Shown: positions 1 to 64,000 of the stretch, piece after piece
How positions within the stretch are numbered: position 1 is the stretch's first letter
Layout: the number at the start of each line of letters is the position of its first letter
From: Sanghuangporus weigelae
Lineage: Eukaryota > Basidiomycota > Agaricomycetes > Hymenochaetales > Hymenochaetaceae
Reading direction: 5' to 3'
Assembly (NCBI GenBank): GCA_033182465.1
Contig: CP137324.1
Location: forward strand, 1,240,001 to 1,304,000
DNA length: 64,000 nt
The notes under the pieces: generated by a model
Seen by the model: only the letters and a program-made list of their open reading frames with translations
Databases searched by the model: none
What the model was told of the DNA's origin: nothing
Program-made: the position numbers and the translations under genes

Positions 1-1090
1 AAGAGGAGTGTCTGGATCGATGAGATGATCTGAGCGAGCAGAGAATGAGATCCATTCGCGATCAGCCGCAAGGGAGGCCATTTGCGTTCCAAGGCCGCGC
101 CAGATATCCTGCACAGTAGAATTCATGCGAGATTGCCATTCGTCGTAAGTCTGCCACGCAGACTGGATGGCACGAACAATACCCTCCTCGAAGGTAGCTG
201 AATTCTGCTGCATAATAACAATGGACTTTTGAAGAGCATTTTCCTCGTGAACTTGCTTTTGAAGTTGTCGCGCAACGGTAATGTTTGCAACGAATCTGTA
301 ACGGCATCAGGATCTAGCGTTTGTGATCATATTAATTCATCATACGGGTCATCCTTAGCTCCTACTTGCATAGGAGTATTCTTGAACACTGCGATGTTCT
401 TCGACAGCTCGGCAACGAAACGGGTAGACAACTCCCGCTCTTTTGCTACATTCGCTGCTAGTTTTCCTGTGTCATTTTGTATATTCTTTAAGCATGTCAG
501 AGATTGACACAATTCTTCATGGTATGAAGTCTACCTTGAGATGCGCCTTGATTTCGGTGCGAAGCTTGGTCAAGTGTTCAATTATAGAACCGTCGATTGT
601 CTTGTAGAGGTTCGCATGCTGGTCGGCTATCGCACGCGTCTTGTCTCGGATACCATAGTAAATATCCTAGAAACATTGACTAAGTCGTGGCATCGAGGTA
701 GTAGTGGCCGAAGTACCTGAATGCCACCTTCGCCCAGGAACTGATTGCCTGTTCTGAATGGCACTTGAATAACAGCACCAAGCTTGGTCATTTCGCGGGC
801 AATGTTATTCTCAATGTCCGCGATGCCCTACACAGCATTACCAGAATGTTGTCGATACCGATTCGTTAACGACAATCCAAATAGCATGGACACACCTCGA
901 AGTAAGCAATGAGCTGCTTGACAATGTTTTTCCAACCAACGAAACGCTCAATAAGAATGTCAGATGGACGAAGGTCGCTCGGAGCGATATTCTTCTTGAT
1001 GAGTGACTGGTTACGGCTCATCGTCGAGCCCTTATGGCTGGCATGCGAGATCGATGTGGCACGCGAAAGCGTCGCGCCGTCGTTCTGCAT
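1..1090 (-). CDS. SLM1: SLM1-like F-BAR protein, N-terminal part (cut by left edge)
   Basis: Seen: five exons on the minus strand (1090-896, 827-717, 666-535, 485-346, 295 to beyond 1), all with GT-AG introns and matching phases. The start of the fold reads RPSDILIERFVGWKNIVKQL. It is followed by IADIENNIAREMTKLGAVIQ, a basic helix with HLTKLRTEIKAHLK, then RQLQKQVHEENALQKS and a Trp-rich end (SAWQTYDEWQSRM). Known: this order matches the F-BAR half of fungal Slm1/Slm2-type proteins, PI(4,5)P2-binding TORC2 effectors at eisosomes and the plasma membrane. In those proteins a PH domain follows; here it would lie beyond the left edge. The Met at 1090 is the first in frame, but a donor-like GTAAGT just upstream means a further 5' exon is possible. 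Family confident, start uncertain. Confidence 0.85.
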
Positions 1091-1371
1091 TGTGCTATTT
1101 CTTACTTACAGTATTGCTGTCTGGCGATGATGGCGGTAGAAAGCGGAAGTGGGGCGAGGGGCAAAGACACGCTAGTAAGTGGAGGATCTGCACTCGCGGC
1201 GCGGCTCTGGGAAACCAACGCTGACGTCACAACAATCCCTGTCTCGGTCTCTCGCGCAAGCCATGCCATTGTCGGTAAGCGGATTATATTCATTACTATA
1301 CTATCTCTCAGTCAGCAACGATCGTATGCAAACCGATGCTATCGATTAGCTACAAGAACATGCAGACAACT

Positions 1372-2712
1372 TTAGAAAATAAATGGGAGCATGGCCTTCC
1401 TGTCCTTCGGATATTCACTGCCAAATTCCTTCCTGTACGCCTTATGTTTCTTCACAGCCCATTGAGCCATCTGTGCGCTACCAGCGAAGAAAAACAACCA
1501 AGCTTTTGAATCACGTTCAATTCGTTAGTACTGCTTTCGAGAAGAAGGCATCCTACGTACCGGCATAGCTTCCAGTCATCATGGAAAGCGCGAACCATGC
1601 GAGACTCTCAAAGAAATAGTTCGGGCACGAAACAAGGTTGAAACCATAGCCATGAGGAACGGCGCGTTTTCGCGTACCTTCGGGACGCAATGAGCGAAGG
1701 ATCAAGTGTGTCTTGAGGTTGGAAAGCTCCGCGAACTAAGTTAGAGATCAGTGTGACTCTGAACAAACGAGCGAGGAAAGACACATACGATGAAGAGGGC
1801 ACTCCAGAACCAGAGGAAAGAAAGTTGATCGCGCTTCGTTCCCAGAACCGCGGGTGAGAAAGCCGCGTATTTCGGTCGATACAGATCGAATGCCAGAAGA
1901 ACACCACCTAGAACGTGGTAATGGAAAGAACTTGAAAGAAACACATCAGTTTCGAGTATTACGATGACTCCGGAGCGAACCTACTTCTTGAAAATATTTC
2001 GAAATGGCATGGTAGCTTTGGAGAAGCGATGGACGCTATTTCACGTTAATTAAGCGTCTGTTCATGATCAGTGAAAGTGCGGGGCGGGCATACAATACTG
2101 TCTCATATTCGCGCTTAATGAAATGGAGCAGCACAAGGCCCAAGCAGTACCTGACGAGCTACTTAAGACGTTTCAATCAAAAAGCGGGTGAAGGTTGCGC
2201 ACTTCTGCAGTAAACTATGCTGAACCTCGCCTCCGTAAAACAGCCTAGGGAAGTTATAGAACAGTGGGTGAACAATGATGGGTCCGACCTGAAAACGCGT
2301 CAATTTCGCACTGTAGCAGACGGTCTGTATAACAGCAATGCGACATACATATTCCACCAAAAACACGGTCCTCCACCCGACCTGCGGACCCAAGTCCTTC
2401 ACATTGAGCTCACCGCCACTCTCGAACCCAATCTTCGCAAGCATGGCATCATCTGAAAGCGCCTTCCTATCGCCCCTCAAAGAAAGCTTCTGGCGCTCTG
2501 GATAAAACTACGCGATCAAGAGGAAAGATTAGAAAAATACTATACCTTGAGATGAGATTCCGAACCTTAGGAAATTGAGCAGCAATAGCCCGCTTGACGT
2601 CTGCAACCGTCGCATTCTCAAGTGTCTTGTCACCTAGCACCAGAGTAATTGGAAGCTTGGGAGCGAGCGCAGGAGGTCTGGTAGCTGCTGGAGAGATGGT
2701 CACAGTCACCAT
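1372..2712 (-). CDS. TSC13: Very-long-chain enoyl-CoA reductase (TSC13)
   Basis: This enzyme does the last step of very-long-chain fatty acid elongation, reducing trans-2-enoyl-CoA with NADPH at the ER; the products feed sphingolipids. Seen: exon 1 (2712-2566) encodes a ubiquitin-like N-terminus ending in AAQFPK. Exon 2 (2507-2349) has FYPERQKLSLRGDRKALSDD and KDLGPQVGWRTVFLVEY. Exon 3 begins at 2288 with GPIIVHPLFYNFPRLFYG. Later exons give LHFIKREYETVL, HRFSKATMPFRNIFKK, the membrane segment FLSSSFHYHVLGG, the family signature RAVPHGYGFNLVSCPNYFFE, and a C-terminus KEFGSEYPKDRKAMLPFIF before the stop at 1374-1372. It belongs to the steroid 5-alpha-reductase-like family with several membrane spans. 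Complete; I saw no break. The boundaries of the middle exons were not all fixed. Confidence 0.93.
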
Positions 2713-2879
2713 AATCTTTTTCTTGCGGAAAGGGAGGTGGAAAGGAAGAACGATTAGTAGAAAGAAAACAGGTACAAACGAAAATCTTGCTTTGACGCGT
2801 CATGTCGATCGTCGATCGATCAATCAGTTACGCCGATCACTTGATTGATTTCAGACGCAAAGAAGGCTCACCGCGAACC

Positions 2880-4320
2880 ATGACCTTGCTTTCCCATGCG
2901 CGCTTGTCTGCCAAGTCTACGCGTCTGCTACCACAATACGCATACAAATATAGACGATGTATTTCTTTTGTCGCTCTAATAATTGACCTGGATTGCTAAT
3001 CAGCTTCTTAGTGCTTTCGTCAGTTTCGCCAGTGGACCTTGCCTATGATATCCACGCCATCAATCCAGACTCATCCAAGGGACCTCTCATCATCGCACAC
3101 GGACTTTTGTATGGCCGTTGAACTCTTCGTGACTGAATAGCCTCTGATAGCGACTAGCGGCTCGAAGCGCAACTGGAACTCACTAGGAAAGCAACTAGCC
3201 AAGCAACTTCAGCGGCCGGTCATCCCGATTGTGAATACTCTCATTTTTCAAAGTCAAGCAGTGGGTAATACTAAGATCGGGTATTGCTACTTCTTCTCTA
3301 GGACCTCCGCAACTTTGGCGACTCGCCGCGCAGCGAAGTCATGGACTATAGCACCCAAGCGGCCGACATCTTACATTTCTGTCAGAAGCACTCGTTCAAG
3401 AATGTTTCCCTGCTTGGGCATTCTATGTTAGTCATTTTCATTTTTTTATTTTCAAGTTTTGTGGAATCGGCCTGCTGATGAACCTGAATCATCAATCGTA
3501 GGGGCGGGAAAGCAGCAATGGCACTTGCTCTAAACCCAGATCTTCCGAAGGACACTCTATCCCATCTCATCGTAGCAGACATCTCCCCTCTTCGTGGGAA
3601 GCTCTCCAACGAATTCCGGAGATATCTGGAAGGTATGATCAAGCTCGAAAAAGAGGGCAATGCGACTACAAAGAAAGAAGCATTCAAAGCTTTGGAAGAA
3701 ATCGAAGAGGTCAGCTGGTACTTTATTCTGTCTTGCCTTATTCTCAACAAGGGACTTTTATTGACGAGGTTAATGGACTGTAGGATCCTCTTATCCGGCA
3801 TTTCCTCCTAACCAATCTCGACACGACGCACCACGGCAAATCCGTCCAGTTCCGCATCCCACTAGAAACCATCAAGAAGAGTCTAGACGACTTAGGTGAC
3901 TTCCCATACGAGCCTGGTGAAGCAAGCTGGGACGGACCAACGCTGTTCATCAAAGGCTCCAAGAGCAAGTGAGTCTTGTTTCTTGTCCGTCGGGGAGTGG
4001 GGTGTACGAAGAAGTATTATGCTTACTGATGATAATGCCAAAGTTACATCAAGAAGAATAACTTGGATAAGATAAAACAGTTCTTCCCGAAGGCGGAGAT
4101 TGAGACGCTGGATGCTGCACATTGGGGTAGGTTCACTTTCTGGCTTACTTTACTCGCACCCCGCTAATAGCTGCTTGGTGTTTTGATAGTGCATTATGAA
4201 CAGTCAGTCCATAAGTCGCTTTGGCTCTTCGGCGTTTGACTTGCTAACAGGCCATCTTTATCTAGACCTAAAGAGTTCGTGCACTCGGTAGTGCAGTTCA
4301 TCAAGAAGCACGAGAGTTAG
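2880..4320 (+). CDS. ABHD11/Imo32-type alpha/beta hydrolase, mitochondrial
   Basis: Nine exons keep frame exactly (2880-2958, 3024-3108, 3158-3230, 3302-3426, 3502-3709, 3784-3968, 4044-4126, 4190-4202, 4266-4320) and give 301 residues. The N-terminus (MTLLSHARLSAKSTRLLPQY) is basic and lacks acidic residues, like a mitochondrial presequence. Seen: an oxyanion-side motif IIAHGLFGSKRNWNSL, DLRNFGDSPRS, the nucleophile elbow GHSMGGKAAM split by an intron, then ADISPLRGKL and a catalytic-His motif DAAHWVHYEQP near the end. Known: this layout is that of ABHD11 (animals) and Imo32 (yeast), mitochondrial serine hydrolases. The natural substrate cannot be read from sequence. Exon 8 is only 13 nt. 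A CATC tandem repeat lies about 60 bp after the stop. Confidence 0.88.
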
Positions 4321-4380
4321 TTTTACTTCGCTATCCGTTAAAGTTGATTAGAATCAGCAAATAGACATGATCCAGACAAT

Positions 4381-4400
4381 CATCCATCCATCCATCCATC
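4381..4400. repeat. (CATC)5 microsatellite
   Basis: Five perfect CATC units just downstream of the hydrolase stop codon, probably in its 3' UTR. Confidence 0.8.
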
Positions 4401-4755
4401 AATGTAGACTAACATGACATACGCAAATTTGAATTAGCACTACTAAGGTACCTAAATAAGACTGTAACGACTGCACATTGAAATCCAGAAATAGCGAAAG
4501 AAAACGACCAAGGACCACAAAACAAAAGGACACCGGAAAACTAAACATATGCAGGACGTGACGGACAAGCGAGTTGCGGACTGCAGAACAGAACAAATGT
4601 ACAAAGTACAGAGTACGATTGAGAGAGTGCGTAGTGAGAGATGCATAATGGGAATAGGGCGAAAAGTGGGGGTCACGAAAGAAAATAGACTATGAACGAC
4701 TAAGACCCATGAGCTTAGCCATTCAGACCAAATAACGAATGGATGAATATTAGTT

Positions 4756-6216
4756 CTATCGTTTCCACGCGAGACCATTCTCGATCGCAGCTTTGATCCT
4801 GGGTCGTGCGAGCAAATCCTCATGCTGGAACCTCGATCCGTCGAACCTAAACTCTTTCAACGGATCCGGAACCACACTTGGCTCAGAATGATGTTTCGAG
4901 TCTGCCTTTCCAATACTTGAGCGCATATTGTGCCCGTGCGCTTGTCGCACACTCACGCCACCTCCAGCAGAGCTTCTCGAAACGACCATATTCTCCACCA
5001 GATCCAACATGAGCATCTGGCATTCGCTTCTCAGCAGCCAGAGTTCACTGAGGTGAGGGCAAACATTCGTCTGCCAGCCTGGAAGCCACGTCAATCTGCG
5101 TATGCAGCGATAATCGAATCCATGCGAGTCGACTAATCGGAGGGATCGCAGGTGAGGGGCCCGGTGGAGGTACTCGAACATATCATTGTGCGATGTGGAG
5201 ATATTGAGCAACGTAAGACTCATAAGACCGCTTCCTGTGCGGTCGAGTAAAGTGCAAAGATGTAAACCGTGGGATTGCCTGAGTCCATCGATGGTTAGAG
5301 TGCGTAGACAGGGAAGTCGGAGTCGGTCAAGAATCGCGCTTGTTTCGATGCGTGAATTGCTGTGGTGTAACGAAATGCGTAGCGTATGCATACGTGGGAA
5401 TGTCCAGATATCCGGACCGTCAAGAATGAGGATCTCCCTTCTAAATGATATCCCTAGTTCCTCAAGCATCGGGCATCCACTGAAAAGATCAACGATCTGC
5501 GAAGATGAAAACGCATCAAACTGCACTGAAGTAATCGGGTGCGCCGTTATCGGGATAATCTTTAGTCTCTGCTTCAACACGAGTGTCGAGAGTGCCGGGG
5601 CAGCAGACAGCGCGAACGTATGTTCCCAGGTATACGACATATCGCTTCCTGGCTCGACCAGCGGATCTGAAAGAGTAAGCCTCTTCAACATTGGCGCCTC
5701 GTTCGCCAGCAAGCTCTGCATGAAACAGCCCGGAACTGAAATATCTGCAACAAGCCATCGATAACTCTGCCTCGCTAGACTCCGTACAAACTCCCTTAGC
5801 GTGTCCTTCTGCACGTTATGTATCCGACCACTACCCGATTCAGAAGAATATGAAGAAGACGAGTAGGTCATGACAACCAGCTTTATGCGCAATGGGCAGC
5901 TCCCCGAGCGTGCTATCCATCTCTCGAATGCTCGCGTGGCTCGCTCATACGGACGGAGGAGGAACATGCTGATCGATGCCCACAGTTCCGGTGTGCGCTC
6001 GGCCAGTTCTCTCCAGTGCTTGCAAACTCGACCCAGGAGCAGAGGTGCCGACTGGATGGATGGCTCGACAAAGTCACATTTTGATGGAAGAGTGTGGCAG
6101 AAGATGATCCCCAGTATTTCTGGTGGGAGGCGGTCGATCGGACTGAGCTCTGTAGATACAGAACGTCTGAGAGAGAGATGACTTGATCTTCTGTTGCATC
6201 TTGACTCGATTATCAT
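4756..6216 (-). CDS. F-box protein with LRR-like region
   Basis: A single-exon gene of 486 residues. An F-box starts near residue 25 (SPIDRLPPEILGIIFCHTLP) and continues through LLLGRVCKHWRELAERTPELW, the usual basidiomycete F-box form. The rest has repeated Leu-rich segments (APMLKRLTLSD, CPMLEELGIS, FPRMHTLRISL, LPCLRTLTIDGLR, APHLRSLRLVDS), which suggest degenerate leucine-rich repeats as the substrate-binding part. Known: such proteins serve as SCF ubiquitin-ligase adaptors, and basidiomycetes carry very large lineage-specific families of them, so the target is unknown. It is divergent from ARV1 across about 180 bp (6217-6396), which must hold both promoters. A long antisense open frame inside it (5186-5764) is taken as a shadow. 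Confidence 0.88.
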   Translation of the reverse strand: MIIESRCNRRSSHLSLRRSVSTELSPIDRLPPEILGIIFCHTLPSKCDFVEPSIQSAPLLLGRVCKHWRELAERTPELWASISMFLLRPYERATRAFERWIARSGSCPLRIKLVVMTYSSSSYSSESGSGRIHNVQKDTLREFVRSLARQSYRWLVADISVPGCFMQSLLANEAPMLKRLTLSDPLVEPGSDMSYTWEHTFALSAAPALSTLVLKQRLKIIPITAHPITSVQFDAFSSSQIVDLFSGCPMLEELGISFRREILILDGPDIWTFPRMHTLRISLHHSNSRIETSAILDRLRLPCLRTLTIDGLRQSHGLHLCTLLDRTGSGLMSLTLLNISTSHNDMFEYLHRAPHLRSLRLVDSHGFDYRCIRRLTWLPGWQTNVCPHLSELWLLRSECQMLMLDLVENMVVSRSSAGGGVSVRQAHGHNMRSSIGKADSKHHSEPSVVPDPLKEFRFDGSRFQHEDLLARPRIKAAIENGLAWKR

Positions 6217-6396
6217 TATATTTCAAGTCTCGGTAATTGTCAAAAGAGGGAGATGATGAGAGGATGGTCAATCGATGATCGTGGGATGAGAGAAAGCGAC
6301 GGGAAGGCAGAGAATAAGCTTTGGACGCCGATCATCTTATCATTGATTAGGAGAATCTCCGTCAATCTCTTTAACCACCATCTCATCATTCTCTCA

Positions 6397-7908
6397 ATGC
6401 CCATTTGCACAACATGCACTCACAAAATACCCTACCTGTATACTGTCTACGAGTCTGCAAACAATCTTCGGCTTGAGCAATGCGTGCGTATATCGTCTCT
6501 TCTCTTCTCGTTCCGCTATTCTTCTATTTTTCATTTCCGACTGCCGATTCCGTTCGCTTGTGTTGCTTCGTTATCTTGCGAAGTATAACTTACCGACAGA
6601 GAATTCTGACACTTCGAAATAGTCAAAATGCCTCAATTTTGCAGATCCATACGTTGAACACGACTCGCTCACATTACTGCTTGACTTGATTTTGCTTAAA
6701 CGAGATGTTTTTCGGCATCTTTTGTTCAATAGAGGATACGAGCCGAGAAGAGCAACCAAGGACCCAGGTCTTTCCGACGCTAATGAGAAAGAACGAGTTT
6801 GCACCGTAGAAAGTCGGCGAGAAAAGGCATGAATAAATATCTTCTGTGATTGATGGCAATGATTAAACGAGAGCAGGACCGATGGAAGCTGATCTTCCAA
6901 CTAGGGATTGTTCTGGTTTTCGTCGATGCGTGTAAGAAAATCTAGCTGACTAGCAAGAAAGATTTCTGACTGCCACTTCTTCTAGTCATTAGGTGGTCTC
7001 ATCTCAGTGAGTTTATCAGGAATTGAAATCAGTGACAAGCCGCTCAGAGCTGACTTGTGCAATGCATTGAGGTTCTTCAAGTGAACCAGGCGAGACGTTG
7101 TGGACCAAAGAGCATGTAGAGCCCCTACTTCGCATATTTGCGGGCTGTATCATTGGTGAGTTTTCCAGAAGCGTTCCTTCCTTGGCATTCTTACGCGTAA
7201 AAATCAGAAACGCTCGCGTTTCATATCGGGATTACTCTAACAGCTTCTGCGGTCCTCAAGGCAATCAGCCTTTGGCAGTCTATTGTCAAAACGGATAATC
7301 CTGCCGATCAGAGCACCGTTAGAGAACAACTAAGGTAAGTCTCTCTTCCAGTTCGTTGCCCCGCTGTCAGCACGTTTAGATACACGTCCAGGTTATCGCA
7401 CGTCCCCCTGACCCTATTTTACTCTTCCATGACAAAACTATTCCTGCTGCTTCTCCTCGCACTGTGGAAACCTTCCATCATGCCTTCCAATCGTTCCTTC
7501 ACTCGCTCGACAAATGGCACGGAAGGCCGTTTCTTCCATGATCTTTTGACACATGATGTCACTCAGAGAGCTCTTGAAATCTTGGATGACGATAAGCTTG
7601 ATCGAGAATGGGTCGTGCGGAACGTGCTTGGCGGGATGGCTGCTGGATTTGGACTTCGAGGTGTGGTTCTTTGGTCTAGAACAAGAATGATAAACTGATT
7701 TTGAAACTTAGTCGTGCTGGACATCCAACCCTTTTTTACGACATTGATTATCTTGACTGGGTAGGTTCCGGCATCCATTTGTTGGAAATCGCCTGACTGC
7801 AAGTTTTGTAGATGGGTAACGAAAACTTTTGTCGCAGGACTTGTATCAACGTGGGTCAACAAAGGAGATCCGAAAGGAGATGTCTTCCTTGCGTATAGTA
7901 TACCATAG
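6397..7908 (+). CDS. ARV1: ARV1, ER sterol/sphingolipid homeostasis protein
   Basis: Nine exons (6397-6483, 6623-6826, 6874-6931, 6986-7006, 7072-7155, 7208-7334, 7392-7660, 7712-7760, 7812-7908) give 331 residues in frame. The N-terminal zinc ribbon has Cys4, Cys7, Cys29 and Cys32; the intron between exons 1 and 2 splits the second CxxC and restores it exactly (EQC/SKC), with FADPYVEHDSLTLLLDLILL following. Then come VFRHLLFNRG, FQLGIVLVFVDAFIRWSHL, GETLWTKEHVEPLLRIFAG and four or so hydrophobic segments. Known: Arv1 is an ER membrane protein needed for sterol trafficking, sphingolipid metabolism and GPI-anchor synthesis. Odd: exon 4 is only 21 nt, and the exon 2 donor that keeps the conserved VESRRE is GC rather than GT. 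A GT donor at 6806 with the same acceptor is a shorter alternative that also keeps frame. Confidence 0.9.
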
Positions 7909-8061
7909 TACGGTGTAGCAACATTTAAATCCGAGAGCTTTTCGACCATTGATCTTGTTTCCCTCTGACTGAACAGAAACGACAATGATCGGTGTGATTA
8001 GCGTTTACATGAGGTCATCATTTGTGATCGACGCGTTGCGCGCTTCCCTACACCTACACTC

Positions 8062-9687
8062 ATGTCAGGAACCGACGCTGGCACTGGTACTCGCTCCCGC
8101 TCAATCCTCATCGTCTATCTCCTCGTCTTCCAACTGATCATGACGTCGACGACGTTCCGGGGCGCTGCTGCGCAACAGCAGTCAACAGCGCGTATCCTTC
8201 TTTACACCGCAACCGCCGACTTTCGGCACGACTCTATTCCCACAGCTATCCAGGTTTTACAAAACCAGAGCATCTCGAATGGGGGATCATTCAATCTTCG
8301 TTTCGATGCTACTGAGGATAGGACGCGCTTTACGGATGATAACTTGGCAGGATATGACGCGGTTATGTTTGTCAGCACGACTGGAGAAGGTGTGTAGGAG
8401 ACTTGGAAATTCTTGGTGCCTTTTCTCAACTTATTCATATCTGCTTTATTCTCCACCGGACTCACAGTGCTTGACGCTTCTGGCAAGACGGCCTTACGCA
8501 ACTACCTCGACAAAGGCGGGAACTTCATCGCCGTGCACAGCGCGTCAGACACCCTACGAAATGACTCCTGGTTCGGTGAAGAAGTCGGCCGGTGGATCTC
8601 CAGCCTATCTCCTGATTCTTCCGCAATAGCAGGCAATAACCCACGATAATCCGCACTTTGATTAAATAGGTGCTTTCTTCGATTATCATCCGGTACTTCA
8701 GAACGCGACTGTAGACGTTCTGGACCCGTCTCACCCAAGCACGAGCATGCTCCCTGTCGAATGGCACGTGCAAGATGAAATGTCCGTGTTATATTCTTTT
8801 CTTCTTGAAATTGATTTGTACTTATCGATGAAGCGGCATGTTAGGTACAATTTCAAATCCGATCCACGGAGTGTTGGCGCCGTCGTGATTCTTTCCGCCA
8901 ATGAATCAAGCTATGTCGGCAAGTCTTCTGATTTCTTCTGAATCTATTTTTGTATCCGTTTACATGGCCGCTTCGATCGGACGGACTAACAGACGACGGG
9001 CGGCGAAATTTCGATCAGGGAACTCCTCATCCAACCGGTGAGTATACAGAATGTCCCTCGTCCGGTTCTTCCGACTTCCTTTTCATTTATCATTTACACC
9101 CGGGAAGGCTTGAACGGCGCAGCTAACATGGTTTATGTGTAGCTTGGTACCAAGAACGTGGTGCAGGCATCGAAGAAAGCGGATTTGCTGGCCGGAGTTT
9201 TTACACCAGCCTCGGACACCTGAACGAGACATGGATGGTAAGTACAACACATACAGTCATATGTCTTCGCAGTTCTCCACTCTGTGCTGCTTCTTTCCGG
9301 AGAAGTCCACTTGTGTTATTCTTTTGTTCGGGTGCTGTGGGTTGCTAATTCTGGTTCTGATTTCTCCATGGAATCGTTTAGGATGAGCTGTTCATTTCAC
9401 ATGTGATGGGCGGAGTAATGTGGGCACTTGAGTCGAATACGACCAAGGCGTTCAATTCGAGTGCCCTCGTCGGGAATACCGGAAACGACACCTCCAACCC
9501 ATCTAACAGGTATGAACTCTCCACGCCAATATCGTTATCTTTGTCGACGCTGATGCTCTCACGTAGTGCACCCGGCCCTGTTTCAACAAGCGGCAATATA
9601 TCTTCTTTCAAAACTGTATCCGTGACAGTCCTGCTCGTAGCTGTGGTCACAGGCGTGACGCTTGCGATGATACGACGTTCTCTGTAG
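8062..9687 (+). CDS. Secreted/membrane-anchored ThuA-domain protein
   Basis: Eight exons (8062-8389, 8468-8587, 8670-8781, 8845-8918, 8993-9037, 9143-9237, 9382-9509, 9567-9687) give 340 residues in frame. Seen: an N-terminal hydrophobic segment (SILIVYLLVFQLIMTSTTF) like a signal peptide or anchor, and a ThuA-like core (ARILLYTATADFRHDSIP, GYDAVMFVSTTGEG, GGNFIAVHSASDTL, FDYHP, WHVQDEMYNF, GFAGRSFYTSLGHLNETWMD, HVMGGVMWAL). A Ser/Thr/Asn-rich stretch and a C-terminal membrane segment (VTVLLVAVVTGVTLAM) end in RRSL, so it is probably anchored facing outward. Known: ThuA-like (trehalose utilisation) domains are amidotransferase-like folds often linked to sugar metabolism; the reaction is not established. 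Two introns appear to use GC donors, at 8919 (GCAAGT, well supported) and 8588 (weaker). Confidence 0.85.
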
Positions 9688-9888
9688 AATGCCGAGACAA
9701 TATCTTTCATTGTGCTTTCGATGCGCGAATACTAGTAACGGACTTCACTGAAGTGTACCGTACTTAGCATAATATTATACACCTTGTGTTCGGATATGGA
9801 ATCAGAAACTTGATGATTTATTGCGAAAAAAGACGACATGACGAAAGATGGAAAGAAAAAGGGCATCTGCGCAGGTATAATGTGCATC

Positions 9889-10886
9889 TCATCTCGCTCC
9901 TTCTACCATTTCGACAAAACGAGCTCGTACGGACTTGATAAAGGAGTAAAAATCCCGTGTCTTGTTTAGCTGGTCTACGAGCAAGGGCAACGTTGGAATC
10001 GGCGGGGTCGTCAGAGGTACTGTATGAGGCGAGAATGCGTATGAGAGAATGAGTTGGTTAGACGATGAAGAGAACGAACCGTGGTATTGTCGATCGGACA
10101 CGTCAATGACAATTCTAAACTCACGCTGGAGCTCGACAGGGTCAATACGCAGGAATCGCAGCAGCACTTTGTCCTCTGTGGAGATAGATCAACATGATAC
10201 GTAAGCATACTGGTTTGGACAAGATATAGGCGGTGCCACATACGCCCTACACCTTCAAGGTCGAATTGCAAGCGTTCTTCCATGTCTCTTACTTCTCGAC
10301 GCACGATTGATGCCCATGTATCGAGCACGGACACATCCTTCTGCTTGTCTGAGGATCACAGTCATCACTTCAGCTACGGCTTATAATAATTTACCACCAC
10401 ACCTTTTCGTAGCTTGTTCACTTCGTCCGTGTATTGTTCAATTTCGGCATCTACTGACGCGCACTTCTCTTTAATACTGGCAAACTGCCGCTTTAATTCG
10501 GAGACCGCAGACTCAGCCTCTCTCTTCTCAGCCTGCTCTTTCTCCAGGACTATTCAAGCGAAGTGATTTCAAGTCAGCCACTAAGCTTCGCAAGGAGGGC
10601 TCACAGACGACTCACCTTCCATAAGCTCAATCTCCTGAACCTTACACGTTTGTATCTCCGCCTCCACCTGTGCCGTGCGCTCCGCAATGCGTTTCATCTC
10701 CGCCGCATGGCGCGTCTTTCTCTGTGCGACCTCCTCAAGCGCTCGTGCTGTATAAGCGGTAACGACTTTGAGAAAACGACGCGACGTGCGTTCAAACTCC
10801 TCGATTCGCAGGTCGATGATCGGATTTTGCGACTCAAGGATGGAGGCGAGGTCGATTGGGCGTGCGTTCCCGACTACTGTAGCCAT
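9889..10886 (-). CDS. SPC25: Kinetochore protein SPC25 (Ndc80 complex)
   Basis: Part of the four-subunit Ndc80 complex that links kinetochores to microtubules; Spc25 pairs with Spc24 on the centromere side. Seen: exon 1 (10886-10616) starts MATVVGNARPIDLASILESQ and runs into a long heptad-rich stretch (TARALEEVAQRKTRHAAEMK). Exon 2 starts at 10549 and continues the coiled coil (EKEQAEKREAESAVSELKRQ). The C-terminal globular domain has REFRIVIDVSDRQYHGS and the family hallmark LPLLVDQLNKTRDFYSFIKS before the stop at 9891-9889. It converges with the ThuA gene, with about 200 bp between the stops. Small exons in the middle (around 10200-10345) are inferred from frame and splice sites. Confidence 0.9.
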
Positions 10887-13348
10887 TGTAGCAGCAACTT
10901 ACAAGAGTAAATACGAACCTACTACGTAGTTCAATCAAAAAGAGTTGAACTGAACGCGATGTGACAGAAATCACGTGCAAATCACGCATACTTGTCACAT
11001 CATGTTTAGTCACGGATTACTTGTTCTTCCTGTCCCTTCTTTACGCCATCGTCAAATTTGGCCGAAGAGCTATTATTGCTCTACAAGAACTCACCCTCAT
11101 ACTTTGCTGCCGCATGGCTCCAGAGTTAAAATGGAACTTGCTTTGAGAATCAGGCGGGCACACGCGGGCATTCAAACACGGGTGCAATCGATCGGGCACC
11201 TTCAACCTTGGAACTGCGCACTTTATTCACCCTCGCTGTATATCCAGCTTAGGAAGCTCGGAGATCTTTGGCGTTGGATTGGTTCCTTAGAATCCTAGAA
11301 ATCCGCTTCTTGGCTCGCCTGGCTTCCTGAACATTGAGTTGAGTGTCTTCTATCCTTCTGCAAATTTGTTCAACATATTCAGGCTGTGTTGTCATCATAC
11401 GTGGCACGGGTATACAACTGAGGAAGTCATGTGGAATACTGCTCAACCCTTTCATCTATAAACAGGAAGCATATTCTGGTATGGTTTGGTTATCTTTATC
11501 GTACGTGTTTCGTGGACTTACCAGGATAGTTGTGGTTTTCGGCCCTGCTAAATTAGATCTTCTATAGGATGGGCTGATGGCGCAACAGGAGGAGATGGTC
11601 AAACGGATGAAAACATTCTCGGTATGATCCGCGTCGCTGCGTCTCTGTTCGTACGAAGGGGTTAGCCTTCCAACGCACTGGAAGTATCAGCAAGGTAAAA
11701 AAATGTTTCACCTGGGCGTCTCCCGTACGAGAGAGGTGATTGCCTCACACGTCAGCTTCAACCATCTGTTACAATACTGACGCGGGAGATTTACCTAACA
11801 TCTAAAAAGTGGTACTGTGGTAGCTTCTCTGTCTGATTTCGGATTTGGGTATGTACTATTAATATTTCTGTCCGATCATGACGGACAAGAATAGGGCCGT
11901 GTTTTTTTAACACACCTGGCTGCGGTCAGCCCTCAACTATCGATTCGTAGTAGGAGTGAACCACGGAACGGAAAGGTATCTCCGCGGTGTGGTAAAATTG
12001 TCTCTCGATTGTGAACATCTGCACTGTTAAGGCAACTTTGTAACTTGTCTGGATAATTTCAAGGTACATATGCGGCCCGGATGCACTGAAAGAGCTACAG
12101 AAACGTCGGAAGTTATCTAAAAGTTCACTCGTGATCCCTTTTTCTTTCTCGTGGGTGAGTTCGCTATGCCCGCTCAAACGCCGCTTCAACCTCGTATAAA
12201 TTCAGGCCGAGCATCAGCTTGGGAGGATGTCTCAACGAATCCTGCTGCAAATTAATTATAGCTATAGCAATCTCCACTTACTAATCAGCAGGTGACTTTC
12301 CGAATCTCGTGTTTTGAGAGCGTCTCTCATCCTTGTCGTATTATTAGTGCCCTGCTCTCATTACTTGTCCGCCGAGCTGCGACGGGCGGATCTGATGAAG
12401 GACGTCTGTGGATGCTCAAGAAGCGCCAGGTACCACCCTTGTGCCGAGTACTCTTACGTGTTGCGTTATCGGAGTACTCAAATAACTTTGGTTCGTGTTT
12501 ACACTGTTTATTGCTTCCGTTTCGTAATTGCTTTGTGCCCATTGGTTTAATAGACCGTTTCGCTTTCCAAATAGGAAAGCTTCTCGACTCGGGCAACATA
12601 TTTCCTTCAGAATTCAATTCAGAACGGGTTTTTGGATCGGAGAATACATGCATTGTATTCTGGCGACAGATGATTTGTCGGGCGACGATTGGGCAGGAAT
12701 GACGTCGGAAATATGTCTTCAGTGGCGCCAGAACTGGAGCACAGTCTGGTGCGTAGTGCCTCTCAATTCGCTGTTCACAAACAAAGCGTAGAGGCGCAAG
12801 TGACGTCGAAGCCGACCGGCAGTTGATGATGAGAAAAGGGAGTAATTGCGATGATTTTGGGGATCCTTGCTGGACAAGCTGAATGAAGACACGCGTTTCA
12901 TTTCGGGAAGGGAAAAAAACAGCATGCGAATGCTTCGATCACAAGACTCAGGACGCTAGCGCACTCGGAACTAGAGATTACATTCGACGATGCGCCGCGA
13001 GTGTGAGAAGTGACGTGGCGAAGTCGGAAATTATTTTACCATGGACGACTATGCGAAGAGTTCAAGGGTGAGTCCTCACCTTATCGCCAAGCGGATCTCA
13101 CGAGGATATCCGGCCTGCCAGATACACGAGAGGTGAAACGACATAGTGTTTTAGTGTACGGCTTGCACACTAATCTATACGTTAGGCGATACAAAGGCCG
13201 AATCGAGAGCGAAGTGGACAGGAACCCTTTATATTACAAATATAAAAAGGACATCGATATTATGACAATTACGCGTATTTTAGGGACAGTCTAGGTCTGC
13301 CCTCCAGATTAGAATAACAGCATTGCACGATGTCGTTCACCACACGAC
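10887..13348. other. Intergenic stretch with no recognised gene
   Basis: About 2.4 kb between the SPC25 start and the oxalate decarboxylase stop. All open frames are short and I recognise none. The most protein-like piece is on the minus strand near 11249-11455, a Lys/Arg-rich helix-like stretch, but it has no family signature and no convincing exon partners. It may hold regulatory sequence, a decayed gene or a non-coding transcript. Confidence 0.4.
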
Positions 13349-15565
13349 CTACGATTTGGGGCCGACGACAACCTGTTTCGTCTTATTGAAGCTTGCAATG
13401 GTAGCATCGTCAAGACCCAAATGGGCTTTTACCAGCTCTGGTGGTGTCAAAGCGATCCATTGGGCCAGACTGATATCTTCGACTCGATCTAATACGTATT
13501 TAGATGGTAAGAGAAGTGCGCCCAAGAAGGTTCATAAAGACGTCTTACCGGAATTAAAGAGTTCTAAGAACTGCAGCGTCGTGTTGCCGGTGTTCTCAAT
13601 ATAATGACCGAAAGATGGCGGAACATAGCCTTATTGCAACTTTCAGAATATGAATTAAAGAAGATTAGAAGCGCATACCAATATCGCCGGCCTTGAATAA
13701 GATTAGATCAGCTATTGGGCACAAGATGCAGTCGTTAACCATACCTGAAAGTCGAATGTCCTTGCATTGGACTGGGAAGCAAACAAAGTCATACGCGCCG
13801 TTCCAGTGCTGCGATAAGCGAGAAATTTTGCGATTAGCATACACGATTCCTTTCACAAAGAGACGGAAGACAGCGTACATGAAGTAGCTCCATTCAGGTT
13901 CGGTGGGATGCCACTATGACCATGTTAGTTTATCGACGAAGCACGATTTTAACTTATAAACACACATGTAGCTCCCTGGACGTGACGTTATAATCAGAAC
14001 CTCAAGAACCTGAATGACAGTAGGACATAGACATACCTCATTGCTCCAGGCTCAACTATTACAATGGCACCGACGATGGTATTGGCAACCGGGAAGACGC
14101 TGGTGTCAAAGACCTTCCACGAGCCACCAGAAAGCGGGATCGAAGGGTCTTGTGAGAGTTTGTATGTGAATGGACTGGGCACTGTCCCTGCGGGACTCGA
14201 AGGTGCTTTCTCGTTTTTTGGAGGCACAGCTGGTGATAGCGTCTGAATCAAAACGCGTTTTCTCAGAGGGAAACTCCGCACTCACCTGCAGGGAAAATAT
14301 ATAAGTCCTGCGACGGGATATGATCGAATGCAGATATGTTGGTCTGGAAGTTTTTGGCCAGGACTTCCTTCGGAATATGCGCCGTCCAATCCGTCAGAAG
14401 GAAAGTCGAGTCTTCACTGAAAGCGCCATCGTCAAATACCTTTAATACGAACGAGACATTAATGGGTTCATTGAATGGATGGTAAGGAAGACGTACCAAG
14501 AGGAACTCAGACCCGTCAGGGTCCTCGTCGGTCGCCTGAAGTGAATGAGGAATACCGGCGGGGAAGTACCAAAGGTCACCCGCCCTCTTTCGAAGAAATA
14601 AATAAACAAAGAAGTGTGGAATACACGGGATAGTGTTGAACTTACCACGGTATCAACGAATACCTGACCATCGGTATTGACAGCCGTGACTACGGTGCTT
14701 CCCTATCGGGATAAATAATATTGGCAACCGATCTATTTTTACTTCTTGGTTTGAACTTACCTTCAGTACGTAGGCCCACTAAGCGAAAGGTCAACAGGCG
14801 CAAAGAGGAAGGATGATGATGTTACACACCTCTGCCGTTTTATGCCAGTGCAGCTCCCTGAGAGAACATATAAATAAGAACACATTACGTGGAAATAATT
14901 GCCTTTTGAGACACACCGAACAGCACCTGCCTCAAGCCGCATATTAACGGAGGCCCTATTAGTAGACGTTAGATCTAACCTTCGAAATGGAAGCTCAGAG
15001 CGCCTACATGTTAGTGGCCATGGGCATGACGTCCACTAAAAGTTAGGATCAGCGTATGCTTACCAATGTCACAAACGAGACTACCTACAATTCTGCTGGC
15101 GGGCCCAGCCACCTGTCTGAAGACGGTTATGACTCAGACTAAATGGCCATTTTGCATTCCCCCTAAGACCAAAGCATAAGTCTGATGTCTCTCTCGCCTT
15201 AAAATTGAAAATGTGACACACGTGGAGCCATGATCGGTCGAAGGAGGAGCAATGAAATCCGGGTTTTGCTGATCAAGCTCTGTGTTGTCTGGAAAGATGA
15301 TTGAGGATCCGAGGCCTCCGTTTATAGCCTCGGGTGTCCCATCGGTGTCCGGAGGAAAGACTTGATTGTTCGGATTGTCACTCGCCGGAGCAACCGTCTG
15401 TTCTTCAGATGGAGCGCTTGAAATGGCGCTGGCAGGAACAGACGAGTGAGCCGAATGTATAGATGTTGCAGAAGGAGATACAAGAGACACGCTGCCACTG
15501 GCGGCCGGCGCAGCGAGAGCCACAGATGCAGCGAGGAGACAGTATAAAAAGCGTTTATCCAGCAT
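13349..15565 (-). CDS. OXDC: Secreted bicupin oxalate decarboxylase
   Basis: Breaks oxalate into formate and CO2 outside the cell. Oxalate is secreted by many basidiomycetes for acidification and wood or litter decay. Seen: the start [20 protein letters not shown] is a clear signal peptide, followed by a Ser/Ala-rich linker. Many small exons follow. The first cupin has [10 protein letters not shown] and [15 protein letters not shown]; the second has [56 protein letters not shown] and [16 protein letters not shown]. The C-terminus reads [19 protein letters not shown] to the stop at 13351-13349. Both cupin metal sites keep HxH, as expected for Mn binding. The closely related oxalate oxidases share this fold, so the exact activity is inferred. 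A decayed paralogue lies at 18677-19290. Confidence 0.88.
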
Positions 15566-15640
15566 AGTGCAATGTACTCAAACTGTTAGAAGATTGTAGC
15601 CCTGTAGTTGCTCCGTTGGATCCGGGTACATTGCTTAAGA

Positions 15641-15648
15641 CTTATATA
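15641..15648 (-). promoter_or_regulatory. TATA box of the oxalate decarboxylase gene
   Basis: Read on the minus strand this is TATATAAG, about 80 bp upstream of the start codon at 15565. That is a plausible core promoter position for an inducible secreted enzyme. Inferred from motif and distance only. Confidence 0.4.
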
Positions 15649-15789
15649 TGCTTTCTGATATTACCGCTTATTCATGGGATTTTCGTTACGAGCCATATTG
15701 TCTCACAGAACAAACCGTAGGAGTATCCATAAGCACGGACCGTGTGCCATGGTCTCGGGGTTGTTGCACTCACAAATCCGTACCAGCCT

Positions 15790-16440
15790 CACATCGCGTA
15801 AACCGGGATTGGTTAATATCCATCCGACTTCCGCAGGTACTCTTCAGTAGGCGCGTTTGATTTGTTCTACATTTCTCCGCATGGTCCATCGATGCTTCCA
15901 TCGCAGATTTCGAAGGCGATAATTCAATGTTTCCGTACCAAAAGTGCTTCCGGTTATGAATGAAAGTTACCGTGAATCGGGCGAGGATGAGGAACAGATA
16001 CATTACCCCGAAAGGCGCCCCACTTGACGTGGTCATGAAGTTGCGCTTATAGAACATATACGTACTCAAGAGCCCGATAGGCATATGAAACCCAGAGTCA
16101 TGGGTATCACAGCCGCATATAGGTATGAATCATGTCGGAAGTGGCATTTCCGAATGCACCCACACGTGTGTTCTGGAATAATATCCTCATGGGTAATCGG
16201 CCGGTTTTGATTTGTGCAGCTGAGGAATGAAATACGCATTCGGCGCCGGATACAGGCCGAGAGGATGTATAAAAATAGATTCCGCTATTCTATATCTGCT
16301 GAACCACCGGTCATAGGAGATGGACTTTTCTGCAGCAAAAATAGTAACTTACTTATAAATAAGTGGCTGTACTGCTTATTGTCACCGAATACGCATTTTC
16401 GCAATCCTTAGATCGGAAGAAATGCGCGGAGACTTCTGCG
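15790..16440 (-). pseudogene. Remnant of an unidentified, apparently membrane-associated protein gene (copy A)
   Basis: Minus-strand frames here contain hydrophobic, membrane-like stretches (YAAVIPMTLGFICLSG, FGVMYLFLILARFTVTFIHN) broken by stops. Parts of the stretch are recognisably similar by eye (about 70%) to 19300-19780. Examples are a shared core around GATAATTCAATG / GGTAATTCAGTG and a shared ATAAAAATAGATT further on. Both lie just upstream of an oxalate decarboxylase copy, so they look like parts of one duplicated locus. I cannot name the family. Confidence 0.4.
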
Positions 16441-18676
16441 AGCCTATCTCTTTACCTCGGTTGTATTCGGGAGTATGCGATGTCGCGCTAAATCCGCCAA
16501 ATTCCATGCCTCGGCAGGGGCATATTGTGAATATTGCAGCTCTCATCTGAACGTCGCGTGTCCGTTCGATCGTGGAAGCATTCCCAATATTTAACGCAAT
16601 GGTAGCATGCCAATTTCGGAGATGATCGTGGAGCATCGCATACCCCTTGATGAGCATCACTCATATGAGAGTCGTTTCTATTTCTGATGTTGTGGACATC
16701 GTCACGGCGCGGCTTCCTTGTACCCATGAATGGAAGGAGGGCACCTTAAAATTTATCGGATGCGAGTCGAAAGTGCCTGCTGATGCAGTCAGTAGCTCTG
16801 TTTGACGTAGCCACGGAGGAAATGGTGCTTATGGTTCATAGTCCATATTAAACCAATCAACGGATTCAGATTGGTGAGGAGAACAAAATGAGTTCGTCGA
16901 AGTTTCCGCCCAAGAAGCTTACGCATCAGATAGCAAATATAGGCTGATCTCTATTCTGAAACCGTATAAGGCGAGGAAAAACAAGGAAGGATGAGGAATG
17001 CAAGAAGTATCACCATACGTCGAAGATCTTTTCAGCACAGAGAGACGTGGCGAATGCTGTCGGCGGCGAACTCGTCCAAGAGCTCTCGCGACCCACCTTC
17101 ATCTCGATCATCCGCATCAACGATTCTATGGCAGTGCTACAAATGCAGAATGCTCCTCGTAGCGAGTCAAAGCGATTCTGTGATTAGTTTTGAGACCCCT
17201 GAACCGAGACAAATCAGAAAAATGCCCTTATCCGCCGGCAATCCTGGCAACTTCACCCTACTGTCACACCTTTGTGTTGTGAATCTAATTCAAATCTGAA
17301 GAAATAGTCAAGAACTGCATGCCGTGTTGCAGCGGTGCAGGGTCGTCAAATTCGACCTTCAGCAGCTAATGTATGATTGGACTGCATCGAGTGGGAAGTA
17401 ATCCTCGCAGCTTTTCAACTTCCTTATAGACTGGTAGTTTGCCTTCAGGAACTATTGAAAGACATTGCGGTACCCAACATCATCTTCGAAGCGCAAATCA
17501 CCGGGACGGACCGCGCCAAGCCAGATATGGTGGCCTTACTGAGGCTGTTGGCGTTCGGGCCTTGGCTGGCTGGCGCCATTCGTGACTGACAATGCTCAGC
17601 CGACGCGTTTTCGCACAACAAACATGTTCACGGATAAACTCACCTAATCTTTCGGCAGTCATGAATCGCCAAAGGGAAGATGATCATGGATATAACCGAG
17701 CAACGCGATTCGGAGAATATTAATGACTGGGCGCTCGAGGTCTCCGCTGAACATAAATATATAGATGGTACGAGTAAACCTTCCTGGAGGTCTCCTTCGG
17801 TAAGATGCGTGGACAATATGAGGGATGATACTACTTTCGCTTTTCCCATTGGAGAAAATCCTGGCATGGGTATGGGAGAATGAAGCCCAAAGAGCCATGG
17901 ACGTCTGTGCAGAGCACTCACACAAGATGACAAAAGCGACGACTTCTTTGTTTGGACACTTCGATTGCTTCATATGGGAAAGATGATCGACAGTATTTAG
18001 CATCGCAGATCGTGCGTCTCATGGATGTTCATAGTACTGGTATTCATCGTCATGATTCAATCTCCTCCGATAAACCATCCAAGGACACTATATATCAGAC
18101 TAGAATACACAATTGCTCTTTCAACCAGGCAGTAGTAACTAGCTGGATATTCAACGAGTGTATTGTCCAGTTATATCAGAGAAGAAAACTTGTGCTGGAA
18201 TATGGAATAGTTCTAAAGATGCAAAGAGGGAGTTACCCGAGCTCGTCGGAACAAGTTCAGGGACTTTAAATACTTCATTTAAACTGGATGTATAGTGTCA
18301 AGCTCGTTCTAAACTTACAGTTTGGAAAACTTAATTAGAACGAGATATTTCAATCATTTTAGTTTATGCAGGTATCAGAAAAAGCGATGTTACAAAAGAT
18401 ACTTATGTCTTTTGCTAGGCCTAATTATCATGACTACTGAGAGCCGCGTCCAGGTTCAGACAATGTTCATTACAGGACTAGGACGGACGTTTGAAGCAAG
18501 TGCGCAACATATTGACAAAAGCTATCAGGATCCATTATTATGCTTCCAAAGCAGAGCACGCTCGACAAGGACTCGTCAACTATGTATATCACAAGAATAT
18601 AAGAACAAGAAATCGATATAATCGCAAATTTTTGTATACTTCGGTTTCTCCATTCAGAAAGACATTCTGAAATGTC
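16441..18676. other. Gene-poor stretch, nothing recognised
   Basis: About 2.2 kb of short, unconvincing frames on both strands between two halves of the duplicated oxalate decarboxylase locus. No RNA gene, terminal repeat or conserved domain was recognised. Confidence 0.4.
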
Positions 18677-19290
18677 TCTAAGACCTTGGACCGACGACAA
18701 AATGCTTTGTTTTGTTGAAGCTTGCAAGCGTTTCATCGTCAAAAATCAGATGTTCTTTAACGAGCTCTGAAGGCGTCAAAGCGATAAACTTATATCTTCA
18801 ACTCGATCTTATACAAAAGTGAACTGAATATCAAAGAAGCTAAAATGGGACATCTTACCGAAGTTAAAGAACTGCAGAGTCGCAGTGCCAGTATTCTTGA
18901 TGTAGTGACCGAATGACGGCGAAACTTAGCCTTATCATAAACGCTTGAGATGGTGGATCATTGGAGAAAATTAGAAGAGCATACCAACATCGCCCGCCTT
19001 GCATACAAAAGTAAAGTTAGGTGTTTTATGTGAGGAGCAATTAGAATCCTTACCTGATAGTCGAATGTCCTTGCGCTGGATGAATCAGCAAAAAGAGTCA
19101 TACGTGCCATGCCAGTGCTATGATATGCGAAAATAAATGTACTTTGTGAGCAGAATTAATTTCGTATTGAGGAAGACAGCGCACATGAAGTAGCTCCATT
19201 CGGCTTGAGTAGGATGCCACTGCGAATATATCAGTACAAATGGCGAAGCTCTGAGTTGTACCAGGAATGCACATGAAGGTCCCTAGATGA
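18677..19290 (-). pseudogene. Decayed second copy of oxalate decarboxylase (3' half only)
   Basis: Clear nucleotide similarity to 13349-13990, in the same order and orientation. The tail region (GACGACAA, then TTGTTGAAGCTTGC), the equivalent of the [11 protein letters not shown] region near 18880-18915, the AGDIG region near 18985, and the [14 protein letters not shown] region near 19185-19215 are all present. The coding frame is not kept: several segments are out of frame or contain stops, and the 5' half (signal peptide and first cupin) is missing. This is a relic of a local duplication, not a working gene. Confidence 0.75.
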
Positions 19291-19299
19291 ATCGATGTT

Positions 19300-19780
19300 G
19301 TCAGAAACTCAAGGCTTGTCCGCTTCCGTTGCGAGTTCTGAAAATGGTAATTCAGTGTCTTCCGTATACAAACGATTGATTCGGGTGTTTGAATGAAACC
19401 GACCACAATTGGGAAACCAAGAGGGATCAGAACAGCTGATGACCGGTCTCCCGTATGCCAAGGTAAATGCGCGCAGCGTATGCAAACCACAGTGACCCTA
19501 ACAGCCTGTGAAAGTCAAGGGTATGAATGTTGCAGCTGCGTATCGGAATGATGTTCTGTCGGAAATGATATTTTAAAAAAGGTACCCACTTGCTGTAGAT
19601 CTGAGGAATAATTTTCATGTATTGTCCGTCGACTTGATTTATGCGACTGGGAATGGAAATTAAAGATAAAAATAGATTAGGTTATTCTTTACCTGAATTA
19701 GTGATATACCGAAAAAGAAGTTGACCAATATAGATATACGGCCGTACTGGTGCTTTTTGTCAATTGCGAGATTCTTGGCT
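19300..19780 (-). pseudogene. Remnant of unidentified membrane-like gene (copy B)
   Basis: Similar by eye to 15880-16440, which lies upstream of the intact oxalate decarboxylase. Here it lies directly upstream of the decayed copy, so the interval between the two parts (the first-cupin half of the gene, matching about 14000-15880) appears to have been lost in this copy. Frames are short and broken. Confidence 0.4.
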
Positions 19781-22700
19781 TGAATGAATTACGTGGAAAC
19801 TGTGAGAGCTGATTTCTTGGCTGCGTTCACGAGTCCATTTTCCGCAATATCGCACTATGACCGCAAAGTTCATAAATTTTATCATGAGCATTCTGAGAGA
19901 ACTGAGAGTCTGTTGAATGGCGGAAACTCACCTGATGACGAAGAGCATGTTGACTTCGAAGATAATATTTCGCAGTGTTTAGCAACTCTGTTCTGGCGAA
20001 GTAGAGGGGGTTAAAGGCCTATGTTCGTGATCCAAATTCGGACCATCGAAATTTTAAGATCGTTGAGGAAAGTAGAAAGAATTCATAGGATCGTCCTCTC
20101 AAGATGCGCTTTCAGCAACTGGCCAGTACATGTTGCCCGCGTGCACTTACTCAGATACGAATGGGTTGTTACGAATTGCATGTCCTTGCCTGAGTCCAAT
20201 CCAAAGGAAAACACTCTTTCTGACTACCGCGTTTCGGCAACGTGCACATCAGAGCCGAACCTTATTGTAAGGAACTCATGCGCATTGAAATTGCCTAGCG
20301 TGTCGAACAGGCTTGTGTGCCCCATTAACTGTGTTGATCTGTCTCGAGAGATAACTCATTGCGACATGTAATACCGGCCGTAAAATCGAACGTGCCGCAC
20401 CAAGCCAGTCTTCGGGGCACTTTTTGAAACTGTTCATGAAGAAAGTTCAGATTAAAGATCGCCGAGCAACATGTGTATTACCAGATAAGTCGCTCGTTCT
20501 TCCGATGTTCAGATACCACCAAGCAGAAGAGAACCATGGGCGGAACGATGCTGCAATTGAGCGCCGTCAGTGGACACGGTGGCTTGTCCAAACGGCGCAG
20601 TGTATACTGTCCGTAACCTTCCTTCGCCGGTAAACGTGGTCCTCAGGACCTTGTCAAAAACCATTTTCCCGAGCCTATCGATACCACCACGACGAGACGT
20701 ACGAATGTGAGAGGAAGAGAAACGAAGAAAGCAGTTGCGGGGTCCTAATTTGGCCATTTCTCACACGTGGCCCATTCGTCCTTGACGGTGCAAGATCAAG
20801 GACGTCTTTACATCCTTACATCATTAATGTTTCATACAAAAAAATAATTACGTCTTGTTTGTTTGGATGACGCTATAAGGCCGGACTTGTTCCCATATAT
20901 CGAGCCAACAAGAGATGAATTAGTCTGAGCATTTTCTTTTTCTCGTATCGTAGTAAGTTCATGTACAGTAGGAGGAATTACCATGTAGTGGGATAACAAG
21001 TCCAGAATGAGGTTCTGAATACATCCAGAACGTTCCTCACGGCAGCAGATCGATTCACTTATCGCCGTTCATTTCGAATAAGAATCCGCGTTAATTGTAT
21101 AGTTGGATGCATATCTATTACAGTACAACCCGTTGTACATTCGGATATTCTTACTCTGGAAGGTACCCTGGCTATCTCAATTTGAGGTGTCTAGAACATT
21201 GGAAATGAAAGACGATGTCGTCAGAGGCACAGACACCTGCCGTAAAGTCCATATTAGCATCACTCTGAGCCGCGGCACTCTTGCGATAACGGGCTTGGGA
21301 GGAGGGCATTTGAGTTTTTAAGGAAGCGCATGATATGTCAATATCGGGACCCAGTACCGTGTTTCCTCCTAAAGCACCAAGACCAGGGTACATGCACCTC
21401 AGCATTCTCAGAACAAAACAAATTCCTTCCTGAATCGCAGGAAACGCAGAAACCCACTTCAAGGCCCAACATAGCTAATAACTCGATTGTGAATGGGCAC
21501 TACAGAAGTTTATTAAAAGCTCACCTTGGAAACATCTCAGACAGAAGCGGGACTTGTTGCGAATTTGATCACGGATAAGGTGCGACCTTCGGTGTCGAAG
21601 CCTGGAGTCAAGATCCTCTGACGGAGCTATAATCCGGAAGGATTGGAATCCAGGGTCGGAAGATGTAGATGGCATGCGGACCACAGTGAAGTACAGTCAG
21701 CAAGCAGAGACGCAAAGGAACAAGGAAGGCGATCTGTGGGCACAAATGACCAAACGAGTGCTTCTGGACGAAGAAACCCGCTCGTTTTAATATCGAGTCT
21801 CGAGAAGCGCCTCGCCAGTAGTGGCGCTAGCATCGAATTCTGGTGACGAGTGCCTCTCTTGCGTCCACATTCACATACACAATGAGAATAACTGCCTCTG
21901 CATATACATGGAGATGATGGAAGAACGGAAAGACTTTTTTCCAGTGAAATACTCCCGCGGTGTTCAACATTCACGACCCGGTAGAGTATTTCATCCGTTC
22001 GCACTCGAAGTTGTACCAGAGTTTGAAGAAAGGAGTGAGACAATAGGAGCTATTCCGATACGATTAAGTCGGACGGACGATCCACTTCTCCGTCAACTAA
22101 ATGCATCAGCTCAACAACTGATACGCAGTCCGCTTATGAAATGAGGGTGAGATCTGCTTTTCCGCGTGGCACAGAATCTTGATAGATGGTCTATTCTCCT
22201 TGTATCATGAACTCTAGACCTTCGCTTCAAAAACAGAGCATTTGAAGTCCACTCTCTCGCCGAGAGCCCCGAGAGGAAGGTCCAAGTAGTAGATTCGATT
22301 CTCAGGGCTCCTATGGATGCATACCATGGCAGATCACCACAGAAGGCAAGCTTCTTTGCTTCTTTAGCATTCCGCCAAGACATACACGCACGGTGGCTTT
22401 CCCATGATAGATCACAATATTGTCACAGGGCACGACTGGTGCTTGATGCCCAAACTCGTCAAATCTAACCTAGAAACAGTAAATTGTATCCTGCACACAT
22501 CGAATCGAGATCGGCTCATTACCTTCATACTCTACGCTGCCGATCTGTTGTGACGTCTAAACTTCAGTATATTTCTAGAGTGAGTACTCGATACCTTCAG
22601 GAATCTGGAGACGCACAATTGCGAGAACCACTGGAGTCATCACGCTCCTGCGCGCATTACTGCTTGGAGCACATGCCCGAATAGAAGCTCAAGATTCTTG

Positions 22701-23563
22701 ACAAATAATGGAAGCCACATTCGTCGGACACGTGCAGCGCCTTCTCTGCAGATTGATATGTCTCTCAGAGACGCCCGAACTGGAGAAAGGTTTTCAGCTG
22801 TGAATGCAGGGGAGAAGGGATAAAATGGGGTGATCATACCTCATCTATCTCTCGATAGCAGCTGAAAAGAAGAATAGATGAAGAAGAGAGCCTTTCTCAC
22901 ACAACTATCACCGCAGAAGCGGTTCTTGACGCTTCCTGGGGAAATAACAATCATACCAGTTGATATTCTTTGTGGCTCAGGGATCCATACCCAATTGATT
23001 ATTGAGTCTGTGCCGCTCCAGATTAGCGTTACCGAAAGCTCATCTAAGTTTTCCGTTACCATCAAGATGTCTGGGGTTAGAGCTCTGCACGAGCGAATCC
23101 AGACGCACGGACTCTGGCTTTTGCCAGCGCGACGATTTTGACAGTTTCCTCCTCGGAAATTGTTATCTGAAATAGCGTCTATGGGCCGCATGCGAACACC
23201 CTTGGAGTCTTGTGCACGTTCAGGCGGATTATTCCCGCATAACTGCAAAGGTCGCAGAAGAGATCTACATTAATTTTCTTGTGGCATGACATTTCCTTTC
23301 CACAATACATGTACATACTACTTACCTTGAGTCTTGATCGAATCGTCGCTCTTGACCTATTGCTGCCGAGCATGTGCACCAAAACTCTTTGTGTTCCCTA
23401 CGCTGCAAACTATCGAAAAGGCCAGTTGACCAGAGGTAGATACGGGAAGTAGCGCAGCATTATTGCGGTCTTGCCGTTGGCAAAGCTAAGCTTAGGTCCG
23501 CTCGATGTCTGTTGTTCGACCAGAACGTCCGGTTCACCCGATAAGAGCGCGATTTGACTAAGA
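19781..23563. other. Gene-poor stretch with unassigned minus-strand remnants
   Basis: About 3.8 kb. Minus-strand frames at 20509-20757 (starting MAKLGPRNCFLRF), 21627-22043, 22300-22470 (DEFGHQAPVVPCDNIVIYHG) and 22841-23140 (DILMVTENLDELSVTLIWSG) look more protein-like than chance. They could be exons or remains of one broken gene. I recognise no family and could not chain them with consistent splice phases. No RNA gene or repeat was seen before the MITE at 23566. Confidence 0.35.
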
Positions 23564-23565
23564 TA

Positions 23566-24237
23566 CAGGCATTTACTGGTCCTTTAAACAGTACCCTTCC
23601 TTTGAACACCCTACATTTACTCACTCAAACCTCCAATTTGCAACTTGAAATTTTTATCATAGATGGACAGAATACACATGAGTCATGCTGCGAAATTTCA
23701 GCAAATTACTATGACCCGTTAAATACAGAGAAATTATTTACTGCTGAATTTCAGTGAAACTCAATGAGAAACAATGAATCAGATGCATTTTGCTATTCAT
23801 TCATGCTTTGAACATGGCTCAAAAGCAGATATATTAGTACTCCACTACTGTAGGTACATGCAGCCTAGTTTTTGTGGCGAAAGACTTATCCAATGAATTA
23901 ATATAAGGCATACAATAAAGGTGACTTGAAAAGCGTGACAGGCAGACTTATCAACATTATTATGTAATCGGACGGATCTCATCTCGCGCGCGAATACATG
24001 CACTAGCGTGACAGTTATGTCACAAGGTGTTCAAAGGAGTTAATTTCGTGACATTTACCCTACTTTTTTCATGCGCACAATTTAATTTTTCCTGCACATT
24101 TTACAGCTCAAAAAATTTTCAGCATATAGCCTCCATAGCAGACTACTCAGATATGTAATTAGATTGTTTTTTAAATGTTTGTGGTGTTGTGTACGAGTGG
24201 ATCTGTGTTGGGTGTTCAAAGGACCAGTAAATGCCTG
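23566..24237. mobile_element. 672-bp MITE, Tc1/mariner-type (TA target duplication)
   Basis: The two ends are inverted repeats: CAGGCATTTACTGGTCCTTT on the left matches the reverse complement of the right end over all 20 bases. The match then continues as GAACACCC, after an extra 18-bp block on the left that duplicates CCTTT. The element is flanked by TA at 23564-23565 and 24238-24239. The interior is AT-rich and has no transposase frame, so it is non-autonomous. TA duplication plus CAG-starting ends fit the Tc1/mariner/pogo group. It ends about 200 bp upstream of the GET4 start. Confidence 0.85.
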
Positions 24238-24437
24238 TATTCATAGCAAATGATGAGATTACCTATAACCCTTCACTTGAGTTACGTGGAATACAACTGA
24301 GTCGTCAGTTTAGAAGCAGCCGGAACTTGGAGGAAAAAAGAAACCACAAATCCCAATTCTACCACGTGATGAGTAGCCCGACTTCATTCACAAATTATTA
24401 TCGCTATTGTAGTAATTTCATCTCATCCGCATCGACA

Positions 24438-25810
24438 ATGCCGCTTGCATCTTCCGCTTCTTCTTCAAAAGCCCTTTCTGCTATTCTTCCTCAAATTGCA
24501 GAGGGCCATGCTTATGAAGCTCATCAAAAGGCTCGCACCTTCGCATCGCGGTATCTCAAGTCCTCGCAGTATGATACTGCGATCGACGTGTTATTCCAGA
24601 GTGCGCGTGCTTTACTGACGGCGGGCCAGCCGGGTAGCGGAACAGATCTTTCCTCCTTTCTGATTGATGTGTATGAAGCTAAAGGTGAAGTTGTATCGGA
24701 CGAGTCGAGAGGCGAGTGCATGATCCAATATAGATACGCAAGCGAAAGATCTGACTGGATCACGTCTAGGAAGACTGACGCAGCTCATCGCACTCACCGG
24801 ATCTGCTGGAACGTGGCGGAAGACTTTGATCGACAAGACCGTGGCGTAAGTTAGTCGTTGGTATGAGATAGGTGCGACATCTAATCTGGAGAAATGTATC
24901 TCAGATGGACAGCAAAAGCAGGTCCATGTCCAGCCGGTGATCCAGATCTGAACCATTATGTCGGGGAGCTCTTATGCAAAGGTATGGAGTACATTTATTT
25001 TCCGTCCTGCATTTAGACTGATACATAGCGCTGATTTCCTTCAGATGGTGCCTTTGATCAAGCGGAACCATATTTATTAGCTGCCGGTAAGCGCGATAGC
25101 GCACGACTTCTTGCGCAAATGATGTGCGAATGGTGGAAAGCTACCTCCTCACATTTCCCTGGACCTTTCGCCTTGCGTGGTACTATCCCGTAAGCAAACA
25201 TTTGCATTTTACTGAGTCAAATTTCTATACGTCCCTGACGAGTTTGTGGCACTAGATACCTGCTGAACGGCAATATCCTCGCAGCCCGTACCTTCATCAC
25301 TCACTTTGTTACTCTTGCCATCTCTGCTACTCCCTCTCTGCGGTCTGGCCTTGCTCCTACTCCGTTGCTAGTACCGTCCTCAACTGGTGGTCCAGATGAA
25401 GTAATATTTACAACAGATCAAGTACTCAACTTCCTGCAACTTGCTGTGAGGACCTGCCAACGCGCGCAGGGCACAGAGAGTAGGAAGGCACAGGAAGCTT
25501 GGATTCGTCTCTGTGGAACGTACCTGAGCAAGGGTGGTGTACTTGCTGGACCCGGCGTACGAAAGGTAAATGTTTCTCTTTTGTCCATTAGTCGTCTGTT
25601 CTTCTTATCTGGGTACATTGATGCTGATTCTTCCTATGTCTTTAGTATCTCAACGAAATTGCAACGCTCTTCTTTGGTATCCCGCCTCCGCGTAACCAGG
25701 CTGCGAACCCCTTCGGTGATATATTTTCATCGCTTCTTGGTGGCGCCCCCGCCGCTCCAGTAGGTCCGCGTATACTCACTCCCGGTCCACCCGCAGCCGG
25801 TCTGGACTAG
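24438..25810 (+). CDS. GET4: GET4, tail-anchored protein targeting factor
   Basis: Get4 (TRC35) pairs with Get5 and delivers tail-anchored membrane proteins from Sgt2 to the Get3 ATPase for ER insertion; it is cytosolic. Six exons (24438-24711, 24770-24845, 24905-24981, 25045-25189, 25256-25565, 25646-25810) give 348 residues in frame. Seen: helical-repeat motifs typical of the family (AYEAHQKARTFASRYLKSSQ, FQSARALLTAGQPGSGTDLS, RLTQLIALTG, CPAGDPDLNHYVGELLCKDG, YLLAAGKRDSARLLAQMMCE, TIPYLLNGNILAARTFITHF, DQVLNFLQLAVRTCQRAQG) and a C-terminal NPFGDIFSSLLGG. The first intron uses a GC donor (GCGAGT at 24712), required by phase. An in-frame upstream ATG at 24231 lies in the MITE end and would add 69 residues; I prefer the Met at 24438, where similarity begins. 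Confidence 0.92.
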
Positions 25811-26035
25811 ATTTCTGCTTTCTTACCTTCATAACATCTTGAAGGACTTTGTGTTCTGATGTTCACATTCTCTAAGGGGATCTCCCTAACTCGTTTTTGA
25901 GTTCAAGTAAAATCATGCGAAGGATGACATGGTTGCCATCGAACTTATTCATTGGGCTGGAATAAATAGCAAACAAACGATCCTCAATACAGAAGCGATA
26001 GTGTATCGTAGTCTAAGAACCAAGAAATTATTAGA

Positions 26036-27055
26036 TCACTCGTCCTTCTTCGGACCAACCTTCTTCTCTGCCTCGTCAATTGCAGCCTTGTCAGTTGCCG
26101 GCTCACCTCCCGCTCCTGGCAAAAGGAACATTATAATTCAAGGTGCTGACACAAGATAATGATGACAAGAACGTACCCGATAAGAGACCAGCAGCAACCT
26201 TGAAGGGCCTCTTCAAGTCACCCTCTGCAGGCTTGCCAATGATGTGGATCTGCACGACCTTCGCATCATAGACATTCTTAAGGCCCATAAGTCCCTGAAT
26301 GAAGAGAGGCTGGGTGTACTTGAGATATAGATGCAGGAACGCCATCATCGCGAGTCCCATGTAAACGCTGCGGACCTGTGGGCGGTTAAAGGGAAGAACA
26401 AAGGTACAAATTAGATTGTTTCAAAAATAAGAGACAACGATATACCAGCTTGGACACTTCATTGAGATCGTAATCCCGAACCGTCGTCGTCACTAGCTCC
26501 CCAGGTTGTTGAGTCTGCAGTGGACCAATAGACATTAGCTCCCCTTTTGAAGCTTCGTTTACCGCGCAAGTTAACCTACCATAGGGCTCGATGGCTCGAC
26601 TGTCCGATACGTTAACGTCAGTTTATCCGATCGCTCCGCCACAAAAGCGAAATTACGCACCATACTTTAGCACTGTTTGGTCATTCTTTTGCTTGATCTG
26701 TTGCAATGTTTAACTCCATAAGCGAGATTCGCGAGTAATATAGGAACCGGAGTACATACCTTCATAGACACGTAGTAATACGCTGATAGTACAAGGAGCT
26801 GTACCGACACGTAACCGATACGAACATAGTTGAGCACCTCGGGGTCGTCGAATGGTATCTTGCGCGCAACTGCAATAGATCATGCAACGAACATTGAGAA
26901 TGCAATGCCAAAAGCAGCAGCACCGAAAGAAAGGAAGTGTGTGTCAGCTCGGGACTCTTCCACGTTTGCCATGGAAAAAAGAGGCAGAAAAAAAGGAAAA
27001 ACGAACGTTGCATCGCAACAAGCGAGATGACAAGGTTTTGTACTGCGGCGCTCAT
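26036..27055 (-). CDS. PHO88: PHO88/SND3, ER membrane targeting protein
   Basis: Pho88, also called Snd3, is a small ER membrane protein. It was first linked to phosphate transport and later placed in the SND route that targets proteins with internal membrane segments. Seen on the minus strand: exon 1 encodes MSAAVQNLVISLVAMQ, joined in phase to LARKIPFDDPEVLNYVRIGY with a hydrophobic segment VSVQLLVLSAYYYVSMK. A short Gln/Lys-rich part (IKQKNDQTVLKYVEP) leads to VRDYDLNEVSKLVRSVYMGL, AMMAFLHLYLKYTQPLFIQG, LMGLKNVYDAKVVQIHIIGK and FKVAAGLLSG. The acidic/basic tail ends KKVGPKKDE. Complete. It converges with GET4 (about 225 bp between stops), and its start lies only about 200 bp from the Tc1 transposon. 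Confidence 0.92.
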
Positions 27056-27365
27056 CGTAGTTGCCTATGAATGAAGAAGACCTAAGCAGAAGAAGAGTCT
27101 TTTGAACGGCAGACAAGTTGACGTGGAAGCTTCAAAAAAGCGACGCATCAGTCACGGCATCGCAATTGCCCGTCAGGAGACCAGCATCACATGACTCACT
27201 CGCGTCAATAACGCGCCATTCAAACTCCGAAAGGACACCAGATTGTGCATATACAGCCGGGTATCAAAAGTGACTGTCACTGTCACACAAAATGTGTGCC
27301 GCGTCGTGCGTCGTCTCACTTTGTCAGTTTCCACTCACTTCCGTCCTGCCCCCCTCCCTACTTTC

Positions 27366-27725
27366 ATGACCCAAACACACTCCCTAAGGTCTCAGCTCGC
27401 CTCCCCGGTGAAAAACCAGATTATTGGGGCCATTATTGGCAGCAAAAACAAGTCTCAAGTAGCAAAGGCATTTGGCATACCTCGGACGACCGTAAACGAC
27501 CTTTTTGCACGCTACAAAAAAACCGGTACAACGAAAAACTCACCCCGAACTGGCCGTCCGAAGAAGATCCGTGATCACATCCGTTGCCTGCTCATACGAA
27601 CTGCAAGAAAAAACCGTTTTGCACCTCTCAAAACTCTGGCACAAAGTCTCAATGTCAAAGTGAGCCGTCAGACTATCAGACATGAGCTAAACGCTGTAGG
27701 ACTCAAGCAGAGGAAGGCCCGACGT
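27366..27725 (+). CDS. Tc1 transposase, N-terminal part (DNA-binding HTH)
   Basis: 120 residues from the Met at 27366. It has two helix-turn-helix units: SQVAKAFGIPRTTVNDLFAR, then a GRPKK-like hook (SPRTGRPKKIRDH) and LKTLAQSLNVKVSRQTIRHE. This is the paired-type DNA-binding half of Tc1/mariner transposases, which bind the terminal repeats. It is cut off by the LTR insertion right after the residues KQRKARR; the catalytic half continues at 48488. Confidence 0.9.
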
Positions 27726-29491
27726 TGTCGGTCGGCGGTGTCGTATCTGAAGGTGCTACAGATGTCCGTCCTACTAAGGGTGCTGAATGTATGAAGGAAC
27801 CTCCAAAAATGGGATGCCGACGCTATCAGACTCTCAAAGACCTACTACCCGGCAGGTGCCAGGAACCGTCGGAGACGTAATGGATGGGTCTAAGGATGCC
27901 GCTGGATAGAGGGAATAGGATAACAGGGCCGCCGCTCAAAAGGGGGGATCACAAGAGGCTGCCGACGTGGTATAAACTCGGCCACAGGAAGGTATGAAGT
28001 GTATAAGATGAATATAAAGGATAAAATGGAGTGAGTGGCTGGAGAAGGCGCCGCTGGGTCGTCTGATAAGATGCCTGGGTCGTCGGATGGCCGCCGACGT
28101 CGAATAGAGGGGTGCCGGACTGAGGGGGAGGCCACAGGAATCCGCCGCAGTAGCGTAAACGCGATAGATGAAAGGAAAAGACCGTATAAGATCAATATAT
28201 GGGATAAACTGGAGTGAAAGGCTGGAAAGGGTGCTGCAGAGGAGTCTGATAGGAAGCCTGGGTCGCCGAAGGGTCGCCGACGTCGAATAGAGGGGCGCCG
28301 GATCACTGAACGTCAGAGCGGCAGAGGCGTACCGGAGGCGGCGAAGGCAAGTAGAATGTGGAGTCAAACAAGAGGAGATGTCAAGGATAGTATATAGTCA
28401 AGGGGGAGGCTCAGTACATGAGGGGAGACTCAGAGTGAGGGATATCTCGAACTCTGGCGCTCGGTCTGGTACATGCTCTTGGAATCCTTGCTAGGCTTGG
28501 AATCCTTTCTTCTACAAGCTAGTATAAGCTCTATATATACTCTACTGCTGTCGCCGACACATCCTACTGTCTGACAACATCTCCTGAGTCATCTGGGTCG
28601 CCAAGGGCCGCTGCCGGAGCGCCCAGGTGAAATCTGAGAGCGGCAACGTGAGGGGGGCATCCAATCACATGAAATATTGAGTATCTGCAATAACACGGGC
28701 GCCGGCGGAGTTGGGCTTGGCGGCGCGAGTCGGTGGCTTGGCACGCCGATGTACCACATGCCTATCTTCCATACATGGTCTAATGGGGGCCGCCGCGTCA
28801 GGGGGAAGTCGGGAAACCTCGGAACCGATGATCGGAGGCTGATATCGTGTATATGAGACAAAGGGCGCATCAGCCGATGTCCCTGAGGTGTCCGATGCAT
28901 CGGCGGCACTCAATACAGAGTGTGGGCGATCCCTAGTGACTAATATGAGTGGCCGGAGCGGCAGTGCTGTGGGGGACTGCCGGACTGGTGGCAGATATGT
29001 CGTAGTGAGGCATGTAAGCACATATGACAATATATAGCTCCCTAGACAATGGGGGACTGCTTGATAAGCTGTAGGAGGCGTCGGCGAGGGTACCTGAGGA
29101 TGTCTGAGTGTCCGCCGCATCGATCGGCGCCAAGGGGGGCCGACTCGGAGGCATCCAGAGTCGCCGCACGGCTGTACGTATGGTAAATCATAAGATCGGC
29201 GGCACGTAGTCACTGAGGGATGTGTCCTATAGTGCCTGGTGCTGGGTAGGAGCTGTCGGCGGACCTGTCTGAGTGTCGGGGAGCCATCGGCGGATCGATT
29301 TGGGTCATAGGAGGGCGCCGCAGTACAGTACGTGTGCTGGAATCAATGGATACGTGCTCAAATGATGTCCCGAGTGCAATAGGAGTATGCCCTCACACTC
29401 TGAGGTGTCAGCGGTGCTGGGATATGGTATCTGCAGTATAGGGGGAGCCATAGTATGAGTGTACTGGCACAGGAGGGGCCAGTGCGCTACA
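27726..29491 (-). repeat. LTR retrotransposon 1, 3' LTR (1766 bp)
   Basis: Begins TGTCGGTCGG and ends GCGCTACA on the plus strand. It is GC-rich, with about two copies of a roughly 180-bp internal repeat near 27980-28330. A Pro/Ser-rich frame on the minus strand (28665-29213) is low-complexity and I do not call it a gene. Confidence 0.88.
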
Positions 29492-30204
29492 TCTCCAGGT
29501 TGCAATGTAAAAAAATCATGAAAAAAAATGCTGTATACAGTGGGGCGAAGATGAAATAAGGGGTGCATGGTGCTGTGGCTGGTCGCCGACAGGATAGGAT
29601 GATAGGGGAGTGAATTGTAAGGGTATAGAATGAAGGGGCTGAGTTGGCGGTGGCTGGAGTTGTAAAATCTTGAGTATTGGCCATATCTAGGTGCCGGCGC
29701 GGCATGGAATGTCTGTTTGGTTGAGTGCCGGGAAGCGGCGGTAGTAGGGATGTCTGGGGGGGCTGTTCTGGGCCTATAGGGAGGTGTCTATGCATGGGCG
29801 GGTGCCGCCGCTTGCAGGGGGGGCTGTAGTGTGCTGGGTGGAGGGCCGGGAGGGCCAGGAAGGCGGATCGCCGAAAGTGTCTCTGATGAGTGGGCAAAAA
29901 CTGGAGGGGCCGCCGCAGGCTTGGGCGGCATCTGGGAAGGGGTCTTCTGTCTAGAGGCATGTGTGGCCGCCGCAGGTTAGGGGTATACGAATTTGGGGGT
30001 GGGGGGGGCTTGTAGAGGTTGAAAATGTCGCCGACGCGTACATTTCTTCAATCGCCGCAGGTGTAAGGTTGCTGGGATCGTCTCGGAGCCAAGGCGGGAA
30101 GGGCGGCGAGGTGTTGGGCATGGAGTGGTGATGTGCGGGTGTCCTGAGTCGAGTACCAGTGCTGGGGGGGGTCGCCGAAATGTGTTACATCAGTTATTTC
30201 TTTG

Positions 30205-32321
30205 CTAGGGCGCCGGCTGAGGCGTTTTGGGGCATGTTGGCAGGCAGAACACTTCGCCAGTGACTGGATCTGTAATGTAGAGGTTCTGGTAGTGTTCGGC
30301 GAGGTCTGCCACAACAGCATGGGTGTGGGCGAAGAAGGGCCGACCAAGGAGAAGGTCAAACGGCGCATTTTCAAGTATATGGACCGGCGCGTGCATAGAA
30401 AACCCAGGAATTGAGATTTTCATGCTGGGAATGATGTGGGAGCTTTGGTTAGGCGTCGGCGAGGCTGTATGAATGTGAGTAGGGTTCGAAATGCATGCCG
30501 GCGATTTAATTTGGCGCCATATACGTCGGGGAATACCAATAAATGAGCTTCCAGAGTCGAGAACACCATTAACCTGTAACATATCATTGAGGCGGACATT
30601 AATCTCATGCAAGGGGATGACTGCTGGAGCTAGCAGCGTGTCAGGGTGCTTGGGAAAGCCTGCCGGAGGTTTCCAGGGCGGCGGCATGTCTGCGGCGAAG
30701 GTGAGGGCTGCCTGTTGACGAGTGGCTTTGATTTGTGCCTTGCTGCGACGGATCGGCGGAGGAATTGGCTCATCTGGGTCATCTGGAATGGCCATCGGCG
30801 GCTTGGGGAGGATGGTGCCGAAGGGTGAGGGTACCTTTCTGACTTGAGGGGCAGGAGCTGGGTCGGGGGGAGCCTCTGGGAGCTGTTCAAGTACCGCAAA
30901 AGTGTTCGGCGCGGCGTCTGGAGCCGTTTGAGCCTGAACCTTTGCCTGAGACCTGTGGGCAGCGGCTGGTGTGTCCTGGGGGACTCCCCATTGTCTTGGA
31001 AGCTTTCGGCGCAGGCTGTGAGGCAGTTCCTGGGGTGCCGAAGCAATGCCTGGGTCATCCGAGAGGGGTATGATAGGTATTTGCACACCAAGAGGGATCA
31101 TATTCACATTCCGAGCAAAGTAGTCGTTAAGCCGATCCAGAATACAGGCTCCAGAGTAATGGCGAGTGAAGGGCCTGCCATCAGGTTGCATGAGGCGGCC
31201 GCGCATATCAGCTACAGTAATGCCGGAGTTGAGCAGGAAGCTTCGCGTGGGGCATTTCATCGTCTGGTGCATTGTAAAACCACAAACCGTGCATGCCGGT
31301 GAGAGCGGCGGGGCTTGGGAACCTTCTGAGGGATGCTTGGAAGGTTGCTTGAGGTTCGCCGAAGGCAGCTGGGGAGCAGGGGTGCCAGGGTCTGGCCACC
31401 GAAAAAATTGTTCATGTGTTGCTGGAATGAGAGAGACGCCGGATGAAAGCCATTGTTGAGCAAGGTTGTATGAAGCGGCGGATGCTTGTGTGCATGCCTG
31501 AGGGATGGTAGTGATGCTATGGACATCTGCCGAAGGTTTACATTTGGCAGGGAGAGGTGCCGACGTAACAGGAAAGCCAGGGGGAGACGTGTTGGAGACC
31601 GAATACCGCTTTTGCACATCTGGAGAGTGTATGGACTGAGTCTGGCATGCAATCAGCGGCAGAGTCGAGGGTGACACTAGGGTAGGCTTCTGAACATGCT
31701 GGAGCGGCGGCGGCGAGGTCAGGGCATGAGGGGGCATCGGTATAGGGCTCGGGATCGGCTGGGGGGTCCATACGTGAGGCGGCGGAGTATGTATACCATT
31801 AACTAGTAATGCCCCAGGTGTCGGCAGCTGGTACTTGGTGTCGGCGACAATAGCGAGGGTGTTCTGGACCTGATTGACAGCTGGGAGACTTGCATTGGCA
31901 TAGTAGGCTTCGACTGGGGCCGCTTGAGACTCGGTATGCGATAAAACTTGTTGTACCTTGAGAATTCGCTGGATTTCGTCGGCCACTGTCTCTGTTGGCC
32001 AGGGAATGCCGGCGGCGTGATCAGGGTGAGCCAGGCGAAGTGAGAAGTTGAGTTCCCGATGATAGGCGGCGGGGATACCTTCTACAAACATTCGTTGTTC
32101 TTCAAACATTGAAATCATGCCGCTTCGCAATAGGTAGCCAGAAACTCTGTGGAAGTCTTGCAGGAATGCGCCGAAGGACTGTAGGGTGAGTTGGGGGAAT
32201 GCCTGTGTCGATAAAACGAGGCGCCGAAGGTCCTGGAAGGTGTAAACCAGTTGGGAATGTGGGTACATCTTGAGTACGGCATCTCGGAAGGCCGAATAGC
32301 TGTTGCCTGCCGCTTTGGCAC
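30205..32321 (-). CDS. Gag-protease of LTR retrotransposon 1 (major part)
   Basis: A long minus-strand frame. In order: a Gag-like helical region, a Pro/Thr/Ser-rich linker, a zinc-knuckle-like CTVCGFTMHQTMKC, and a retropepsin-like protease with the active-site VNGVLDSGSSFIGIP and the later FDLLLGRPFF. The N-terminal part of the same Gag lies beyond the chromovirus insertion (44619-44874). Described as a fossil: the frame is interrupted by that insertion, and I see no reverse transcriptase downstream. Confidence 0.8.
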
Positions 32322-33834
32322 TGTTAGGGAGTAGGCCCGGGGTTACACCGGTTTGATCCTTTTGCCTAAGCAGCGGTGTGTTGTGCAGAGGTGATCTTAT
32401 CTACCCACGTCTGGCTGTACCACGCGGTCCCTTACTAGCCTTCCTAGTCGCGGTCCGAGTTATGGATGCTTTCAGATACGAGGTAATAGTAAAGCAGATT
32501 GGGATTTCCAAGAGGCGTGATAGTACAAAGCACACAGTAATAGCTCGCTGTAGGGCAAGCTTTACACCAGTGTGTTAAGAGGATCGAAAGATGGGGAAAT
32601 GAGGGCCTAATCCTACAACTATTTATGCTCCCAGATATTCCATTTTTCCGTCCTATTTCTTACTCATCCTGTCTCCACTTTACTCCACTTTCCTCCACCA
32701 TTACATCTGTTCCTTTGTCATCCTGCTGCGCTTCGCTCCACTTTGCTCCAATCTTTGTAAGGTCGTCTCCACTATGACAGAATTCTTTGGAGTTGCTGAC
32801 TGAGACAATAGAGGTGGTGCTCCGATATGGAATGCTCCACTGTCAGTACTCCATAACGATGTCATTGCCGTCATTGAGTGGCATCTTTGCTCTTGGAGCG
32901 ATGTAGGCTGCTCGGTATGTGATTCTTCGGAATTCATCTCGAGGTCCAGCGAGGGTAAGCATAACTCGCACGTCAGTGTTAAGGTGTCGGGTCGGTGTAG
33001 AGTATGGTCCAAGGCATATCATGAACTGCATAAGCTCTGCTGGTGGGTTCTGCTGGGTTCTGGTGACTAGCCATGCTTTGCCTTCGTATCGTATATCTCG
33101 AATGTAGCGCCATATCCTTCGTTGTATAAGGAGTTGTAATTGCTTGGTTTCCAGGTTCGCATCTCTCGGTAAATAAAGGTTTGCCTGTATCGTAGATGCT
33201 GGACATGGTGTGTGCAACTCCGGTCTATACCATCCAATCATTCTCCAAGTTATCGGGTTCGCAGTTCGAGGGGTCCGAGTTGTGATCGTGAGTTCCTCTC
33301 GTTTCTTGGGTACTATTGGGCTTGGTGGATTGGAATGCATTGTATCCTGAAGGTGTCGCTCGGTTTCGATGTGACAGTCACGCGTACCAACCGTTGCCGT
33401 GCATACTAAGTAGTATACTTCATAAAGGACCATGTAAACTCGTGCACAGACTTGACAGTGCTGAAATGCCAGTGAGGTCTCCATAAACCTTATTAGCCTT
33501 TAGCCTTTTAGCGTTTAGGCTTTAGTAGTTGTGCTTCTGGACTTCTAAGAAGTTTGATCGCTTCTTTTGATCGAGGTCACTCTGGTTGCTTGGTCGGCGG
33601 CGTTAGAGTGGTAGTCCGCGGTAATAGGCGGTCGGCGGTGTTAGCTGTTAGCGGGATTACGTATCCGCTTCGGTGCCTCTAGCGCTCGGGTGGTAACGGG
33701 TTACTGTTGCCTAGGCCGCTCGATCGCTTGGGCCCGTGATAGCTGGCTTGGTTACTGGTTGTGTTTGGAAAGCTGATCGTGTGGATCTGCTGATCGCGTC
33801 GATCCTGATGCGAGTTTTTGAGCGGATCCTTTCA
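32322..33834 (-). repeat. Chromovirus 3' LTR (1513 bp)
   Basis: Plus-strand ends are TGTTAGGGAG and GGATCCTTTCA. It is nearly identical to 43101-44613 and contains a 213-residue minus-strand frame at 32843-33484. Confidence 0.95.
32843..33484 (-). CDS. ORF inside the chromovirus 3' LTR (213 aa)
   Basis: An open frame on the element's sense strand starting METSLAFQHCQVCARVY. It is identical in length to the one in the other LTR (43622-44263). Trp- and Arg-rich segments (WRMIGWYRPELH, RRIWRYIRDIRYEG, RVMLTLAGPRDEFRR) and an acidic end suggest a folded protein. No family recognised. LTRs rarely hold frames this long; the frame being open in both copies could simply reflect their recent common origin. 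Confidence 0.5.
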   Translation of the reverse strand: METSLAFQHCQVCARVYMVLYEVYYLVCTATVGTRDCHIETERHLQDTMHSNPPSPIVPKKREELTITTRTPRTANPITWRMIGWYRPELHTPCPASTIQANLYLPRDANLETKQLQLLIQRRIWRYIRDIRYEGKAWLVTRTQQNPPAELMQFMICLGPYSTPTRHLNTDVRVMLTLAGPRDEFRRITYRAAYIAPRAKMPLNDGNDIVMEY

Positions 33835-33958
33835 CTACACCCCCCCTAAGATGAACTTTCGGAGAAATGTTCATCCTAATCCGTGAGAAAGCTCGGATAA
33901 AGGGTCGCCTAGTGATGGTTGGTCTTTGCTATCAAACCATCATCATCTCTGCTCCAAA

Positions 33959-34274
33959 ATGTCGAAAGTCGCCGCTGCTGCTACTGTTTTTGTCGTTCTT
34001 GTCGCGATTTTCGGCATAAATCATTGGATTTTGGAGCGTAAGAGGCGTGCTCAGGTAAGTGATGCATGCTCTGTGCCGTTTCAAGTCGTTAATCTTCCTC
34101 TAGGAGGCCGACTTTGAAATGCAATCGTTCCAGCGCGATGTTACTACTGTTGCGCTTCGAGTTCACCTCGCACTCGGTTATGACGTTGAGGATATTGATC
34201 CAGTCGTCGAAAATGCAGGTATTGCTTCGCAGGAACGTCGTGAAAAGGGTGTCTGGGAAGACATTGACTTGTAA
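33959..34274 (+). CDS. Antisense two-exon gene in the chromovirus: small single-pass membrane protein (88 aa)
   Basis: On the plus strand, opposite to gag-pol, between the 3' LTR and ORF-E. Exon 1 (33959-34054, 32 codons) encodes MSKVAAAATVFVVLVAIFGI followed by NHWILERKRRAQ, a membrane helix with a positively charged flank. A clean intron (34055-34103: GTAAGT donor, pyrimidine-rich CCTCTAG acceptor) joins in phase to exon 2 (34104-34274), which encodes a soluble tail (FQRDVTTVALRVHLALGYDV, then an acidic end WEDIDL). The consistent splice sites, phase and membrane segment make chance unlikely. The family is not recognised; it may be a captured host gene. Confidence 0.6.
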
Positions 34275-34813
34275 AGGGTGGTGGGAAGGGATATGAATAT
34301 GAAATGTGCATCATGTAAAGAATATGACGCAATTGAAAGTGATAAGAAAGAAATCATAAAGTCGTTAATGAATAAGTTTTATACCAATTTGGGAGTGAAG
34401 TTCCCGGTGTTTACCTACGGCTCTTCAACCCCCAAATGGAGTTTTTCGAAGAAAGAGTGTAATTGGAGTGCCTTTCAGCGTGAAGGCACATCCTAGCATG
34501 ATGCAAGGGAGTGACTTCACGTAAACTTTTGGCTTCTCCGTTGCATAGAGGATAATAAAAGGTAGGCATAATCTGCCAATTCGGCGCCGGCACAATGACG
34601 CAATATACAAAATGTCTAGGCCCTTGTAGGTTCTTTGACACTTCTGCATAGTGCTTCATTTGTGCTGGTTGGCCGAATAAGCGTGAAATAAAGAGGTGCA
34701 TAAAGCATAATTTGGTCGGACGTGACCATAAATACTATAGGGTAAGAATAAAATGCATAATTGACCATGTCGGGTCACGATATGGGAAAGGGGTTGCATA
34801 AAAGAAGAGTTGT

Positions 34814-35890
34814 TTACAAATCTTCGGATTCTTCAGCCTCAGGTGTAGTCTGGGCCGAGTTCGCTGGGGTATATAGTTCCCTGCTTTCACCTTCTTCACT
34901 TGACTCTGTATCGTCGGAGTGTATGTACATGTCCTCCTGTTCTGACATAGTAAGCATCTCGTCCGGCTGGTAGAGTTCGTTCGGGTACTGGTAGACTGAG
35001 ATCATCAGATCTTCCAGCAAGGGGTGTCGTGTAGCCTGTAGTTTCTCTCTGGCTTCTTCCTCTCGGTTGTTGAGTTCCATAAGGTAATGAGGGTCGTAGT
35101 TAACCTCTTTGCCTTCGACTACGTGGTGCTCTATGGCATCGAGTGGTAGCTCGTCCGTAGTAGAGTTCCTCGCTTCAATAACCGTTCGGTATCTCGTTCC
35201 TTCGTAATACTTCGTCATGTTGAGTACCGTCATGAACTGCATGGTGTGGGATGCATAGAAGCCCGTCTGGTCGGCTATGTATATAATGTACTTCATCGCA
35301 TCGATGCTCATCGGATGATAGTGACTCCATCGCATCATTCGGTTAAGAATTGCGGTAGTCATGTCTCGTCGGTAGGCGCAAATTTGAATTGCCGAATGAT
35401 AGATGCCCATGATGTTCTTGTATGTCGTTTCGTGCCTAAAGTCGATCTTGCCTCGATGTAATGCTTGTGTTTCGAGTTCGATCGCGTAGGTTAGAAATGC
35501 ATCATCATTGAGTCGGCGTAATGCTGCGTCTCGAGGGTTACTGAGTTTGAATAACCACTCGTCTGAGTGATTCGCCATCATAAGATGGGGTATTTCGTCT
35601 CGGTTGTGGTGGACTGCGTTCCACTTGTCAAATAGATCGTCGAAGTACTTTCCTGGGCATAGGGGTACGATTTCGTCTTCGTAGTTCTCTTCGTTGAATC
35701 GGTTGCACAGCTGTGGCCATTGATAACGTTCGGTCGGTGGCCTAAGTGTAAATGTCCATTCTGGTGCATCTTCTGGTTGACAGAATGCATGTAGCTCGTC
35801 GAAAATAGGCATAGCTGAGTAGTGGTTCGTCTGCAGTGAAGTAGAGCTGTTGAGGTTCGAGTTGTTGTTCCTTAGCTCGAAGTTCTCCAT
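34814..35890 (-). CDS. ORF-E of the chromovirus, downstream of pol (358 aa)
   Basis: A complete frame on the element's sense strand, following pol after a gap of about 175 nt. It starts MENFELRNNNSNLNSSTSLQ; the middle is helical with many aromatic residues (WSHYHPMSIDAMKYIIYIAD, GFYASHTMQFMTVLNMTKYY), and the C-terminus is very acidic (SDDTESSEEGESRE). No domain recognised. It is not envelope-like, as I see no signal peptide or membrane segment. Confidence 0.65.
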   Translation of the reverse strand: MENFELRNNNSNLNSSTSLQTNHYSAMPIFDELHAFCQPEDAPEWTFTLRPPTERYQWPQLCNRFNEENYEDEIVPLCPGKYFDDLFDKWNAVHHNRDEIPHLMMANHSDEWLFKLSNPRDAALRRLNDDAFLTYAIELETQALHRGKIDFRHETTYKNIMGIYHSAIQICAYRRDMTTAILNRMMRWSHYHPMSIDAMKYIIYIADQTGFYASHTMQFMTVLNMTKYYEGTRYRTVIEARNSTTDELPLDAIEHHVVEGKEVNYDPHYLMELNNREEEAREKLQATRHPLLEDLMISVYQYPNELYQPDEMLTMSEQEDMYIHSDDTESSEEGESRELYTPANSAQTTPEAEESEDL

Positions 35891-36065
35891 GTTTTATACC
35901 ATCTTGTTGGTATGTCGGCGATGTCTTGCCTAATTCTTCTATCTCTGCTCTCGCTTTGGTGTGCCACATTGATGTCATCGCTTGGTAAGGTCATTGGGGA
36001 CCTTACTCATCGTCTCTATTGTGGATCCATAAGCGGCTCCATCGGGTGGAGTGCATGTGATGCAA

Positions 36066-39000
36066 CTATTGCCTCATTCGTTTTCGTGCGGCGATCCATT
36101 GGTTAAGGTTCGGCGGCTGGATTGCCTGAGGATACTTTTTATGGAATGCTTCGATCATTTGATAGGAGTTCTTGAGGTTGTCAAGTGGCTCCCATGTTCG
36201 CTCCTGGTATCCTTTCCATTGGATAAGGTATTGGACCTTGCTCCGATGACGTCTTGTATTATGAATCGTCTCCACTTCGTACTCTGCTTCTCCCTCCACT
36301 TCAATAGGTGGTGGTTCATCCAAAGTGGGTCTTCCAGGGTATTCCTTTCGTTTGTAAGGCCTGAGAAGACTCGCATGAAACACTGGGTGGATCGGAAGGG
36401 TTTCGGGTAAGCGTAATCTGAATGACACTTGTCCGACTGCCTTCTCGACTTTATAAGGCCCTGCCCATTTCATTGCAAGTTTCTTCGTTGGTTCCAATCG
36501 ACTGAGATTCCTCATGTCTAGTAACACTTCGTCTCCTGGCTTGTACTCTGGCAGTTTGCCTCGATGCAGGTCTGCATAAAGCTTCATTGCCTCATTCGCT
36601 TGCCTAATCGAATTATAGGCTTCTTGCTGTACTTGTCGAAGCTCCTCTAGGTGATTTATTGCTTCTGGGACGTTTGAATCACCGGTCTCCGCAACGTCCA
36701 GGTGAGGATGCCATCCATACAGTGTATAGAATGGTGACTGATGTGTAGTACTGTGCTTCCTGTTGTTGTAGGCGAATTCTGCTATATCGATGTACTCTGC
36801 CCAATCTGTTTGTCGGTAGGACACATAGCAGCGTAAGTACTGTTCAAGCTCTTGATTTAGTCGCTCGGTTTGACCATCGGTTTGTGGATGATATGCTGTA
36901 CTAGTTTTCCAATCGACATCGATGAGTCTGCAGAACTCCTTGAGGAATTGCGCGGTGAAGTTGCTACCTCGGTCGGAGATTACTCGTTTAGGGGCCCCGT
37001 AGTATTTGAAGACATGTTGGCGGAACAAACGTGCCAACTGCTTAGCATTGGGTATTCCTTGGCAAGGAATGAACTTCCCCATTTTAGTGAGTTTGTCCAC
37101 TATAACGAGTATCGCACTGTAGCCTTCATTGCTGACTGGTAAGTCGGTAATCAGGTCACAGGTTATGGTTTCCCATGGTTGATGTGGTGCCTCCAACGGT
37201 TGGAGCGGCGGATTTCGAAACTGTCGAATCGGTTTTGCACGCTGACATATGTCGCAGGTTGCGGTATATGCTCGGATCATTTCTTCCATCTTCGGCCAAT
37301 AGTATGATCGCTTTACAAGCTCTATGGTCTTTTCTGCTCCTGGGTGGCCTGCAAGTTTGTGATCATGGCGCCTTCGGATTAGCAACGCTCGTAGGTTGGC
37401 GGACGGCGGGATATATAATGCATTGGTTACGTAGTGCAAGCCGTTCCTGTAACTGTAGCCGTTGCTCTGCTTGATCGCCTGAATTTCCTTCTTAGCCTCC
37501 TCGGTATTGTAGTTCCTCTTGATCGTTCGGATAATAGGATCAGAGATAGTGACCATTTCAGTTTCTAGCTTGTATAGACCGTTGATCTCTGTGCGTCGCA
37601 ATGTTTGTTGCTTGATCGTATCAGGAGGTAATAAGGTAACTCCTAAGTTGTCCTTGTCCTCTGGCATATAGTCGGATCGTCGTGATAGCTCGTCAGCTTG
37701 GTTCTTCTTGCCTGGCCAATGGAGAATCTTGAAGTTATATCGTGATAACTCTAGTGCCCATCTTGCTTGACGTCTCGATAGATTCTGAGCTGTCATGAAG
37801 TATCGGAGGTTTGCATGATCGCTTCGGATTGTTACTGGTTCTTTGGTTCCCTCCAATAGGTGTCTCCAATGCTTGAGTGCTTCCATGATTGCTAGCATCT
37901 CTTTGTCATGCGTCGGATAGTTTCGTTGGGTGTTCGTTAGAGTTTTCGACATGAAACCTAAAGGTCTCAGTTCTCCTTGGTTGTCTTCTTGTTGTAAGAC
38001 TGCACCAATCGCTACATCGGATGCATCGGTTTCCAATGTATATGGTTTGTCTGGCTTTGGCATTGCCAATGCGACTTCCGTTTCGAATGCCTTCTTGATA
38101 CTTTCGAATGCCTTATCTTGTGCCTCTGCCCATATGAACTTGCGATCCTTTTTGATAAGGTCGCCAATAGGTGCGAATGTATCGGCATAGTTCCTGATGA
38201 ATCTTCGGTAGAAGTTACAAAATCCTTGGAACTTTCGAACTTGTCGTTTCGTCTTTGGCACTGGCCATTCGTGAATAGCTTTGAGCTTATAAGGATCCAT
38301 CTGGATGCCTTTCGTTCCTACTACAAATCCCAAGTAGTCGAGCTGGGTTTGGAGGAAGTGACATTTCTCGATTTTGAGGTAAATGTCGAGCTCTCGGCAT
38401 TTCTGTAGAATTGCCCTGAGGAGTTTCCAATGTTCCTCTTCAGTTTGTGCTTGACCAATAAGGTCGTCCAAATAGTTGAGTGCTTCTTCTGTCCTGAGCC
38501 AATATTCGAAGTTGTCATTCATGAATCGTTGGAATACTGCAGGTGAGTTCTTCATTCCAAACATCATGACCTTTGGCTTGTAGACTGCATTGCCAACTCG
38601 GAATGCTGCTTTCCACTCGTCTCCTTCTCGGATTCGCAGGTTGTTGTAACCTGATCGCATGTCGAGTGTAAAGAAGAATTTTCCTTTCTCCAGTTTCTCT
38701 GGGAGAACACTCATGATCGGTATCGGGTATGGGTCTGATACTGTCGTGTCGTTGATGTCTCGGTAATCGGTTACTGCTCGTGCTCCTCCGTCTTTCTTTC
38801 CTACAAAGAAGACTGGTGCTGCTACCGGACATGGTTCATGTGGTTGAACCTTTTCAATCCATCCTTTGTCAAGTAACTCTTTGACATAAGCATCGAGTGC
38901 TGCCTGCTCTTCTCGTGTGAGCTTGATAATAGGCCTTGGTTTCGGTAATGGTACTCCTTCTTTGAGGTTAATCGCCATATCCCATTTCGTATGCTTGGGT

Positions 39001-40544
39001 AACCTTCTTGACTTGTCAGGATCAAAGACATCTGCGTAGTCTTCTATTTCCTTTGGTAGGAGTTTTCGCCAATCTCGTTTCTGTGTTCCTAGTAATCCTT
39101 CTGCAGCTGCCTTTTGCTGAGAATACTGCTGGGATACTGAACTCGCTTTGTTCAGAGGCTGTGAGACTTGGTTCTGCTGCCTTGGTGACCAATTTCGATT
39201 GATGTCTAGCTCTAGCTTTGCAGCGAGCTCTTCCTTTCTGGTAAGGGTAGCTGGTTGGTTGGTCGTCCTAAGACTTTCAATGTCTTCTGGCTCTATATCG
39301 TGCATAGGAGTGTCTTCTGTTGTCTCCTGCTCGTCTTGCATCTCGATATCGCTTTCGTTGTCTGCCCATCTTGTACGCTTCGGTGTGGGACTAGCTCCTC
39401 GCATTAACGATGCCGTTCTCGGTCGTATAATGCCTGCCACTGGCTTCTCTGGATACCGTGTCTTCCGTGGTCGTATCCTGTATTTCATGCCTGGGTTTTC
39501 TTCTGGTGATGGCCAGAGTTCTTCATCTTCTGGCATGTTTTGCCTCAGTGGGTGTATCTTCTGTGGTGGTTGTTTCTTCCAACGTTTCGGAGAGTCATTT
39601 ATTTCCTCCTGTTCGTCTAGGCTATGCTTGCCTGTTACATCTTGTGTTTCACCTTCGGATGTCTGGTACAGTTGCCGTGCTGGGATCATCCGTCTCGGTA
39701 TGTGCCTTGGTCGTCGTTGCACTATACTCGTTCCTTGTGGTGCCTGTTTCTTCCATCGCTTGGGAGTGTAGTTTATTTCCTCCTCATCTCGATGATGCTT
39801 GTTTGCCGTTTCCTGTTGTGGCTGTTTCGTTGCAGAGTCTGGTATATTTTCCGTGCTCGGACTCTTCACTTCTGGCGTCTGTTTTGCCTGTTCCAGTCTT
39901 GGTGTTGCTGGTCTGGTTTCCGGCTTCGCTTGTGGCTTCGTTTCGTGAGAGTGTCCGTTGTTGTCTCTCCTTGGCGCAAATATTATTCCTGGTGCTCCAG
40001 AGTGTCGATAGTTGTCTCTGTCCTGAGCCTGTTGCTTCGTGTTATGCCTAGGTCTTGTCTTGTCAGGTTTGCCTTTCGTTTGCCGTTTCCGTTTGCGCTT
40101 CTTGTGCCTTCGCTTCTTGGTAGCTCGTATGACGTTGAGCTCGAATGGTATCGAATTACCATTCCGATTCCATACTTGATTCTTCCAATCAATTTCGGGA
40201 TTGACTTTGGCCAAATAGTCAATTCCTAGGATCACTTGATCCTGTCCTGTGGTTGCTACTGCCAACGTTTGTGGCTGCGGTTTAGGTCCATCAAAAATTA
40301 ATGTGTAGACCTCGTGCGTGATTGCTCCTCCTTGGTTGGGACTTCCATCCGCATTATTCAAAGGTCGAGGGTGATCAAGCCTCTTTTTGAATAGGCTGTA
40401 GTGTCGTACCAAGTTGGGGTGTATCGTGCTGCATGTAGCTCCGGAATCGATTAACGCTTTGACTGCTAGGGTCTTTGTTCCAACCTTCACTCGAATAGGT
40501 AATCGGGGATGCAATGCTTGTATTGGCAATCGTTTATTGTACAT
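36066..40544 (-). CDS. Pol polyprotein of the chromovirus (1492 aa) with C-terminal chromodomain
   Basis: Protease, reverse transcriptase, RNase H and integrase for copying and inserting the element. Domains in order: aspartic protease near residue 30 (ALIDSGATCSTIHPNL) and a long charged linker rich in Lys, Arg and Gln. Reverse transcriptase follows at about 560-760 (YPIPIMSVLPEKLEKG, FFTLDMRSGYNNLRI, catalytic YLDDL), then RNase H from about 840 (TLETDASDVAIGAVL), an integrase zinc finger (HPGAEKTIELVKRSYYWPKM then CDICQRAK), the catalytic core (ITCDLITDLP, VISDRGSNFTAQF) and GPYKVEKAVGQVSFRLRLPE. The last 70 residues are a chromodomain (VQYLIQWKGYQERTWEPLDN), the mark of chromoviruses, which read histone marks to choose targets. 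Looks whole. Confidence 0.96.
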   Translation of the reverse strand: MYNKRLPIQALHPRLPIRVKVGTKTLAVKALIDSGATCSTIHPNLVRHYSLFKKRLDHPRPLNNADGSPNQGGAITHEVYTLIFDGPKPQPQTLAVATTGQDQVILGIDYLAKVNPEIDWKNQVWNRNGNSIPFELNVIRATKKRRHKKRKRKRQTKGKPDKTRPRHNTKQQAQDRDNYRHSGAPGIIFAPRRDNNGHSHETKPQAKPETRPATPRLEQAKQTPEVKSPSTENIPDSATKQPQQETANKHHRDEEEINYTPKRWKKQAPQGTSIVQRRPRHIPRRMIPARQLYQTSEGETQDVTGKHSLDEQEEINDSPKRWKKQPPQKIHPLRQNMPEDEELWPSPEENPGMKYRIRPRKTRYPEKPVAGIIRPRTASLMRGASPTPKRTRWADNESDIEMQDEQETTEDTPMHDIEPEDIESLRTTNQPATLTRKEELAAKLELDINRNWSPRQQNQVSQPLNKASSVSQQYSQQKAAAEGLLGTQKRDWRKLLPKEIEDYADVFDPDKSRRLPKHTKWDMAINLKEGVPLPKPRPIIKLTREEQAALDAYVKELLDKGWIEKVQPHEPCPVAAPVFFVGKKDGGARAVTDYRDINDTTVSDPYPIPIMSVLPEKLEKGKFFFTLDMRSGYNNLRIREGDEWKAAFRVGNAVYKPKVMMFGMKNSPAVFQRFMNDNFEYWLRTEEALNYLDDLIGQAQTEEEHWKLLRAILQKCRELDIYLKIEKCHFLQTQLDYLGFVVGTKGIQMDPYKLKAIHEWPVPKTKRQVRKFQGFCNFYRRFIRNYADTFAPIGDLIKKDRKFIWAEAQDKAFESIKKAFETEVALAMPKPDKPYTLETDASDVAIGAVLQQEDNQGELRPLGFMSKTLTNTQRNYPTHDKEMLAIMEALKHWRHLLEGTKEPVTIRSDHANLRYFMTAQNLSRRQARWALELSRYNFKILHWPGKKNQADELSRRSDYMPEDKDNLGVTLLPPDTIKQQTLRRTEINGLYKLETEMVTISDPIIRTIKRNYNTEEAKKEIQAIKQSNGYSYRNGLHYVTNALYIPPSANLRALLIRRRHDHKLAGHPGAEKTIELVKRSYYWPKMEEMIRAYTATCDICQRAKPIRQFRNPPLQPLEAPHQPWETITCDLITDLPVSNEGYSAILVIVDKLTKMGKFIPCQGIPNAKQLARLFRQHVFKYYGAPKRVISDRGSNFTAQFLKEFCRLIDVDWKTSTAYHPQTDGQTERLNQELEQYLRCYVSYRQTDWAEYIDIAEFAYNNRKHSTTHQSPFYTLYGWHPHLDVAETGDSNVPEAINHLEELRQVQQEAYNSIRQANEAMKLYADLHRGKLPEYKPGDEVLLDMRNLSRLEPTKKLAMKWAGPYKVEKAVGQVSFRLRLPETLPIHPVFHASLLRPYKRKEYPGRPTLDEPPPIEVEGEAEYEVETIHNTRRHRSKVQYLIQWKGYQERTWEPLDNLKNSYQMIEAFHKKYPQAIQPPNLNQWIAARKRMRQ

Positions 40545-40648
40545 CGCTTCACTGGGGTTGAACCCAGGAGGTTTGAAACACTGGTTGTTGAAACCTTTCT
40601 CGTCACCCTTGTCACACTCACATCGCGCAGTCTCGTTCGATGGAGGTC

Positions 40649-41737
40649 TTAATCTTTTCCCTGTTGCTCTTTACTTGCTAGGGATTTGCGAATGTTGTTT
40701 CGGTATTCTTCGTCATGCTTGCAAGTCCATCCTGCTGATTCGTCGCCTTTAGCCCATGCTACATGGTCGTAGTGGACTGGCCTTCGGCAGTGTGGATCGG
40801 GACATGTTTCCTTGAAATCGATTGTTCGTGTTGTCATCGTCCTCCGTTTTACACCATTAGTCTTCTTCGGCCGCTTAGAGGAAGAACCCTTTTGCTTCCT
40901 TGGTGCCTTGCACTCCTTTGCGTAATGTCCTGACTTTTCACAGTTGTAGCATTTGCCTCCCTTCTTCGGCAAGCCTCGGAGTGCATCTACATCCATGGCG
41001 TCTGGATCTCGTTTCGTTGTTTGTACTGGTGGTCGGAAAGATGACTGTCCATTCGATTTGAATCTTGGGGTATATGTTTGACTACCCATGAGCCTTTGCC
41101 TGGCATCAGAGTTTGCTAGGTTGCTTGTCCATTCCATCCATGCATCGAGGTCGTTCTTCTCGAAAGCGTCGGGTTGTACAGATTCGACTCGTCGTTTGAC
41201 CCACATGTCTAGTCCTTTGACATAGATGTACTTGAGCATCTGCTTATCCATCGTGTCTGGTGCTCGTGCTTTGAGTCGTCGGAATTCGTCGTTGTACGCC
41301 CTAATGCTTGCTCCTTTCTGCTGGATGCATAGTAGTTGGAATAGGGCTTCCTGTTCTCCAATGATCGGATGTCCTGCTCGGATCCTCATCCAGTTCAGCA
41401 TGTCCTTGAGTGATGCGAACATTCCATTTGTTGCAGCGATAATCGCAGGTACTGGTTTCAGTTTCCCATTGGCATCGAATGATGTTAGGGTATTCTTCTC
41501 TGCAAACCAATCGTAGCTGTCGCCTTCTAGTGCCGCAAATAGGCTCTTTGCGATCTCCTCCTCATCCTTGACTCCATGCTGTGCCAGCTTCGAGATACAT
41601 CGACTAATCCACAGATCAATATCTTCGCTTCGCTTGCCATAGTACTTCGGAAGCTTGATGCTGTGTTTAGAGAGTTGTGTCTGAAGAGTCTGTAGTTGCT
41701 GCTCCAGTGCTTGCACCTTCTGGTCGGTTGTCGACAT
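40649..41737 (-). CDS. Gag of the chromovirus (362 aa)
   Basis: Capsid and nucleocapsid protein. A short coiled coil (KVQALEQQLQTLQTQLSKHS) opens the protein. The retrotransposon-Gag core follows (LFAALEGDSYDWFAEKNTLT, YNDEFRRLKARAPDTMDKQM), then the zinc knuckle CYNCEKSGHYAKEC. A second Cys/His cluster (CPDPHCRRPVHYDH ... C) is less usual. It overlaps ORF-B at its 5' end by 71 nt and lies in a different frame from both ORF-B and Pol. Confidence 0.9.
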   Translation of the reverse strand: MSTTDQKVQALEQQLQTLQTQLSKHSIKLPKYYGKRSEDIDLWISRCISKLAQHGVKDEEEIAKSLFAALEGDSYDWFAEKNTLTSFDANGKLKPVPAIIAATNGMFASLKDMLNWMRIRAGHPIIGEQEALFQLLCIQQKGASIRAYNDEFRRLKARAPDTMDKQMLKYIYVKGLDMWVKRRVESVQPDAFEKNDLDAWMEWTSNLANSDARQRLMGSQTYTPRFKSNGQSSFRPPVQTTKRDPDAMDVDALRGLPKKGGKCYNCEKSGHYAKECKAPRKQKGSSSKRPKKTNGVKRRTMTTRTIDFKETCPDPHCRRPVHYDHVAWAKGDESAGWTCKHDEEYRNNIRKSLASKEQQGKD

Positions 41738-42701
41738 GATCGTAAGTGCTTATGGGCACTGCTGGTGGTGAATAGGATGGTGGTGGTGGATTCTCTGGCG
41801 CTTGGGTTGCTACTGCACCACTTGCTGGTACTGCAGGTACTGTTGGTACTTGGATAATAACCGTTCGAGGTGGGGTTCTGAGTAAGAATGGCCTTCGTGA
41901 TGCTTCTTCGTCTGAGGACACTGATTCGTCAGAACTCTGTTCCTGTTGGGCTCTCTCTCTTGGTAGAAAGTATTCCCAGCGTTGTGCTGCCTGAGCTACT
42001 TCTCGAATTCGTTGAGCGTGTTCGAGTATGTTCCTCGAGGTGGTTTCGGTTGTCTGTACCGATGTGAGTATAGCTGCGTAGGTGCGTTGACTCGACTCGA
42101 TTGTTTGTCCTAGTTGGAGTAGGGCTTCTCGCAGGTTATGGATGTCTTGAACAATCCTTGGTTGATCTAGAGCTGTCCTGTTAAGCTCTCCGACTCTCGT
42201 CTCAATCGTTTGTAGTTGTTGTTCCTGAGCAGTAATCCTGTTCCGGATAGCGTTGAGCTCTCGGTCAAGTACTCCGTTTCCGTCTATGACCCGATGATTG
42301 AGTGCTCCTGCTGCTCGATCCAATTCCAGAGTATATCTCTCTAGAGCTGCTACTTGTGCTCCAATTCTTTGAGTAGTTGCTTCTAGTGCTTCGAATCGAT
42401 CTCCTACTGCTGTCGCGTATGCTCCGGTTGGTAGACTGTTTGACTGCCCCGTGTTTGCAGTTCGTTCTTCCAGTCTTTCAACCCTTTCTTGTAGCCTTCT
42501 GATCACTGGTGGATACAATATGCTGTGGTTCGTTGTCGCGTATAGTATGTCGTGATCGCTTTCCAGACTACGTAGCCTGTTGGTGATATGTTGAACTCGT
42601 TCGTCGAGGGATCTAGGTGTGAACCTCGTTTGATTATCGTTCGCCCGTTCGTTCGTTCGATGACCGTTACTTCTGTTGTTGGCGTTTCCTGATCGGTTCA
42701 T
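41667..42701 (-). CDS. ORF-B of the chromovirus, coiled-coil protein before gag (344 aa)
   Basis: Complete frame on the sense strand. Long heptad-rich stretches (LDRAAGALNHRVIDGNGVLD, ITAQEQQLQTIETRVGELNR, DIHNLREALLQLGQTIESSQ) suggest a rod or oligomer, and a Pro/Ala/Thr-rich C-terminus follows. Its start overlaps the stop of ORF-A by four bases (ATGA), and its end overlaps gag. No enzyme motif. It may be an accessory structural protein or an N-terminal Gag extension in another frame. Confidence 0.7.
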   Translation of the reverse strand: MNRSGNANNRSNGHRTNERANDNQTRFTPRSLDERVQHITNRLRSLESDHDILYATTNHSILYPPVIRRLQERVERLEERTANTGQSNSLPTGAYATAVGDRFEALEATTQRIGAQVAALERYTLELDRAAGALNHRVIDGNGVLDRELNAIRNRITAQEQQLQTIETRVGELNRTALDQPRIVQDIHNLREALLQLGQTIESSQRTYAAILTSVQTTETTSRNILEHAQRIREVAQAAQRWEYFLPRERAQQEQSSDESVSSDEEASRRPFLLRTPPRTVIIQVPTVPAVPASGAVATQAPENPPPPSYSPPAVPISTYDHVDNRPEGASTGAATTDSSDTTL

Positions 42702-43039
42702 GAACTTCGTTTCTCGCCTGATGCTTCAGGGTTATTGTTCCTTGGTGCTGTTAACCAAGTAGTTCCTTTCTCGTCGAATGTAGCAATAGTGGAAGGGACT
42801 GCTGCTACTTTCGTGGTTGTTGTTTGCGTGCTCCCAACTGCAGGGCTACCAGATGCCTTTGCTATTAGGTACACTTCGTCGTTGTAGGGGTTATGATAGT
42901 AGATATGTGATTTAAGTGAATTGGGTTTGTCGTTCTCCAGGATGTGCACTTGTCCTGAGGATTCGATATGGGTACTAGTCTCGAAACTAGTGACGTCGAT
43001 AGGGACTTGAGGTCGACGGTCCTCGCCTCGATAAAACAC
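42698..43039 (-). CDS. ORF-A of the chromovirus, first frame after the 5' LTR (113 aa)
   Basis: It begins about 60 bp inside the 5' LTR boundary (MFYRGEDRRPQVPIDVTSFE). Its stop overlaps the start of ORF-B in an ATGA arrangement. The sequence has a hydrophilic profile with no recognised domain. The tight overlaps suggest it is translated from the same RNA as ORF-B and Gag. Confidence 0.6.
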   Translation of the reverse strand: MFYRGEDRRPQVPIDVTSFETSTHIESSGQVHILENDKPNSLKSHIYYHNPYNDEVYLIAKASGSPAVGSTQTTTTKVAAVPSTIATFDEKGTTWLTAPRNNNPEASGEKRSS

Positions 43040-43100
43040 TAGCCAAGAACCTTGCCCGTGAGAGGTGGTGGTAAAACTAGCGAGTGATCTTTCGATCCAA

Positions 43101-44613
43101 TGTTAGGGAGTAGGCCCGGGGTTACACCGGTTTGATCCTTTTGCCTAAGCAGCGGTGTGTTGTGCAGAGGTGATCTTATCTACCCACGTCTGGCTGTACC
43201 ACGCGGTCCCTTACTAGCCTTCCTAGTCGCGGTCCGAGTTATGGATGCTTTCAGATACGAGGTAATAGTAAAGCAGATTGGGATTTCCAAGAGGCGTGAT
43301 AGTACAAAGCACACAGTAATAGCTCGCTGTAGGGCAAGCTTTACACCAGTGTGTTAAGAGGATCGAAAGATGGGGAAATGAGGGCCTAATCCTACAACTA
43401 TTTATGCTCCCAGATATTCCATTTTTCCGTCCTATTTCTTACTCATCCTGTCTCCACTTTACTCCACTTTCCTCCACCATTACATCTGTTCCTTTGTCAT
43501 CCTGCTGCGCTTCGCTCCACTTTGCTCCAATCTTTGTAAGGTCGTCTCCACTATGACAGAATTCTTTGGAGTTGCTGACTGAGACAATAGAGGTGGTGCT
43601 CCGATATGGAATGCTCCACTGTCAGTACTCCATAACGATGTCATTGCCGTCATTGAGTGGCATCTTTGCTCTTGGAGCGATGTAGGCTGCTCGGTATGTG
43701 ATTCTTCGGAATTCATCTCGAGGTCCAGCGAGGGTAAGCATAACTCGCACGTCAGTGTTAAGGTGTCGGGTCGGTGTAGAGTATGGTCCAAGGCATATCA
43801 TGAACTGCATAAGCTCTGCTGGTGGGTTCTGCTGGGTTCTGGTGACTAGCCATGCTTTGCCTTCGTATCGTATATCTCGAATGTAGCGCCATATCCTTCG
43901 TTGTATAAGGAGTTGTAATTGCTTGGTTTCCAGGTTCGCATCTCTCGGTAAATAAAGGTTTGCCTGTATCGTAGATGCTGGACATGGTGTGTGCAACTCC
44001 GGTCTATACCATCCAATCATTCTCCAAGTTATCGGGTTCGCAGTTCGAGGGGTCCGAGTTGTGATCGTGAGTTCCTCTCGTTTCTTGGGTACTATTGGGC
44101 TTGGTGGATTGGAATGCATTGTATCCTGAAGGTGTCGCTCGGTTTCGATGTGACAGTCACGCGTACCAACCGTTGCCGTGCATACTAAGTAGTATACTTC
44201 ATAAAGGACCATGTAAACTCGTGCACAGACTTGACAGTGCTGAAATGCCAGTGAGGTCTCCATAAACCTTATTAGCCTTTAGCCTTTTAGCGTTTAGGCT
44301 TTAGTAGTTGTGCTTCTGGACTTCTAAGAAGTTTGATCGCTTCTTTTGATCGAGGTCACTCTGGTTGCTTGGTCGGCGGCGTTAGAGTGGTAGTCCGTGG
44401 TAATAGGCGGTCGGCGGTGTTAGCTGTTAGCGGGATTACGTATCCGCTTCGGTGCCTCTAGCGCTCGGGTGGTAACGGGTTACTGTTGCCTAGGCCGCTC
44501 GATCGCTTGGGCCCGTGATAGCTGGCTTGGTTACTGGTTGTGTTTGGAAAGCTGATCGTGTGGATCTGCTGATCGCGTCGATCCTGATGCGAGTTTTTGA
44601 GCGGATCCTTTCA
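43101..44613 (-). repeat. Chromovirus 5' LTR (1513 bp)
   Basis: Nearly identical to 32322-33834 over its full length. It contains the matching 213-residue frame at 43622-44263. The sense direction is minus, so transcription would start in this copy. Confidence 0.95.
43622..44263 (-). CDS. ORF inside the chromovirus 5' LTR (213 aa)
   Basis: Same frame and length as the copy in the 3' LTR at 32843-33484, starting METSLAFQHCQVCARVY about 350 bp into the LTR on the sense strand. It would be transcribed in full only from a promoter upstream of or early in the LTR, or from the genomic RNA's 3' end. Confidence 0.5.
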   Translation of the reverse strand: METSLAFQHCQVCARVYMVLYEVYYLVCTATVGTRDCHIETERHLQDTMHSNPPSPIVPKKREELTITTRTPRTANPITWRMIGWYRPELHTPCPASTIQANLYLPRDANLETKQLQLLIQRRIWRYIRDIRYEGKAWLVTRTQQNPPAELMQFMICLGPYSTPTRHLNTDVRVMLTLAGPRDEFRRITYRAAYIAPRAKMPLNDGNDIVMEY

Positions 44614-44618
44614 GGCAC

Positions 44619-44991
44619 AGTGCCTCCAAACCAGTTCTTCTTTCGGCGGCACATAGAATCGAGCCCAGGTGATGATATGGCTGTCGGAGAGGTCGGCAGT
44701 TCGTCCAAGGAGGTAGACGGCATCAAGAAACCTAGGTATGGAGGTGGGGGAGCCAGAAACATCGATTTTGGGGATAGATTTGTCACCAGGGAGCGGCATA
44801 GTGAAGCCTGAGATGGTGGGAGAGGGTCCGGCAAATGGGAGTGCATCAGGATCAGTGAATTGTGGGACTGTCATGGCGCCGCAGGTGTTGGCAGTCCGCC
44901 GCAGTTTTGAACAAGTCGAAAAATGAGCAAAATCAAGGGTGGGAGGGAGGGGACTTCAAAAACAAACAGCTCCCTCGCGTGGGCTCCAAAA
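44619..44991 (-). other. Element 1 leader and N-terminal part of its Gag
   Basis: The short part of LTR retrotransposon 1 between its 5' LTR and the chromovirus. A minus-strand frame starting MTVPQFTDPDALPFAG lies here; it is the first part of the Gag whose remainder is at 30205-32321. The primer-site candidate sits at its right edge. Treated as a fossil. Confidence 0.7.
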
Positions 44992-45608
44992 TGTCGGTCG
45001 GCGGTGTCGTATCTGAAGGTGCTACAGATGTCCGTCCTACTAAGGGTGCTGAATGTATGAAGGGACCTCCAAAAATGGGATGCCGACGCTATCAGACTCT
45101 CAAAGACCTACTACCCGGCAGGTGCCAGGAACCGTCGGAGATGTAATGGATGGGTCTAGGGATGCCGCTGGATAAAGGGAATAGGATAACAGGACCGCCG
45201 CTTGAGAGGGGGGATCACAGGGGGCTGCCGACGTGGTATAAACTCGGCCACAGGAAGGTATGAAGTGTATAAGATGAATATAAAGGATAAAATGGAGTGA
45301 GTGGCTGGAGAAGGCGCCGCTGGGTCGTCTGATAGGATGCCTGGGTCGTCGGATGGCCGCCGACGTCGAATAGAGGGGTGCCGGACTGAGGGGGAGGCCG
45401 CAGGAATCTGCCGCAGTAGCGTAAACGCGATAGATGAAAGGAAAAGACCGTATAAGATCAATATATGGGATAAACTGGAGTGAAAGGCTGGAAAGGACGC
45501 AGAAGGGGAGTCTGATGAGATGCCTGGGTCGTCGGATGGCCGCCGACGTCGAATAGAGGGGTGCCGGACTGAGGGGGAGGCTGCAGGAATCCGCCGCAGT
45601 AGCGTAAA

Positions 45609-47147
45609 TGTTAGGACCAGTGTTTTTAGACGAGGTGGTCAGTCTAAGCGTACCGGAACAAGTCCCTGCTTATTCCTTCTGATGATAATTGATTGGAGAC
45701 GGAACGAAGGTTATAGATGTACTACTTTAGAAGCGAGCGATAGGCTCAAGCTTGACCTCAGTAGTGGAACAGGGTTTCAATCAAAGGGTACAGTTTTCGA
45801 TTGAGAGTACAAAATAATTTTGCTGAGGGACAATGCCCCGCTCAGCTGGCCCTTAAATAACCTATTTACTAAATAGTACCGACTACCTATTACTACCGAC
45901 TACAGCCTTGCTATTGGTCTAGACAATATGTTTTCTCTGACACCAGTACTCTACTCTGGTGCCAACACCGATACTTTCCTCTAGTGTTGAATCACAATAC
46001 TTCTACCATATTAGGAGGGTTTGTTTGAGTCCTACTACCCCGATGCTTCGAGAAGCTTCTTCCGTGCTTCCTCCGATGTGCAATCGTTATCACATGTTAA
46101 TCTCTCCTTATCTTTACCCCGTGATCCTTCTCCGTTCCCAGACGGGTTCCCATGATAGTTGCCAAGCTATCGCTTCTCTGGCGCTCCGTTCCCGGGCCGA
46201 GCTTCTGCCGCTTAATCCTCGATCATGGGGGAGATAGTGATATCAGGGTTAGAGATCGGCAGAGCTTGCCAATCTTCTCCTGGCGAATGAGTGTACTCCG
46301 CTACACTCCTTCTGTGCCTCGCCGCGACTTCGATGTCCGATAGTTGTAGTCCTGGGCCCGTGGTTAGCCGTAGCCTCTGTCCAACGTGCTCGCGGCCATT
46401 CCACTCATCAACTGTAATTACCCCTGGCTCTGACGCTCGCCAAGCCTGCATTAAGCGTTCCATCGCTTCTTCCGTAAGATGTTCAATGTCCAAAGGTGGC
46501 CGCTTGTAAACTGGCCAATCTACTTCCACTGCCGTGTGACTGCACAAGGTCTGGTGCCGATGCTGATTGATCCAAGCTCGCACGCCGACCTTTAATGCAT
46601 AGACATCCCTATCGCTAAGCCATATGGATACCTCATGGTCGTATGCACTCATTCCGTGGTTCGGTAATGGTTGGTCTTCTGTTCGTTCCGAGGGTCCGGG
46701 CTTATGCCGAATCTTGACATCGGCTGCTTCCCTTGACACTAACCGTTCCGTGAAGTTCTTCATGAGCCATTCCGCAAGTACCCAGCTTCGTTGGTAGGCC
46801 AAGTAACAATTGGCGCACACCAAGCTCTCATGTACAAATCTTCTAGTTGCACCACGCCGATAATGTCTTCGTTGCAGGAGTTCCGTATACCTTGCGACAT
46901 TCCTTTCTTCCATCGCCGCCAGACTGCGTTCCGGCGGTGGAGTATGTCCAATGTGCATATTAGTTAGTCCTAATTGCAAATCATTAGAGTCCTCCGTGTC
47001 TTCTCCAGACGATCCGTGGTTTGCTACTCTTGAGTCGCCACCACTGTTCTGCTGTAGTAGCCTTTCGAAATAGTCTTGATTTGGCATCGCAACTCGGTGT
47101 GTAAAATTTAGCCCACGCCGCATTAGATAACCACAATTTTCGTAACA
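45609..47147 (-). mobile_element. Solo LTR-like element (1539 bp) with an internal ORF
   Basis: Ends are TGTTA...TAACA, with a 5-bp target duplication GTAAA (45604-45608 and 47148-47152), inserted in the 5' LTR of element 1. It has no second LTR, gag or pol, so it is probably the solo LTR of a family with LTRs of about 1.5 kb like those of the chromovirus. It shares the outer TGTTAGG but otherwise differs from that LTR. LTR-kin fossil; its ends look intact. Confidence 0.8.
46212..47087 (-). CDS. ORF inside the solo LTR-like element (291 aa)
   Basis: An open minus-strand frame from MPNQDYFERLLQQNSGGDSR to the stop at 46212; an earlier Met at 47123 is possible. Features: a paired Cys motif (HESLVCANCYLAYQRSWVLA), and a Trp/Arg-rich core (EVSIWLSDRDVYALKVGVRA) followed by an acidic end. 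It fills most of the element. Very loosely it resembles the chromovirus LTR frame (RD...K...W pattern, then LTxxGP, acidic tail), but I would not call homology by eye. Function unknown. Confidence 0.5.
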   Translation of the reverse strand: MPNQDYFERLLQQNSGGDSRVANHGSSGEDTEDSNDLQLGLTNMHIGHTPPPERSLAAMEERNVARYTELLQRRHYRRGATRRFVHESLVCANCYLAYQRSWVLAEWLMKNFTERLVSREAADVKIRHKPGPSERTEDQPLPNHGMSAYDHEVSIWLSDRDVYALKVGVRAWINQHRHQTLCSHTAVEVDWPVYKRPPLDIEHLTEEAMERLMQAWRASEPGVITVDEWNGREHVGQRLRLTTGPGLQLSDIEVAARHRRSVAEYTHSPGEDWQALPISNPDITISPMIED

Positions 47148-48487
47148 GTAAACGCGATAGATGAAAGGAAAAGACCGTATAAGATCAATATATGGGATAA
47201 ACTGGAGTGAAAGGCTGGAAAGGACGCAGAAGGGGAGTCTGATGAGATGCCTGGGTCGTCGGATGGCCGCCGACGTCGAATAGAGGGGCGCCGGATCACT
47301 GAACGTCAGAGCGGCAGAGGCGTACCGGAGGCGGCGAAGGCAAGTAGAATGTGGAGTCAAACAAGAGGAGATGTCAAGGATAGTATATAGTCAAGGGGGA
47401 GGCTCAGTACATGAGGGGAGACTCAGAGTGAGGGATATCTCGAACTCTGGCGCTCGGTCTGGTACATGCTCTTGGAATCCTTGCTAGGCTTGGAATCCTT
47501 TCTTCTACAAGCTAGTATAAGCTCTATATATACTCTACTGCTGTCGCCGACACATCCTACTGTCTGACAACATCTCCTGAGTCATCTGGGTCGCCAAGGG
47601 CCGCTGCCGGAGCGCCCAGGTGAAATCTGAGAGCGGCAACGTGAGGGGGGCATCCAATCACATGAAATATTGAGTATCTGCAATAACACGGGCGCCGGCG
47701 GAGTTGGGCTTGGCGGCGCGAGTCGGTGGCTTGGCACGCCGATGTACCACATGCCTATCTTCCATACATGGTCTAATGGGGGCCGCCGCGTCAGGGGGAA
47801 GTCGGGAAACCTCGGAACCGATGATCGGAGGCTGATATCGTGTATATGAGACAAAGGGCGCATCAGCCGATGTCCCTGAGGTGTCCGATGCATCGGCGGC
47901 ACTCAATACAGAGTGTGGGCGATCCCTAGTGACTAATATGAGTGGCCGGAGCGGCAGTGCTGTGGGGGACTGCCGGACTGGTGGCAGATATGTCGTAGTG
48001 AGGCATGTAAGCACATATGACAATATATAGCTCCCTAGACAATGGGGGACTGCTTGATAAGCTGTAGGAGGCGTCGGCGAGGGTACCTGAGGATGTCTGA
48101 GTGTCCGCCGCATCGATCGGCGCTAAGGGGGGCCGACTCGGAGGCATCCAGAGTCGCCGCACGGCTGTACGTATGGTAAATCATAAGATCGGCGGCACGT
48201 AGTCACTGAGGGATGTGTCCTATAGTGCCTGGTGCTGGGTAGGAGCTGTCGGCGGACCTGTCTGAGTGTCGGGGAGCCATCGGCGGATCGATTTGGGTCA
48301 TAGGAGGGCGCCGCAGTACAGTACGTGTGCTGGAATCAATGGATACGTGCTCAAATGATGTCCCGAGTGCAATAGGAGTGTGCCCTCACACTCTCAGGTG
48401 TCGGCAGTGCTGGGATATGGTATCTGCAGTAAGAGGGAGCCATAGTATGAGTGTACTGGCACAGGAGGAGCCAGTGCGCTACAACGT

Positions 48488-49183
48488 GCTCCATACATCA
48501 ACAAGGCCCATAGGGTCTTACGGCTAGCACGTGCGAAGGAACTGGTGAAGATTACGAAGAGGCAGTTGAAGTCGGTCATTTTCTCAGACGAGTGCTATGT
48601 TTACCTTGGTTCAAACCCTGGCACCATTTATTATACACGTCGCTCTGATGAAACCTGGCATGAGGACTGCGTTATACCATCCTTTAAGAAATCCTCTGTA
48701 CGAGTTATGGTCTGGGGTTGCATCATGTATGGTAGGAAGGGTCCGCTTATTGTGCTCGAGTATCCTGGAGGCAAGGGAGGAGGAATGACTGCGAAAAAAT
48801 ATATTGAGCAGGTATTGGATGGCTGTCTTTTGGATTTTTACAACGAGGTCCATCGACGCAATTGGTCTGTTACATTTCAACAAGACAACACACGGTGCCA
48901 TACGGCAAAAACGATGCAACGCTGGTTTGAAGAGCATGACATTTCACTGTTCCCACACCCACCCACTTCTCCAGACATTAACACTATCGAACCTTGCTGG
49001 TTGGACCTTAAACGGAACATATGGGCCCGTCGTCATCACCCTACATCAGTTGGAGAGCTCAGAAAGGCTGTTCTCGAGGCCTGGGAGGCAATACCAATCA
49101 ATCATATCAATAACTATATTTTATCAGTGCCTCGCCGTGCACAGGCAATTATTAATGCTAAAGGTGGACCAACGAAATACTAA
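48488..49183 (+). CDS. Tc1 transposase, C-terminal catalytic part (DD34E)
   Basis: 232 codons including the stop. The catalytic acids are visible: Asp in SVIFSDECYVYLG, Asp in TFQQDNTRCHTA, and Glu in INTIEPCWLDLK. There are 34 residues between the last two, the Tc1 DD34E spacing. Conserved VRVMVWGCIMYGRKGPL and NIWARRHHPTSVGEL surround them. It starts without its own ATG because it is the second half of the gene begun at 27366. Confidence 0.92.
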   Translation, partial: APYINKAHRVLRLARAKELVKITKRQLKSVIFSDECYVYLGSNPGTIYYTRRSDETWHEDCVIPSFKKSSVRVMVWGCIMYGRKGPLIVLEYPGGKGGGMTAKKYIEQVLDGCLLDFYNEVHRRNWSVTFQQDNTRCHTAKTMQRWFEEHDISLFPHPPTSPDINTIEPCWLDLKRNIWARRHHPTSVGELRKAVLEAWEAIPINHINNYILSVPRRAQAIINAKGGPTKY

Positions 49184-49343
49184 TGGTGGAAGGAATATTA
49201 TTAGATGCTAATCAATGTATATACATACTTAATTTTGTATAAAATTGTGTTTTGCGTGAGTGGTGCAGCATAGAAGTTGCATGAGCACGACACGACTTAC
49301 GGGAAAGCGTGACAGTGACGGTCACTTTTGATACCCGGTTGTA

Positions 49344-49940
49344 CTATTGTGTGATCCCTCTTTTCATTTTTCCCTCTTTTCATTTTTGCTGTTTCCCTAC
49401 CTTCCGCTCCACCACTTGTCTTGAAAAAATTCACGTATATGTATTTCAGTGCTAGGAACACGATTCTGCAGTTTTTTTGAGTAGAAACCTTATAGTTGCA
49501 ATAAAATTGTCGAAAAATGCATTTTCTCAGCTTGGGAGGTGCCATATTTGCCATGTAAAAAGTTCCAGTCAACCCATTCCACAACCACTTTTATCTCGGA
49601 GCACTTGTAACACAGTCATATACTCCTGCATTTTTTTCTGTGCAGATTTGTGTGCGTTGGCAATTAAAATTGAAAGATGAGTCCTGGGATGGTGACATGA
49701 GGTGACAAATGAGTCTGGGGTTTGCTTATCCGACCACGCCTCACGGAACTGTGACAATATGTGACAAAAGATGAAAAGAGGGATACCCCTTGATATTTTG
49801 CTCAATAAAATCTATAAAAATATTTTGAAAGTTCAGGTATGCCTATGCATACATAAAGACAGTGTGTGATTTTTTTGGCATGAAAAAAAATGATGTTGTG
49901 AGTCTACAGACAAAAAATGAAAAGAGGGATCACACTATAG
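49344..49940. mobile_element. 597-bp MITE sharing a TA with the Tc1
   Basis: Inverted ends: CTAT(T/A)G followed by TGTGATCCCTCTTTTCATTT, matching over about 28 bp with one difference. TA flanks at 49342-49343 and 49941-49942. The ATCCCTCTTTTC motif repeats inside, once near the left end and again inverted near 49770. It is AT-rich with no transposase, so non-autonomous and Tc1/mariner-like. The left TA is also the right flank of the Tc1, so one element used the other's target duplication as its own site. Confidence 0.85.
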
Positions 49941-49942
49941 TA

Positions 49943-50544
49943 TGACTCGATCTGCTCAGAAAGCTGTGCCCAGAGAAAATTAGGAACCTAAAAGGCGACG
50001 GATGTCCGGACACTTGGCATGACGCTTTGCGTACGTACTGCAACGAGCAATCCTTACGCATGGTCTGACTATCTCCTCTACTCAGGAAACGCTGGTGAGA
50101 GAAGTGCCATATGCTCACCTCAAGTACGGGTTACATGTGCTGTCGACAGTCATGAAAGGGAAACTTCCAAACGTGCCCCAGGCCTCCGGATTAGCATGAA
50201 GTTGTCGACGCATTCTCAGTACTCGATGATCTATTCGATCCGCGGAGTGTCGGGATAGAAGTCCAGCGGACTAGCCGACGCTGACTCAAATCGTCCTAAC
50301 TTCATTGTCACTATTGAGGGGGGGGGGTCAGAGTGGCCACCAGTAATCGGTGAGGATTTTGCACTTACAGTTGCCTGACGATTATTCAAGGCTCGTGAGA
50401 TTAAAACGCGCCAGTGATACCGAAGAAACGATTATGAAAAGTGCCGTCGTACCTCTTTGTTGTATCGTCCGCCGCAATCGCTGTGCAATGCTCAGAAATC
50501 TTGAACGGTCTCTCTTCTTTATAAGTGCTTTCAGCTAGTAGGTA
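49943..50544. other. Intergenic, nothing recognised
   Basis: About 600 bp between the MITE and the TPR remnant. It includes a run of about ten G near 50320-50330. No gene or RNA seen. Confidence 0.4.
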
Positions 50545-51430
50545 ACATCAGGTACCTAACAGAGTCGATTGAGCTGTGTCGAGTTGCTTTAGCTCTTCTC
50601 CCTAAGGCAGAATCCCTTCGTTCTGATTCACTCATCAACCTTGCTTGTTCACTGTATTCCCACTTTTGGAATGGCAGTGACATTGAAGTCCTTACGGAGT
50701 CAATCGAGCTTCATCGTTCTGCCCTAGCTCTTCTACCAGAAGGACATCCACATCATTCCCAATCGCTCAATAGCCTCGGTCATTCCCTGTACAGTCACTT
50801 TCAACATAGCGACGCCCATTGGAGACGTCACGGAGTCTATCGAACTTCGTCGTTCTGTTCTGCTCTAGCTGTTCAATAGAAGAAAGACCCTGGCTGTTTT
50901 GAGTCACTTAACAATCTCGGATATTCTCTTGTACCTTCGTTTTCAGCAGGTCGGCAACATCGAGGACCTCGAGGAGTCTATCGAACTCTATCACTCCGCC
51001 CTGACTCGCCCAATGAAGGGAATCGGTCTGAAGCACTCAACAATCTCGGAAATTCCCTGCACCTTCGCTTTCGGAAAAGCGGCAACACTGAAGATATTAC
51101 GGAATGGATCAAATTTCATCGTTGCGCTCTGGCTCTTCGGTCGGAGAGACATTCCCATCGTCCTCAGTCACTCAGCAGTCTCGCATATTCTCTGTGCCTT
51201 CGCCTTGAGTGCAATGGGTCCGTCGAGGACATTACGGAGTCCATCGATCTCTACCGTTCTGCCCTGGCCTTATCACCTTCGTCGTTCCCCGATGCTCTGA
51301 ACAACTTGGGAAATTCTCTGCAAAGTCATTTTCAGCGGTATGATAGTGTCGAGGACCTGGATCAAAGAATGAATCGAGCTCCCCCGAGTGGCCGGGCTAA
51401 CCCTTTCGCAGGAGGAACAGTCCAATAGTT
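50545..51430 (+). pseudogene. TPR-repeat protein remnant (basidiomycete TPR/CHAT family)
   Basis: Repeated units of about 50 residues are readable across shifting frames: LTESIELHRSALALLPEGH, SLNSLGHSLYSHFQ, then LNNLGNSLHLRFRKSGN, ITESIDLYRSALAL and LNNLGNSLQSHFQR. This is the tetratricopeptide pattern (DLDESIELHRAAL...SLNNLGNSL) of large mushroom proteins that often end in a CHAT protease-like domain. The frame changes several times and stops interrupt it. No start region and no C-terminal domain are present, so this is a broken fragment of a multicopy family. Confidence 0.75.
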
Positions 51431-52616
51431 ATTCGCGATTATTCTTCCTCGCTAATTACCTATCAAATCATACTGAACAAGGGGAGAAAGCCAAGGATCT
51501 CAACATGGGAATCTGGCTGCTTCATGTCGTGTTCGCCCCCGTGACATTCCTGAGTTTGGAGTTCTTACTACTTGTTTGCCTTTTGTGCGACAGCGGCTGA
51601 ATCGAGGGGTTGGATGATCCACAACCTCTGCACCGTTCTGCCCTTGAGGCTCTGCTAAGAATGTAGCATTTGTATAACCTCGTAGTCAAATGCTGTAGAG
51701 TTGGGTTGCGCTTCCAAGCCAGATCTTGAACGTCCATGCTCCAGCAATGCTAATGAGTATCCGGTATGATGATACTTATGCAAATCTACTACTTCCTTTG
51801 ACTGCCCAACGAACGGTGTGATTAGAAGAAAGATCTGACTTCTAGGGAATGTTATCCTCATACTCTCGTGCAAAATATTTTCCATCTTGTCTATTATCGC
51901 TACAATCATACACTACATACATATATACATCATAATGCATGGCTTCGACTTCTTGGGTTTCGTAAACAAACCACCAACATAAAAAACATGCAGAATTTCA
52001 TTTGTTTGTTTGGTTAATTGGATGGTGCATCGGTGAAAGGACGAATAGAAAAGACAGAATGAAGAGAATAACGAAGAGCGGTGGTAAGGAACATGAATTG
52101 ATAACAGAGAAACGAGACTGCGTGTCCGGAAGTTGCAAGTCAGGACACGAACGCCTTGGTATCAAGCACTCAGCGCCAGAGTCCAAAATCCAACTCCAAC
52201 AAAAGAGGCGGCGTTATACTCAAAACGCCCCACGAAAGCCGATCAGCCAAAAAAAATGATAAAATCGTTATTTTACGATATGCTGGCTAGAAAAAGGAAA
52301 GTGAGACCAAGGAAGTAAATGGCAGGCAATAAGAAGATGAGGGCCTTCACTGCCTATTAAAATACGACAGCAAACATCAATAGCGTACATCATCATCGAA
52401 GTCCGAACGCCAAGAAAAAAAATGGGCATAAGTAACGAAGAAGCCAGCATATAAGGAGAAATAAGAAGCCGGAGTATTACACAAGAAGTGGAAGAAACAC
52501 AATCGCTACAGTCGACAAGGAAAAGGAAATTGACAGGAAGGAAGTAAACCGAGAGCATCATCAAAATAGAGGAGCGCAAAGAAACCGGTCCTTGCAAAAG
52601 GAGACTAAAGCAACAA
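51431..52616. other. Intergenic, nothing recognised
   Basis: About 1.2 kb between the TPR remnant and the stop of the transcription factor gene. It probably includes that gene's 3' UTR. Short frames only. Confidence 0.4.
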
Positions 52617-55437
52617 CTACGCCTGCACAAGCGCATTGCCGTCAACACCGGGCAATCCGGGTTGAGACGCGCTTAACTGAGCGTTATCCACGACATGCGA
52701 TGCCTGCAGTGGGCTCGCTGCATACGAGACAGGACTCGGACTACTTTCATCCATCTTTCCATTAGTCACTTCCATCGCAGATATGTTCGGACGTAGCCCA
52801 GAAGGCGCACTTTGTCGCCGGAACCGATCTAGTAACGTTTCCGTCCCAGAGACGGGGCCATTCAACCCAGAATGAGCAGCCTGCATATTGCGATGGTAGC
52901 TAGTCGGACTCATGCTGCTTGTCCTCGTCGACGAATTCAATCCGTCAAACCGATAAGGGGGCGACCCAGCATCACTTGGTCCATCTGCGTCGGACTCGCT
53001 ATCATCAAGGACATCCTCAGACTCACCCCATCGGAACATAGTTCGCTTCTGCGTCGAATTCTCAAGCGTTTGAGATGCTAGGCGCTTGAATCCAGGCCTC
53101 AGCGACGGTTCAGCTGGACCTGGATTGTCGTCGCTCGAGTTTCCACCGTCCGTGCTGCTCAATGCTGCGAGAGGACCGGGACGCGGATACATAAGCAAAT
53201 TTGCTAGACTTGCTCCAGGCAGCTGCGGCTGATCGGAAGCGGGCTGAGGACTTGCCGACGACGATATCGAGTGACGACCCTTTCGCGGAGGAACAAAGGT
53301 CAGGTTCATCGGCTTGCGAGCCAAGACGGCCTGCTCATAGCTTTTCAAATCTTCGTTATTCTGCAAAGCCGGGAGCTGTGCATGGCTCTGACTATGTGAA
53401 TTCGTCACGCGCGAAGGTACAGCAACATTCTTCTCGTCCGGCGGTGTGCGTACGGATGGCAATGACGCAACTCGCGATAGCCCGCGCTTCGGCGTCGGCC
53501 GAGACCCATCGCCAAATGAACCAAGCTGGTTATTGAGCAATTCGGCTTTAGGCGTTGCGCCAAGGGATGATCCGGTAAGGGGCGTCCGAAGATATTGTTT
53601 CCAGAAGTCCTTCAGCTCACGCATCTCTTGTTCTCGGTCACGAGGGGTAGTTACCGTACGGTTCTCATCGTCCCGGAAGGGCCGAGGAGTTGAATCCTGC
53701 GGAGGAAGCTTCATCGCATGCTGAGTGAAGAAAGGCGCCGTCCCATCCACGTTTACGTTGTTATTGGCGCTGTTGAAATTGCCAATGAACGGCTGATCGC
53801 CATCAGCTAGCGACATCAATCCGAATGAGGAAGCAACTCTACCCTCTCGCGAAGGAGGAGCCTGTTGGTTGTCGTCGAAGTGATACAACATACTTAGCGG
53901 CTGGATCTGCTGACCGCCTTGCGGTTGTTCATTCGGATCAAATTCAAGCGGAAGATGCGTGCTTGAAGATGCAGCTGAATTTGGAGCAGAAAGGCCGCTC
54001 CCGTCGCTGTATGCACCGACAGATCCTCTGCGAGCGTGCAAACCGTATAAACTACCACCATTGCCGTTGAATTCCAGGTTTGTCGGATTGACCATGGCCG
54101 ATGATCCGCCAAATTGCGCCGAGGAACTTGCCGGAAGGTATTGAGCAAAACCTTCGTCCATCTTCCGCTGCAAGGGTAACCTAAAATCTGTCGGAAACTG
54201 CCAAGCATCAGTAGGCGCTATAGTTTGTTGTCCTTGCTGCTGGTTTTGAATTGAGTAATAGGGATTGGAATTCGCCGCAAACCCGGCGCCCCCTCCCGCC
54301 AAACCAGGCGGATAGCCTGTTTGGGAGAAGGCAGGGTCACGGAAACGGGCCGGATCCGAAGAGGACGAATCGGCGCCCGAGTCTGTTCCAGAGAAGCTGA
54401 GCGATGGGGGATTAGAAGAATCGCTGTCCCAATTCTGCGCACCTGGCGGCGCGTTAAACGCAAACTGAGCGGGATAGAAGAGCTCGCCGGCACCTGCGCC
54501 CATCGAGGGCACCGTGAGTGGCGGCGGGCCTAAGAATAGCTCATCTGGTCGCGGAACAGATCCGATGAGGCTTGACGTCGATGACGTGGATTCGACGGAA
54601 TGGGAATGTCTGTGACCGGGACCAACCGGCGCTGTCTGTCGCTGGAACTTGACATATGTGCAGGGGCTCTTGCGTTGAACGCATTTTGCTACACCGATGG
54701 CAAAACAACAGGAAAAAAGTGAGCGGGCGAAGACGGGAAAAAAGAGCGTGAGAAGTGAAGACATACAGCATGGATTGGCACCGTCGCAGGGTAACGTCGC
54801 GATAACGCATTGATCGCACGCCTGCTTCGACGTTGTCGCTCGCGTCGATGATGAACCACCCTTCCGCCGCGTCGGAGCAGTCGTCGTGGGCGGCTTGTCG
54901 CCAGCATGGCACTTGTTTACATGTCGGGAAAGCAAATCACTGTTATCAATGCATACATACATTGGATCCGATCGTCAGCTTCCCTACGACACTCAGAACT
55001 TACTGAGTGTTCTGCTTACCTGCGGGCAAACTGGTCCCCACAGTGCTGACATTTGTAAGGTCGATCGCCAGTGTCTGAGATACAAAAAAAGGAAATGGAG
55101 AAAAGTCAGTGGTCAGTGCGACGCTTCTCGGGACAGGACACAAGACAGATCGAAGAAATTTGATGGAGAAACAGCGGCGGATGAGGAGCGTCGGGGCGGA
55201 ATCCAAGACCCGTCTGTCGAATGAGAATGAGGCGTTGATCGGGTCTAGATGGTACAGTACAAAACTCCGCTGGATGGCTCCACTGAAGGGGAGGGGTGAT
55301 GGAAAGCGGCATGGGGCTAGGCGAAGGAGAGAGTTTTATTGAATAATCGTCTACTTACGGGATCGCATATGGCGAGCGACATGCTGAGGTCTTGTGAAAG
55401 TTGCCTGGCATACAGGACACTTGTGGTCGCCGGCCAT
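52617..55437 (-). CDS. Transcription factor with two C2H2 fingers and a Zn2Cys6 cluster
   Basis: Four exons (55437-55359, 55074-55020, 54939-54767, 54688-52617) keep frame and give 792 residues. Finger 1 is HKCPVCQATFTRPQHVARHM; finger 2 is YKCQHCGDQFARSDLLSRHV with HxxxxCH spacing and a TGDRPYKC linker. A Zn2Cys6 cluster follows directly (ACDQCVIATLPCDGANPCSK, then CVQRKSPCTYVK), with its third loop split by an intron. Known: this tandem of C2H2 plus Zn2Cys6 occurs in a fungal group of nuclear regulators. The remaining 690 residues are Ser/Pro/Gln/Asn-rich and look disordered; I see no fungal-specific TF middle domain. The 284-nt first intron is unusually long for this window. Target genes unknown. 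Confidence 0.88.
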
Positions 55438-55759
55438 GGTGTTGGTGTTATTGTCAGTAGTCGGTGTATGTGTGTCGGCAAGATGTTGGTTCGGAATATA
55501 AGAGACGGATTTGTATGTATGGACTGTGACGACCCTTCTTGACCTGCTTTCTCCCACCTATCATCTACGTCATCGCTTGCCATCTAAAGTAATTCCGACT
55601 CCAATCTCGCTGATGTAACCTTGCGTCATCAAATCGCATTCATTTCATTTCTCATCTGCCCCTTTTGTTTCATTTTTTTGTATTGTTCGTGTATTGTATT
55701 CATCTTTCCTACTTTACTATTTATACACGGCATTTAACCGTCTTCTTGCTTTGCTTCTC

Positions 55760-57000
55760 TTACTTGCGTGCTACTGTTGCGGTGATAAGGCCACTCGGCG
55801 CTGCGAGGGGAATAAACACCTCAGCCTTCGCTGGCGTGAGGTTATCAATCCCAATGTACTTCATGTCGACAGGCACGTAGTGCTTGTTCGGTAATGCATA
55901 CGCCGCGCTCAGCACCTGCTTGTGCTCTTGCACGATTTGGTCGGCCATTTTGTATAGTGTTGCCTGCACACTCGCACTCTCGTCCGTCGCGAAAGTCGTC
56001 AGCGTAATCTCTCGCGCACGCGCAGCAACCGCATCGAAACCATAAGGATCTCTGAGCTTGGAAAGCGTACTCTCAAGAGCTTTGTGCTCGCCAAGTGAAA
56101 TCGGCGCGAACTCATATTTGAGGTCGACTGAGGTGGAGAAGATGCGATCGTCGACTTCGACGAGAGTGGTGAACTCATCGCGGAAGAAGTTCTCGAATGC
56201 AGATCCCGTAGATTTCAGCACTGCAAAATGACATATATATGAGCATACTCTGACATCTCAGATCCATTTCATTCGGACGGGACGTACCGAGTAAGTCACG
56301 AACGCCCGACGTCACCTTCGCCGTCATCGCGTCCTTCCCTCCCGTCGCGTCGATCTGCAACATAGATAAGACGAATTCAATCTTTCTACTACTACCGGTC
56401 GGATGACGCACCTCGACGTCGACGACCCTCTTCTCATCTCCATCCCGCCAGAACGAATGCGGATGAGCCTTCCCATCAACGCTGATCCGCTGCCAACGCA
56501 GCTGCTGCACAGTCACATATGCACGGTGCAAGTGCCCATATTTGCCCAGCAGGAATGCCCCGAGGTGAAGCCCGAATAGCTCCGGAACCAGCACGAATGG
56601 GGACGTCTTCGCCAGCCCTATGTAATGAACAACGTTGCCGTTGAGACGCGCACATGCGGCGTTAGAACTGACGACTCACAGTACGTTATGTTCTTGACTG
56701 CGCACCAATTCGTGCACCTTTTAGTAAACTGTATGCATAGTCAATAATTTGGAATACAGTACGTACTTGAATCAGTTGCAACGACAACAGTGTTGTCCGC
56801 CTGCGTGAAGCTATTGAATGCAATCAATTAAGTCTCGAATCATAAACACACAGGCAAACGCACCTGGTATCGAAATCCCCTTCAACAAGTGCCCGCACTT
56901 CATATTCAACAACATCGTGCCATCCCTCCCCACGCACGATACGGAGCACCCGCACCTTGTCCTTCCCGTAACGCGAAGTAGCTAATCCTACACCAGACAT
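55760..57000 (-). CDS. UOX: Urate oxidase (uricase)
   Basis: Cofactor-free oxidation of urate to 5-hydroxyisourate in purine breakdown; normally peroxisomal. Seen: the start MSGVGLATSRYGKDKVRVLR with the catalytic-triad Lys, the active-site Thr in TVVVATDS, KTSPFVLVPELFGLHLGAFL, VTVQQLRWQRI with HPHSFWRDGDEKRVVDVEV, LLVLKSTGSAFENFFRDEFT, DRIFSTSVDLKYEF, ATDESASVQATLYKMAD with the binding Gln, YALPNKHYVPVDMKYIGIDN, and PAKAEVFIPLAAPSGLI. Several short introns. Odd: the visible C-terminus is TVARK, not an SKL-type peroxisomal signal. The codons before the stop contain CAAGTAAGA, which looks like a splice donor, so a last small exon is possible but I did not find it. Confidence 0.92.
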
Positions 57001-58108
57001 GTCGTTCGCCTTTTCGGTATTGCGCTTTAGTTATCTTGAGTTTCAGAAAGAAGGTTAGCAGCAAGAGAAGCTTCAGTGCGTGCTCGCGTGGGTGAGCAGG
57101 AAGCAAGCAAGAGGAAACAAGACGGCGGTTAAGCTTTCTTCTCTTCTGAGAGAGTAATAGGAATACCGCTCAAACTCAGACTCTTTTTATCGTATCGACT
57201 GTACAGGTAGATGAGCTACTATCCGAAGTGCAAGATATTATCCGAGAGCATCCGTGCAGTTTTGCATTCTTTTGTCTCTTATCTCGTGTTCATTCGGGAA
57301 ACGGGAAGAGCAGAGAGCTCAGAGATAAGCATTCCCGAATCCGAGATTGGCAAATCCACAAGTTGTGATCGTGTATACAAGTTCAAAACGATCCGCGAAA
57401 TGATTTTCTGTTCTAGTTCTCTTGCCGTGTCTAGCAGATGAATGACATCTTGGATTCACAAATCAGCTTCTCTTAGGTCTTCAGAATCCTCTCGACGTCA
57501 TCCATACACTCGTGCACTAAAAATCCATTGACTTCACCATCACTGTCTCAACGCCTCCTAAGACTAATGATGCAGCACCCAAGAAGAACCTCAATCTGCC
57601 CACTTTTTACGTTCGTATCTCGCCGGTCGTCCCAAGCGGGTGACGTCGGAAGGCATGATAGATGACTTCGCCAGCCATCTGTAGATATCTCTTCCAAAAA
57701 CGCCATAGTGTCAAGGACATGGCGTCTTGCAATCTCTCACAGCCTGAGCTCGGCATTCAGACTTATCAAGGTCGGGAAAACCAGTGGAAAATCTTGAGCC
57801 ATAAATCGTTAATCGACCAGGTCCGCAGTTACGAAGGTCGAAATCGGAGGAACGTGACGAACCTTTGTGGAGAGACGAAGCGGAAAGACTGCGGAGTCTA
57901 TCAAAGTTTCTTCCGACTCGGGGAGGATCTGCGAAAGCCTATGATGAAGCCAAACCATCCTGGATGTGAACCGATATTTTATGTCATGAAGTAAGTCCAT
58001 TCCACATGTTGAAAGCTCGAAGGAATGCATTGTGGTCTACCAGTCAGAAACGCAAAGGCACAGAAAGCATGATTACTCCTCTATGAGGCGGAGGTAAATT
58101 TCTACATA
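57001..58108. other. Intergenic, nothing recognised
   Basis: About 1.1 kb upstream of the uricase gene. A plus-strand frame of 110 residues at 57662-57994 has no recognised motif and no splice partners. It also contains the 3' flank of the ATP synthase g gene. Confidence 0.4.
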
Positions 58109-58804
58109 TCAGTCCAATTTATACCCGACGACGTGTCTGCGCCCAATGATTTCTCCGACCTATAATACAGGATAATAACAAACACCGTCAGCTCCCTCAC
58201 CATAAAGACAAAACGAGCACACCGAACGCACTTTGTAAATCCCATACGCCTCCAACGCATAAATACCCACACGTTTGTATTCGCCTGTTCGGAGCAACTC
58301 GCGCCAGTACGAAGGGTTGATCGCGCGTTGCCAGAGAGTTTTGTAGATGTCCATGAACGTTGACCACGGGGGAGGCTGCAATCGCTCCGCGATGTACACT
58401 TGCTTCACCAGTTCTCGGCCCACCTGGAAATTATATAGCAATGGTTCGCGGTACGCTGCATGTTCAAACAATCAACGAAAATACCGCGTGATGTAATGAG
58501 ACTCGTCAGATTTTAGAAGTTCCGCTCAAAAGAACCAGAGAAGAAACGCACATCCGAGCAAACCACCAGCCCGCTCACCAAGTCCACCGCTTGCCTTCTT
58601 CGCAGCTTCAACGGCCCTTGTTAACCCCTTCTGAGCAGCAACGAGCGCCTCCTGCGCTTTCTCCTGAGCCTTTTGCGCTGCTTCTTGCGCTTTTTGCTGA
58701 GGCGAGCTCGTCGAGTTCAGCCGTCGGCCAAGTGACGTAGGATATCGCGAAGAGCGCATCGAACGCGCCGAGCGTAGACTTGCCGTCAGCAGACGAGATG
58801 ACAT
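58109..58804 (-). CDS. ATP20: Mitochondrial F1Fo ATP synthase subunit g
   Basis: A subunit of the Fo membrane part that promotes ATP synthase dimers and crista shape. Three exons (58804-58552, 58455-58232, 58159-58109) keep frame and give 175 residues. The N-terminus MSSRLLTASLRSARSMRSSR is a strong mitochondrial presequence. It is followed by an Ala/Gln/Lys-rich helical repeat (QKAQEAAQKAQEKAQEALVA). The conserved core is YREPLLYNFQVGRELVKQVY, PPPWSTFMDIYKTLWQRAIN and EYKRVGIYALEAYGIYKVGE, with the end IIGRRHVVGYKLD. The GxxxG-type dimer motif region (EIIGRR) is in the last exon. Confidence 0.92.
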
Positions 58805-59303
58805 CCTTCCTCGCTACTTCCTGGTATTAAAGATGGACGAAAAGAGTGGATTTTGGAGGAAGTGCGAAGGTTGAATCGTGAGCTGGAGATTTGAGAATCT
58901 GTGAGCAGAGTGAACGCGTGAGCGTGAGAAGAGCGTACCTTGCCGGGATCACCCGATTACATTCTGCATTTATACAGCGCCCAATCCTTGAAGATCATTA
59001 TTACAGGCATCATCCTATAGCCACAACTGCATTACTTCCGCCGAAACTCTGTGATCCCAGCAGACTGACAAGTGTCTTTCATGCAGGGAGATCAGATCAG
59101 TGTTTGTCTCCGTCAGCTGCGTTCTCTTGCCTTGCTTTGTGTTAGTGGGTGGATGCTCTGGATCGTCCTCCGTCCTCTACCCTCTCCGACTCGGACAAAG
59201 CACGCGCGCACTAGCGAGGCGCGTAACTCCGTCTCCTGACCGGCAAGCATTCAGTCCAACCTCGAGCCTGACGGACGTGCCAATCACACGGCGCTGCTTC
59301 TCG

Positions 59304-59311
59304 TATAAATA
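59304..59311 (+). promoter_or_regulatory. TATA box of the dioxygenase gene
   Basis: TATAAATA about 80 bp upstream of the start codon at 59392. Inferred from motif and distance. Confidence 0.4.
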
Positions 59312-59391
59312 CTCTCACTCATTGAATCTATGCATATGTGAATCGCTGCCGTGCTTTGTCCTCCCTCACTCCCTAAGTGTACTTAGACGCT

Positions 59392-60391
59392 ATGTCTGTG
59401 TCAACTTTGGAGCCTGCGACTGTTCCTGTGCCGTTTCTAACGTTGTCTGGGAGTATCGTGAGGTCGATCTGGGTCACACTCGTGTCGGATAATCCTCTTG
59501 TCTGGAATCGCACCTATGGAAAACGGAACGAGCAAGCTGATGTGGAAGGCAGGGTGTACTATGATCTTTTCGAATTCGAATTGGTATGCTGAACCGGAAT
59601 AAAGGTCCTTACTATATCGTAGATGCACCCAGCAGGCAGATTGAGAATGGCAAAGCCATCATGGCTTCCTCGTCTATGCTAAAAAGTAAGCCATCAATTA
59701 TTCTACTCTTCGCTGGTCGAGATCCTAAGTGCCATGGCAGACTTCAAACCATACCTCATGACGGTTCGCATTCTCTCCCCAGAAGGCAAACCGATCGCCG
59801 GAGCGGAAGTCGACTGGTGGCAGTCTGATACGGCGGGGAATTACTACCATCGGACATACACTCTGCGCGGACGGGTGACTACAGATGAAGATGGATATGC
59901 CGAGCTACTCACCGTCGCGCCTGCACCATATGGGCCCGGCAAAAACGTCCAACGCGCTGCCCATTTCCATGTATGGATTCATGCGCCGCAGGCAGAGAAG
60001 GGACAAACTGCCTATGACGATCTAACGACTCAGATGTACGTTTGCGACGGGAATGACGCGAAGTTAATGGAGAACGACTTGTAAGTGGGATTCGATCCAG
60101 CCCGTAACATTGTGGTGTTCTTTCTGACAAACGACACGAAGCGTGAATTATATGCGGAAAGTTCGTCTAGGGAATATGGTCCATTCTTGGAGTCTACCGG
60201 ACAAGGATATCGACGAGGGTAGACCATTCAAGAACTTCCCCGAGCTCGAGTCAAGCGAGGTTATTACGCGCCAGCGTGTAGAATGGTGGAACGCAAAGCT
60301 TGCGCAGATGAATGATTCAGATCCAAGTCTCAAAATTGCGGCAGGAGCAACTACTGAGCTGCGTCTTAATGCAAAGACAGGATGGTTTTGA
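59392..60391 (+). CDS. Intradiol ring-cleavage dioxygenase (catechol dioxygenase-like)
   Basis: Non-haem Fe(III) enzyme that opens catechol-type rings between the hydroxyls, in breakdown of aromatics such as lignin products. Four exons (59392-59452, 59605-59685, 59741-60080, 60142-60391) keep frame and give 243 residues. Seen: PYYIVDAPSRQIENGKAIMA, YLMTVRILSPEGKPIAGAEV, DWWQSDTAGNYYHRTYTLRG (first ligand Tyr region), TTDEDGYAELLTVAPAPYGP (second Tyr) and RAAHFHVWIHAP (the two ligand His). The last exon reads VRLGNMVHSWSLPDKDIDEG. It lacks the N-terminal dimer domain of hydroxyquinol and catechol 1,2-dioxygenases and has no signal peptide, so it is the short intracellular type. The 152-nt first intron was chosen because it alone joins the motifs in phase. 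Confidence 0.82.
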
Positions 60392-60825
60392 TTATAAGTA
60401 TTTCTTGCTGCTTGTATGTATTTTCTCGACTTTCGTGTGTCTATAGTGACAATTTCTTCTGTGGCAATTGGCTTGAACAAACAAGACTCACCAGTGAGTC
60501 AGTCGGCATTACCCGACTCGTTGATGAGAAGTTCTTAAGGCGTAAAAATAGATTATCCGTTTCTCCCAGCAAATATTAATCTCTTTCTGCGCGGCGTTCA
60601 GTTCAGAGAGAGCTTGTTTCTGAGGATGGACGAACTTTCCCTTTGAGCTGATGAAATAGGAAGTGTATTCACATCGGCTGTATTTGATTTTGTTGTTGAG
60701 GTATAGAAGCACGCCATCGTCGGGTAAGCATCTAAGCATGGCACTGGCGCTGCCCCAACGGTCACAACTACCTCTCTTCTTGTCATCCATCATCACTTGT
60801 ATTGGAGGCAGTCTTTGCTGGCAAG

Positions 60826-63800
60826 ATGTCCGCCTCGAACATTGACCTGCCGACGCCAGGCCCGGAGTCACCGCGCGCACCGCGCAAGCCATACCGCTTT
60901 GCGACACTATGTGCGACTGTAGAGAATCCGGACATGAAGGATCAATATTCGGCGAGCTCTGTGCCGATATACCAGACTGCTACTTTCAAGGGCGTCTCAG
61001 GCCAGTATGACTATACGCGCAGTGGTAACCCGACCAGGAGCCATCTTGGTGAGTACTGCATACATGCTTGTACTTTCGACGCAGCTTTGACGCGGATCCA
61101 TTGCACTTTTTTTTTTGTGATGCAGAACATCACCTCGCAAAAATTTCCTCGGCGGAGCACGCATTCGTCGTATCGTCCGGAATGGCTGCTATGGATGTGA
61201 TTACTCGCGTGCTGAAGCCTGGCGATGAGGTGATTGCAGGCGACGATCTGTATGGAGGGACCAACCGCCTCCTAAGCTTCCTCAAGTCACACGGTGGTGT
61301 CATTGTTCACCATGTCGACACGACGAACGACGAGAGTATTATCCCATATGTCAAAGCGGGAAAGACAGCGATGGTCATGCTCGAGAGTCCGACGAATCCG
61401 TTGCTGAAAATTGCAGACCTTGCAAAGATTTCGGCGCTTGTGAAGGAACGAGCGCCGGAGGCCATCATTGTAGTCGACAACACGATGATGAGCCCATACC
61501 TCCAGAAACCTCTTGAACATGGCGCGGACATAGTTTACGACAGTGCAACTAAGTATTTGAGTGGTCATCACGATCTTATGGCTGGCGTCATCACTTGCAA
61601 CCGCGATGATCTCGCAAAGGTAATTATTCTCTCGAACTCGCATTTTTCCTTCTTCTCTACGATTTGATCGGAAAGCTGACCCAAAGAAAAAATGCAGCAA
61701 ATGGCTTTTACTATAAACTCTGTCGGCAATGGCCTTTCGCCGTTTGATTCTTTCCTTCTTCTGCGTGGAACGAAGACGCTAGCAGTGCGTATGGATCGCC
61801 AACAGTCTTCGGCGATGGCCGTCGCAACTATGCTTGATCGTCTTGGCTTTACAGTCCACTATCCAGGTTTGAAGGGTCACCCTCGCCGTGAAGTCCATGA
61901 GCGCATCGCCAGTGGGGCTGGCGCTGTGCTGAGTTTTGAAACGGGCGACAAGGCACTTAGTGAGCGCATCGTTGGGGCAACTCGCCTTTGGGGTATCAGT
62001 GTCAGCTTTGGTTGCGTGAATTCCCTAATCAGCATGCCTTGTGTCATGTCGTACGTTCCCGTCTCTGTAATTCATTTACTCACTGAATACTGATCTTCTC
62101 TCATCATTCCAGGCACGCGTCTATCGACGCTGCTACGCGTGCGGAACGCGGATTGCCAGAAGATCTTATCCGGCTCTGCGTTGGTATTGAGGACACGGAT
62201 GATCTCCTAGATGATCTTGAACATGCATTGCTCGAGGCTGGCGGCATTACGCTCGAACAGGGTGTTGACGGCCATCATTATGTTCGAGCCTCACTGAAAC
62301 GCGAGGGTCACGCGATCAGTCGCGCAGTTGAGAAGCTTGCACTCAGCGAGCCCGAAAGTCGCCATAAAGATGAGAGAGAATGGTTTGTCAGTGCTCCTGG
62401 CAAAGTCATCTTGTTCGGTGAACATGCAGTTGTGCATGGCGTTGTGAGTATTTTAGTGACAGCTGAGATGCTCGCCTGAGTTGACCCGCTTAATATGAAT
62501 AGACTGCACTCGCCGCATCGGTAGATCTGCGATGCTATGGCCTTACTACTCCCCGTAAGGACAACAAAATATCCGTCCATTTCACGGATCTTGCAGGTTA
62601 TCGTCATGAGTGGAATATTGACGAGCTTCCCTGGGACGCTGTAACATACATTTCTCCTGGAACGAACCATCCGGACACGCTTGATCCAAAGCTAATCGAG
62701 GCAATCTCTACCCAGGCGCTCCCACTTTCCATACATGACTCTCCGACTGCACGGACCGCAGCTCTGACTTTCCTCTATCTGTACATGACGCTCGCCGGTG
62801 ATGTGAGACCTGCAATACACTTCAGTGCGCGTAGCACACTTCCTGTTGGTGCAGGTCTCGGCTCCTCTGCATCCTTCTCATCCTGCGCTGCAAGCGCCTT
62901 GTTGCTCGTTCTGAAGCGCGTGTCCGTACCGTCTCGGCCTGCTCCAACCGTGCCCCCGATTGGTCCGGAGCACCCTGGGCATATTCACGTCAGCCATCAA
63001 GGAAGACGTGCACTTCCTTCGGACGTAGCGGAGGAAATTAACCGATGGGCCTTCGTTGCTGAGAAGGTGCTCCATGGAAATCCTAGTGGAGTGGATAACT
63101 GCGTTTCTGTGTTCGGTGGCGCTCTTGCGTACACACGTCCCGGTTTTGGAAAGAAAAGCGGGATGGATCCTATTCACGGGTTAGTCCTTGACATATGACT
63201 GCTTACTTTACTCTGACTAGTGCATGCTACAGGTTCAAGTCTTTGAAATTCTTGCTTGTAGACACGAAGGTTCCAAGAAATACAAAAGCCCTCGTCGCCG
63301 GCGTGGCACTGAAAAAGCAAAACGTGAGTTTTGAAGATTTATATGCCGGGATACTTACTGACTATATCTGATCTTCAGGAGCCTGAATATGTTGAAGGTT
63401 TGCTGGAAGCAATTCAAACTATCAGCAACGAGGCACGTCGCATACTCGCTGACCCGGATCTTCCGCGTGGAGAGCAGCTTAAAGGACTCGAAGTATGTCT
63501 TTTGCATAGTGGATCTGGACAGGGCCTTGACGTATCCTTTCAGAGCCTTATCAACGAGAATCACGCGCATTTGCGTGACCTAGGTGTCTCTCATCCTGCA
63601 CTAGAGGCAATCAAATCAAAGACGGCAAGTTACAACCTCCAGACCAAGCTGACTGGCGCCGGAGGGGGCGGATGCGCGGTGACATTAGTTCCGGACGGTA
63701 AGCCATTGCTGTCTCAGGATATTCTGCCTGCAAACTAACGGTTTCTCCTCTCCTTATTGCTTTGTCATTCACCGATATTTTATCCTGTTTCTGCATCCAG

Positions 63801-64000
63801 GATTCTCCGAAGACCAGCTAAAGCAGCTAATGAGCGAGCTACGAGCAGACGGCTTCGAGCCGTACCTGACATCAGTCGGTGGATCCGGAGTCGGTGTTCT
63901 CTCGCCGCACGCCGCGTCGGATGAACCTCACGTCACTGCTTACGCTTTGCCCGTGACTCCACCAGAAACTCCCGGCGTTCGGGAAGACGTGGCTCAAGCC
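60826..64000 (+). CDS. Cystathionine beta-lyase / mevalonate kinase fusion (runs off right edge)
   Basis: Nine exons seen (60826-61048, 61126-61619, 61698-62050, 62113-62443, 62503-63179, 63233-63323, 63379-63492, 63544-63697, 63801 to beyond 64000), all in phase, about 879 residues so far. Residues 1 to about 410 are a PLP gamma-family lyase: VPIYQTATFKGVSGQYDYTR, SGNPTRSHLE, FVVSSGMAAMDVI, GDDLYGGTNR, and the PLP-lysine motif YDSATKYLSGHHDLMAG. It ends with LIRLCVGIEDTDDLLDDLEH. With no stop it runs through about 60 residues into mevalonate kinase: FVSAPGKVILFGEHAVVHGV, LPVGAGLGSSASFSSCAASA, the region around NPSGVDN, and KLTGAGGGGCAVTL. Known roles: cystathionine to homocysteine, and ATP-dependent mevalonate phosphorylation. 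There is no in-frame ATG between the lyase end and the kinase motif. Confidence 0.88.

Follow-up and report, generated by a model that had tools for sequence, protein, structure and literature searches.

A predicted cystathionine beta-lyase and mevalonate kinase fusion gene in Sanghuangporus weigelae, a member of the known metC-MVK family of basidiomycetes

The last gene of the window, i.e., the 64,000 nt stretch of S. weigelae contig CP137324.1 at positions 1,240,001–1,304,000, encodes a predicted protein in which a cystathionine beta-lyase is followed by a mevalonate kinase. Sequence comparison indicates that the gene is very probably (probability of about 0.93) an orthologue of the known metC-MVK (STR3-ERG12) fusion, and that the protein is bifunctional with independent sites. 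The gene is an unexceptional representative of a fusion family that is already in the literature. The initial annotation took the fusion to be undescribed. This is incorrect, as the available portions of the papers show the fusion in print since 2012 (PMC3342255, PMC3468542) and again in 2013 and 2014.

Gene structure

The fusion gene is on the + strand at positions 60826–64087 and comprises nine exons, bordered by AG/GT (Table 1). The spliced frame encodes one predicted protein of 907 residues and 97.6 kDa. The gene overruns the window: positions 64001–64087 hold its last 28 codons and the TGA stop, which ends 87 bases beyond the window.

Intron 7 is 51 bases in length, which is a multiple of three, and contains no stop; comparison with related sequences brings it to light. 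A model of eight exons and 924 residues was rejected in that its 17 read-through residues of intron 7 are absent from the relatives P0001 and P0002. This absence shows that the nine in-phase exons originally proposed are right. A plasmid search with exon 4 gave no match, as expected.

The neighbouring gene upstream looks like an intradiol ring-cleavage dioxygenase because positions 59746–60084 (+ strand), just upstream of the fusion gene, match Pfam Dioxygenase_C (PF00775, 58.6 bits). The frame at positions 60128–60391 has no match in Pfam.

Table 1. Exons of the lyase and kinase fusion gene (positions in the window; residues in the predicted protein)
Feature	Positions	Strand	Content
Exon 1	60826..61048	+	ATG, GTGAGT donor; lyase N-terminus, residues 1-74
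Exon 2	61126..61619	+	Lyase; holds PLP lysine K217, identical in 120/120 fusions
Exon 3	61698..62050	+	Lyase
Exon 4	62113..62443	+	Lyase C-terminus, linker (~400-445), kinase N-terminal motif with K454 and E460
Exon 5	62503..63179	+	Kinase; GLGSS motif (S589), E654, D665
Exon 6	63233..63323	+	Kinase
Exon 7	63379..63492	+	Kinase; end set from comparison with P0001 and P0002
Exon 8	63544..63697	+	Kinase; LTGAGGGGC motif
Exon 9	63801..64087 (window part 63801..64000)	+	Kinase C-terminus, tail, TGA stop

The joint of the two enzymes

The joint falls inside exon 4 in a single open frame. The finding of the initial annotation that this exon carries the APGKVILFGEHAVVHG motif of the kinase as well as the lyase C-terminus, within a single frame, is confirmed, and the exon has AG/GT borders. 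The protein layout is a lyase at approximately residues 34–399, a linker of approximately 46 residues and a kinase at approximately 446–851. A linker of about 60 residues had been proposed, but the length is nearer 46, as the lyase profiles end at residues 396–399 and the kinase is taken from residue 446. From position 62087 to the kinase motif the exon 4 frame is without ATG, as had been noted, and residues 357–561 are free of methionine. An in-frame internal start would therefore cost the kinase both K454 and E460.

Among 120 fusions (P0001–P0120) the linker has a length of 34–53 residues, and a methionine is present in the linker of 26. In an alignment of 26 rows the linker appears by eye to be longer in five smut-group fungi (Sporisorium, Meira, Exobasidium, Tilletia and Violaceomyces) and not longer in two Malassezia. 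Both edges of the linker are conserved although its sequence and length vary.

The lyase and kinase halves

The lyase half matches PF01053 at residues 34–396 (423.6 bits). The score with TIGR01329, a cystathionine beta-lyase model, is 541.4 bits versus a curated cut-off of 487.5 when the 924-residue model including the intron 7 read-through is scored; this is far beyond chance and upholds the identification of the N-terminal half. The best solved relative is cystathionine beta-lyase 1ibj, which we take to be the Arabidopsis enzyme. The motifs are aligned, but the chain of 1ibj is unfused, unlike the S. weigelae protein. Lyase sites Y63, R65, Y117, D192, K217 and R377 are identical in all 120 fusions, and a further lyase tyrosine, Y61, is conserved in 114 and replaced by F in six. 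The PLP lysine and the active-site Tyr, Arg and Asp positions are assumed here to have their catalytic role.

The kinase half matches PF00288 and PF08544 over their cut-offs. With TIGR00549, a mevalonate kinase model, it has 209.6 bits versus a curated cut-off of 163.05, also far beyond chance, and the C-terminal half is thus a mevalonate kinase by this model, in agreement with the first assignment. The best solved relatives are the mevalonate kinases 2r3v and 1kvk, presumably the human and rat enzymes, which align with residues 448–848 and 448–851, respectively. Motifs are aligned here as well, and the two chains are again unfused, unlike that of S. weigelae. K454, S589 and E654 are identical in 120/120 fusions, D665 in 119/120 (one gap) and E460 in 118/120 (one D, one gap). 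We take K454, E460, S589, E654 and D665 to correspond to rat Lys13, Glu19, Ser146, Glu193 and Asp204. All eleven lyase and kinase sites are identical in 25/25 fusions that were picked by hand, by name, to span the phylum.

Other kinases and lyases in the genome

The S. weigelae genome (33.87 Mb, 13 contigs) was searched exon by exon, a procedure that a very divergent copy could escape. With TIGR00549, three pieces match within the fusion gene and two more, both weak, match elsewhere. Four other GHMP places are nearest to homoserine kinase, diphosphomevalonate decarboxylase, phosphomevalonate kinase and galactokinase. The fusion is the sole predicted mevalonate kinase detected in the genome because these four places are nearest to other enzymes. 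A separate complete mevalonate kinase gene, which the initial annotation named, together with a lack of expression of the fusion gene, as evidence against its reading, was looked for genome-wide with TIGR00549 and the GHMP profiles, and none was found.

The place C7:372017 was considered as a second mevalonate kinase and rejected, as four successive pieces there match the galactokinase model (94.7, 32.1, 29.6 and 27.6 bits), versus a single piece for the mevalonate kinase model (29 bits). A 70-residue piece taken alone is ambiguous, with scores of 30.4 bits (TIGR00549), 29.5 (galactokinase) and 29.0 (homoserine kinase).

TIGR01329 ranks the fusion gene first in the genome, with pieces that sum to approximately 489 bits. 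The next gene, on contig C3, has pieces of 151, 70 and 56 bits, and its main exon scores better as a cystathionine gamma-synthase/lyase. An exon on contig C11 (L003) is nearest to O-acetylhomoserine sulfhydrylase. Further lyase-like matches are on C4 and C8 and at a second place on C11. From the two that were classified, those on C3 and C11 (L003), a second cystathionine beta-lyase appears unlikely.

Distribution of the fusion

A search with the 924-residue fused query gave 651 proteins and one with a Malassezia fusion gave 851; 120 were listed from each. Together they list 228 different proteins, and all 228 hold more than 70% of both halves, although both searches favour fusions because of the fused queries and a length limit. 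The check proposed at the outset, for proteins elsewhere with both domains, thus has a positive outcome. The closest among the matches listed is P0001 (96%), and the closest one with a name, a fusion from Fomitiporia in the Hymenochaetales, has 84%. Fusions are also listed from Phellinidium, Postia, Ganoderma, Suillus, Calocera, Bartheletia, Malassezia, Ustilago, Tilletia, Rhodotorula, Microbotryum, Mixia and Puccinia. Other than for Fomitiporia and Bartheletia, the placement of these genera within the phylum is our assumption. The fusion is widespread in mushroom, smut and rust fungi. No fusion from a Tremellomycete or Wallemia was noticed among the matches listed.

Three Lentinula fusion models (P0154, P0156 and P0158, 720–739 residues) are without the kinase S589 and the GAGGGGC motif, and in P0200, from Schizophyllum, the S589 position falls in a gap. 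These deviant models may represent model errors or decayed kinases.

The kinase half was also used as a separate query of 482 residues. In the best 120 of 7656 matches, which were listed, 46 proteins have at least 60 lyase residues, nine have a short lyase tail and 65 are without lyase. The lyase-less matches among these 120 with at least 48% identity start within the linker or further on, in the kinase, and are therefore fragments. Complete free kinases named among the matches listed come from Umbelopsis, Lipomyces, Exophiala, Cytospora and further fungi, all presumably outside Basidiomycota. P0199 (507 residues) and P0202 (476 residues) are complete kinases without lyase and have a tail that is basidiomycete-like by eye. 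They may represent a free kinase in some lineage, or cuts made by the gene caller.

P0133, an Inonotus obliquus entry with the name mevalonate kinase, starts within the kinase and has no N-terminal motif. It aligns from the start of exon 5 (residue 468), and the letters at its end resemble a read-through of intron 7. With this start and end, P0133 is apparently a truncated form of a fusion model.

Proposed function and alternative interpretations

One mRNA would be translated into one 97.6 kDa protein that stays uncleaved. The N-terminal, PLP-dependent cystathionine beta-lyase would split cystathionine to give homocysteine, and the C-terminal mevalonate kinase would provide phosphomevalonate for sterols and terpenoids. 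The two active sites would work independently on one chain at a fixed ratio of 1:1. The substrates have no common ground, so channelling is unlikely. An origin in an early basidiomycete is probable because the fusion is present in all three large subphyla, which the fusion-bearing genera presumably cover. It may have been fixed once and kept since then because both parts are needed and single-copy, which would make loss costly.

The apparent fusion could be an artefact of the gene model, with two adjacent genes that have their own mRNAs. The gene is known here from genomic DNA, in which a single overlooked intron could be enough to conceal a start. Such an artefact is most improbable, however, in that a single exon crosses the joint, its frame has neither an ATG before the kinase motif nor a methionine at residues 357–561, and 228/228 listed relatives have both halves in one protein. 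A fused unigene from Pleurocybella mycelia, described in the available part of PMC3720577, also argues against it. It is quite unlikely that the protein is translated whole and then cut in the linker to give two ordinary enzymes that act apart. The variation of the linker between conserved edges would fit with cleavage, as would its low identity to the S. weigelae protein; the mean share of the 120 fusions with an identical residue is 38% in the linker versus 82% (lyase) and 65% (kinase) in the two enzymes. But no conserved cleavage motif is seen by eye in the 26-row alignment, and uncleaved fusions commonly have variable, flexible linkers.

The initial annotation suggested that the fusion could link the supply of sulfur amino acids with the mevalonate pathway. 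A proposal of this kind is that the fusion couples the two pathways by allostery or shared oligomers, so that the sulfur amino acid state affects the activity or amount of the kinase. The fusion would then be kept throughout the phylum so that the methionine/homocysteine state sets mevalonate kinase output, or the reverse. Its maintenance in distant basidiomycetes, with no split in the 228 listed matches (where fused queries favour fusions), is consistent with coupling. The metabolites are unrelated, however, and leave nothing for channelling, conservation of the linker is poor, and an additional regulatory-type domain is not found with Pfam; coupling is considered unlikely. If true, it would represent a sulfur-isoprenoid metabolic link peculiar to basidiomycetes. 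An uncleaved protein with independent sites is the preferred interpretation. The lyase-free kinases P0199 and P0202, and the Lentinula and Schizophyllum models that deviate at S589, count as points against it. In the open-licence literature, in the portions available, no assay of the fusion and no test of sulfur-mevalonate coupling were found.

The fusion may explain why mevalonate kinase is sometimes missed by annotation in basidiomycetes, e.g., Ustilago maydis in KEGG; the available part of PMC7396576 gives mevalonate kinase as the only enzyme of the pathway that KEGG did not predict in this species. It may also explain faulty entries of a bare kinase such as P0133 from Inonotus obliquus. 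The available portions of PMC8058980, PMC7396576, PMC8420053 and PMC11982011 contain no mention of the fusion that we found.

Comparison with known systems

In the available text of a 2012 study (PMC3468542), STR3 with a C-terminal mevalonate kinase is reported for every basidiomycete examined other than Postia placenta, and a free kinase was not found in those examined. The order of the two enzymes is the same as in the S. weigelae fusion. The Postia placenta exception differs from what is found here, as P0036 (Postia placenta MAD-698-R-SB12) is a complete 909-residue fusion. Ascomycetes have the same two enzymes, STR3 and ERG12, but encoded by two separate genes (PMC3468542). Other sources, in the parts available, report the fusion in the Lignosus genome in 2014 (PMC4129116) and the fused Pleurocybella unigene, from a mycelial transcriptome, in 2013 (PMC3720577). 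Four Xanthophyllomyces peptides (PMC3224108, as far as the available text goes) are all in the kinase domain, and an intact fusion is not thereby shown.

The name metC-MVK was given in the 2012 genome paper on Ganoderma lucidum (PMC3342255), the accessible part of which describes the fusion in 12 basidiomycetes and not in Laccaria bicolor. There the lyase is first and the kinase second, with a mean length of approximately 886 residues, and the S. weigelae protein has the same order. The metC-MVK gene is described as the sole mevalonate kinase homologue of the genome, which agrees with the outcome of the kinase search in S. weigelae, and as the sole best match to metC. Compared with metC-MVK as described in that part of the paper, the S. 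weigelae gene, as predicted here, has no difference of substance and represents a further species with the fusion.
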